A DNA stretch of 64,000 nucleotides from Cryptosporangium arvum DSM 44712 (GTDB lineage Bacteria > Actinomycetota > Actinomycetes > Mycobacteriales > Cryptosporangiaceae), in the NCBI RefSeq assembly GCF_000585375.1, contig NZ_KK073874.1:3596001-3660000 (forward strand), read 5' to 3'. A program made the position numbers and the translations under genes. Below the pieces are notes generated by a model that saw only the letters and a program-made list of their open reading frames with translations, was not told the origin of the DNA and did not search any database. Positions 1-64,000 of this stretch are shown piece after piece (the first letter of the stretch is position 1; each line of letters opens with the position of its first letter).

Positions 1-17903
<17,903 letters not shown>

Positions 17904-17914
<11 letters not shown>

Positions 17915-18242
17915 CCCTGCAACTCCTGCCTTACCGGTGGTGTCGACGGTCACTGGCGGGGTGGCCGTGCTCGACAGCGTCGATTACTGGGTTCGGCAGG
18001 TACGCGAGCCCGTGCGCTTCGCGGATGCCGTGACCAGCATGCGTGAGCTGGGCGTCGACACGGTTCTCGAACTGGGGCCCGGGACACCGCGCTGACCGCG
18101 CTGGTCGAGAACGGGATCGCCATCCAGCGGCGGAACCGTCCCGAAGTCACGATGCTTCTGAGCGGCCTCGCGCAGCTGTTCGTGCGCGGCGCCGACGTCA
18201 CCTGGGAGACCGCGTTCGCCGGGCTCGACCCGCGCCGGGGTC
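17904..18242 (+). other. Cluster of four small indels breaking the PKS frame
   Basis: Comparison with the sister modules shows one base missing near 17909-17911 and another near 17922-17924. Two bases are extra at about 18081-18082, and one is extra at about 18239. The frame moves from phase 2 to 0, back to 2, then to 0. Between the breaks the protein is normal AT sequence ([22 protein letters not shown]), so nothing is deleted. Four indels in 340 bases and none elsewhere in 40 kb suggest consensus or assembly error in a nearly repeated region. True inactivation is the alternative. Confidence 0.85.
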
Positions 18243-18245
18243 GAC

Positions 18246-21200
18246 GTGCCGACCTACGCGTTCCAGCGGCAGCGCTACTGGCCGGCGACCGCGCTCGGCG
18301 CGGGGAACCCCGCCGGTCTCGGACAGGTCGCCGCCGAGCATCCGCTGCTCGGTGCGGCCGTCGACCTGGCCGACGGGAGCGGCGTCCTGCTCACCGGACG
18401 CATCTCGGTGAGCACCCAGCCCTGGCTCGCCGAGCACGCCGTCGGCGGGCAGGTCACACTGGCCGGTGCGGTCCTGCTCGACCTGGTCGGGCGGGCCGGT
18501 GTCGAGGTCGGCTGCGAGCGGATCGAGGAGCTCGCCCTGCACGAACCGCTGGTCCTGACCGGGAACGAGCCGGTCGACCTCCAGGTGCGGGTCGAGCCGG
18601 TCGACGCGTCCGGGCTCCGGCCGGTCAGCGTCCACAGCCGGCACGCCGACGACAGCGCGTGGCGTCATCACGCGGGTGGCCTGCTCGCTCCGACGACGCA
18701 CGCCGGAACCGACAGCCTCGGCGCGTGGCCCCCGGCCGACGCCGTCGAGGTGCCACTCGACGACCGGTACGAGCAGCTCGCCGACGTCGGATTCCACTAC
18801 GGACCTCTGTTCCAAGGGCTGCGTCAGGCGTGGCGCCGGGGCGACGAGGTTTTCGCCGCCGTGGAGTTGCCGGAAACCGACGTCGCCGGGTTCGGTGTGC
18901 ACCCCGCGCTGCTGGACGCCGCCGTGCAGGCCGGGGCGATCGTCGGGATCGACGACGGGTTGCCGTTCGTCTGGCAGGGCGTGTCGGTCCACGCGACCGG
19001 CGCGACATCGCTGCGGGTCAGGCTGCGCCGGACCGCCGAGGACCGGGTGTCGTTGCTCGCCGTGGACGCGGCGGGGGACCCGGTCGTCACCGCCGAATCC
19101 GTGCTGTACCGCTCGGTCGGCGGACGATCCGGACCGGCCGAGCGTCAGCTCTACACCGTGGACTGGCCGGCCGTCCCCGTGGCGCCGTTCGCGGGTGAAG
19201 TGGTCTCCTGCGGCGACCTGTCCTCGGCCGACGTCGGCACCGTGCTGATGCCGATCGGCGGCGGCACCGGGGACGTCGTGGAAGACACGCACCGGCTCGT
19301 GGCGGAAGTGCTGGCCGCCGTGCAGGACTGGCTGGCCTCGGACGGCACCGTCGGTCACCGGCTGGTGTTCGTGTCGCACAACGCGATCGGCTCCGACCCG
19401 GCGGTGGAGGCCGCGTGGGGTCTGGTGCGGTCGGCACAGAACGAGCACCCGGGCGTGTTCGGCCTGGTCGACGTCGAGCACGAGGACGATCTGCAGAAGG
19501 CACTGGGGTCGGACGAGCCGCAGGTCATCGTGCGCGGCGGGGTCGTGCGCGCGGCGCGGCTGGTGCGTCACGCGGGCGGCGGGGAGGCGCCGGATCTGCG
19601 GGGGACCGTGTTGATCTCGGGCGGTCTCGGTGGTCTGGGTGTGCTGGTGGCGCGGCATCTGGCCGAGCGGGGCGCGTCGAAGCTGGTGCTGGTCGGCCGG
19701 ACGGCTCGGGACTCGGCTGGGGTCGTGGCGGAGCTGTCCGCGCTCGGCGTCGACGTGGTGGTGGAAGCCGCGGATCTCGCCGACCGGGCGGCGGCGGCGG
19801 CAGTGGTGGCCCGGCACGACATCGACGCCGTAGTGCACGCCGCCGGTGTGCTGGACGACGGTGTGGTCGGGTCGTTGACGGCCGAGCGGGTCGCCGGGGT
19901 GCTGCGTCCCAAGGTCGACGCGGTGTGGAACCTGCACGAGCTGACGCCGGACGCGAAAGCCTTCGTGGTGTTCTCGTCGCTCGCCGGAGTTCTGGGCTCC
20001 CCGGGGCAGAGCAGTTACGCGGCGGGCAACGCGTTCCTCGACGCGCTGATGGTGATGCGGCGCAGCCAGGGCCTTCCGGGGCAGTCGATCGTCTGGGGTC
20101 CGTGGGACACCGGCATGGCGGCCGCGGCCGACGTCGACCGGATGAGCCGTTCGGGCGTACCGGCGCTGACCGCCGACGAAGGACTCGCGCTGTTCGACGT
20201 GGCCTTGACCGCGGACGCCGCCGCGGTCGTCGGCGTTCGGTTCGACCTGGCGGTCCTGCGCGGGCTGACCGACGTACCGCCGGTGCTCCGGGCACTGGTC
20301 CGGACGCGTTCGCGGCGGGTCGCGGTCGCCGGTACCGCGGTTGCGGAGGGCTTGGTCCAGCAGCTCACCGGCTTGGACGACGCCGCGCGCCAGACGTTCG
20401 CGGTGGACCTCGTCCGTGGCCTGGTCGCGCAGGTGCTCGGCCACGCCGATCCGTCGGCGATCAAGGAGACGCGTCCGTTCCAGGAGCTCGGGTTCGATTC
20501 GCTGACCGCGATCGACCTGCGCAACCGGCTGACCGCCGCGACCGGCCTGCGGTTGCCGGCGACGTTGGTGTTCGACTACCCGAACACGCTGGGTCTGGCC
20601 GGGTTCGTGGTCGACGAACTGGTCGGCGGAGCGCTGCCGGTGCCGGTCGCGCCGGCCACTCCGAAGGTGGCCGACGATCCGATCGTGATCGTCGGCATGG
20701 CCTGCCGGTACCCCGGCGGTGTGTCCACGCCGGAGGACCTGTGGCGGCTGGTGATGTCCGGCACGGACGCGGTGTCGGAGTTCCCGTCGGATCGTGGCTG
20801 GGATCTGGCCGGGCTGTATCACCCGGATCCGGATCATGCCGGGACGTCGTACGCGCGTGAGGGTGGGTTCCTGCACGAGGCGGCGTGGTTCGATCCGGAG
20901 TTCTTCGGGATGAGCCCGCGGGACGCCGTCGGAACCGATGCCCAGCACCGGTTGTTGCTGGAGACGAGCTGGGAGGCGATCGAGCGGGCCGGGATCGATC
21001 CGGTGTCGTTGCGTGGTTCGCAGACCGGCGTGTTCGCCGGGGTCATGTACAGCGACTACGGCGGCGCGGGTGCGGCGCCCAGCGTCGCGTCGGGCCGGGT
21101 GTCGTACACGCTCGGGTTGGAGGGCCCGGCGGTGACGGTGGATACGGCGTGTTCGTCGTCGCTGGTCGCGGTGCATCTGGCGGCGCAGGCGTTGCGGTCC

Positions 21201-24200
21201 GGTGAGTGCGGGCTCGCGCTCGCGGGTGGGGTGACGGTGATGGCGACGCCGTCGGCGTTCATCGAGTTCTCGCGGCAGCGGGGTCTGTCGCCCGATGGCC
21301 GGTGCAAGTCGTTCTCGGACGCCGCCGACGGTGTGGGCTGGTCCGAGGGCGCGGGCGTGCTGGTGCTCCAGCGGTTGTCCGACGCCCGCCGGGACGGAAA
21401 CCCCGTGCTCGCGGTGGTGGCGGGGTCGGCGGTCAATCAGGACGGCGCGTCGAACGGGATGACGGCGCCGAATGGTCCGTCGCAGCAGCGGGTGATTCGG
21501 GCTGCGTTGGCCAATGCGGGGCTGGAGCCCGGTCAGGTCGATGTGGTGGAGGCGCACGGTACCGGCACGACGTTGGGTGACCCGATCGAGGCGCAGGCGC
21601 TGCTCGCCACGTATGGGCAGGACCGGGCGGAGCCCCTGCTGCTGGGGTCGGTGAAGTCGAACCTGGGTCACACGCAGGCGGCGGCCGGGGTCGCGGGGAT
21701 CATCAAGATCGTCGAGGCGATGTCGCACGGGGTTCTGCCGGCGACACTTCACGTCGATCGGCCGTCGTCGCACGTGGACTGGGAGTCCGGGAACGTCGCG
21801 CTGCTCACCTCGGCAGCCCCGTGGCCGAGCACCGGGCAGCCGCGCCGCGCTGGTGTCTCGTCGTTCGGGTTGAGCGGGACGAACGCGCACGTCATCCTCG
21901 AACAGCCGCCCACGCTCGTGTCGGCCGAGCCGGTGGACACCGTCGTGCCGTGGGTGGTGACCGGGAAGACGCCGGCCGCGCTCGAGTCGCAGATCGGGCG
22001 CCTGGCGCGGGCGGTCGACGCGCACCCGGTGGACGTCGGCTGGTCGCTGACGCGCCGGTCGGTGTTCGAGCAGCGGGCCGTGTTCCTTGCCGACGGCACG
22101 GAGCTGGCGCGGGGCGCGGGCGCGGATCCAACGGTGGGTGTGGTGTTCACCGGTCAGGGTGCGCAGCGGTTGGGGATGGGCCGGGAGCTCTATGAGCGGT
22201 TCCCGGTGTTCGCCTCGGCGTTGGATGACGTGCTGGCCGGTTTTGACGCGGACGTGCGTTCGGTGATGTGGGGCGCTGATGCCGAGGCGCTGGCGCGGAC
22301 GGGGTTCGCGCAGCCGGCGTTGTTCGCGGTGGAGGTGGCTCTGTGGCGTTTGGTGGAGTCGTTCGGGGTTCGTCCGGCGGTGGTGGCGGGGCATTCGATC
22401 GGTGAGGTGACCGCGGCTCACGTGGCCGGGGTGTTGTCGCTGGCGGATGCGTGTGCGCTGGTGTCGGCGCGGGCCGCTTTGATGGACGTGCTGCCGGCGG
22501 GTGGGGCGATGGTGGCGGTGAACGCTTCCGAGGATGATGTCCGGGATCTGTTGGGGGAGGATCTGGCGCTCGCGGCGGTGAACGGGCCTCGTGCGGTGGT
22601 GCTGTCGGGCACTGCTGAGGCGGTGGATCGGGTTGTGGAGCGTCTGGACGTCAAGTGCACGCGGTTGAGCGTGTCTCATGCGTTTCATTCGCCGTTGATG
22701 GAGCCGATGCTCGCGGACTTCGCTGACGCGCTCCGGGATGTCACGTTGCAAGCCCCGGGTTTGCCGGTGGTGTCGACGGTCACCGGTGAGGTGGCCGCGC
22801 TCGACAGCGTCGATTACTGGGTTGAGCAGGTGCGTGAGCCCGTGCGCTTCGCGGATGCCGTGACCGCGATGCGTACGCTGGGCGTTGACACGATTGTGGA
22901 ACTGGGGCCGGATACCGCGCTGACCGCGCTTGTCGACGGCGGGATCGCCACCCAGCGGCGGGACCGGCCGGAAGTGGCCACTCTGCTGGGCGGTCTCGCG
23001 CAGCTGTTCGTGCGTGGTGCCGGGATCACCTGGTCGGCTGCGTTCGCCGGGCTGGGCGGGCGGCGGATCGAGTTGCCGACGTACGCGTTCCAGCGCCAGC
23101 GGTACTGGCCGCCGGTGGGCGTCGGCGCGCTGAGCAACGTGTCGGCGGCCGGTCTGGTCGCGGCCGAGCACCCTCTGCTCGGCGCGGCCGTCGAGCTGGC
23201 CGATACCGGTGGTGTCGTGCTGACCGGCCGGCTCTCGGTGGCCACCCAGCCGTGGCTCGCCGAGCACGTCGTCGGCGGGCAGGTGCTGCTCGCCGGCACC
23301 GCGCTGCTCGACCTGGCCGTGCGGGCCGGTGACGAGGTCGGCTGTGCGCGGGTCGAGGAACTGACGCTGTACGAGCCGCTGGTCCTGGCGGGGAACGAGC
23401 CGGTCGACGTTCAGGTGCGGGTCGGGGAACCGGACGCGGCCGGGCTGCGGCAGGTGACCATCCACAGCCGGCGGACCGGCGACTGGACCCAACACGCCGG
23501 AGGGTTGCTCGCGCCGGCGGCGCGGATCGTGGATGAGGACTTCGACGTGTGGCCGCCGGAGGACGCGACGGAGGTACCGCTCGACGGCTGGTACGACCGC
23601 TACGCCGAGGCGGGCTTCGAGTACGGGCCGTTGTTCCGGGGTCTGCGTCAGGCGTGGCGCCGGGGCGACGAGGTGTTCGCCACGCTCGAACTTCCCGGGG
23701 CCGACGTCGCCGGGTTCGGTGTGCACCCCGCGCTGCTGGACGCCGCGGTGCAGGTGTCGGCCCTGGCCGACGTCGCCGGTGGTCTGCCGTTCGGGTGGCA
23801 GGGCGTCTCGGTGTACGCCGCCGGTGCGACGTCGCTCCGCGTGACGCTGCGCCGGACCGGGGACGACCACGTGTCGCTCGTCGCCGCCGACGCGGCCGGC
23901 GGGATCGTCGTGGCGGTGGAGTCGCTGGTGTTCCGGTCCGCTCAGGCCTCGGCCGCGGGGGATGGGCGTCTGTACACCGTGGATTGGCCGGTGGTGAGCG
24001 CGACGCCGTACGGCGGCCGGGTGGTGGAGTTCGGTGACCTGCCGTCGGCGGAGCCGGCGACGGTGCTGTGGCGTTTCGGGGCTGGTACCGGGGATGTCGT
24101 GGCGGATACGCATCGTGCGGTGGCCGAGGTGCTGGCGGCGGTGCAGGAGTGGCTGGCGTCGGATGCCACGGTGGGTCATCGGTTGGTGTTCGTGTCTCTT

Positions 24201-27200
24201 AACGCGATCGGGTCGGACCCGGTGGTGGAGGCCGCGTGGGGTTTGGTGCGGTCGGCGCAGAGCGAGCATCCGGGGGTGTTCGGGCTGGTCGATGTCGAGC
24301 ACGAGGACGATCTGCCGCTGGCGTTGGGGTCGGATGAGCCGCAGGTGCTGGTGCGCGATGGTGTCGTGCGTGCGGCGCGCCTGACCAAGTACACCGCGGA
24401 GGGGGCGCCCCCGAACTTGGGCGGCACGGTCCTGGGCACGGTGCTGGTTTCTGGTGGGCTCGGTGGGCTGGGTGTGCTGGTGGCGCGGCATCTGGCTGAG
24501 CGGGGTGCGTCGAAGCTGGTGCTGGTGAGCCGGTCGGGGATGAACGCTCCGGCCGCGGCTGAGGTCGTGGCGGAGTTGTCTTCGCTCGGCGTCGACGTGG
24601 TGGTGGAGGCCGCGGATCTCGCGGACCGGTCGGCGGCCGAAAGCGTGCTGGCCCGGCACGAGATCGATGCGGTGGTGCACGCGGCGGGTGTGCTGGACGA
24701 CGGTGTGGTCGGTTCGTTGACGGCTTCGCGGGTGGCTGGGGTGTTGCGTCCGAAGGTGGATGCCGTCTGGAACCTGCACGAGCTGACCCCCGGGGCCAAG
24801 GCCTTTGTGGTGTTCTCGTCCCTCGCAGGTGTGCTCGGTTCCCCCGGCCAGGGCAGTTACGCGGCGGCGAACGCGTTCCTCGACGCGCTGATGGCCGCCC
24901 GGCGGGCTGACGGGCTCCCCGGGCAGTCGATCATCTGGGGACCGTGGCACACCGGCATGGTCGGCGACAGCGAGGCCGAACGCATGGCGCGCTCCGGCGT
25001 GCCGCCGCTGTCACCCGCCCAGGGTCTGGCCCTGTTCGACGAGGCGCTCGCTTCCGACGCGCCGGCGGTCGTCGGGGTCCAGCTCGACCTGCGAACCTGG
25101 CGGGAGGCGATCGAGGTACCGGCGGTACTGCGGGCTCTCGTGCGGACGCGTTCGCGGCGGGTCGCGGTCGCCGGCACCGCGGTTGCGGAGGGCTTGGTCC
25201 AGCAGCTCACCGCCTTGGACGACGCGGCGCGCCTCGCGTTCGCGGTGGACCTCGTCGGTGGCCTGGTCGCGCAGGTGCTCGGCCACGCGGACGCGTCGGC
25301 GATCAATGAGTCCCGGTCGTTCCAGGAGCTCGGGTTCGACTCGCTCGCGGCGATCGACCTGCGCAACAAGCTGACCGCCGCGACCGGTCTGCGGCTGCCT
25401 GCCACGTTGGTGTTCGACTACCCGAACACGCTGCTGCTGGCCGGGTTCGTGGTGGACGAGTTGCTGGGCAGCGCGGCTCCGGTTGTGGTCGCGCCGGCCA
25501 CTCCGAAGGTGGCCGATGATCCGATCGTGATCGTCGGTATGGCGTGCCGGTATCCGGGTGGGGTGTCGTCGCCGGAGGATCTGTGGCGGCTGGTGGCGTC
25601 CGGCACGGACGCGGTGTCGGAGTTCCCGTCGGATCGTGGCTGGGATCTGGCCGCCGTTTATCACCCGGATCCGGATCATGCCGGGACGTCGTACGCGCGT
25701 GAGGGTGGGTTCCTGCATGAGGCGGCGTGGTTCGATCCGGAGTTCTTCGGGATGAGCCCCCGGGACGCGGTCGGCACGGACGCGCAGCACCGGTTGTTGT
25801 TGGAGACGAGCTGGGAGGCGATCGAGCGGGCCGGGATCGATCCGGTGTCGTTGCGTGGTTCGCAGACCGGTGTGTTCGCCGGGGTCATGTACAGCGATTA
25901 CGGCGGCGCGGGTGCGGCGCCCAGCGTCGCGTCGGGCCGGGTGTCGTACACGCTCGGGTTGGAGGGCCCGGCGGTGACGGTGGATACGGCGTGTTCGTCG
26001 TCGCTGGTCGCGGTGCATTTGGCGGCGCAGGCGCTGCGGTCCGGTGAGTGCGGGCTCGCGCTCGCGGGTGGTGTGACGGTGATGGCGACGCCGGGTGCGT
26101 TCGTCGAGTTCTCCCGGCAGCGGGGTTTGTCGCCGGACGGTCGGTGTAAGTCGTTCTCGGACGACGCGGACGGTGTGGGGTGGTCCGAGGGCGTCGGTGT
26201 GGTCGTCTTGCAGCGCCTGTCGGACGCGGTTCGGGACGGTAATCCGGTGCTGGCGGTGGTGGCCGGGTCGGCGATCAACCAGGACGGTGCCTCGAACGGG
26301 ATGACGGCGCCGAACGGTCCGTCGCAGCAGCGGGTGATTCGGGCGGCGTTGGCCAATGCGGGGTTGCAGCCGGGTCAGGTCGATGTGGTGGAGGCGCACG
26401 GTACCGGCACCACGTTGGGTGACCCGATCGAGGCGCAGGCGCTGCTCGCCACGTATGGGCAGGACCGGGCGGAGCCGCTGTGGCTGGGGTCGGTGAAGTC
26501 GAACCTCGGGCACACGCAGGCGGCGGCCGGGGTCGCGGGGATCATCAAGATGGTCGAGGCGATGTCGCGGGGGGTCGTGCCGGCGACGTTGCACGTCGAC
26601 CAGCCATCGACGCACGTCGACTGGGAGTCGGGGAACGTTTCGCTGCTCACCGAGAGCGCGGCGTGGCCGGAGACTGGTGAGCCGCGCCGTGCGGGCGTGT
26701 CGTCGTTCGGGTTGAGCGGCACGAACGCGCACGTGATCCTCGAGCAGGGACCGGTGGTCGCTGCGGCGCCGAACCGTGGTGCGCACGTGCCCGCGCCCGT
26801 GCGCGCGGAGGCGGTGGTGCCGTGGGTGGTGTCGGCGAAGTCCGGTGCGGCGCTGGACGCCCAGATCGGGCAGGTGGGCCGGGTTGACGGGCACCCGGTG
26901 GATATCGGCTGGTCGCTGACCGGCCGATCGGTGTTCGAGCACCGGGCGGTGTTGCTCGACGGTCTTGAGTTGGCGCGGGGTGTGGCCGCGGATCCGGTGG
27001 TGGGTGTGGTGTTCACCGGTCAGGGTGCGCAGCGCCTCGGCATGGGCCGGGAGCTGTATGACCGGTTCCCGGTGTTCGCCTCGGCGTTGGATGAGGTGCT
27101 GGCCGGGTTCTCCACTGACGTGCGGTCGGTGATGTGGGGTGCTGATCCGGAGCTGCTGGCGCGGACCGGATTCGCGCAGCCGGCGTTGTTCGCGGTCGAG

Positions 27201-30200
27201 GTGGCCCTGTGGCGTTTGGTGGAGTCGTTCGGGGTGCGTCCGGCGGCGGTGGCGGGGCACTCGATCGGTGAGGTGACCGCGGCTCACGTGGCCGGGGTGC
27301 TCTCGCTGGCGGATGCGTGTGCGTTGGTGTCGGCGCGTGCGTCGCTGATGGACGCTCTACCGGCCGGTGGGGCGATGCTCGCGGTGAACGCGTCGGAAGA
27401 CGACGTCCGGGACCTCCTGGGCGAGGACCTGGCGCTCGCCGCGGTGAACGGGCCGCGGGCGGTGGTGCTCTCGGGCACCGCCGAGGCGGTGGATCGTGCT
27501 GTGGAGCGGCTGGACTTCAAGTGCACGCGGCTGGCCGTGTCGCACGCGTTCCACTCGCCGCTGATGGACCCGATGCTCGCGGACTTCGGCGCCGCGATCC
27601 GGGACCTTTCGCTCGCCGGTTCGCGCCTGCCGGTGGTCTCGACGGTCACCGGCGAGGTGGCCGCGCTCGACGGCGTCGATTACTGGGTTGAGCAGGTACG
27701 TGAGCCCGTGCGCTTCGCGGATGCCGTGGACGCCATGCGTGCGCTGGGCGTTGACACGATCGTGGAGCTGGGGCCGGATACCGCGCTGACCGCGCTTGTC
27801 GACGGCGGGATCGCTACCCAGCGGCGGGACCGGCCGGAAGTGGCCACTCTGCTGAGCGGCCTCGCACAACTGTTCGTGCGCGGCGCCGACGTCAGCTGGA
27901 CGGCCGCGTTCGCCGGGCTGGGCGGGCGGCGGATCGAACTGCCGACGTACGCGTTCCAGCGGCAGCGGTACTGGCCGACCGCCGTCCTCGGCACTGGCAA
28001 CCCCGCCGGCCTCGGGCAGATCGCCGCCGAGCACCCGCTCCTCGGCGCGGCCGTGGACCTGGCCGACGACGGAGCGATCGCCCTCACCGGCCGGATCGCG
28101 GTGAGCACGCAGCCGTGGCTCGCCGAGCACGTCGTCGGCGGGCAGGTCCTGCTCGCGGGTACGGCGCTGGTCGACCTCGTCGTGCGGGCCGCGGACGAGG
28201 TCGGCTGCGCCCGCATCGACGAACTGACGCTGCACGAACCGCTGATTCTCCCGGCGGTGGAGTCCGTGGACCTGCTGGTGCGGGTCGGCGGCCCGGACGC
28301 GGCGGGGCTCCGCCCGGTGACCATCCACAGCAGGCAGACAGGCGACTGGCGGCACCACGCCACCGGCCTGCTGGCCCCGTCGGCGCAGGCGGCGCTCGAC
28401 GTGTTCGCGTCGTGGCCGCCGGAGAACGCGACGGAGGTGTCGCTGGACGGCTGGTACGACGGGTTCGCCGAGGCGGGCTTCGAGTACGGGCCGCTGTTCC
28501 AAGGGCTGCGTCAGGCGTGGCGTCTAGGTGACGACGTGTTCGCCACGGTGGAGCTGTCCGACACCGACGTGGCCGGGTTCGGTGTGCACCCGGCGTTGCT
28601 GGACGCGGCGGTGCAGGCCGGTGCGCTGGTGCAGGGCGTGGGCGGGCTGCCGTTCGTGTGGCAGGGCGTGGAGGTTCGGGCGTCCGGTGCGACGTCGTTG
28701 CGGGTGAGGTTGCGCCCGAGTGGCGAGGGCCGGTTCGGGATCGTGGCGACCGATCCGTCGGGCGCGCCGGTTGTGGTGGTGGAGTCGGTGCTGCTGCGGG
28801 CCGGGGGGACGGCGCGCCAGGTCGAGCCGCTGTACGCGCTCGAGTGGTCGGCGGTGAACGCTGATCCGTATCCGGGCCGGGTGCTGGAGTTCGGCGACCT
28901 GCCGTCGGCGGAGCCGGCGACGGTCCTGCGGCGCCTCGGCGGCGGTACCGGGGACGTCGTCGCGGATACGCATCGCACGGTGGCCGAGGTGCTGGCGGCG
29001 GTGCAGGAGTGGCTGGCGTCGGACGTCACGGTGGGTCACCGGTTGGTGTTCGTGTCGAATTCCGCGATCGGTTCGGATCCGGTGGTGGAGGCGGCCTGGG
29101 GTCTGGTGCGTTCGGCGCAGAACGAGCACCCCGGGGTGTTCGGTCTGGTCGACGTCGAGGACGACGACGACCTGCCGCTGGCCCTGGGGTCGGACGAGCC
29201 GCAGGTGCTGGTGCGCGACGGAGTCGTGCGCGCGGCGCGCCTGACCAAGTACACCGCGAAGGGAGCGGCCCCGGACCTGGGCGGCGCGGGCTTGGGTGGC
29301 GCGGATCTGGGCGGCACGGTGCTGGTTTCTGGTGGGCTGGGTGGGCTTGGCGTGATCGTTGCGCGGCACCTGGTTGAGCGGGGTGCGTCGAAGCTGGTGT
29401 TGGTGAGCCGGTCGGGGCTGGATACGCCCGGGGCCCACGACGTCGTCACCGAGCTCTCCGCGCTCGGGGCCGAGGTCGTGGTGGAGGCCGCGGATCTCGC
29501 GGATCGAGCGGCGGTCGCGGACGTGGTGGCGCGGCACGAGATCGACGCGGTGGTCCATGCCGCGGGTGTGCTCGATGACGGTGTGGTGGACAAGCTGACG
29601 CCGGAGCGGGTGGCCGGGGTACTGCGTCCGAAGGTGGACGCGGTGTGGCATCTGCACGACCTGATCCGGGGCGCCAAGGCCTTTGTGGTGTTCTCGTCGC
29701 TGGCCGGTGTACTCGGCGCTCCCGGGCAGGGGAGCTACGCGGCGGCGAACGCGTTCCTGGACGCGTTGATGGCCACGCGCCGGGCATCGGGGCAGCCCGC
29801 GCTGTCGATCGCCTGGGGCCCCTGGGACACCGGCATGACCGGCGGGCAGCGGACCGGGATTCCTCCGCTGTCGCCCGAGCAGGGCCTGACGATGTTCGAC
29901 GCCGCCCTCGAATCGGAGGCCGCCGCGGTGGTGGCGACCCGGTTCGACCTGGCGGTCCTGCGGGAGTCCGCCGAGGTTCCGGCGACGCTGCGGGCGCTGG
30001 TGCGGTCCAGGTCCCGGCGGGTCGCGGTCACCGGCGCTGCCGTGGTCGACGGGCTGACGCAGCGCCTCACCGGCCTGGACGAGAAAGCGCGCCGCACGTT
30101 CGCGGTGGACCTCGTGCGTGGCCTGGTCGCGCAGGTGCTCGGCCATGCCGATCCGTCGGTGATCAGTGAGTCCCGGTCGTTCCAGGAGCTCGGGTTCGAC

Positions 30201-33200
30201 TCGCTCGCGGCGATCGACCTGCGCAACAAGCTGACCACCGCTACCGGTCTGCGCCTACCCGCGACCCTGGTGTTCGACTACCCGAACACCGGAGTGCTCG
30301 CCGGGTTCGTGGTGGACGAACTGCTGGGCAGCGTGGCCCCGGTGGCGGTCGCGCCGGTCACCCCGAAGGTGGTCGACGATCCGATCGTGATCGTCGGTAT
30401 GGCCTGCCGGTACCCCGGCGGTGTGTCCACGCCGGAGGACCTGTGGCGGCTGGTGATGTCCGGTACCGACGCGGTGTCCGACTTCCCGTCCGACCGCGGC
30501 TGGGACCTGGCCAACCTCTATCACCCCGATCCGGATCACCCCGGCACCGCGTACACCCGCGAAGGCGGATTCCTGCACGAGGCGGCCTGGTTCGACCCGG
30601 AGTTCTTCGGCATGAGCCCCCGGGACGCCGTGGGCACGGACGCCCAGCACCGCTTGCTGCTAGAGACCAGCTGGGAGGCGATCGAACGCGCGGGCATCGA
30701 CCCCGTGGCCCTGCGCGGCTCGCAGACCGGCGTGTTCGCCGGGGTCATGTACAACGACTACGGCGGCGCCGGGTCCTCGCCGAGCGTCGCGTCGGGGCGG
30801 GTGTCATACACGTTGGGCCTGGAAGGTCCGGCCGTCACCGTCGACACCGCGTGTTCGTCGTCGCTGGTCGCGGTGCACCTGGCCGCGCAGGCGCTGCGGT
30901 CCGGTGAATGCGGGCTCGCGCTCGCCGGCGGTGTGACGGTCATGGCCACTCCGGCGGCGTTCGTGGAGTTCTCGCGCCAGCGGGGCTTGTCGCCGGACGG
31001 CCGCTGCAAGTCGTTCGCCGACGCCGCCGACGGCGTCGGCTGGTCCGAAGGCGTGGGCGTGCTGGTGCTCCAGCGCCAGTCCGACGCCCGGCGCGACGGC
31101 AACCGGATCCTCGCGGTGGTGGCCGGGTCGGCGATCAACCAGGACGGTGCCTCCAACGGCATGACGGCCCCCAACGGCCCGTCGCAGCAACGTGTGATCC
31201 GGGCGGCGCTGGCCAACGCGGGCCTGCACCCCGCCCAGGTCGACGCCGTGGAAGCGCACGGCACCGGCACGACGCTCGGTGACCCGATCGAAGCCCAGGC
31301 GCTGCTCGCCACGTACGGACAGGACCGACCGGAGCCGCTGCTACTGGGGTCGGTGAAGTCGAACCTCGGCCACACGCAGGCTGCGGCCGGGGTCGCGGGG
31401 ATCATCAAGATGATCCAGGCGATGTCCCACGGCGTGCTGCCGGCCACGCTCCACGTCGACCAGCCGTCGACGCACGTGGATTGGGAGGCCGGAAACGTCG
31501 CGCTGCTCACCGAGAGCACGCCGTGGCCGACCACCGGCCAGCCCCGCCGCGCGGGTGTCTCGTCGTTCGGTCTGAGTGGCACGAACGCACACGTGATCCT
31601 CGAGCAGCCCGCGGCTGCGGCGGTGCCGGATCGTGGCGCGCACGTGATCCTCGAGCAGGGACCGGTGGCTGCACCGGCGCCCGCGGACGCGGTGGTGCCG
31701 TGGGTGGTGTCGGCGAAGACGCCGGCGGCGCTGGACGCGCAGGTCGCCCGGATTGCTCAGGTCGAGGAGCACCCGGTGGACGTCGGGTGGTCGCTGACCG
31801 GCCGGGCGGTGTTCGAGCACCGCGCGGTGCTGCTCGGTGACCGAACCGAGGTCGCCCGGGGCGCCGCCGCGGATCCGACGGTCGGCGTGGTCTTCACCGG
31901 CCAGGGTGCGCAGCGGCTCGGGATGGGTCGGGAGCTGTACGCCCGGTTCCCGGTGTTCGCGACGGCGCTGGATGAGGTGCTGGCCGGGTTCGCTTTCGAC
32001 GTGCGTTCGGTGATGTGGGGCGACGACGCCGAGATCCTGGCCCGTACGGGCTGGGCTCAGCCGGCGCTGTTCGCGGTCGAGGTGGCTCTGTGGCGTCTGG
32101 TGGAGTCGTTCGGGGTTCGCCCGGCGGCGGTGGCGGGGCATTCGATCGGTGAGGTGACCGCGGCTCACGTGGCGGGTGTGCTGTCGCTGGTGGACGCGTG
32201 CGCCCTCGTATCGGCGCGGGCGAAGTTGATGGATGCCCTGCCGCCGGGTGGGGCGATGGTGGCGGTGAACGCGTCGGAAGAGGATGTCCGGGACCTGTTG
32301 GGGGAGGATCTGGCGCTCGCGGCGGTGAACGGGCCCCGTGCGGTGGTGCTGTCGGGCACTGCTGAGGCGGTGGATCGGGTTGTGGAGCGTCTGGACGTCA
32401 AGTGCACGCGGCTGGCCGTGTCTCATGCGTTTCATTCGCCGTTGATGGAGCCGATGCTCACTGACTTCGCTGACGCGCTCCGGGATGTCACGTTGCAAGC
32501 CCCGGGTTTGCCGGTGGTGTCGACGGTCACCGGTGAGGTGGCCGCGCTCGACAGCGTCGATTACTGGGTTGAGCAGGTGCGTGAGCCCGTGCGCTTCGCG
32601 GATGCCGTGACCGCGATGCGCTCGCTGGGCGTTGACACGATTGTGGAACTGGGGCCGGACACGGCGCTGACCGCGCTTGTCGACGGCGGGATCGCCACCC
32701 AGCGGCGGGACCGTCCCGAAGTGATGATGCTGCTGAGCGGCCTCGCGCAGCTGTTCGTGCGTGGCGCCGACGTCACGTGGGAGACCGCGTTCGCCGGGCT
32801 CGACCCCCACCGGATCGACCTGCCGACCTACGCGTTCCAGCGGCAGCGCTACTGGCCGGCGACCACGCTCGGTGCGGGCAACCCCACCGGCCTCGGCCTC
32901 GCCGCCGCCGAGCACCCGCTGCTCGGGGCGACAGTCGAATTGCCGGACGACGGCGGCGTCTTCCTGACCGGCCGCATCTCGGTGACCGCGCAGCCGTGGC
33001 TCGCCGAGCACGTCGTGGGCGGGCAGGTCATGCTCGCCGGTACCGCGCTGGTCGACCTCGTCGTGCGGGCCGGGGACGAGGTCGGCTGCGAACGAGTGGA
33101 CGAGCTGACGCTGCACGCTCCGCTGGTTCTTGCCGGGAACGAACCGGTCGACGTGCAGGTGCGGGTGGACGCCGCGGACAACAGCGGCCGGAGGGCGGTC

Positions 33201-36200
33201 ACGATCCACAGCCGCCAGGCCGACGACTGGCGGCACCACGCCACCGGTGTGCTGGCCCCGTCGGCGCAGGCCGCGATCGACGTGTTCGCGTCGTGGCCGC
33301 CGGAGGGCGCGACCGAGGTGCCGCTGGACGGCTGGTACGACCGGTTCGCCGAGCTGGGCTTCGAGTACGGGCCGCTGTTCCAAGGGCTGCGTCAGGCCTG
33401 GCGTCTAGGTGACGACGTGTTCGCCACGCTCGAACTGCCCGAGGCCGACGTCGCCGGGTTCGGCGTGCACCCCGCGCTGCTCGACGCCGCCGTCCAGACC
33501 GGCGGGCTGGTGCAGGGCTCTGGCGGGCTGCCGTTCGTGTGGACGGGTGTCGAGGTCCGGGCATCCGGGGCGACGTCGTTGCGGGTGCGGTTGCGGCCGA
33601 GCGGGGAGGGTCGGTTCGAGATCGTCGCGGCCGATCCGTCGGGTACGCCGGTTGTGGTGGTGGAATCGGTGCTGCTGCGCGCCGACGGGACGGCACAGCA
33701 GGTGGAGCCGCTGTACGCGGTGGAGTGGTCGGCCGTGAATGCCGATCTGTATCCGGGTCGGGTGCTGGAGCTCGGCGATCTGCCGTCGGCCGAGCCGGCG
33801 ACGGTGGTGCGGCGGCTCGTGGCCAGCACCGGGGATGTCGTGGCGGACACGCATCACCTGGTTACCGAGGTGCTGGCGGCTATGCAGGAGTGGCTGGCAT
33901 CGGACGTCACTGTGGGTCACCGGCTGGTGTTCGTGTCGCGCAACGCGATCGGTTCGGATCCGGTGGTGGAGGCCGCGTGGGGTCTGGTGCGTTCGGCGCA
34001 GAATGAGCATCCGGGCGTGTTCGGTCTGGTCGACGTCGAACATGACGACGACCTGCCGCTGGCCCTGGGGTCGGACGAGCCGCAGGTGCTGGTGCGCGAC
34101 GGAGTCCTGCGCGCGGCGCGCCTGGCCACGCGCACCGCGGCCGGAGCAGTGGCTCCGGACCTGGGCGGCACGGTGCTGGTTTCTGGTGGGCTGGGTGGGC
34201 TTGGCGTGATCGTTGCGCGGCACCTGGTTGAGCGGGGTGCGTCGAAGCTGGTGTTGGTGAGCCGGTCGGGGCTGGATACGCCCGGGGCCCACGACGTCGT
34301 CACCGAGCTCTCCGCGCTCGGGGCCGAGGTCGTGGTGGAGGCCGCGGATCTCGCGGATCGAGCGGCGGTCGCGGCCGTGGTGGCGCGGCACGAGATCGAC
34401 GTGGTGGTCCATGCCGCGGGTGTGCTCGATGACGGTGTGGTGGACAAGCTGACGCCGGAGCGGGTGGCCGGGGTACTGCGTCCGAAGGTCGACGCCGCCT
34501 GGAATCTGCACGAGTTGATCCCGGCGGCTAAGGCGTTTGTGGTGTTCTCGTCGCTGGCCGGGGTCCTGGGTTCCCCCGGGCAGGGCAGCTACGCGGCGGG
34601 CAACGCGTTTCTCGACGCGTTGATGGCTGCCCGCCGGGCGCAGGGGAAGCCCGGGTTGTCGATCGCCTGGGGCCCGTGGGATACCGGCATGATCGGCGCT
34701 CAGCGCACCGGGATTCCGCCGCTGTCGCCGGAGCGGGGTCTGGCGATGTTCGATGCCGCCCTCGAATCCGAGGCCGCCGCGGTAGTAGCGACCCGGTTCG
34801 ACCTGCGGATCCTGCGCGAATCCGCGGTACCGGCACTCCTGCGGACGCTGGTCCGGACGCGCTCCCGGCGGATCGCGGTCGACGGCACGGCCGCCGCCGA
34901 GGGACTCGTCCAGCGGCTCACCGCCCTGGACACGGAGGGCCGCCAGGCCGCCGTCGTGGCCATGGTTCAGGCGCAGGTCGCCCAGATCCTCGGCCACGCG
35001 GACGCCGCCGCGATCACCGTGACCCGGTCGTTCCAGGAACTCGGATTCGACTCCCTCGCCGCGATCGACCTGCGCAACCGCCTTACCGCCACGACCGGTC
35101 TGCGGCTCCCCGCGACCCTGGTGTTCGACTACCCGAACACCGGCGTGCTGGCCGGGTTCGTCGTCGACGAACTCCTGGGCAGCGCGGCACCGGTTGTGGT
35201 CGCGCCGGCTGCCCCGAAGGTGGCTGACGATCCGATCGTGATCGTCGGCATGGCTTGCCGGTACCCGGGTGGTGTGTCGACACCGGAAGACCTCTGGCGG
35301 CTGGTGATGTCCGGCGCCGACGCGGTGTCCGACTTCCCGACGGACCGCGGCTGGGATCTGTCGAGCCTGTACCACCCGGACCCCGATCACCCCGGCACCG
35401 CGTATACCCGTGAAGGCGGATTCCTGCACGAGGCGGCCTGGTTCGACCCGGAGTTCTTCGGGATGAGCCCCCGGGACGCGGTCGGCACGGATGCCCAGCA
35501 CCGGCTGTTGTTGGAGACCAGCTGGGAGGCGATCGAACGCGCGGGCATCGACCCCGTGGCCCTGCGCGGCTCGCAGACCGGCGTGTTCGCCGGGGTCATG
35601 TACAGCGACTACGGCGGCGCGGGTGCGGCGCCCAGCGTCGCGTCGGGCCGGGTGTCGTACACGCTCGGCTTGGAGGGCCCGGCGGTCACGGTGGATACCG
35701 CGTGTTCGTCGTCGCTGGTCGCGGTGCATCTGGCGGCGCAGGCGTTGCGGTCCGGTGAGTGCGGGCTCGCGCTCGCGGGTGGGGTGACGGTGATGGCGAC
35801 GCCGTCGGCGTTCATCGAGTTCTCGCGGCAGCGGGGCCTGTCGCCGGACGGTCGCTGCAAGTCGTTCTCCGACAGCGCGGACGGTGTCGGCTGGTCCGAA
35901 GGCGTCGGTGTGCTGGTGCTCCAGCGCCTGTCCGACGCTCGGCGCGACGGCAATCCCGTCTTGGCCGTGGTGGCCGGTTCGGCGATCAACCAGGACGGCG
36001 CGTCCAACGGGATGACGGCGCCGAACGGGCCGTCGCAGCAGCGCGTGATCCGCGCGGCGCTGGCCAACGCGGGCCTGAACCCCGCCCAGGTCGACGTCGT
36101 GGAGGCGCACGGCACCGGCACCACGCTCGGTGACCCGATCGAAGCCCAGGCGCTGCTCGCCACCTATGGGCAGGACCGGGCGGAGCCACTGTGGCTCGGG

Positions 36201-39200
36201 TCGATCAAGTCGAACCTCGGCCACACCCAGGCCGCCGCCGGGGTTGCCGGGATCATCAAGATGATCCAGGCGATGGCCCACGGCACGATGCCCCGCAGCC
36301 TCTACGCCGACGAGCCGTCGACCCACGTCGACTGGGAATCGGGGAACGTCGGCCTGCTGACCGAGAACGTCGACTGGCCGACGACCGGGCAGCCCCGTCG
36401 GGCCGGCGTCTCGTCATTCGGGATCAGCGGCACGAATGCACACGTGATCCTGGAGCAGCCGCCGGTGACGCCGGTGCCGGAGACCACCGACGCGGTGGTG
36501 CCGTGGCCGGTCTCCGCTCGATCCGCCGCCGCGCTCGATGCCCAGCTCACCCGGCTCACCCAGGTCGACTACCACCCGGTGGACGTCGGCTGGTCGCTGA
36601 CGCAGCGGTCGGTGTTCGAGCACCGGGCCGTAATCCTCCCCGGAGGCACCGAGCTGGCGCGAGGCACCGCCGCGGATCCGACCCTGGGCGTCGTGTTCAC
36701 CGGCCAGGGCGCACAGCGCCTCGGCATGGGCCGGGAGCTCTACGAGCGGTTCCCAGCGTTCGCCAAGGCGTTGGACGAGGTCCTGGCCGGGTTCGCTCCC
36801 GACGTGCGCTCGGTGATGTGGGGCGACGACGCCGAGACCCTGGCCCGCACCGGCTGGGCCCAGCCGGCGCTGTTCGCGGTCGAGGTGGCCCTGTGGCGCC
36901 TGATCGAGTCGTTCGGGATCCGTCCGAAGATGGTTGCCGGCCATTCGATCGGCGAGGTAACCGCGGCTCACGTCGCCGGAGTGCTGTCCCTGGCCGACGC
37001 CTGCGCGCTGGTGTCCGCACGCGCATCGTTGATGGACGCCCTGCCCGCGGGCGGAGCGATGGTCGCGGTGAACGCCTCGGAAGAAGACGTGCAAGGCCTC
37101 CTGAGCGACGACCTGGCGCTCGCGGCGGTGAACGGCCCCCACGCGGTGGTGCTGTCCGGCACCGCCGAGGCCGTGGAACGCGCCACCGAGCGCCTCACCG
37201 CGAAGTTCACCCGCCTGACTGTCTCCCACGCGTTCCACTCGCCGCTGATGGACCCGATGCTCGAGCCGTTCGCCAACGCGATCGGCGGGATCAGGCTGCA
37301 AACCCCTGCGTTACCGCTGGTCTCAACGGTCACCGGCGACCAGACCGAGATCGACGGCGCCGACTACTGGGTCGAGCAGGTGCGCCGACCCGTGCGCTTC
37401 GCCGACGCCGTCGCCGCGATGCACGAGCTCGGCGTCAACACGATCCTCGAACTCGGCCCCGACACCGCGCTCACCGCACTGGTCGAGAACGGCATCGCTG
37501 TACAGCGGCGGAACCGCCCCGAGGTGCCGACGCTCCTCACCGGCCTCGCCACCCTCTACGTGAACGGAACCGACGTCGACTGGACGGCCGCCTACGCGGG
37601 CCTCAACCCACACCGGATCACCCTGCCCGCGTACCCGTTCCAGCGGCAGCGGTACTGGCCGGCCGGCACCAGCCGCACCGGCGATGCCGCCGGACTCGGC
37701 CAGACCCCCACCGAGCACCCGCTGCTCGGCGCCGCGGTGGAGCTGGCGGGTGGCGCCGTTGTGCTCACCGGCCGGATCTCGGTGAGCACGCAGCCGTGGC
37801 TCGCCGAGCACGTCGTCGGTGGGCAGGTGCTGCTCGCCGGCACCGCGCTGGTGGACCTGGTCGTGCGGGCCGGGGACGAGGTCGGCTGCGAACGGTTGGA
37901 CGAGCTGACGTTGCACGCTCCGCTGGTTCTTGCCGGGAACGAACCGGTCGACGTGCAGGTGCGGGTCGAGACCGCCGACAACGACGGTCGGCGTGACGTC
38001 TCGATCCACAGTCGCCATGACGGCGACTGGCGGCACCACGCCAGCGGTGTGCTCGCACCGTCGGCGCAGGCTGCCGCGGAGACGTTCAGCACCTGGCCGC
38101 CGGAGGGCGCCGCCGCGCTCGACGTCGACGACTGGCACGACCGGCTCGCCGCGGCCGGCTTCTCCTACGGCCCGCTGTTCCAGGGCCTGCGGCAGGCCTG
38201 GCAACTCGATGGCGACGTGTACGCCCAGCTCAGCCTGCCCGACGACGTGCCGGTCGACGTCAGCGGCTTCGGTGTGCATCCGGCGTTGCTGGACGCCGCG
38301 GTGCAGGCCGGTGCGTTGCTGCAGGGCGTCAACGGGCTGCCGTTCGTGTGGACGGGCGTCGAGGTCCGGGCGTCGGGAGCGACGTCGTTGCGGGTGCGGT
38401 TGCGCCCGACCGGCGACGACCGGTTCGAGATCGTCGCAGTCGACGCTGCGGGTACACCGGTCGCGGTGATCGAGTCCGTGCTGCTGCGGGCCGAGGCGAC
38501 GGCACAGCAGGTCGAGCCGCTGTACGCGCTCGAGTGGTCGGCAGTGACCGCGGCTCCGTACCGGGGCCCGGTGCTGAAGCTCGCGGATCTGGCGTCGGCC
38601 GAGCCGGCGACCGTGCTGTGGCGCCTCGGCGGCGGTACCGGGGGCGTCGTGGCGGACACGCACCGCACGGTCACCGAGGTGCTGGCGGCTATGCAGGAGT
38701 GGCTGGCATCGGACGTCACTGTGGGTCACCGGCTGGTGTTCGTGTCGCGCAACGCGATCGGTTCGGATCCGGTGGTGGAGGCCGCGTGGGGTCTGGTCCG
38801 TTCGGCCCAGAACGAGCACCCCGGGGTCTTCGGTCTGGTCGACGTCGAACAGGACGACGACCTTCCGCTGGCCCTGGGGTCCGACGAGCCGCAGGTGCTG
38901 GTGCGCGACGGAGTGCTGCGCGCGGCGCGCCTGGCCACGCGCACCGCGGCCGGAGCAGCCCCGGACCTGGCCGGCGCGCGCCTGGGCGGTGCGGACTTCG
39001 GCGGCGCGAACCTGGGCGACACGGGCCTGGGTGGCGCGGTGCTGGGCGGCACCGTGCTGGTTTCTGGCGGGCTGGGTGGGCTCGGCGTGATCGTCGCGCG
39101 GCACCTGGCCGAGCGGGGCGCACGGAAACTCGTGCTGGTCGGCCGGTCCGGGATGGACACACCCGGTGCGCACGAGAAAGTCACCGAACTCATCGCGCTT

Positions 39201-40301
39201 GGCGCCGAGGTAGTGGTGGAGGCCGCGGACCTCGCGGATCGGACCGCGGCCGAGGACGTGCTGTCGCGCCACGACATCAACGCGGTCATCCACTCCGCGG
39301 GTGTGCTCGATGACGGTGTGGTGGACAAGCTGACGCCGGAGCGGGTGGCCGGGGTGTTGCGTCCGAAGGTCGACGCCGCCTGGAACCTGCACGAGCTGAC
39401 CCCGAACGCCACAGTCTTCGTGGTGTTCTCCTCGCTGGCCGGGGTCCTGGGTTCCCCCGGGCAGGGCAGCTACGCGGCGGGCAATGCGTTTCTCGACGCG
39501 TTGATGGCTGCCCGCCGGGCGCAGGGGAAGCCCGGGTTGTCGATCGCCTGGGGCCCGTGGGATACCGGCATGATCGGCGCTCAGCGCACCGGGATTCCGC
39601 CGCTGTCGCCGGAGCGGGGTCTGGCGATGTTCGATGCCGCCCTCGAATCGGAGGCCGCCGCGGTAGTAGCGACCCGGTTCGACCTGCGGATCCTGCGCGA
39701 GTCCCCGGTACCGGCACCGCTGCGGACGCTCGTGCCCGCGCGGGTCACGCGGGCCGCGGTCGACGGCGCCGCCGCGGCCGAGGGCCTCACCCAGCGGCTC
39801 GCCGCCATGGATCCGGCGACCCGCCGCGAGACCGTCCTGACGATGGTCCGCACGCAGGTCGCGCAGGTGCTGGCCCACGCAGACGCGGGCGCCGTCGACG
39901 ACGACCGCTCGTTCCAGGAACTGGGCTTCGACTCGCTGACCGCGATCGAGCTGCGTAACCGCCTCACCGCGGTCACCGGGATCCGGCTGCCGGCCACGCT
40001 GATCTTCGACTACCCGACGCCGGCCGGGCTCGGCGACTACGTGCGCGAGGCGCTCGTGCCGGATACCGCCGACCCGCAGGACGCGGTGCTGACGCTGCTG
40101 GAGAGCCTGGAGCGGGCGCTGGCGGCCACGACCGTCGACGCCGGACTCGCCCGGGAGGTCGAGAGCCGGCTCGACGGGGTCCGGGCCCGCCTCGGCGACC
40201 ACGGCACCGGGTCGGCCGACGGGTTCGACTTCGCCGCGGCCTCCGACGACGAGGTGTTCGCCGCGCTCGACGCCGAGCTAGGGCCCGACGACAAGCTCTA
40301 G
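18246..40301 (+). CDS. Modular type I polyketide synthase, polyene type (continuation of the upstream PKS frame)
   Basis: The open frame starts at a GTG in the AT-DH linker, with no upstream spacer or ribosome site. I read it as the continuation of the PKS that breaks at 17914, not as a separate gene. Domains: DH-KR-ACP finishing the split module, then four full KS-AT-DH-KR-ACP modules and a C-terminal docking region ending in an acidic tail. Every KS has DTACSSS, every AT has GHSIGE and HAFH (malonyl-CoA), every KR has the LDD motif of B-type enzymes and the catalytic Tyr, every DH has its His and Asp. There is no ER and no thioesterase, so the chain is passed to another PKS subunit outside the window. 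The five dehydrations here add to two upstream to give a predicted heptaene. The stop overlaps a palindrome that may be a regulator site for the next gene. Confidence 0.96.
20670..25480 (+). other. PKS module F: KS-AT(malonyl)-DH-KR(B)-ACP
   Basis: KS Cys codon at 21150-21152; AT Ser at 22395-22397; HAFH at 22677-22688. DH His at 23265-23267 and Asp at 23739-23741; KR LDD and Tyr at 24858-24860; ACP Ser at 25341-25343. All motifs needed for chain extension, reduction and dehydration are present. Confidence 0.9.
24031..24948 (+). repeat. 918-bp KR-region repeat, copy 2 (module F)
   Basis: Second copy of the module D repeat, lying two modules downstream. Silent sites are identical too, which protein-level selection cannot explain, so recent gene conversion or block duplication between the KR regions is likely. 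Confidence 0.9.
29277..29321 (+). repeat. Three 15-bp pentapeptide units in the module G KR linker
   Basis: Three units ([15 protein letters not shown]) sit at the same position as the six-unit array of module I. Modules D and F have just under two units there, and module H has one. Confidence 0.85.
29307..29636 (+). repeat. About 330-bp KR repeat, copy 1 (module G)
   Basis: This stretch is nearly identical to 34161-34490 in module H (offset 4854). Only a few substitutions are seen, for example at 29521. It spans the KR nucleotide loop to just beyond the LDD region. Confidence 0.8.
31590..31660 (+). repeat. 51-bp tandem duplication in the module H KS-AT linker
   Basis: AHVILEQ is repeated with His codons at 31590 and 31641, again 51 bases apart and again preceded by PDRG in the second copy. 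The shared unusual structure with module E suggests linker exchange between modules. Confidence 0.8.
34161..34490 (+). repeat. About 330-bp KR repeat, copy 2 (module H)
   Basis: Counterpart of 29307-29636. Immediately downstream, module H switches to near-identity with module I instead (34549-34829 against 39430-39710), so the KR is a mosaic. Confidence 0.8.
34549..34829 (+). repeat. About 280-bp KR C-terminal repeat (module H copy)
   Basis: Nearly identical to 39430-39710 in module I (offset 4881), with a handful of silent changes. It covers the KR tyrosine, the GQRTGIPP-type segment (here AQRTGIPP) and the KR end. Confidence 0.75.
38967..39056 (+). repeat. Six 15-bp units coding a pentapeptide repeat in the module I KR linker
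   Basis: Six exact 15-base periods encode [25 protein letters not shown] and LGGTV, directly before the KR nucleotide-binding loop. Read in phase A(D/N)LGG this matches the pattern of pentapeptide-repeat proteins. Sister modules have one to three units at the same place. Confidence 0.85.
39430..39710 (+). repeat. About 280-bp KR C-terminal repeat (module I copy)
   Basis: Module I counterpart of 34549-34829; see that entry for extent and differences. Confidence 0.75.
40050..40301 (+). other. C-terminal docking domain of the PKS
   Basis: After the last ACP, about 80 residues form a helical region ([10 protein letters not shown], then a second charged helix) and end in an acidic stretch ([13 protein letters not shown]). 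This is the usual layout of an actinobacterial PKS C-terminal docking domain, which hands the chain to the N-terminus of the next subunit. The acceptor subunit is not in the window. Confidence 0.8.
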
Positions 40302-40312
40302 GGATTCCCTGG
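40298..40312. promoter_or_regulatory. Possible PAS-LuxR operator-like palindrome before the glycosyltransferase
   Basis: CTAGGGATTCCCTGG is an imperfect palindrome (arms CTAGGGA and TCCCTGG around one base) overlapping the PKS stop codon. The known PimM operator is CTVGGGAWWTCCCBAG; this site is one base shorter in the centre and has one mismatch. It lies 57 bases before the glycosyltransferase start, in the only gap between those genes. The role is inferred. Confidence 0.35.
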
Positions 40313-40369
40313 TCCGGGTCCTCGTATCGTCCGAATTCGGGAGTACCGGCGACATCGGAGGCTGGCGGC

Positions 40370-41707
40370 ATGGACGCGACGCGACGCCCGATCCTGTTCT
40401 CGTGCACCGAGTCGGCGGGTGTGTTCAACCCCCACGTCCTGCTCGCCGGCGAGCTGGCCGGGCGTGGCGTCGACGACCTCTGGTTCGCCACCGACGAGAA
40501 CCGGCGCGGCGACGTCGAAGCGGCCTCCGACAAGACCGACGTGCGGTTCCTCTCGATGGGGGAGGTCAACCCGCGGGACGTCGTCACGAACTACGACGAC
40601 CGGACCTACCGTGCCGTGACCCAGCCGGAACCGTTCAAGGCCTACCTGGCCCGGGTCAAACAGTCACTTGACCTGGACGGCCACTACGCGCGGTACCACC
40701 GGCTCGCGGCCGCCGTCGACGAAATCCGGCCCGCGCTGCTTGTCATCAACAACCTGAACATGCACGCGGTGCACCTCGCGGTCACCCGGAACATCCCGTT
40801 CGTGCTCGTGGCGCCGTGCCTGCCGAGCGACGTGCTGAAAGCGACGCTGCCCCCGGAGTACCCCGCGCCCGGCACCGGCCTGCCACTGCGGATGGACGCC
40901 CGGCAGCAGCAGGCGAACCGCCGGTTCCGGCGGCGCAAACGCACGATGTTCCTCGACGGCACCGTCCTCAAGCACAGCATCGCGTTCGAGAAGGCCCGGA
41001 AGGCCGCAGGCATCGACGCCAAGGTGCTCAACTCGGCCGCGATCATGGATCAGGTCGAGCTGATCCTCTGCTTCTCGGTGTTCGGCCTGGAATACCCGTT
41101 CGACGCGACGGACAAGCTGCGGATGCTGGGCGCCGCCGTGCCCCCGGTGCCCGACGGCCCCGCCGACGACGTGGTTACGTGGCTCGACGCGCACCGCTCG
41201 GTCGTCTTCGTGTCGTTCAGCTCCGGCATGCGGCTGACCGAGGCGGAGATCGTCGCCGTCACCGAGGCCGCCCGGCGGCTCGGCGACCACAGCGTGCTGT
41301 GGAAGCTCCCGCCGTCGCAGCAGGCGCTGCTGGGCGACCTGCCGCCGAACCTCCGGGTGGTCGACGCGGTCCGCTCGCCGGCCGAGGTCCTCGCCCACCC
41401 GCACGTCCGCGCGTTTGTCAACCACGGCGGCAGCAACAGCGTCAACCAGGGCCTGTATTTCGGACGGCCGCTCCTGATCCGGCCGCTCTGGCTCGACGGG
41501 CGTGACCACGCCGTCCGGGTCGCCGACAGCGGCGTCGGCCTCACCGTGGACGCCCTGACCGCCGATGCGCTGCACACCGCGCTGACCCGGCTGCTGACCG
41601 AGCCGTCCTTCACCGAGCGCGCCGACCACCTCGGCCGCGCCCAGCGGTCCGCCGGCGGTGTGCCTGCCGCGGCTGACCTGATCCTCGAGACGCCGTCGAT
41701 GCGATGA
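40370..41707 (+). CDS. UGT-like glycosyltransferase, probable mycosaminyltransferase
   Basis: This 445-residue GT1-type enzyme is predicted to move mycosamine from its GDP-sugar to the polyene macrolactone in the cytoplasm. The C-terminal half has the nucleotide-sugar binding signature around residue 351 (VNHGGSNS) followed by GLYFGRPLLIRPLW, as in UDP-glucuronosyltransferase-like proteins; polyene glycosyltransferases such as NysDI and AmphDI belong to this group. The N-terminal acceptor half starts ILFSCTESAGVFNPHV. The ATG at 40370 has GGAGG eight bases upstream. It directly follows the PKS and precedes the P450, and the window also holds a GDP-mannose dehydratase and an aminotransferase for the donor sugar. 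Attachment of a different sugar cannot be excluded from sequence alone. Confidence 0.88.
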   Translation: MDATRRPILFSCTESAGVFNPHVLLAGELAGRGVDDLWFATDENRRGDVEAASDKTDVRFLSMGEVNPRDVVTNYDDRTYRAVTQPEPFKAYLARVKQSLDLDGHYARYHRLAAAVDEIRPALLVINNLNMHAVHLAVTRNIPFVLVAPCLPSDVLKATLPPEYPAPGTGLPLRMDARQQQANRRFRRRKRTMFLDGTVLKHSIAFEKARKAAGIDAKVLNSAAIMDQVELILCFSVFGLEYPFDATDKLRMLGAAVPPVPDGPADDVVTWLDAHRSVVFVSFSSGMRLTEAEIVAVTEAARRLGDHSVLWKLPPSQQALLGDLPPNLRVVDAVRSPAEVLAHPHVRAFVNHGGSNSVNQGLYFGRPLLIRPLWLDGRDHAVRVADSGVGLTVDALTADALHTALTRLLTEPSFTERADHLGRAQRSAGGVPAAADLILETPSMR

Positions 41708-41732
41708 GCGCGCTGATGACCGGAGCGAACCG

Positions 41733-42929
41733 ATGACCGAGACCGAGACCGAGACCGCACTCGTCGACTTCCCGCTGCGGCAGCCGGGCCAGTCGTTCCC
41801 GCCGGAGTCCTACGCCGGCTACCGGCAGCAGGACCGGCTGGTGCGGTCGAAGCTGCTCAACGGCGCGATCGTCTGGCTGGTGTCACGCCACGAGGACGTC
41901 CGCGCGGTGCTCAGCGACCCGCGGATCAGCTCGAACCCGACGCACCAGGGTTTCCCGAACGCGCAGCGCACCGGCGGGGTGCCGTCGACCGACGAGGTGC
42001 CCGGCTGGTTCGTCGCGCTCGACCCGCCCGACCACACCCGGTTCCGCAAGGCGCTCATCCCCGAGTTCACCGTGCGGCGGGTCCGGGACATGACCGCGGC
42101 GGTGCAGGGCATCGTCGACGACCGGATCGACGCGATGCTCGCCGCGGGGGACACCGCCGACCTCGTGTCCGACCTCGCTCTCCCGGTGCCGTCGCTGGTG
42201 ATCTCCAGCCTGCTCGGGGTGCCCCGGGTCGACCGCGACTTCTTCGAGGCGAAGACCCGTGTCCTGGTCACGATGTCGTCCACCGACGCGCAGCGCGAGA
42301 AGGCCGCCGGTGACCTGCTGCGGTACCTGACCCGGCTGATCGCGATCAAGCGGCGGCGCCCCGGCGACGACCTGCTCAGCCGCATGCTGGCGAACGGCGA
42401 CATGACGCCCGAGGAGATGTCCGGCGTCGGCATGCTGTTGCTCATCGCCGGGCACGAGACGACCGCGAACAACATCTCGCTCGGCGTGCTGACGCTGCTG
42501 CAGAACGCCGAGTGGATCGGCGACCCGCGGGTGGTGGAGGAGATGCTGCGCTTCTGCTCGGTCGCGGACCTCGTCGCGCTGCGGGTGGCGGTGCGGGACG
42601 TGGAGATCGGCGGGCAGCTCATCAAAGCCGGCGAGGGCATCGTGCCGCTCGTCGCGTCGGCGAACCACGACGCCGCGGTGTTCGCGCACCCGGAGCGCTT
42701 CGATCCGGGCCGGCCCGCGCACGGCCACGTCGCGTTCGGCTACGGCGTGCACCAGTGCCTCGGCCAGAACCTCGTGCGCCTGGAGATGGACGTCCTCTGC
42801 CGCACGCTGTTCACCCGGATCCCGACGCTGGAGCTCGCGGTGCCCGTCGAGGACCTGCCGTACAAGTACGACGGCGTGCTCTACGGCCTGCACGCGCTGC
42901 CGGTGCGCTGGCAGCGGGACACGCCGTGA
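41733..42929 (+). CDS. Cytochrome P450, probable polyene methyl-branch oxidase (NysN/AmphN type)
   Basis: This 398-residue soluble P450 has the I-helix motif AGHETT near residue 239, the ExxR motif (EMLR) near 270, and the haem loop FGYGVHQCLGQ with the ligand Cys at about residue 342. The ATG at 41733 follows GGAG. The stop overlaps the next gene, a 3Fe-4S ferredoxin, by four bases (GTGA), so the two are probably translated together as an electron-transfer pair. In nystatin and amphotericin clusters a P450-ferredoxin pair in this setting oxidises an exocyclic methyl to the carboxyl group. That specific role is inferred from context; hydroxylation of the macrolactone, as by NysL-type P450s, is the alternative. 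Confidence 0.9.
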   Translation: MTETETETALVDFPLRQPGQSFPPESYAGYRQQDRLVRSKLLNGAIVWLVSRHEDVRAVLSDPRISSNPTHQGFPNAQRTGGVPSTDEVPGWFVALDPPDHTRFRKALIPEFTVRRVRDMTAAVQGIVDDRIDAMLAAGDTADLVSDLALPVPSLVISSLLGVPRVDRDFFEAKTRVLVTMSSTDAQREKAAGDLLRYLTRLIAIKRRRPGDDLLSRMLANGDMTPEEMSGVGMLLLIAGHETTANNISLGVLTLLQNAEWIGDPRVVEEMLRFCSVADLVALRVAVRDVEIGGQLIKAGEGIVPLVASANHDAAVFAHPERFDPGRPAHGHVAFGYGVHQCLGQNLVRLEMDVLCRTLFTRIPTLELAVPVEDLPYKYDGVLYGLHALPVRWQRDTP

Positions 42930-43138
42930 CGGGCGCTATCCGCGTGCGCGCCGACGTGGAGACCTGCGTCGGCGCGGGCCAGTGCGTGCTGTCCGCCCCG
43001 GACGTGTTCGACCAGGACGACGACGGCATCGTGCGACTGCTCCAGGACGCGCCACCCCCGGACGCCGAGAGCGCGGTCCGGCTGGCCGGCCGCACGTGCC
43101 CCTCGCGTTCGGTCCACGTCGACGTCGCCCCCGGCTGA
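42926..43138 (+). CDS. 3Fe-4S ferredoxin, partner of the P450
   Basis: A 70-residue protein starting at the GTG that overlaps the P450 stop. Cys14 and Cys20 (CVGAGQC) and Cys58 (CP) are the three ligands of a 3Fe-4S cluster of the kind found beside Streptomyces P450 genes, with the usual SAPDVFDQDDDGIV segment between. It should carry electrons from a ferredoxin reductase to the adjacent P450; no reductase gene is seen in the window. It is the counterpart by position of NysM and AmphM. Confidence 0.9.
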   Translation: MTGAIRVRADVETCVGAGQCVLSAPDVFDQDDDGIVRLLQDAPPPDAESAVRLAGRTCPSRSVHVDVAPG

Positions 43139-43151
43139 TCCCCCGGGGGGC
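43127..43151. terminator. GC-rich hairpin between convergent genes
   Basis: GCCCCCGG (43127-43134) can pair with CCGGGGGGC (43143-43151) with one bulged base, around the ferredoxin stop codon. The next gene on the other strand ends at 43163, so a shared terminator is plausible. There is no T tract. Confidence 0.3.
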
Positions 43152-43162
43152 GTCCGCCCGCG

Positions 43163-44173
43163 TCAGATGTCGACGCGCACCAGGCGTCCGCTGCGCTCGT
43201 CGTCGAGCAGCTGCCGGTCCGCGTCGACCATGATCCGGACCAGGTCGCTGAACCGGGTCTTCGGTGTCCAGCCCAGCACCCGCTCGGCCTTGCTCGCGTC
43301 GCCGATCAGCACGTCCACCTCCGACGGGCGGTAGTAGCTCGGATCGATCCGGACGTACCGCTCCCAGTCGAGGCCGGCCTGTGCGAAGGCCGCCACGACG
43401 AACTCGCGTACCGAGTGCGCCTCCCCGGTGGCGATCACGAAGTCGTCCGGCTCCGGGTGCTGCACCATCATCCACATCGCCTCGACGTACTCCGGGGCGT
43501 ACCCCCAGTCCCGGATCGCGTCGAGGTTGCCGAGGTAGAGCACGTCCTGCAGACCGGCCTCGATCCGCGCCACCGCCCGGGTGATCTTGCGCGTCACGAA
43601 CGTTTCGCCGCGGCGGGGGCTCTCGTGGTTGAACAGGATGCCGTTCGTCGCCTTCAGGCCCCAGGCCTCGCGGTGGTTCACCGTCGCCCAGTACCCCAGC
43701 ACCTTCGCGCAGCCGTACGGGCTGCGCGGATGGAACGGCGCCGTCTCCGACTGCGGCGGGGGAGTGGCGCCGAACATCTCCGACGAGGACGCTTGGTAGA
43801 ACCGGCAGTCCAGGCCGGCCACCCGGATGGCTTCCAGCAGGCGGACGGTGCCCATGCCGGTGATGTCCGTGGTGTAGCCGGGCAGGTCGAACGAGACCCG
43901 CACGTGGCTCTGCGCGCCCAGGTGGTAGATCTCGTCGGGCTGGATGCGGCAGAGCAGATGGGCCAGCGACGCTCCGTCGGCGAGGTCGGCGTAGTGCTGG
44001 AAGAAGCCGGCGTCGGGATCCCAGAGGTCGGAGTCGAAACGGTCGATGCGGTCGGTGTTGAACGACGACGACCGGCGTTTCAGTCCGTGTACCTCATAAC
44101 CCTTGCGGAGCAGCAGCTCCGCGAGGTAGCTGCCGTCCTGGCCGGTGATTCCAGTGATCAGGGCAACGGTCAC
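43163..44173 (-). CDS. GDP-mannose 4,6-dehydratase (mycosamine pathway)
   Basis: This 336-residue short-chain dehydrogenase-type enzyme converts GDP-D-mannose to GDP-4-keto-6-deoxymannose, the first step toward GDP-mycosamine. It has the NAD(P) loop GITGQDG (residues 8-14), the catalytic SSSE (129-132), and Tyr153 with Lys157 (YGCAK). The whole length fits the family (NysDIII, AmphDIII, Gmd). It is read from a GTG on the minus strand, convergent with the ferredoxin and divergent from the thioesterase, with a 140-base gap in between that should hold both promoters. The bacterial Gmd of GDP-fucose synthesis is the close alternative, but the polyene setting favours mycosamine. Confidence 0.93.
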
Positions 44174-44313
44174 CGGCGCAGTCTGAGGCCGGTCCGGATG
44201 GGGAAACGACCAGATGATGGCGCGAGGAACTGGTCATTTTCGCGGGAGTTCCAGGCTTCACTCCGGGGTGGACGGGCAGCCGATTGCCCGTGCCACCGGC
44301 GAAGGGACCGACC
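44174..44313. promoter_or_regulatory. Divergent promoter region between dehydratase and thioesterase
   Basis: This 140-base gap separates two divergent genes. At 44198-44213, ATGGGGAAACGACCAG matches 12 of 16 positions of the PimM operator consensus CTVGGGAWWTCCCBAG. GGAACT (44226-44231) and AGTTCC (44247-44252) form an inverted repeat. GAAGGGA at 44301-44307 is the ribosome site for the GTG at 44314. I cannot place the -10 and -35 boxes with confidence. Confidence 0.4.
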
Positions 44314-45090
44314 GTGACGATCTCCGACACCGCGACCACGTCGTGGATCCGGCGCTACAAGCCCACTGAGGGCGCCGACGTGCGGCTGGTCTGTTTCCCG
44401 CACGCCGGCGGTTCGGCCAGTTACTTCAACTCGGTGGCGGCGCGGTTCTCGCCCGGCGTCGACGTCGTGGCGTTGCAGTACCCCGGCCGGCAGGACCGCC
44501 GGCGCGAGCCGGTCCTCCGTGACCTCGGCGAACTCGCCGACCTGGTCACCGCGGAGCTGCTGCGCCTGCGCGAAGTGCCGACGGTGTTCTTCGGGCACAG
44601 CATGGGAGCGGTGCTCGCGTTCGAGTGCGCCTGGCGGATGGAGGAGAAGGGCCTGGCCGACCCACAGACGCTCCTGCTCTCCGGCCGCCGCGCCCCCTCG
44701 GCGCTCCGGGACGAGCAGACCTACCGCGGCGACGACGCCCGGCTGCTCGCCGAGCTCCGGCAGCTCAACGGAACCAGCTCCGCGCTGCTGGAGGACGACG
44801 ACATCCTGCGGATGGCGCTGGACACGCTGCGCGGCGACCTGGAGGCGGTCGAGACCTACGTCGACAGCGGGCACCGGGTCACCGTCCCGCTGGTCGTCCT
44901 CACCGGCGACGACGATCCGAAGACGACGGTCACCGAAGCGCAGCGCTGGTGCGAGCACACCGAGAGCACCTGCCGGGTCCTCACGTACCCGGGTGGCCAC
45001 TTCTACCTGGACCGCCACGCCGCGGCCGTGGGCGACGTGGTCGCCGCCGAGCTGGCGAAGGTCCGCCCGACGACGATCGGAGCCCACTAG
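44314..45090 (+). CDS. Type II thioesterase (alpha/beta hydrolase)
   Basis: A 258-residue stand-alone thioesterase of the RifR/NysE kind. It removes wrong or decarboxylated acyl groups from stalled PKS ACPs. Seen: CFPHAGGSA near the N-terminus (oxyanion region), the nucleophile in GHSMG (Ser96), GDDDP for the acid, and GGHFYL for the catalytic His near the end. I chose the GTG at 44314 because GAAGGGA lies six bases upstream; upstream in-frame TTG and GTG codons at 44284 and 44290 have no such site. The stop shares one base with the next start, so this and the phosphoesterase gene are coupled. It is not the chain-releasing thioesterase, which would be fused to the last PKS module outside the window. 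Confidence 0.92.
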   Translation: MTISDTATTSWIRRYKPTEGADVRLVCFPHAGGSASYFNSVAARFSPGVDVVALQYPGRQDRRREPVLRDLGELADLVTAELLRLREVPTVFFGHSMGAVLAFECAWRMEEKGLADPQTLLLSGRRAPSALRDEQTYRGDDARLLAELRQLNGTSSALLEDDDILRMALDTLRGDLEAVETYVDSGHRVTVPLVVLTGDDDPKTTVTEAQRWCEHTESTCRVLTYPGGHFYLDRHAAAVGDVVAAELAKVRPTTIGAH

Positions 45091-45959
45091 TGCCCGCCGG
45101 CACGCTGTACGCGATCAGCGATCTCCACGTCGCGTACGAGGAGAACCGGCAGATCGTGCGTGACATGCGCCCGACGTCGGCGTCGGACTGGCTGATCGTC
45201 GCCGGTGACGTCGGCGAACGGTTCGAGGACGTGCGGTGGGCGCTGGGGGTGCTGGCCGAACGGTTCGAGCGCGTCATCTGGTGCCCGGGCAACCACGAAC
45301 TCTGGACCCCTCCGGACGATCCGGTGCAGCTGCGCGGCGTCGAACGCTACGACGCGCTGGTCGAGCTGTGCCGCGAGCTCGGCGTGAGTTCGCCGGAGGA
45401 CGAGTACGCGGTCTGGACGGGCGCCGACGGTCCGGTGGTCCTCGCGCCGCTCTTCGTGCTCTACGACTACAGCTTCCTCGTCCCCGGGGTGCGGACGAAG
45501 GCCGAGTCGCTGGCGCGCGCGTACGAGGTCGGTGTGGTGTGCACGGACGAGATGCTGCTGCACCCCGATCCGTTCCCGTCCCGGGAGGCCTGGTGCGCCG
45601 ACCGGCTGGAGCGCACCGAACGGCGGCTCGCCGAGCTGCCGTCGGATCGGGAGGTCGTCCTGATCAACCACTTCCCGCTGGTGCGCGCCCCGACGCGGAT
45701 CCTGCGCTACCCGGAGTTCGCGCAGTGGTGCGGCACGACGAGGACGGCCGACTGGCACGTCCGGTTCGGTGCCCGCACCGTCATCTACGGCCATCTGCAC
45801 ATACCCCGGGTGACCTGGCACGACGGGGTGCGCTTCGAGGAGGTCTCGGTGGGCTATCCCCGTGAATGGCGGCGTCGGCCCGGTGCCGCCGGTCGGCTGC
45901 GCCGGGTGCTCGGCACGCGGGCTCCGTCGACGCCGGCCCGCGTCGGTGCGCAGCGGTAG
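45090..45959 (+). CDS. Calcineurin-like metallophosphoesterase (PptH-like, next to a PPTase)
   Basis: A 289-residue protein with the full metal-binding set of calcineurin-like phosphoesterases: DLH (11-13), GD (39-40), GNHE (67-70), a later NHFP motif and GHLH near the C-terminus. The GTG start overlaps the thioesterase stop (TAGTG), and a phosphopantetheinyl transferase gene follows after ten bases. In Mycobacterium tuberculosis a metallophosphoesterase, PptH (Rv2795c), is encoded beside PptT (Rv2794c) and strips phosphopantetheine from carrier proteins. By context and fold I infer the same job here on PKS ACPs. Substrate specificity cannot be read from motifs; another phosphodiester or phosphomonoester substrate is possible. 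Confidence 0.85.
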   Translation: MPAGTLYAISDLHVAYEENRQIVRDMRPTSASDWLIVAGDVGERFEDVRWALGVLAERFERVIWCPGNHELWTPPDDPVQLRGVERYDALVELCRELGVSSPEDEYAVWTGADGPVVLAPLFVLYDYSFLVPGVRTKAESLARAYEVGVVCTDEMLLHPDPFPSREAWCADRLERTERRLAELPSDREVVLINHFPLVRAPTRILRYPEFAQWCGTTRTADWHVRFGARTVIYGHLHIPRVTWHDGVRFEEVSVGYPREWRRRPGAAGRLRRVLGTRAPSTPARVGAQR

Positions 45960-45969
45960 GGCCGGCACC

Positions 45970-46665
45970 GTGCTCACCACGCTGGCCGGGCTGCTCGAGC
46001 GGCTCACGCCGTCGACGGTCGCGGCCGAGGAGACGTTCACCGACCGCGCCGACGTGCGCCTGTACCCCGCGGAGGAAGCGGCGATCGCGCGGGCGGTGCC
46101 GAAGCGCCGGCGCGAGTTCGCCACCGTGCGGTCCTGCGCGCGCACCGCCCTGACCCGCATCGGGGTAGCACCGGCGCCGATCGTCCCCGGCCATCGCGGC
46201 GCACCGGCCTGGCCGGCCGGAGTGGTCGGCAGCATGACCCACTGCGCGGGCTACCGTGCGTGCGCGGTCGCCCTCGCACACGACGTGATCACGATCGGCG
46301 TCGACGCCGAACCCGCACAGCGGCTGCCCGACGGCGTGCTGGACGTGATCTCGCTGCCGGCCGAACGCGCCGCGCTCGCCGCACTGGCTCAGCAGGCACC
46401 CGGGATCGCCTGGGACCGGATGCTGTTCAGCGCCAAAGAGGCCGTCTACAAAGCCTGGTTTCCGCTGATGCGCGCACCGCTGGACTTCTCCGAGGCGACG
46501 GTCGACTTCGACCCGGTGGGGCGGACGTTCACCGCTCGCCTCCTGGTACCGGGCCCGGCCACCCCAGCCGGGCAACTGACCGAATTCAGCGGTCGCTGGC
46601 TGCAGGCGCGAGGTCTGGTGCTCTCCGCCATCGTCGTGCCCGCCCCGTCCGTCGTCGCAGCTTGA
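45970..46665 (+). CDS. 4'-phosphopantetheinyl transferase (Sfp/PptT type)
   Basis: A 231-residue enzyme that transfers the phosphopantetheine arm of CoA to the serine of ACP domains, activating the PKS. Motifs: SMTHCAGYR near residue 88, GVDAEP with magnesium ligands Asp112 and Glu114, and FSAKEAVYKAW at 153-163. An in-frame extension back to 45862 would overlap the preceding gene, so I use the GTG at 45970, ten bases after the phosphoesterase stop. The next gene starts nine bases after the stop, with GAGGAGG between. The sequence resembles PptT and EntD more than the short Sfp. It is positioned like nysF. Confidence 0.93.
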   Translation: MLTTLAGLLERLTPSTVAAEETFTDRADVRLYPAEEAAIARAVPKRRREFATVRSCARTALTRIGVAPAPIVPGHRGAPAWPAGVVGSMTHCAGYRACAVALAHDVITIGVDAEPAQRLPDGVLDVISLPAERAALAALAQQAPGIAWDRMLFSAKEAVYKAWFPLMRAPLDFSEATVDFDPVGRTFTARLLVPGPATPAGQLTEFSGRWLQARGLVLSAIVVPAPSVVAA

Positions 46666-46674
46666 GGAGGCACG

Positions 46675-47730
46675 ATGAGCTACGCCTACCCGGTCTCCAA
46701 GCCCTGGCTCGGCGACCGGGAACAACAGTTGGTCGGCGAGGCGATCGCCAGCGGTTGGATCTCGTCGCAGGGCCCGGAGATCAAGCGGTTCGAGGCCGCG
46801 TTCGCCGAGTACAACGGCGTCGCGCACGGCGTCGCGTGCTCGTCGGGGACGGCGGCACTGACCGTCGCGCTGGCCGCGCTGGGAGTCGGGCCCGGCGACG
46901 AGGTGATCGTGCCCGAGTTCACGATGATCGCCTCGGCGTGGGCCGTGAACTACGTCGGCGCGACGCCGGTGTTCGTCGACTGCGGCGACGACCTCAACCT
47001 CGACGTCACGAAGATCGAGGCCCGGATCACGTCCCGGACCGCGGTGATCATGCCGGTGCACGTCTACGGCCGCCGGTGCGACATGGACGCGATCATGGAG
47101 CTGGCCTACGACTACAACCTGCGGGTCGTGGAGGACTCGGCGGAGTCGCACGGCGTGCGACCGGTGGGTGACGTCGCCTGTTTCTCGTTGTTCGCCAACA
47201 AGATCATCACGGCGGGGGAGGGCGGCATCTGCATCACGAACGAGCCGCGCCTGGCCGAGCAGATGGCGCACCTGCGGGCGATGGCCTTCACCAAGGACCA
47301 CAGCTTCCTGCACAAGAAGATCGCCTACAACTTCCGGATGACGAACCTCCAGGCCGCGCTCGCGAGCGCGCAGCTCGAGCGGATCGACGAGATCCTGAGC
47401 CGGCGGCGGGCGATCGAGAAGTACTACGACGCCGCGCTCGCCGGGATACCGGGCGTGACGCTGATGCCGCCCCGCGACGTGCTCTGGATGTACGACGTGC
47501 GCGTCGAGCGGCGCGCGCAGCTCCAGGCCCACCTGGCCGAGAACGGCGTCGAGACGCGGCTGTTCTTCAAACCGATGAGCCGCCAACCGATGTACTTCGA
47601 CGCCGGGTGGCCGGAACTCAAGGCCGCGGCGTTCAGTGAGGACGGCCTCTACCTGCCGACCTACCCCGAGCTCACCGAGGCCGACCAGGAGATCATCGTC
47701 GGCCACATCCGGTCCTTCTACCGGCCCTGA
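46675..47730 (+). CDS. DegT/DnrJ/EryC1 aminotransferase, probable GDP-mycosamine synthase
   Basis: A 351-residue PLP enzyme predicted to aminate GDP-3-keto-6-deoxymannose to GDP-mycosamine (NysDII/AmphDII role). The PLP-binding Lys176 lies in FANKIITAGEGG; other family marks are ASGWISSQGP, SSGTAAL, and EDSAESHG. The ATG has a strong GAGGAGG site just after the PPTase stop. Together with the dehydratase and the glycosyltransferase it makes up the known gene-encoded mycosamine steps; no 3,4-isomerase gene is seen here, as is usual for these clusters. Family members acting on other sugars, such as perosamine synthase, look similar, so the substrate is inferred from context. Confidence 0.9.
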   Translation: MSYAYPVSKPWLGDREQQLVGEAIASGWISSQGPEIKRFEAAFAEYNGVAHGVACSSGTAALTVALAALGVGPGDEVIVPEFTMIASAWAVNYVGATPVFVDCGDDLNLDVTKIEARITSRTAVIMPVHVYGRRCDMDAIMELAYDYNLRVVEDSAESHGVRPVGDVACFSLFANKIITAGEGGICITNEPRLAEQMAHLRAMAFTKDHSFLHKKIAYNFRMTNLQAALASAQLERIDEILSRRRAIEKYYDAALAGIPGVTLMPPRDVLWMYDVRVERRAQLQAHLAENGVETRLFFKPMSRQPMYFDAGWPELKAAAFSEDGLYLPTYPELTEADQEIIVGHIRSFYRP

Positions 47731-47778
47731 CGGCCGGTCCGACCGCGGCGCCGCCGCCGCGACTTCCTGGAGCGAATC

Positions 47779-49821
47779 ATGACGACGCCGGCTGACGAGG
47801 CCGCGGGCGTGCTGCACGCGTCGCGGAAGGAGACCGAACGCCCTCGCCGCTATGGCGTCAGCCGCGCCGTCACCGGTGCACCGGTGACCCGGACACCCCG
47901 TCGTCCCGGCCCGGCGCCTGAGCTGCTGCGGGTGCGGTGGGTGGAGGTGCGCGGGTCCGGGGCGGGGTTCCCGGCCGGTTTCCGGACCGGCTTCGTGACC
48001 GCGGCTGGCGCTCTGCCCGAGCCGGCCGGCGGGCGGGTGCCCGACCTGGTCGTCGTCGAGACCGACGAGTCGTGCGACGCGTCCGGCGTGTGCGCCCGCG
48101 TGCTCGGCCCGCTCCGGGCGTTCCTGTCCGACCGTCGGTACACCGGTTCGCGGCTGGCCGTCGTGACCCGCCTCGGGGTCGCGGTCGAGCCGGGCGCGCC
48201 GGTCAACGTCGCCGTCGCGGCGGCCTGGGGACTGGTGCGCGCGGCGCAGAACGAGCATCCGGGGCGGGTCGTGCTGGTCGACGTGGAGGCCGACGAGCCC
48301 GCGCTGCTCAGCGTGCTGGCCGCGGTGACGGCCACCGGTGAAGCGCAGGCGGCGGTCCGCGGCGGGAGCGTGCTGGTGCCCCGCCTGGAGGCGCTCGACG
48401 ACGGTGGCGGCCTGCTGCCTCCGCCCGGCGCGACACCGTGGCGCCTCACGCGCGGTGGGGACGGCCTCACCCTGCTGCCGTGCCCGCAGGTCGGTGCGCC
48501 GCTCACCGGCCGGCAGGTCCGGATCTCGGTCCGGGCGGGCGGGGTCAACCCCAGCGACGCGTCGGGCAGGTTCCGGAACCTCGGCCGGGAGGCGGCGGGC
48601 ATCGTCCTCGACGTCGGCCCGGAGGTTGCCGGCCTCCGTCCCGGGGACCGGGTGACCGGGCTGGCCGACGCGTGTTTCGGCCCGGTGGCGCTCAGCAGCG
48701 AACCGCTGCTGCTGCCGGTACCCGAGGACTGGACGTTCGAGCAGGCAGCGACCGTTCCGGTCGCGTTCCTGACCGCCTACTACGCGCTGGCGGACGTCGC
48801 TCCGGGGGCGTCGGTGCTCGTCCGTGACGGCGCCGGCGGGGCGGGCACGGCCGCGATCCAGCTGGCTCAGCATCTCGGTGCTGACGTTTACGTGACCGCC
48901 GCCGAATCCACCTGGGACGTGCTCCGCGACCTGGGCCTGCCGGACGACCGCATCGCCGTGAGGTGGCCGACCACCAGGTTCGACGTGGTGTTCGAGAATC
49001 GGTATTTCGACGCCGGGCCCGACATCGTCTCCGCGATGCTGGCCGAGCTGGCCGAGCTCTTCGCAGCCGGCGTGCTCGACCCCCTGCCGGTCACCGCGTT
49101 CGACGTGCGCCGGGCCCGGGACGCGCTGTGGCACCTGAGCCGGGGCGAACACACCGGCAAGGTCGTGCTGACGATCCCGCACGGGTGGGACACCGACCGG
49201 ACGGTGCTCGTCACCGGTGGCACCGGACACCTGGGGCGCGACATCGCCCGGTACCTGGTCACCGCCCGGGGGACGCGCCGCCTGGTGCTGGCCGGTCCGG
49301 CCGCGCCGGGCACGGATGCGCTGCGGAGGGAGTTGACCGCGTCCGGCGCGCGCGTCGACGTCGTGGTCTGTGACGTGGCCGATCGGCGCGCGCTCTCCGC
49401 GCTGCTCACCACGCACCCGGTGGACGCCGTGGTTCACGTCGCCGGCCCCCTGGACGGTGGGGCCGTCGGGTCGCTGACCCCGGATGAGCTGGGGAGCGCG
49501 CTGCGCGCCAAGCTCGACGTCGCCTGGCACCTGCACGAGCTGGTCGGCGACGCGCCACTCGTCGTGTTGTCCTCTCCGGCCGGGCTGCTGGGCACGCCGG
49601 GGCGGGGCGCCGACGCCGCGGCGAGCGCGGGGCTCGACGCCCTGATGCACCAGCGGCAACGGCTGGGCCTTCCCGGTCTGTCGCTGGCCTGGGAGAGCGG
49701 GGAGACCGCGCTGCGGCTGTTCGACCTGGCGATCGGCAGCGACGAGGCCCTGATCGCGCCGTTCCGCGTCGACGCGTGGGCCGACCTGCCGGTGCCGCCG
49801 CTGTTCGACCGGCTGGTATAG
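47779..49821 (+). CDS. Free-standing PKS ER-KR didomain, apparently catalytically dead
   Basis: A 680-residue protein laid out like the reducing part of a fully reducing PKS module, without KS, AT, DH or ACP. After a charged 45-residue N-terminus come the KR structural half (to about 205; AAWGLVRAAQNEHPG), an ER (about 230-462; FLTAYYALADVAPGASVLV) and the catalytic KR half (475-680; VLVTGGTGHLG). Damage is clear. In the KR, the active Tyr and Asn of the usual GQGSYAAAN are Asp and Ser (GRGADAAAS). In the ER, the usual Lys before WDVLR is Thr, and about 55 residues around the VDVVLNSLAG region are missing. The deletions keep the frame open, and there is a CTGGAG site before the ATG. It lies 48 bases after the aminotransferase and before a terminator. 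It may be a relic, a structural partner or a trans-acting domain. Confidence 0.85.
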   Translation: MTTPADEAAGVLHASRKETERPRRYGVSRAVTGAPVTRTPRRPGPAPELLRVRWVEVRGSGAGFPAGFRTGFVTAAGALPEPAGGRVPDLVVVETDESCDASGVCARVLGPLRAFLSDRRYTGSRLAVVTRLGVAVEPGAPVNVAVAAAWGLVRAAQNEHPGRVVLVDVEADEPALLSVLAAVTATGEAQAAVRGGSVLVPRLEALDDGGGLLPPPGATPWRLTRGGDGLTLLPCPQVGAPLTGRQVRISVRAGGVNPSDASGRFRNLGREAAGIVLDVGPEVAGLRPGDRVTGLADACFGPVALSSEPLLLPVPEDWTFEQAATVPVAFLTAYYALADVAPGASVLVRDGAGGAGTAAIQLAQHLGADVYVTAAESTWDVLRDLGLPDDRIAVRWPTTRFDVVFENRYFDAGPDIVSAMLAELAELFAAGVLDPLPVTAFDVRRARDALWHLSRGEHTGKVVLTIPHGWDTDRTVLVTGGTGHLGRDIARYLVTARGTRRLVLAGPAAPGTDALRRELTASGARVDVVVCDVADRRALSALLTTHPVDAVVHVAGPLDGGAVGSLTPDELGSALRAKLDVAWHLHELVGDAPLVVLSSPAGLLGTPGRGADAAASAGLDALMHQRQRLGLPGLSLAWESGETALRLFDLAIGSDEALIAPFRVDAWADLPVPPLFDRLV

Positions 49822-49824
49822 CGG

Positions 49825-49861
49825 AACGCCCCGATCGTCCGTGATGACGATCGGGGCGTTT
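49825..49861 (+). terminator. Strong hairpin terminator at the end of the biosynthetic block
   Basis: A perfect 15-bp stem pairs AACGCCCCGATCGTC (49825-49839) with GACGATCGGGGCGTT (49846-49860) around a six-base loop, four bases after the stop of the ER-KR gene. On the plus strand it ends in TTT; on the minus strand the stem also precedes a short T run, so it may serve the facing regulator operon too. Confidence 0.85.
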
Positions 49862-49893
49862 GCCGTCGTGGGTCAGCTCAGTCGTGGGTCAGT

Positions 49894-50100
49894 TCATTCG
49901 GCGATCCGGGTGCGGTCGCACCAGACGAATACCGGGAGTTGTTCTCCGTCGAGCACTCGGAAGGTCCCGTTGTGGGTGTAATGCTCGTAGCCGTTCCCGT
50001 GCGCGATCTTGATCCGGCTTTCCAAGCCGCCCGCATCCACGCGGTAGCTCGTACCGAGGAACTCGTGCGGTCCACCGTCGAGCAGAACAAACGTGGTCAC
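49894..50100 (-). CDS. Small conserved protein, DUF5988-like
   Basis: A 68-residue protein beginning MTTFVLLDGGP and ending VFVWCDRTRIAE, with GNGYEHY in the middle. This pattern resembles the DUF5988 family of small actinobacterial proteins that often follow LuxR-type regulator genes; I make that link from memory of the family and hold it loosely. The GTG start has a strong GGAAGGAG site, 24 bases after the PAS-LuxR stop, so it is probably the second gene of that operon. Its function is not known. Confidence 0.7.
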   Translation of the reverse strand: MTTFVLLDGGPHEFLGTSYRVDAGGLESRIKIAHGNGYEHYTHNGTFRVLDGEQLPVFVWCDRTRIAE

Positions 50101-50124
50101 GTCGTGCTCCTTCCCAGGTCCGGG

Positions 50125-50820
50125 TCAGATCGTGAAGTCGGTTAACACGCGGGGAGGCCAGGAGCCGAGCCGGAAGATGCCCATCGAGTAGGCCTTCGAG
50201 ACCAGCGCGGGGCGGTTGTTGACCTTCAGCTTCCGCAGCAGCATGGCGACGTGGTACTCGACGCCACCGCGGCTGAGGAACAGCGCGGAGGCGAGCTGCA
50301 CCGTGGACACTCCGGCCGCGACGCCCTCGAGGACGCGAGTCTCCATCGAAGTGAGCAACTGCTGGCGACGGGCCAGCTGCTGATCGTCGTTCCCGGCGTC
50401 GGGGCTGAACAGTACGACGATTTTCTCGATCATTCCGGCACTGCCGGTCACGGCGATCCCGGTGAGCTCGCCGGCGAAAGCGGTGTCGTCGGGACGGAGG
50501 ACGATCATCGTCTCGTCGAATCGCACCCGCTGGCCGGTTGCGAGCCGGCCGAACTGCTCGGCGATTTTCTCGCGAAAGCTGGGATGGAGTAAATCGCAGA
50601 ATTGCTGACCGCAGATCTCCCACGATGCTCGACCGAACTGCCGAACCAATTCGACGTTCACGTCGATGATCGTGCTTTTGCGGTCCAAATTGGCTACGCA
50701 CATGCCGGGACGGCCTGCTCGGACGCGAGCTCGAGCCGGGTCGATTCGCGTGGCCTGCAGAGACGTCATCGCGTTCGCGTACAAATCGTCGGTCTCGAGT
50801 TCGGTGGTGCGGGCAGCCAT
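50125..50820 (-). CDS. PAS-LuxR transcriptional regulator (PimM/AmphRIV/NysRIV type)
   Basis: A 231-residue regulator with an N-terminal PAS sensor domain (about 35-135; ANLDRKSTIIDVN, QFCDLLHP) and a C-terminal LuxR helix-turn-helix (about 155-215; LTSMETRVLEGVAAG, FLSRGGVEYHVAMLLRKL). The tail SMGIFRLGSWPPRV is characteristic of the PimM group. PimM activates the pimaricin genes, and its homologues in other polyene clusters are interchangeable, so this is the likely activator of the PKS and tailoring genes. The ATG is followed downstream by the DUF5988-like gene in one operon. A site resembling the group's operator lies 21-36 bases before the start codon, suggesting autoregulation. Confidence 0.93.
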   Translation of the reverse strand: MAARTTELETDDLYANAMTSLQATRIDPARARVRAGRPGMCVANLDRKSTIIDVNVELVRQFGRASWEICGQQFCDLLHPSFREKIAEQFGRLATGQRVRFDETMIVLRPDDTAFAGELTGIAVTGSAGMIEKIVVLFSPDAGNDDQQLARRQQLLTSMETRVLEGVAAGVSTVQLASALFLSRGGVEYHVAMLLRKLKVNNRPALVSKAYSMGIFRLGSWPPRVLTDFTI

Positions 50821-50840
50821 GACTCACCAGCCCTTCGTGA

Positions 50841-50856
50841 AGAGAGGATTCCCGAG
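50841..50856. promoter_or_regulatory. Possible PAS-LuxR operator in the regulator's own leader
   Basis: AGAGAGGATTCCCGAG matches 12 of 16 positions of CTVGGGAWWTCCCBAG, and the right half (ATTCCCGAG) is perfect. It sits just upstream of the regulator start codon on the minus strand. Binding is inferred. Confidence 0.35.
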
Positions 50857-51021
50857 GTCCGGAAAGCCACGGTGCTCGAACGAATGAATCCGTTCAACGC
50901 CCGGCGCGCACGATCCGTTTTTTGTACGTCACCCGACGCATATTCGGGCGTCCGGCTCCGGCGCTGGCGCTCACTCCGACCTCCCTATTCCGGATAAGCC
51001 CGAGTTCTTTCCGTACGAAGA

Positions 51022-51049
51022 ATTATCTAGCACTCGTCCGCGATGTGAA
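51022..51049 (-). promoter_or_regulatory. Sigma70-like promoter for the PAS-LuxR operon
   Basis: On the minus strand, TTCACA (51044-51049) and GATAAT (51022-51027) are separated by 16 bases; each hexamer matches the consensus at five of six positions. The predicted leader to the regulator ATG at 50820 is about 195 bases. The surrounding stretch is locally rich in A and T for this genome. Confidence 0.5.
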
Positions 51050-51419
51050 CAGGCTCACAGCTGAGCTATCAACGCCCGGTTTTGCCTAGTCCGGTGTTGG
51101 TGTGATGCCCGTTTACGAGCGGAGATGCGGTCCGCGGGAGCGCGGGAGTGCCCGGATGGGCCTGCTGGGCGGCCCGATCGTGCCCGATTCGCGCCCGGCG
51201 CCGGAGATGTTCCGTCGTGGAGAGGACGCGGTGCTCCGCTGCCGCTCGGCCGGGCGCCCCCAATGACTAGGCAATATCCGGTCGCCGCGGCGACAACATG
51301 GAGTCACGTGCTGTCGCCGTCGGGGGTCGGCGAACACGCTTACACAGAGGATTTCCGAGACATACCAACATTCTGTCGTGTAGACACTCGACACCCACAA
51401 AGGACGAGGGGGAGCAACG

Positions 51420-52181
51420 GTGCACCACTCGGAACGACAACGCCGCATCCTGTCCACAGCACGCAGCGCGGGATATACCGACGTCGCGAAGCTGGTCGCG
51501 GATCTCGCGGTGGCCCCCGAGACGATTCGGCGTGATCTCCGCATACTGGAACGCCGCGGTCTGCTGAAGAGGACACATGGCGGTGCCTATCCGGTCGAGA
51601 CAGCCCGCTTCGAGACCAGTCTGGCCACCCGGACCACCCGCTATCTCGGCGAGAAGCGCCGGGTCGCGTCGGCGGCGATCGAACGGATCGGCAGCGCACG
51701 CACGATCTTCATCGACGAGGGTTTCACTCCGCAGCTCATCGCGCAGGAGTTGCCCCAGGATCGACCCCTCACCGTGGTGACCGCCTCGCTGGGTGCCGCC
51801 GCGGCCCTCGCCCACAACACCGCCGTCAGCGTGATTCTGCTGGGCGGCCGGGTGCGCGGCCGCACGCTGGCCACTGTCGACTTCTGGGGCACGGACATGC
51901 TGTCGGGGTTGGACATCGACCTGGCGTTCCTCGGCGCGAACGGCATCTCGCTCCAGCACGGACTCACCACTCCCGACCCGGCCGTCGCCGACGTGAAGGC
52001 GCAGGTGGTCCGAGCCTCGAGACGGCGCGTGTTCATCGGGGTCCACGAGAAGTTCGGTGTCTGCAGCTTCTGCCGTTTCGCCGAGATACCCGACCTCGAG
52101 GCGATCGTGACCGACGCCGCGCTACCCGGCGAGGAGGCCGAGCGGTACATGCGAGTAGGGCCTCAGGTCTATCGCGCGTGA
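51420..52181 (+). CDS. DeoR/GlpR-family transcriptional regulator
   Basis: A 253-residue repressor-type protein. The N-terminal DeoR helix-turn-helix is plain (RQRRILSTARSAGYTDVAKL, then ETIRRDLRILERRGLLKRTHGG), followed by the sugar-phosphate-binding DeoR C-terminal domain (FIDEGFTPQLIAQEL, VTASLGAAAAL, LLGGRVRG, GANGIS, VGVH-like IGVHEKFG). The GTG at 51420 follows AGGGGGAG. The family usually senses phosphorylated sugars and controls carbohydrate genes, but no such operon follows; the downstream genes are remnants. It may be orphaned or may link carbon status to the cluster. Confidence 0.9.
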   Translation: MHHSERQRRILSTARSAGYTDVAKLVADLAVAPETIRRDLRILERRGLLKRTHGGAYPVETARFETSLATRTTRYLGEKRRVASAAIERIGSARTIFIDEGFTPQLIAQELPQDRPLTVVTASLGAAAALAHNTAVSVILLGGRVRGRTLATVDFWGTDMLSGLDIDLAFLGANGISLQHGLTTPDPAVADVKAQVVRASRRRVFIGVHEKFGVCSFCRFAEIPDLEAIVTDAALPGEEAERYMRVGPQVYRA

Positions 52182-52205
52182 TCACAGCTGTCCCGTCCCG
52201 GCTGT

Positions 52206-52234
52206 CCCGTCCCGGCTTCGAGAGCCGGGACGGG
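52206..52234 (+). terminator. Hairpin terminator after the DeoR gene
   Basis: CCCGTCCCGGCT (52206-52217) pairs perfectly with AGCCGGGACGGG (52223-52234) around TCGAG. The left arm is part of a 14-bp direct repeat (GCTGTCCCGTCCCG twice, 52187-52214). No T tract follows. Confidence 0.65.
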
Positions 52235-52482
52235 TCACGCGTCGTCGCGCGGCACGTCGACGTGGGTGACGAGGTTGATGCCACCGTCGACGTGGATCAC
52301 CTCACCGGTGACAAAGGGACCGTGGTGAGCGCCAGAACCATCGCCGCGACGTCGGACGGTAACCCGAGCCGGCCCAGCGGCGTCATCGCCCCGGTACGCG
52401 CCGCCCGCGAGGCGAGGCTGCCCGACGTCAGCCGGGTGTCGACCGGCCCCGGGGTGTCGGTGCTGGTCGGCATGTCCGTCAC
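52235..52482 (-). pseudogene. Truncated, frameshifted short-chain dehydrogenase remnant
   Basis: Minus-strand reading from a GTG at 52482 gives GPVDTRLTSGSLA, then TPLGRLGLPSDVAAMVLAL, the C-terminal quarter of a classical SDR. One base is missing near 52320; in the next frame the protein goes on as FVTGEVIHVDGGINLV, the family's end. The Rossmann half and the Tyr-Lys catalytic part are absent. Its start overlaps the stop of the upstream remnant (GTGA), so both come from a former operon. Confidence 0.75.
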
Positions 52483-52840
52483 TCCTCACCTGGTTCGGGC
52501 CACGTGCCACCCATTTCCTTGGTGAGCCGCTCGCAGGCGGCCTTCAGCGCCGTGGCCTCGCGGGAGTCCAGCGCCGCGGGCAGCATCCGCTCGGTGCGAC
52601 GGCCGCGATCGTGGCGCACATTCCGGCCGCCGCGAACACCGGCGCCGCGAGGATGTAGATGCCGCGGTGGTTGACGTCGCTGCTCATCCCCGGCGATTCG
52701 ATGCAGAGGACTGGACCGCCACAGGCGTCGATACCGACGCGATCGAACGCACTCAGCAGGCAGTCGCGGAATGGATCGAAGACTGGGCAGCTGACCCACC
52801 CACCGTTCAGTGCGGCGCCATTTCGCTGGTCAACACCAGC
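52479..52840 (-). pseudogene. Decayed regulator-like remnant (possibly IclR C-terminal domain)
   Basis: Two minus-strand frames together read like an effector-binding domain: GIYILAAPVFAAAG in one frame and ATALKAACERLTKEMGG in the other, with a frame change near 52600. The first resembles the AAPVFD core of IclR-family C-terminal domains. No DNA-binding part is found. The assignment is weak; the frame break and coupling to the SDR remnant are seen directly. Confidence 0.35.
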
Positions 52841-52850
52841 GGCGGTGGGC

Positions 52851-53253
52851 TCATGGTTCGGCTCGGTCCTCGGACACGTCAACCCCCACGAGCGGTGTTT
52901 TCGCTGGTGGGGGTATCGCTTCGTGCGGTGCCGAGGCTTTCGGGCTCCTGTCGGCTTGGGCGGAGACGGTGTTGACTGCTCGGGCGGCGATGAAGACCAA
53001 CCCGGGGTGCGCGATGTTGGGGAAGACAACCCGATCTGTGCCGGATGTCCATCGGCGGTCGCCGAACCGTACAGCGGGGTGGGTTGCGCTCGGGGTCGTG
53101 GCCGGACGGGCAGGGAATGCCGGCGTCGTCAAGAATGCGAACGATGCGCGCGACGCTGTGTCCGGCGCGGCGTAGGGCGAAGATCCAGGCGACGTTGAAC
53201 GCCGTGGTCGCGTCGGGTTCCAGGCGGTGAAGCCGGCGACCCCCGTGCGCCAC
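52851..53253 (-). pseudogene. Serine recombinase remnant (recombinase-domain fragment)
   Basis: Minus-strand frames carry pieces typical of large serine recombinases: FNVAWIFALRRAGHSVARIV and DAGIPCPSGHDPERN in one frame, then a shift to RFGDRRWTSG and FPNIAHPGLVFIAARAV in another. The catalytic N-terminal domain is missing. It marks an old mobile-element insertion next to the cluster. Confidence 0.6.
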
Positions 53254-53359
53254 GTCGAGCGGGCGACGGCCTGGCGGGTCTTCTCGGCGACCAGGGGGCG
53301 CGGGCCGGGCACGGGGGACGTCACGCCCGGCAGGGTGGCCGCGCGTGCTCGTGCCGGTG

Positions 53360-53824
53360 GGTGGATCGCGGTACGCGCAGCGATCGGCACCGGTGTCGCG
53401 ATTGTCCGGGCAGCCCGAGGGCCGGGCCGAACGTCGCCGCGTCCGAGGCCGATCCGCCGGTGGTCACCGAGAAGGACCGGGTCGAACTCACCCGCGTCCA
53501 CCGGCTGCCGACCACGTTGCCTCCCGTCGAGGCCGGGATACTCGTGGGCCGATGGACCCCGCCAGTGGCGGCGGAGCGGCGTTCGTCGAGTTCGCGGACG
53601 ACGGCACCCGGACGGGTTCGGACGGCTGCAACGGCCAGGGAGACCGGTGGACCGTGACCCCGACGTCGCCGCTGGCCACCGACGGCCCGAGCGCGCTGAT
53701 CGGCTGCGACGGCGCTCCAGTGGGTGGCTGGCTCGCCGTGACCGCGATGGCGGGCTTATCGAGCGGTGTGCTGGTGCTCCTTGACCCGACCGGCGCCGAA
53801 GAAGGTCGTCTCCGGAGGTACTAG
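53360..53824 (+). pseudogene. META-domain (HslJ-like) protein remnant with frameshift
   Basis: One plus-strand frame ends with EAGILVGRWTP (about 53529-53561) and the next continues as AAFVEFADDGTRTGSDGCNG and then VLLDPTGAEEGRL to a stop at 53824. Together this is the order of a META domain, common in secreted actinobacterial lipoproteins. A single base is missing near 53562, and I see no signal peptide or lipobox upstream. Probably a broken gene. Confidence 0.55.
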
Positions 53825-53890
53825 CGGCTTCCCAGAGTTCTCACAGAAGCTCTGCGACGGCGGCTAGGCGGGCCCGTCAGCATCACCGGC

Positions 53891-54805
53891 ATGGCGATGA
53901 TCGACGTAACTGGACTGACGAAACGATACGGCTCCACGACGGTGGTGGACGACCTGTCGTTCACCGTGCGAGCCGGGCAGGTCACCGGCTTCCTCGGCCC
54001 GAACGGTGCGGGAAAGACCACCACTATGCGCATGATCGTGCGACTGGCCGCCCCGGACGGCGGCTCCGTCACGATCGACGGCCGCCGGTACAGCGACCTC
54101 CCGACGCCGCTGACCGAGGTGGGCACGCTGCTCGACGCCGGCGCGGTGCACGGAGCGCGGAAGGCGTACGACCACCTGCTGGCGCTCGCGGTCAGCAACG
54201 GCCTCCCCCGGCGACGCGTCGACGAGGTGCTGGCCCGAACCGGAATGGACAGCGCGGCGCGCAAACGGGCCGGCGAGTTCTCGCTCGGCATGCGGCAGCG
54301 CCTCGGCATCGCGGCGGCTCTGCTCGGCGACCCACCGGTCCTGATCTTCGACGAGCCGGTGAACGGGCTCGACCCCGAAGGCATCCGCTGGGTCCGCGAG
54401 CTCATGCGCTCACTGGCCGCCGAGGGTCGCGGTGTGCTGGTCTCCAGCCACCTGATGAGCGAGATGGCACAGACCGCCGATCACTTGGTCGTCGTCGGCC
54501 GGGGCAAGCTCATCGCCGACACCCCGATGAGCGACTTCATGCGCGCCGCCGGCGGCGGCACGGTCCAGGTCCGGGTCGACGACCCGGGCGCCCTGGCGCT
54601 CCGGCTCACCGCCGCGGGCGCGACCGTGCGGAACGGGCTCGAGTCCTCGCTGGTGGTGTCCGGCGTGACGGCCGGGGAGATCGGCGCGGCCGCGGCCGGT
54701 CTCGGCCTGGTGCTCAGCGAACTCACTCCGCAGCGGGCGTCGCTGGAGGACGCCTTCATGGAACTGACCAGCGACAGCGTCGAGTACCAGGGGGTAGTGG
54801 CATGA
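53891..54805 (+). CDS. ABC transporter ATP-binding protein
   Basis: A 304-residue ATPase subunit with Walker A GPNGAGKTTT (near residues 37-46), signature FSLGMRQRLG, Walker B VLIFDEPVNGLDP and H-loop SSHLM. The C-terminal 90 residues are of the kind found in drug/antibiotic efflux ATPases of the DrrA/CcmA type. The stop overlaps the start of the permease gene (ATGA), so the two form an exporter operon. It stands among gene remnants, 4 kb from the last biosynthetic gene, and differs from the fused ABC exporters usual in polyene clusters. A role in polyene export or resistance is possible but not shown. Confidence 0.92.
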   Translation: MAMIDVTGLTKRYGSTTVVDDLSFTVRAGQVTGFLGPNGAGKTTTMRMIVRLAAPDGGSVTIDGRRYSDLPTPLTEVGTLLDAGAVHGARKAYDHLLALAVSNGLPRRRVDEVLARTGMDSAARKRAGEFSLGMRQRLGIAAALLGDPPVLIFDEPVNGLDPEGIRWVRELMRSLAAEGRGVLVSSHLMSEMAQTADHLVVVGRGKLIADTPMSDFMRAAGGGTVQVRVDDPGALALRLTAAGATVRNGLESSLVVSGVTAGEIGAAAAGLGLVLSELTPQRASLEDAFMELTSDSVEYQGVVA

Positions 54806-55557
54806 ACCGCGCGCTGCAGTCGGAGTGGGTCAAGTTCCGTAGTCTGCGCTCCAGCTGGCTGACGCTGGCGTGCCTCTTCTTCGTCGGTCTCGGCATCACC
54901 GCCCTGTCCGCGGGCAACGCGGCAGCGGCGTACGCGGACGCCGGCGCGTCGTGGGACCCGACTGCCCACAGCCTCACCGCCTATATCGTCGCCCAGCTGA
55001 TCGTCGGGGTACTGGGCACGCTGATCGTGACGTCGGAGTACGCCACCGGTCTGATCCGCTCGACGTTGGCCGTCACACCGCGCCGCCACCGCGTGCTGGG
55101 AGCCAAGGTGGTGATCGCCGTTCTCGTGGCCGTGGTGGCAGGCCAGGTGCTGATGTTCGCGGCCTTCCTCATCGGACAACCGCTGATCGCCGGTCAGGAC
55201 GTACCGGAGGCAGGGCTCGGAGACCCCGGCGTGCTGCGCGCCGTGCTGGCCGGTGGGGTCTACCTCGCCCTGATCGCGTTGTTGGCCGTCGGGCTCGGCG
55301 CGATCATGCGGGCCACGGCGGGCGCGCTCACGGCCCTGGTGGGCATCGTCTTCCTGGTTCCCGCCCTGGCGGGCATCTTCCCGACGTGGATGCAGGACCT
55401 GTTCGCGATCTGGCCGACGCTCGGCGGGGCGGCCGCGCTGAGCACCGTCGCGGATCCGGACTTCCCCCACCCGTGGTGGAACCTGGCCGGTATGGGCGCC
55501 GCGATCGTCGGGGTGCTGGCCGTCGCCTTCCTGGTCGTGCGACGTCGCGACGTGTGA
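54802..55557 (+). CDS. ABC transporter permease (ABC-2 type)
   Basis: A 251-residue membrane protein with six predicted membrane segments: the first near residue 20-40 after EWVKFRSLRSSW, then about 62-80, 105-125, 150-170, 172-195 and 228-246. The loop SEYATGLIRSTLAVTPRRHR is typical of ABC-2 permeases that work with DrrA-type ATPases. It starts within the last codons of the ATPase gene and ends RRRDV. It would form the channel half of the exporter. The substrate is not predictable. Confidence 0.9.
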   Translation: MNRALQSEWVKFRSLRSSWLTLACLFFVGLGITALSAGNAAAAYADAGASWDPTAHSLTAYIVAQLIVGVLGTLIVTSEYATGLIRSTLAVTPRRHRVLGAKVVIAVLVAVVAGQVLMFAAFLIGQPLIAGQDVPEAGLGDPGVLRAVLAGGVYLALIALLAVGLGAIMRATAGALTALVGIVFLVPALAGIFPTWMQDLFAIWPTLGGAAALSTVADPDFPHPWWNLAGMGAAIVGVLAVAFLVVRRRDV

Positions 55558-55608
55558 GTCGGCCGGTCGCGCTGGCGCGCGGCTCCAGGTGGTACGGAAC
55601 GACGTGGT

Positions 55609-55634
55609 GGGCCGGGCGCGCGGACGCCCGGCCC
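55609..55634 (+). terminator. Hairpin downstream of the ABC transporter operon
   Basis: GGGCCGGGCG (55609-55618) pairs perfectly with CGCCCGGCCC (55625-55634) around CGCGGA, about 50 bases after the permease stop. There is no T tract. The rest of 55558-55761 shows no gene. Confidence 0.5.
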
Positions 55635-55761
55635 GGAGCGAGCCGCCACGCCGACGATCGGCGTCTGTGCACGCGCGACGGTTCTCTGCGCGCGTGTCCG
55701 CCCACGGCGGCCGTGGCGCCGGAGCTGGGGTAGGGCGCGGAGTACGCGATAAGGCGGCTAC

Positions 55762-56195
55762 TCAAGCCGCTACGAGACCGTTAGCCGTGCCCGCCACGCG
55801 CCCGCTCCGGTAGACCTGTGCTCGGTCGATCGGGTCGGCGTCGATCGGGATGCGGCGGAGACCGCCTAGTGCGTTGACCAGCGCATTTATCTCTTCGCTG
55901 GTCATCCGCTGGCGTCCGGTCAGCTCGCGGATCTTGGCCTCCGCCTGGACCCGTTCGGCGTGCACTTCGGCGGCCCACTGCTGGATGAGCGCCGGGTCGG
56001 TGCCGGCGGGCTCCCGCGGCCGTGAGCGCCTGGACGCCTTCGAAGTCCTCGGGCGTGACGATCGCGGGATGCGTCGGCTTCGTTGACCAGATCCGCTCGA
56101 ACGGCGGACTTGCTCCACGCGACGCCGGTTCGGTGGCTGTTGCGCTTCCGGTCGTGGGCGGAGGGGCACAGGATGCCGTCTCGGGTGAGTCCGCC
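55762..56195 (-). pseudogene. Second serine recombinase remnant (C-terminal coiled-coil region)
   Basis: The minus strand reads GILCPSAHDRKRNSHRTGVA and WSKSAVRADL (about 56190-56085). After a gap and frame change it continues as IQQWAAEVHAERVQAEAKI, ELTGRQRMTSEEINALV and then GGLRRIP. These are the recombinase-domain and C-terminal coiled-coil parts of actinobacterial large serine recombinases; the zinc-ribbon region between and the catalytic domain are missing. It resembles the remnant at 52851-53253 but covers a different section. Confidence 0.7.
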
Positions 56196-56223
56196 TGCCG
56201 TCCGCGGCCTTGGCGGGGTTGGG

Positions 56224-56430
56224 GTGCGGGCCAGCGTCACCGAGTCGGTACCGGCTCTGGTTCCCGATCGTGTTCGTTCGGGGCTGGCCTTCGGTTCGGC
56301 GGCGTTGGATTGCCACGGCCGGGTCAACGACCGCCCGATCCTGACCACGCTCGGCTGGGTGGGCGGGCAGCGGCTAGCGGTTCGTGAAGAGCCGGGCCTG
56401 ATCGTGGTGGCGATCCCTGCGGCGTCTTGA
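56224..56430 (+). CDS. Small AbrB/SpoVT-like DNA-binding protein, possibly truncated
   Basis: A 68-codon plus-strand frame from a GTG at 56224 reads AALDCHGRVNDRPILTTLGW then VGGQRLAVREEPGLIVVAI. This resembles one swapped-hairpin half of actinobacterial AbrB-type proteins, which usually have a second half after it; here the frame stops after the first half. No clear ribosome site. It may be a fragment rather than a working gene. Confidence 0.35.
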   Translation: MRASVTESVPALVPDRVRSGLAFGSAALDCHGRVNDRPILTTLGWVGGQRLAVREEPGLIVVAIPAAS

Positions 56431-56743
56431 CACGGAGGGGAGCCTTCATCGCGCTTCACACCGCCGCGGGCGATCGATGTCCTCGACACCGGCAGCGGGC
56501 CAGCTACCGGTCGGTATCTCGGCGCGTGGTGGCGATCGCGGTGGGCCTGGGCGCCGGTCAGTCGGCGTCGGCGACGCAGAGAAAGTGGAACCGGGCGTGG
56601 GCTTGGTCGATCAGCAGAGCGCGGCGAACCACCGAGCGGTCGGGTCGGCGGCGACCACCTCGAAGCCCGCGAGCAGGACGCCGCCGTTGCGGTGTACCTC
56701 GGTCAGTGCAGCCAACAGCCGAGCGACGGCTCGGCGGACGCCG
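56431..56743. other. Region without a convincing gene
   Basis: The minus strand contains a short protein-like run (ARLLAALTEVHRNGGVLLAG, then VVAADPTARWFAAL) directly after the HdeD gene, ending at a stop with a possible continuation in another frame (ARFHFLCVADAD). I do not recognise it; it may be the end of another decayed gene. Confidence 0.3.
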
Positions 56744-57358
56744 TCAGGTGGTGGCGGGTCGACGGTGGTGGCCCGTCGCTGCCGGATCGGGGCGTCCCAT
56801 CTGGCGCAGACGTAGACCGAGCATCAGCAGCGTGACGCCGAACGCGATGGCAGCGACACCGATCAGGACGACCAGGGTCAGGACTCCGGCGGTCGGCCAG
56901 ACGATCAGCAGAACGCCGAACAGCACGGACAACGCGCCGCTGAGGGCAAGCAGCCATTCGCGTCGCATCTCTTTGCGGAGGTGGAACGCGGCGACGATTT
57001 CCAGCAGGCCGGTCACGACGGCCCAGACAGCGATCACCCAGAGCAGCGCGAGGGCGGTGATCCCGGGCCAGATGAGCGCGATGACGCCGGCCAAGACGCC
57101 GGCGATGCCGCGGGCGAGGAGCCAGGCGCGGCGGCCAGGTGTGCGGCGCCCGTCCCGGTCGCCGCTCCGCTCGCCGGTCTGGTCGCCGAACGCGGTGATC
57201 AGAGTGAACACGCCGTCGACCAGCGCGTAGGCGCCGAAGGCGATGACCAACGCGAAGACGGTGATTTCGGGCCAGACGAGGGCGAGCACACCGAACAAGA
57301 CCGCGGCGACGCCACGCAGCGCCACCGCCCACCACTGACGGCTGAGTGTCTCCAACAT
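56744..57358 (-). CDS. HdeD-family membrane protein
   Basis: A 204-residue integral membrane protein of the HdeD/DUF308 family, with six membrane segments in three similar pairs (ALRGVAAVLFGVLALVWPEI, ARGIAGVLAGVIALIWPGI, LSGALSVLFGVLLIVWP), each with the family's FGxxLxxWP-like ending. I use the ATG at 57358 since GGAAGGGAA lies just upstream; an in-frame ATG at 57382 overlaps the preceding stop region. It begins 20 bases after the thioredoxin-reductase-like gene, so it is the last gene of the stress operon. HdeD proteins are linked to acid and envelope stress; the exact function here is unknown. Confidence 0.85.
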   Translation of the reverse strand: MLETLSRQWWAVALRGVAAVLFGVLALVWPEITVFALVIAFGAYALVDGVFTLITAFGDQTGERSGDRDGRRTPGRRAWLLARGIAGVLAGVIALIWPGITALALLWVIAVWAVVTGLLEIVAAFHLRKEMRREWLLALSGALSVLFGVLLIVWPTAGVLTLVVLIGVAAIAFGVTLLMLGLRLRQMGRPDPAATGHHRRPATT

Positions 57359-57378
57359 CGGGGGTTCCCTTCCAGACG

Positions 57379-59061
57379 TCATGTAGAGGACCGCTGCCGG
57401 TCGGCAGCAGGTCCGAACCTGGCCAGATGGTCGTGGATCAGGCGGACGGCCATGGACCCCTCGCCGACCGCGGACGCGACCCGCTTGATCGAGCCGCTGC
57501 GGACGTCACCCACGGCCAGGACGCCGGGGCGGCTGGTCTCGAGCGTCACCGGCTGTGGTGCGTCGGTGTGCACCTGCGCTCCGGTCAGCACGTAACCGCG
57601 CTCGTCCAGATCGACGCTGGACGCCAGCCAGTCGGTGCACGGCTGCGCCCCGATGAAGACGAACAACAGCATCGTCGGGATCTCCTGTCGCTCACCGGTC
57701 CTGATGTCGCGCAGGCCGAGCACCCGCAGCCGCCCGTCGTCGCCGATCAACTCGGTGATCTCCGTGTGGCGCAGCACTCCCACGTTGGGCAGTCGCTCGA
57801 TCTGGTCCACCAGGTATCGGGACATGTCGCGGTTCAGATCGTCGTGCCGGATGATCAGCCGCACCTCCGCGGCGTGCCGGGCGAGGAAGACCGCGGCCTG
57901 GCCGGCCGAGTTGCCGCCACCGACGATCGTCACCGGCTGCCGCTCGCAGAAGACCGCCTCCATGAACGTGGCGGCGTAGTACACGCTGGTGCCCTCGAAC
58001 TCCGCGAGACGGGGCACGTCGAGCTTCCGGTACTGCGCACCGGTGGCGATCACCACCGTCCGGGTCCGCAGCTGTGTCCCATCGTCGAGGTGCACGATCT
58101 GGTCGCTGTCGTGCCACCGGAGCCGTACCGCCTTGACCGGAACGTTGAGGTCGGCGCCGAACTTCTTCGCCTGCACCACGGCGCGGTCGGCCAGTTCGGC
58201 GCCCGAGATGCCGGCCGGAAAACCCAGGTAGTTCTCGATCCGAGAGGACGTGCCGGCCTGCCCACCGGTGGCCACCGCGTCGAGGACGACCGTCGCGAGT
58301 CCTTCGGACGCGCCGTACACGGCGGCGGCGAGGCCGGCCGGGCCCGCGCCGACCACGACGACGTCGCACATCGCATTGTTCGGGACGGAACGTCGCAGGC
58401 CCGCGAGGCGGGCCAGGTCCGCGCTCGAGGGGTTGCGCCACACCTCGTCGCGCCAGATCACCACCGGCGTCTCCGTCGCGCTGATGGCCAGCCGGCGCAA
58501 CAGCTCCTCGGCCCCCGGATCCTCTTCCAGGTCGATCCAGGTATGGGGCACCCGGTTACGGGCGGCGAGTTCGCGCAGGCGGCGGGTGTCCGGGCTGAAC
58601 CGCGAACCGACGATCTTGAAGCCGGCGATGCTGCCGATCAGCAGTTCGCGGCGGGCGAGGAAACTGCGCAGGATCAGGTTCCCGAGGTCGGGCTGCTCCC
58701 GGACCAGTTCGTGCAACCCGGGCAGGGGGACCGCGAGAACCCGCCCCGGTTCCTGCGCGACCATCGAGACGAAGGACGGCTGACCGGTGAGAAGGCCGAG
58801 TTCGTCGAGAAACCGGCGCGGGCCGTGCACGCGGACCGGCCGGGCTTTCGGAGAGTCGTACCCCTCGATCACCGCGACCTGGCCGGAGAGCACGACAAAA
58901 AAGTCGCGGTCCCGTTGGCCTTCGGCGACCAGCACGTCACCGGGCTCGACCGACCGTTGTTCGCCACGCCGGCTCAGCAGGTCGATCTGCTCGTCGGAGA
59001 GGCGAGGATAGGCCCCACCGATGTCCGGTGTCTCGGCGAGCTGCTCCTGGTCCGTGTTCAT
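57379..59061 (-). CDS. Cyclic-nucleotide-binding, glutaredoxin-like, thioredoxin-reductase-like fusion
   Basis: A 560-residue fusion. Residues about 20-140 are a cNMP-binding fold (VEPGDVLVAEGQ, FFVVLSGQVAVIEG, DELGLLTGQPS); about 150-225 a glutaredoxin-like stretch without a CxxC; about 230-550 an FAD/NADPH module with VVVVGAGPAG, GGQAGTSSRIENYLGFP, VTIVGGGNSAGQAA and a final AVGDVR. The thioredoxin-reductase disulfide (CxxC) is missing: the expected place reads VYYAAT. So it is probably not a classical thioredoxin reductase. The ATG at 59061 overlaps the trxC stop by four bases; an upstream extension would run through trxC and is rejected. A redox or second-messenger-sensing role coupled to thioredoxin is inferred. 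Confidence 0.85.
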   Translation of the reverse strand: MNTDQEQLAETPDIGGAYPRLSDEQIDLLSRRGEQRSVEPGDVLVAEGQRDRDFFVVLSGQVAVIEGYDSPKARPVRVHGPRRFLDELGLLTGQPSFVSMVAQEPGRVLAVPLPGLHELVREQPDLGNLILRSFLARRELLIGSIAGFKIVGSRFSPDTRRLRELAARNRVPHTWIDLEEDPGAEELLRRLAISATETPVVIWRDEVWRNPSSADLARLAGLRRSVPNNAMCDVVVVGAGPAGLAAAVYGASEGLATVVLDAVATGGQAGTSSRIENYLGFPAGISGAELADRAVVQAKKFGADLNVPVKAVRLRWHDSDQIVHLDDGTQLRTRTVVIATGAQYRKLDVPRLAEFEGTSVYYAATFMEAVFCERQPVTIVGGGNSAGQAAVFLARHAAEVRLIIRHDDLNRDMSRYLVDQIERLPNVGVLRHTEITELIGDDGRLRVLGLRDIRTGERQEIPTMLLFVFIGAQPCTDWLASSVDLDERGYVLTGAQVHTDAPQPVTLETSRPGVLAVGDVRSGSIKRVASAVGEGSMAVRLIHDHLARFGPAADRQRSST

Positions 59062-59480
59062 GCCGGGCTCCGCAAGGCGTCGTCCAGCCAGCTGCGTAGC
59101 GCCGATGCGGGTGCGGCGCCGGCTCGCCGGGCGATCACCGTGCCGTCCCGCAACAGGATCAGCGTGGGGACGGCCTGGATCGTGAACCGCTCCGACACCT
59201 TCGGTGCCTTGTCCACGTCGACCTTGACCAGTTTGACCCGGCCGGCCAGATCGCGGGCCACTTGCTCCAGTGCGGGGCTGACCTGACGGCACGGGCCGCA
59301 CCAGGTCGCCCACATGTCCACCAGCACCGGGAGCTTGCCCCGCTCGGCCACGTCGGTGAAATCGTCATCACCGGCCTCGGCGATCCAGGGCAGTGGTTGA
59401 TGACAGTTGCCGCATCGCGGGCTCCCCTCAGCGGCCGCGGGCACCCGGTTCTTGCGTCCACAGTTCGGGCATTCGATCAC
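59058..59480 (-). CDS. trxC: Thioredoxin 2 (zinc-binding type)
   Basis: A 140-residue cytoplasmic disulfide reductant. The N-terminus has a zinc ribbon (CPNC at 4-7, CGNC at 23-26) and the thioredoxin fold has the active site WCGPC at 60-64, with the cis-Pro in AVPTL. This is the TrxC arrangement. The GTG start lies one base after the clpB stop, with GGAG in the clpB end; its own stop overlaps the next gene. Its place in a chaperone operon points to protection of proteins under oxidative and heat stress. Confidence 0.93.
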   Translation of the reverse strand: MIECPNCGRKNRVPAAAEGSPRCGNCHQPLPWIAEAGDDDFTDVAERGKLPVLVDMWATWCGPCRQVSPALEQVARDLAGRVKLVKVDVDKAPKVSERFTIQAVPTLILLRDGTVIARRAGAAPASALRSWLDDALRSPA

Positions 59481-59481
59481 G

Positions 59482-62106
59482 TCACTCCTCCGTGGGGTTC
59501 CCGTGGGCGACGGTCAGCTCGCCGTCGATCACGTCCACCCTGATCACCGCGCCGTCGCCGGCGTCCCCGGCGAGCAGCGCACGTCCGATCCGGGTCTCGA
59601 CCTCGCGTGCGATGAAGCGGCGCAGCGGCCGGGCGCCGTACACCGGATCGAAGCCCTGGCGGGCGATGAACCGCTGTGCTTCCTCGGTGACCTCCAGCGT
59701 CATCCAGCGCGCGTTCAGCCGCTCGCGCAGCTCGTCGAACATCAGGTTGACGATGCGCTCGATCTCCGGCTGGGTGAGCGGCTTGAACAGCACGATGTCG
59801 TCGACGCGGTTGAGGAATTCGGGCCGGAAGTGCCGCCGGAGCTCGCCCATGACCAGCTCGCGGCCCTCGGGCTTGATCTCACCGGCGTCGGAGATGCCCT
59901 CGAGCAGGTACTGGGAGCCGATGTTCGAGGTCATGATGATCACCGTGTTGCGGAAGTCGACGGTGCGGCCCTGCGCATCGGTGAGACGTCCGTCGTCGAG
60001 CACCTGCAGCAGCGTGTTGAACACGTCCGCGTGCGCCTTCTCGATCTCGTCGAAGAGCACCACCGAATACGGCTTACGCCGGACCGCCTCGGTCAGCTGT
60101 CCGCCCTCCTCGTAACCGACATATCCGGGCGGCGCCCCGACCAGCCGGCTCGTGGTGTGCCGTTCCTGGTACTCGCTCATGTCGATCCGGACCATGTTGT
60201 CCTCGGTGTCGAACAGAGCCGCCGCCAGCGTCCGCGCCAGCTCGGTCTTGCCGACGCCGGTGGGACCGAGGAAAACGAACGAGCCGATCGGCCGGCGCGG
60301 GTTCTTGATGCCGGACCGGGCGCGGATGATCGCGTCGGTGACCAGTTGCACGGCCTCGTCCTGGCCGATCACCCGTTCGTGCAGGATCTCGTCCAGACGC
60401 AGCAGCTTCCGGCGTTCGCCCTCGGTCAGCCGGCTGACCGGGATGCCGGTCCACCGGGAGACGATGCCGGCGATCTCGGCCTCGGTGACGACCTCGCGGA
60501 GCAGCCGGTGGCCACTCTGCTTCGCGGCGAGCCGCTGTTCCTCGGCCTGCAGACGGCGTTCCAGCTCCGGGAGCTTGCCGTGCCGCAACTCGGCGGCCCG
60601 GCTGAGGTCGTAGTCGCGTTCCGCCTGTTCCGCCGCGTGCCGGAGCTGTTCGATCTCCCGGCGCAGCTCCTGAACCCTTCTCAGGGCCTGCCGTTCGGCG
60701 TCCCACTGGGCGCGCAGCGCGTCCACCTGGGCGCGGAGGTCTGCGAGTTCCTTGCGGAGCTGGTCGAGCCGGGCCAGGCTGGCGGAATCCTCCTCCTTGG
60801 ACAGCGCCGCTTCTTCGATCTCGAGTCGGATCAGGCGTCGGCTGAGCTCGTCGAGTTCGGCCGGCATCGAGTCGATCTCGGTCCGCAGCATGGCGCACGC
60901 TTCGTCGACCAGGTCGATGGCCTTGTCCGGCAGGAATCGGTCGGAGATGTACCGGCGGCTGAGGACCACCGCGGCGACCGACGCCGCGTCCTGGATCTTC
61001 ACGCCGTGGAAGACCTCCAGGCGCTCCCGCAGCCCGCGGAGGATCGAGATGGCGTCCTCCTCCGTCGGCTCCTCCACGAGCACCGGCTGGAAGCGGCGCT
61101 CCAGCGCCGCGTCCTTCTCGATGTGCTTGCGGTACTCGTCGAGCGTCGTCGCGCCGATCATGTGCAGTTCACCGCGGGCGAGCATCGGTTTGAGCATGTT
61201 GCCGGCGTCCATGGCGCCCTCGGAGCCGCCCCCGGCGCCGACGATCGTGTGCAGCTCGTCGATGAACAGCAAGATCCGTCCCTCGGCCGCCTTCACCTCG
61301 GACAACACGGCCTTGAGCCGTTCCTCGAACTCGCCGCGGTACTTGGCCCCCGCCACCAGGGAACTCATGTCCAGGGCGAACACCACCTTGTCCCGCAGTC
61401 CGTCGGGTACGTCGCCGGTGGTGATCCGCTGGGCCAGGCCCCCCACGATGGCGGTCTTCCCGACGCCTGGTTCACCGATGAGCACCGGGTTGTTCTTCGA
61501 CTTGCGGGAGAGGATCTGGACCACCCGGCGGATCTCGCCGTCGCGTCCGATGACCGGGTCCAGGATGCCTCCGGCAGCGTCGGCGACCAGGTCGCGGCCG
61601 TACTTGGCCAGCGCCTCGTAGGCGACCTCCGGCATCGCCGAAGTCACCCGCTGGTTCCCGCGGATCTTCGTCAGCTCCTGGAGGAAGCCGTTCCGGGTGA
61701 GTCCCGCCTCGCTCAGCAGCCGACCGGCGGTGGAGCTCGGTCCTTCGTGAAGCATCGCGACGACCAGATGCTCGACCGAGACGTACTCGTCCTTGAGTCG
61801 CTTCGCCTCGCGCTCGGCGGCATCGAACAGCCGGGACAGGCGCTGGGTGACGAAGACCTGGCCGGGGGCAGCACCAGGTCCGCTGACCCGGGGACGCCGG
61901 CCCAGTTCCGCCTCCACCTTCTCTTGCAGTTCGCCCGGGTCGACACCCGTCGCCGAGAGCAGCCTGGGCACCAGCCCCTCGGGCTGTTCGATCAGGGCGA
62001 GCAGCAGGTGCTCGACGTCGACCTCGGTGTGACCGAACCGCAGTGCCTTGGTCTGGGCGTCGTGCACGGCCTCCTGCGACTTCTGGGTCAGGCGGTTCAG
62101 GTCCAC
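59482..62106 (-). CDS. clpB: ClpB disaggregase (AAA+ chaperone)
   Basis: An 874-residue ATP-driven hexameric disaggregase that works with DnaK to rescue aggregated proteins. Seen: the N-terminal Clp repeats ([20 protein letters not shown]), first AAA+ domain with Walker [10 protein letters not shown], a coiled-coil middle domain (about 400-520, rich in Arg, Glu, Leu), and second AAA+ with GPTGVGKTE and the pore loop GYVGYEEGG. The lack of a ClpP-binding IGF loop and the middle domain separate it from ClpC. The GTG start overlaps the cbpM end by ten bases, and trxC follows after one base, so it is read within the dnaK operon. Confidence 0.97.
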
Positions 62107-62426
62107 GAGCTGCCTCCGGTGGGTCGAGGGGGCGGGGCACGAAGGTCACGCTCGAGGGCGGCGATGCGGTCGAGGAGGTCGATCACGAGGCCGAGAGCGG
62201 TGTAGTTGATGCCCAGGCCGGCGCGTAGTCGCCGGACGCGGGCCAGGGTGAGCAGCTGGTCGCGCTCGAACCACAGGTCTCCGGCGGCGTCGCGTTCGGG
62301 GTCGAGGATGCCCAGCACGACGAGCCGTCGGACCAGATCCGGGTGCACACCGCCGGTACGGCTGAAGGTGGTCAGGCTCAACCGGCCGATCGCACGTCCC
62401 GGGGTCCGGACGAGGGGATAGGTCAT
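62097..62426 (-). CDS. cbpM: CbpM-like chaperone modulator (MerR-like fold)
   Basis: A 109-residue protein with a winged-helix-like start (TGGVHPDLVRRLVVLGILDP) and then LRAGLGINYTALGLVIDLLD, the pattern of CbpM, which binds and controls CbpA/DnaJ. It shares one base with the dnaJ stop (TAATG) and overlaps clpB. In many actinobacteria this slot of the dnaK operon holds HspR, the MerR-type heat-shock repressor; the YER/GGxRxY elements of HspR are not seen, so I favour CbpM but cannot exclude a divergent HspR. Confidence 0.7.
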   Translation of the reverse strand: MTYPLVRTPGRAIGRLSLTTFSRTGGVHPDLVRRLVVLGILDPERDAAGDLWFERDQLLTLARVRRLRAGLGINYTALGLVIDLLDRIAALERDLRAPPPRPTGGSSWT

Positions 62427-63400
62427 TACTGCCCCCGCGGGTCGAAGGTGGAGACCGCGGCGAGTTGCTCGAACAGTCGCCGTTCCTCGTCGGACGGCTC
62501 GGGTGGCACCATGATCCGAGCCTCGGCGTACAAGTCACCTGGCCGGCCGCGGGGGTTGGGCAGCCCTCGTCCGGCGAGCCGCAGTCGTCGACCGCTGGGG
62601 GTGCCCGCGGGAACCCGCACCCTCGCCTCGCCGGCCGGGGTTTCGACGGCGACCGACGCGCCGAGGGCGGCCTCCCACGGGGTCAGCGGCAGGGTGGCGG
62701 TGATGTCCCGTCCGGCGACCCGGTATCGCGGATGCGGTGCCAGCCGCACCACGAGGTAGAGGTCTCCGTCCGTGGCGCCGTCCCCGCCGCGGCCGCCCTG
62801 GCCGCTCAGCCGGATCCGCTGGCCGTCGGTCACCCCGGGCGGAATCGTCACGTTCAGCGTGCGGCTGCCGTCCGGACCGGACAGCGTGACGGTCCGGCGT
62901 CCGCCGGTGTGGGCCTCCTCGACCGTCAGCTCGATCTCGGCCTCTTGGTCCGCTCCCGGAATCGGGCCGAAGCCACCGTCGCTCCGGCCGCCGAACACGC
63001 CGCCGAACATGCTCTCGAAATCGATGTCCTGGAAGCCACCGGACCGGGTGTACACGTCCTCCGGCGGACCGCCGCCGCGACGCGCGCGTCCACCGCGTTC
63101 ACCGCGGCTGCCGCGGGTGCGCCCGCCGTCGGCCCCTGCGCGGGCCCGGGCCTGCGGATCCACGTCCGGCGGCACGTCGCGGAAGTCCGGTCCGAAGGCG
63201 TCGTACCGGTGCCGCTGCTCCGGATCGGAGAGCACGTCGTACGCCTCGGAGATGTCCTTGAACCGCTCCTCCGCCCCCGGATCCTTGTTGACGTCGGGGT
63301 GATAGGTCCGGGCCAGCTTGCGATACGCCCGCTGCATGTCGTCCGCGCTGACGTCTCGGGCGACGCCCAGCGTGGCGTAGAAGTCGCGGGACGGCGCCAC
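62426..63400 (-). CDS. dnaJ: DnaJ-family co-chaperone without zinc finger (CbpA/DnaJ2 type)
   Basis: A 324-residue J-domain protein that stimulates DnaK ATPase. The J domain spans residues 6-70 with HPD at about 34-36; a Gly/Arg-rich linker (about 80-115) and a GGVFGG segment follow, then the C-terminal substrate-binding domains (ETPAGEARVRVPAGTPSGRRLRL). The four CxxCxGxG zinc repeats of classical DnaJ are missing, as in CbpA. The GTG start follows the grpE stop directly. Pairing with the CbpM-like gene supports a CbpA-type role. Confidence 0.92.
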   Translation of the reverse strand: MAPSRDFYATLGVARDVSADDMQRAYRKLARTYHPDVNKDPGAEERFKDISEAYDVLSDPEQRHRYDAFGPDFRDVPPDVDPQARARAGADGGRTRGSRGERGGRARRGGGPPEDVYTRSGGFQDIDFESMFGGVFGGRSDGGFGPIPGADQEAEIELTVEEAHTGGRRTVTLSGPDGSRTLNVTIPPGVTDGQRIRLSGQGGRGGDGATDGDLYLVVRLAPHPRYRVAGRDITATLPLTPWEAALGASVAVETPAGEARVRVPAGTPSGRRLRLAGRGLPNPRGRPGDLYAEARIMVPPEPSDEERRLFEQLAAVSTFDPRGQ

Positions 63401-63931
63401 TCAGGCGCCCTTCGCGACGACGACCGCGGCCGGTCGCAGCGGGCGCGCGTCCGTGCCGTACCCGGGCCGGACGACCTGCAGGATCGTGCCCGGCTCGGCG
63501 TCGGTGGCCGGCAGCACCGCCACTGCTTCGTGCCGACTCGGGTCGAACCGCTCGTTCAGGTCGTTACGCAGCGGGTAACCGAGGTCGGCCAGGACGGCCA
63601 GCGCCTGTTGGCGGACGGCCTCCAGCCCGGACAGGATCGACGCCGGTTCGGCGGTGGCGTGGTGCAGGGCCAGTTCCAGATTGTCGACGACGGGCAGCCA
63701 TCGCGCTGCCACCCGGGCCCGTTCGTCCTCGCGCTCCCGGTGGGCATCCCGCGCCGTCCGTTTGCGGAGGTTGTCGAAGTCGGCCACCGCCCGCCGGTAG
63801 CGCTCGTCCAACTGCGCCACCTGGGCGCGTAGCTCGGCGGTCTCGTCGCGGACCTTCGGGGCCGCACCGTCGGCGACCGGCTCCGGCGGGCCGGACGACG
63901 TCGCTCTCGGCTCTTGCGCCTGATCGGTCAC
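63401..63931 (-). CDS. grpE: GrpE nucleotide exchange factor
   Basis: A 176-residue protein that releases ADP from DnaK. It has the long N-terminal helix (about 30-85; LRAQVAQLDERYRRAVADFD, then NLRKRTARD) and the beta domain with RFDPSRHEAV and VVRPGY near the end. The GTG start lies seven bases after the dnaK stop; dnaJ follows with no gap. Confidence 0.95.
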   Translation of the reverse strand: MTDQAQEPRATSSGPPEPVADGAAPKVRDETAELRAQVAQLDERYRRAVADFDNLRKRTARDAHREREDERARVAARWLPVVDNLELALHHATAEPASILSGLEAVRQQALAVLADLGYPLRNDLNERFDPSRHEAVAVLPATDAEPGTILQVVRPGYGTDARPLRPAAVVVAKGA

Positions 63932-63938
63932 CTGTCGT

Positions 63939-64000
63939 TCACCCGGTCGTGAATTCGGCGTCGATGACGTCGTCGTCCTGACTGCCCGACGAGTCGCCGC
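63939..64000 (-). CDS. dnaK: DnaK C-terminus (partial, runs off the window)
   Basis: Only the last 20 codons are in the window. The minus strand reads DSSGSQDDDVIDAEF and a short tail to a TGA at 63939-63941. The acidic DDDVIDAEF ending is characteristic of DnaK, and the gene stands directly before grpE. The start and promoter of the operon are beyond 64000. Confidence 0.85.
   Translation of the reverse strand, partial: GDSSGSQDDDVIDAEFTTG

Follow-up and report, generated by a model that had tools for sequence, protein, structure and literature searches.

The window analysed here (64,000 bases, positions 3596001-3660000 of the 9,195,993-base chromosome) carries a free-standing gene for a 680-residue protein that joins the structural half of a KR, an ER and the catalytic half of a KR, and that is, by its sequence, dead as an enzyme. 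The gene is tentatively read, with a probability of roughly 0.45, as a relic, a reductive loop that would have lain idle, decayed within a translated polypeptide and later been cut out. The features of the gene and its neighbours, in window coordinates, are:

45862..46665, + strand: 4'-phosphopantetheinyl transferase (PPTase) gene, start of a short co-directional run (Pfam, family match)
46675..47730, + strand: DegT-family aminotransferase gene, which we take to be AmphDII-like, co-directional and upstream (Pfam, comparison)
47769..47772, + strand: GGAG, a Shine-Dalgarno-like site 6 nt upstream of the ATG (read in the sequence)
47779..49821, + strand: free-standing gene for a KR(structural)-ER-KR(catalytic) protein of 680 aa, catalytically disabled by sequence (ORF, Pfam, alignment)
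47779..47910, + strand: first 44 codons, with undetectable DH homology and almost flat codon-position GC (0.75/0.70/0.80), possibly a newly recruited 5' end (homology and composition tests)
47923..48402, + strand: KR structural subdomain (SpnB_Rossmann, residues 105-203; Pfam, alignment)
48412..49176, + strand: ER domain in degenerate form, without the NFRD motif, the cofactor-loop residues and 7 aa of the substrate loop (Pfam, alignment)
48979..49011, + strand: ER deletion junctions, about 52 aa gone including the EMGKTD Lys (alignment, 3slk match)
49183..49698, + strand: KR catalytic subdomain in degenerate form, without Tyr and Asn but with Ser, Lys and the TGGTG motif retained (Pfam, alignment)
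49612..49626, + strand: KR active-site positions, Tyr612 to Asp and Asn616 to Ser (alignment)
49693..49698, + strand: junction of a 28-aa deletion that removes the KR lid and W motif (alignment)
49821..49866, + strand: hairpin at the stop codon, likely terminator (folding, -35.5 kcal/mol, z -3.59)

Domain organization and lost residues

The frame runs from its ATG to the stop codon without an internal stop, and its GC by codon position (0.80/0.55/0.91) resembles that of the adjacent genes. The open 2-kb frame and the start site described in the first-pass annotation were both borne out, the latter by the GGAG located 6 nt before the ATG. The terminator that it also described holds in part: a strong hairpin (z -3.59) opens on the last base of the stop codon, but its T run is short and a simple terminator scan does not list it. 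On the opposite strand a frame of 1292 residues (45781-49659) overlaps the gene and its upstream neighbours, and thus open frames by themselves mean little in this GC-rich DNA.

Pfam assigns SpnB_Rossmann to residues 105-203, ADH_N to residues 246-293, ADH_zinc_N_2 to residues 404-464 and KR to residues 475-639, and identifies no KS, AT or ACP in the protein, which is also without a DH; the frame ends at 49821. The order KR-structural, ER, KR-catalytic, which is that of the ER-KR reductive loop of modular PKSs, had been described earlier together with the lack of a carrier or ketosynthase domain, and is confirmed by both Pfam and the best solved-structure match. This match, the SpnB module 3slk (E 1.8e-125), displays the same domain order and aligns in two stretches, broken where the ER piece is absent. 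In contrast to the SpnB-type ER-KR, which is part of a full extender module, the protein is encoded by a separate gene, is damaged in both active sites and has lost about 103 aa. By Pfam it lacks the extender-module setting of KS, AT and ACP within the same protein; it is a separate gene within a PKS cluster, as expected of a trans-acting PKS reductase.

The lost residues were defined against 30 other ER-KR modules, the gene and these 30 remaining after 13 overlapping copies were dropped from 44 extracted sequences; extraction was confined to loci with a single match longer than 600 residues, which set aside, among others, 13 of the 22 genome_contigs loci. The residues counted as catalytic in the KR and the ER are those we presume to be so. 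The KR active-site Tyr and Asn, both present in 30/30 compared modules, are replaced by Asp and Ser, as the first reading of the sequence had it, and the KR carries the further changes Q609R, N611A and D560G, while Ser, Lys and the TGGTG nucleotide motif (glycine motif) are retained. The ER had been said to lack about 55 residues and its usual Lys, and the alignment agrees, putting the loss at about 52 aa, spread over three neighbouring gaps (11, 38 and 3 columns). The missing EMGKTD Lys, which we take to be catalytic, is kept in 28/30 compared modules and is replaced in PksD module 2 and in L028; the ER here retains neither this Lys nor a complete cofactor domain. It is also substituted at F258P, R259S, H349R, A350D and K378T, the last three being cofactor-loop residues, and its substrate loop is shortened by 7 aa. 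This shortening and, in the KR, the loss of 28 aa with the lid and W motif extend the list of losses first noted. Altogether 32/135 near-invariant positions are changed in the gene (median 4.3% and maximum 10.1% in the 30 other modules) and 11 gaps total 103 aa, every one in frame, with 0-6 gaps in each of the other modules; the three adjacent ER gaps are among the 11 and possibly represent one event.

The first 44 codons differ in composition from the rest of the gene, with G or C at 35/44 third and 31/44 second positions, against 0.92 and 0.54 in the remainder. Equally flat windows of 44 codons numbered 7/2033, in PksA, PksD and PksG. A remnant of a DH domain at the N-terminus appears plausible by eye and did not hold up in shuffle tests: the DH homology score of the 44 residues was -0.4, which 215/950 scored shuffles equalled or bettered, and the maximum pairwise DH comparison score of 43 was matched by 34/200 shuffles. 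The composition fits, and does not prove, a PKS fragment with its old codon pattern to which a new start was joined. The odd 5' end could also be an ordinary gene-start effect or reflect a wrong start codon; over the first 44 codons the difference between GC3 and GC2 is 0.09 in the gene and, in a comparison with ten other window genes, 0.11 in the LuxR gene and 0.14 in the PPTase gene. Codons 1-44 of the PPTase frame (45862-45993) lie outside the family match, which begins at residue 45, and the true PPTase start may lie further in.

The polyene cluster and the search for orthologues

The domain map places seven PKS reading frames with 31 extension modules upstream of the gene, with a KS-AT-ACP loading unit heading PksE and a thioesterase ending PksD. 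PksE, encoded upstream of the window (G000:C1:3544522-3588048), is a single frame of 14,508 aa that holds nine extension modules in addition to the loading unit. We infer the PKS order E-F-G-A-B/C-D, in which eight successive modules (PksF4, F5, F6/G1, G2-G5 and A1) carry DH and KR without ER; if this order is correct, the product is an octaene. In this map ER domains occur only in PksD modules 1 and 2. Two modules are split between reading frames. In the PksB/PksC pair, which sits upstream of the window, the division falls between KS and AT; in PksF/PksG it falls between AT and DH, with KS-AT closing PksF and DH-KR-ACP opening PksG 331 bases further on (17914-18246). The KRs of PksF modules 4-5 and PksG modules 1-5 group tightly in a single clade, as might result from homogenisation inside the gene cluster. 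In the ER of PksD module 2 (G000:C1:3534710-3536464, upstream of the window) Met replaces the EMGKTD Lys, and judging by this residue one of the two remaining ERs of the cluster may be impaired too.

PMC8944477 describes an octaene cluster of Cryptosporangium arvum DSM 44712 in which two PKS genes are frameshifted, perhaps through errors of sequencing, and uses the name AmphDII for the DegT-family aminotransferase. The present cluster is presumably that published one, and the product predicted there for the matching cluster is an octaene rather than the heptaene toward which, in the first-pass annotation, the ancestor may have changed. In five other genomes the counterparts of the AmphDII-like gene share 67-74% identity with it and in every case (5/5) lie between GT and P450 genes; in the window the AmphDII-like gene lies apart from both. 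A LuxR-type regulator gene faces the ER-KR gene.

Under strict cut-offs, searches of four genus and five family genomes, and of 397 order genomes, recovered the gene itself only (own genome counted in each; 2-3 candidates scored per genome in the order set). Among 394 class genomes, again with the own genome counted and 2-3 candidates per genome, the other matches lay within frames of 2191-11631 aa. The AmphDII-like gene, used as a marker, picked out five other genomes among these 394, where no match at E<=1e-45 lay in a frame shorter than 1890 aa; beside the AmphDII-like gene itself no orthologue was present in 5/5, the ER-KR-like matches in 20-kb stretches lying among PKS domains. Three congeners and one family member gave no match at E<=1e-45. 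The genome_contigs scan yielded 22 loci, the best with 52% identity over a segment, and a free-standing copy was seen in none, the frame lengths being partial for loci whose frames run past the locus end. Two short frames, L016 (882 aa) and L022 (587 aa), were considered as free-standing copies and proved to be frame-broken PKS pieces with DH before and ACP after. Among plasmids, 706 records matched; five of the 20 listed were examined and all five matches are inside long PKS genes, three of them under the name SDR oxidoreductase. The absence of orthologues is weak evidence, the sets searched being those without close relatives that carry the same cluster.

Probable origin from an ER-containing PKS module

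In the ER tree the gene groups with PksD modules 1 and 2 (UFboot 88; here and below, supports are those of unrooted splits), joined next by L041, L044 and L062 (88) and then by L042, L064 and L068 (87). The six ER modules that join after those of PksD come from other genomes with mycosamine-type genes. Six other ER modules of the same five genomes (L043, L072, L067, L075, L057 and L061) fall outside the group, and, judged by coordinates, only L041, L044 and L062 have an AmphDII-like gene at a distance of about 25 kb or less. In the KR tree the gene is sister to L068, the KR of an ER module in another genome (92), a position recovered when the KRs of the cluster itself were added (59 sequences; 0.95). 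The combined tree is weak, with supports of 35 for six members and 53 for nine, and a support of 96 is reached only by a broader set of ten in which L028 (Crossiella) is also included. The gene has the longest terminal branch in each of the three trees of 31 sequences (0.79, 0.74 and 0.72).

A derivation of the gene from an ER-containing polyene-type module is supported by these sequence comparisons. The suggestion that it is a fossil of an ER-containing module stands insofar as the gene would be a piece of a polyene-type ER module (ER-tree supports 88, 88 and 87; KR outside the octaene block), but its tracing to the equivalent of NysC module 5 does not, the KR disagreeing with the ER (sister L068, 92). 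Within the genome the closest relatives are PksD modules 1 and 2, which over the ER stretch are 57% and 55% identical to the gene product, and the PksD line as the origin is suggested by the ER and not by the KR. These modules are sisters of the gene in the ER tree but in neither the KR nor the combined tree, and a direct copy of a PksD module is thus not claimed. In contrast to the gene, they are fully reducing, lie within a 5952-aa PKS ending in a thioesterase and keep the KR Tyr and Asn, with the ER Lys kept in module 1 and replaced by Met in module 2. An origin within the octaene block was rejected, the KR being separate from those of PksF4-5 and PksG1-5. A further comparison is offered by the module 5 ER of the nystatin/NPP PKS, where two substitutions in the NADPH motif lead to a heptaene, as reported in PMC6993583. 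Both are polyene-PKS ERs, and in nystatin/NPP the loss of activity lengthens the polyene; in contrast, that ER sits in its module while the ER here is free-standing and untraceable to that module.

Mode of decay and alternative explanations

Amino-acid change was measured against a clade norm, the divergence within the ER group of nine members (eight when the gene is excluded), a grouping that is itself only moderately supported. The excess over this norm in five classes of sites, ordered by increasing rate, was 0.21, 0.17, 0.24, 0.12 and 0.16, which suggests that constraint on the encoded residues was relaxed with hardly any regard to site conservation. Counted by column conservation, the gene differs at 24% of the most conserved class (against 3%) and at 17% of the next (against 14%), and this count taken alone suggests a loss aimed at active sites, which would fit a pseudoenzyme too. 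The comparison by site rate carries more weight because its reference is near relatives. Hydrophobic positions were lost at 13/158 sites (13/156 from the second start), close to the sum of the neutral expectation of 9-13 and a background of about 3.8.

The nucleotide sequence was compared with neutral simulations (d 0.10, giving 17-18% changed residues; 200 runs per setting), which predict 3.4-5.4 stops, with 0-3.5% of runs free of stops, and a GC3 of 0.82-0.85. The gene has no stops and a GC3 of 0.915, intergenic DNA has a GC content of 0.70 (11 gaps, 6519 bases), and the stops or frameshifts of an ordinary pseudogene are absent. The lack of stops, the high GC3 and the 11 in-frame gaps argue that the gene was translated during its decay. 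A lack of orthologues had been expected to favour a simple relic; the lack found in the sets searched does favour a relic, but a simple neutral one does not fit the intact frame, the in-frame deletions and the GC3.

In the favoured explanation the source would be the KR-ER-KR reductive loop of an ER-containing polyene-type PKS module. The loop would have gone on being translated during its decay, and the simplest setting for this would be a PKS polypeptide in which it lay idle while the frame was needed for the downstream domains. It would then have been separated from its module, have acquired about 44 codons as a new start region and have come to rest after the PPTase and AmphDII-like genes. 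At present it would play no part in catalysis and would probably be dispensable. Against a relic stand the ribosome site of its own, the hairpin end and the clean domain boundaries, which look like those of a gene in use, as well as the missing KS, AT and ACP, the lack of an identified donor module, a 44-aa start without DH homology, the different nearest relatives named by the ER and KR trees and the weakness of the combined tree. Deletions amounting to 103 aa would, moreover, be unusual inside a working PKS subunit.

A serious though unlikely alternative is a working pseudoenzyme, a selected non-catalytic partner of the PKS that would, for example, dock on an ACP or reductive loop and alter reduction or assembly. 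It would account for the open frame, the restriction of deletions to whole codons, a GC3 like that of working genes, the Shine-Dalgarno site and hairpin, the place in a short co-directional run with the PPTase and AmphDII-like genes and the preserved TGGTG motif, and the column count, in which the excess falls chiefly in the most conserved class with little in the one after it, is in its favour. Measured by site rate against the gene's own clade, however, the excess is spread across all classes, and hydrophobic positions are unprotected beyond the neutral expectation, much of the ER cofactor domain is absent, no orthologue appears in the sets searched and codons 1-44 are without clear coding periodicity. 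The relic was placed ahead of the pseudoenzyme on account of the relaxation seen at the residues and of the unusual 5' end, weighed against tidy gene signals. A reading in which a loop excised from a polyene PKS would now serve as a free-standing pseudo-reductase, acting on the assembly line without catalysis, for example as a scaffold or decoy that engages carrier or reductase domains, is regarded as doubtful.

A plain neutral pseudogene, open by chance in GC-rich DNA, is improbable. The relaxed amino-acid constraint would be expected of it and long chance frames, such as that on the antisense strand, are common here, but simulated decay brings several stops and a lower GC3, the 11 gaps include no frameshift and intergenic DNA has a GC content of 0.70.

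That the protein is an active ER or KR working in trans for a module without its own is hardly credible from the sequence: free-standing reductases are known in other PKS systems, the KR Ser, Lys and glycine motif remain and loss of the ER Lys alone is no proof of death (2/30 modules are without it), but the KR Tyr and Asn kept in 30/30 others, about 52 aa of the ER cofactor domain and the cofactor-loop residues His-349, Ala-350 and Lys-378 are lost. Trans-acting enoylreductases such as LovC and the ERs of trans-AT PKSs are separate, active enzymes in PKS reduction. The protein resembles them as a separate protein related to PKS reduction, and in contrast to them lacks active-site parts and carries a KR half in addition.

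PKS modules gain and lose reductive loops in evolution. To our knowledge no case of an excised loop surviving as a separate gene has been described, and the titles and abstract openings returned by a literature search showed none, though a printed case is possible. An inactivated ER-KR gene next to an octaene PKS would provide material evidence that such an excision took place.
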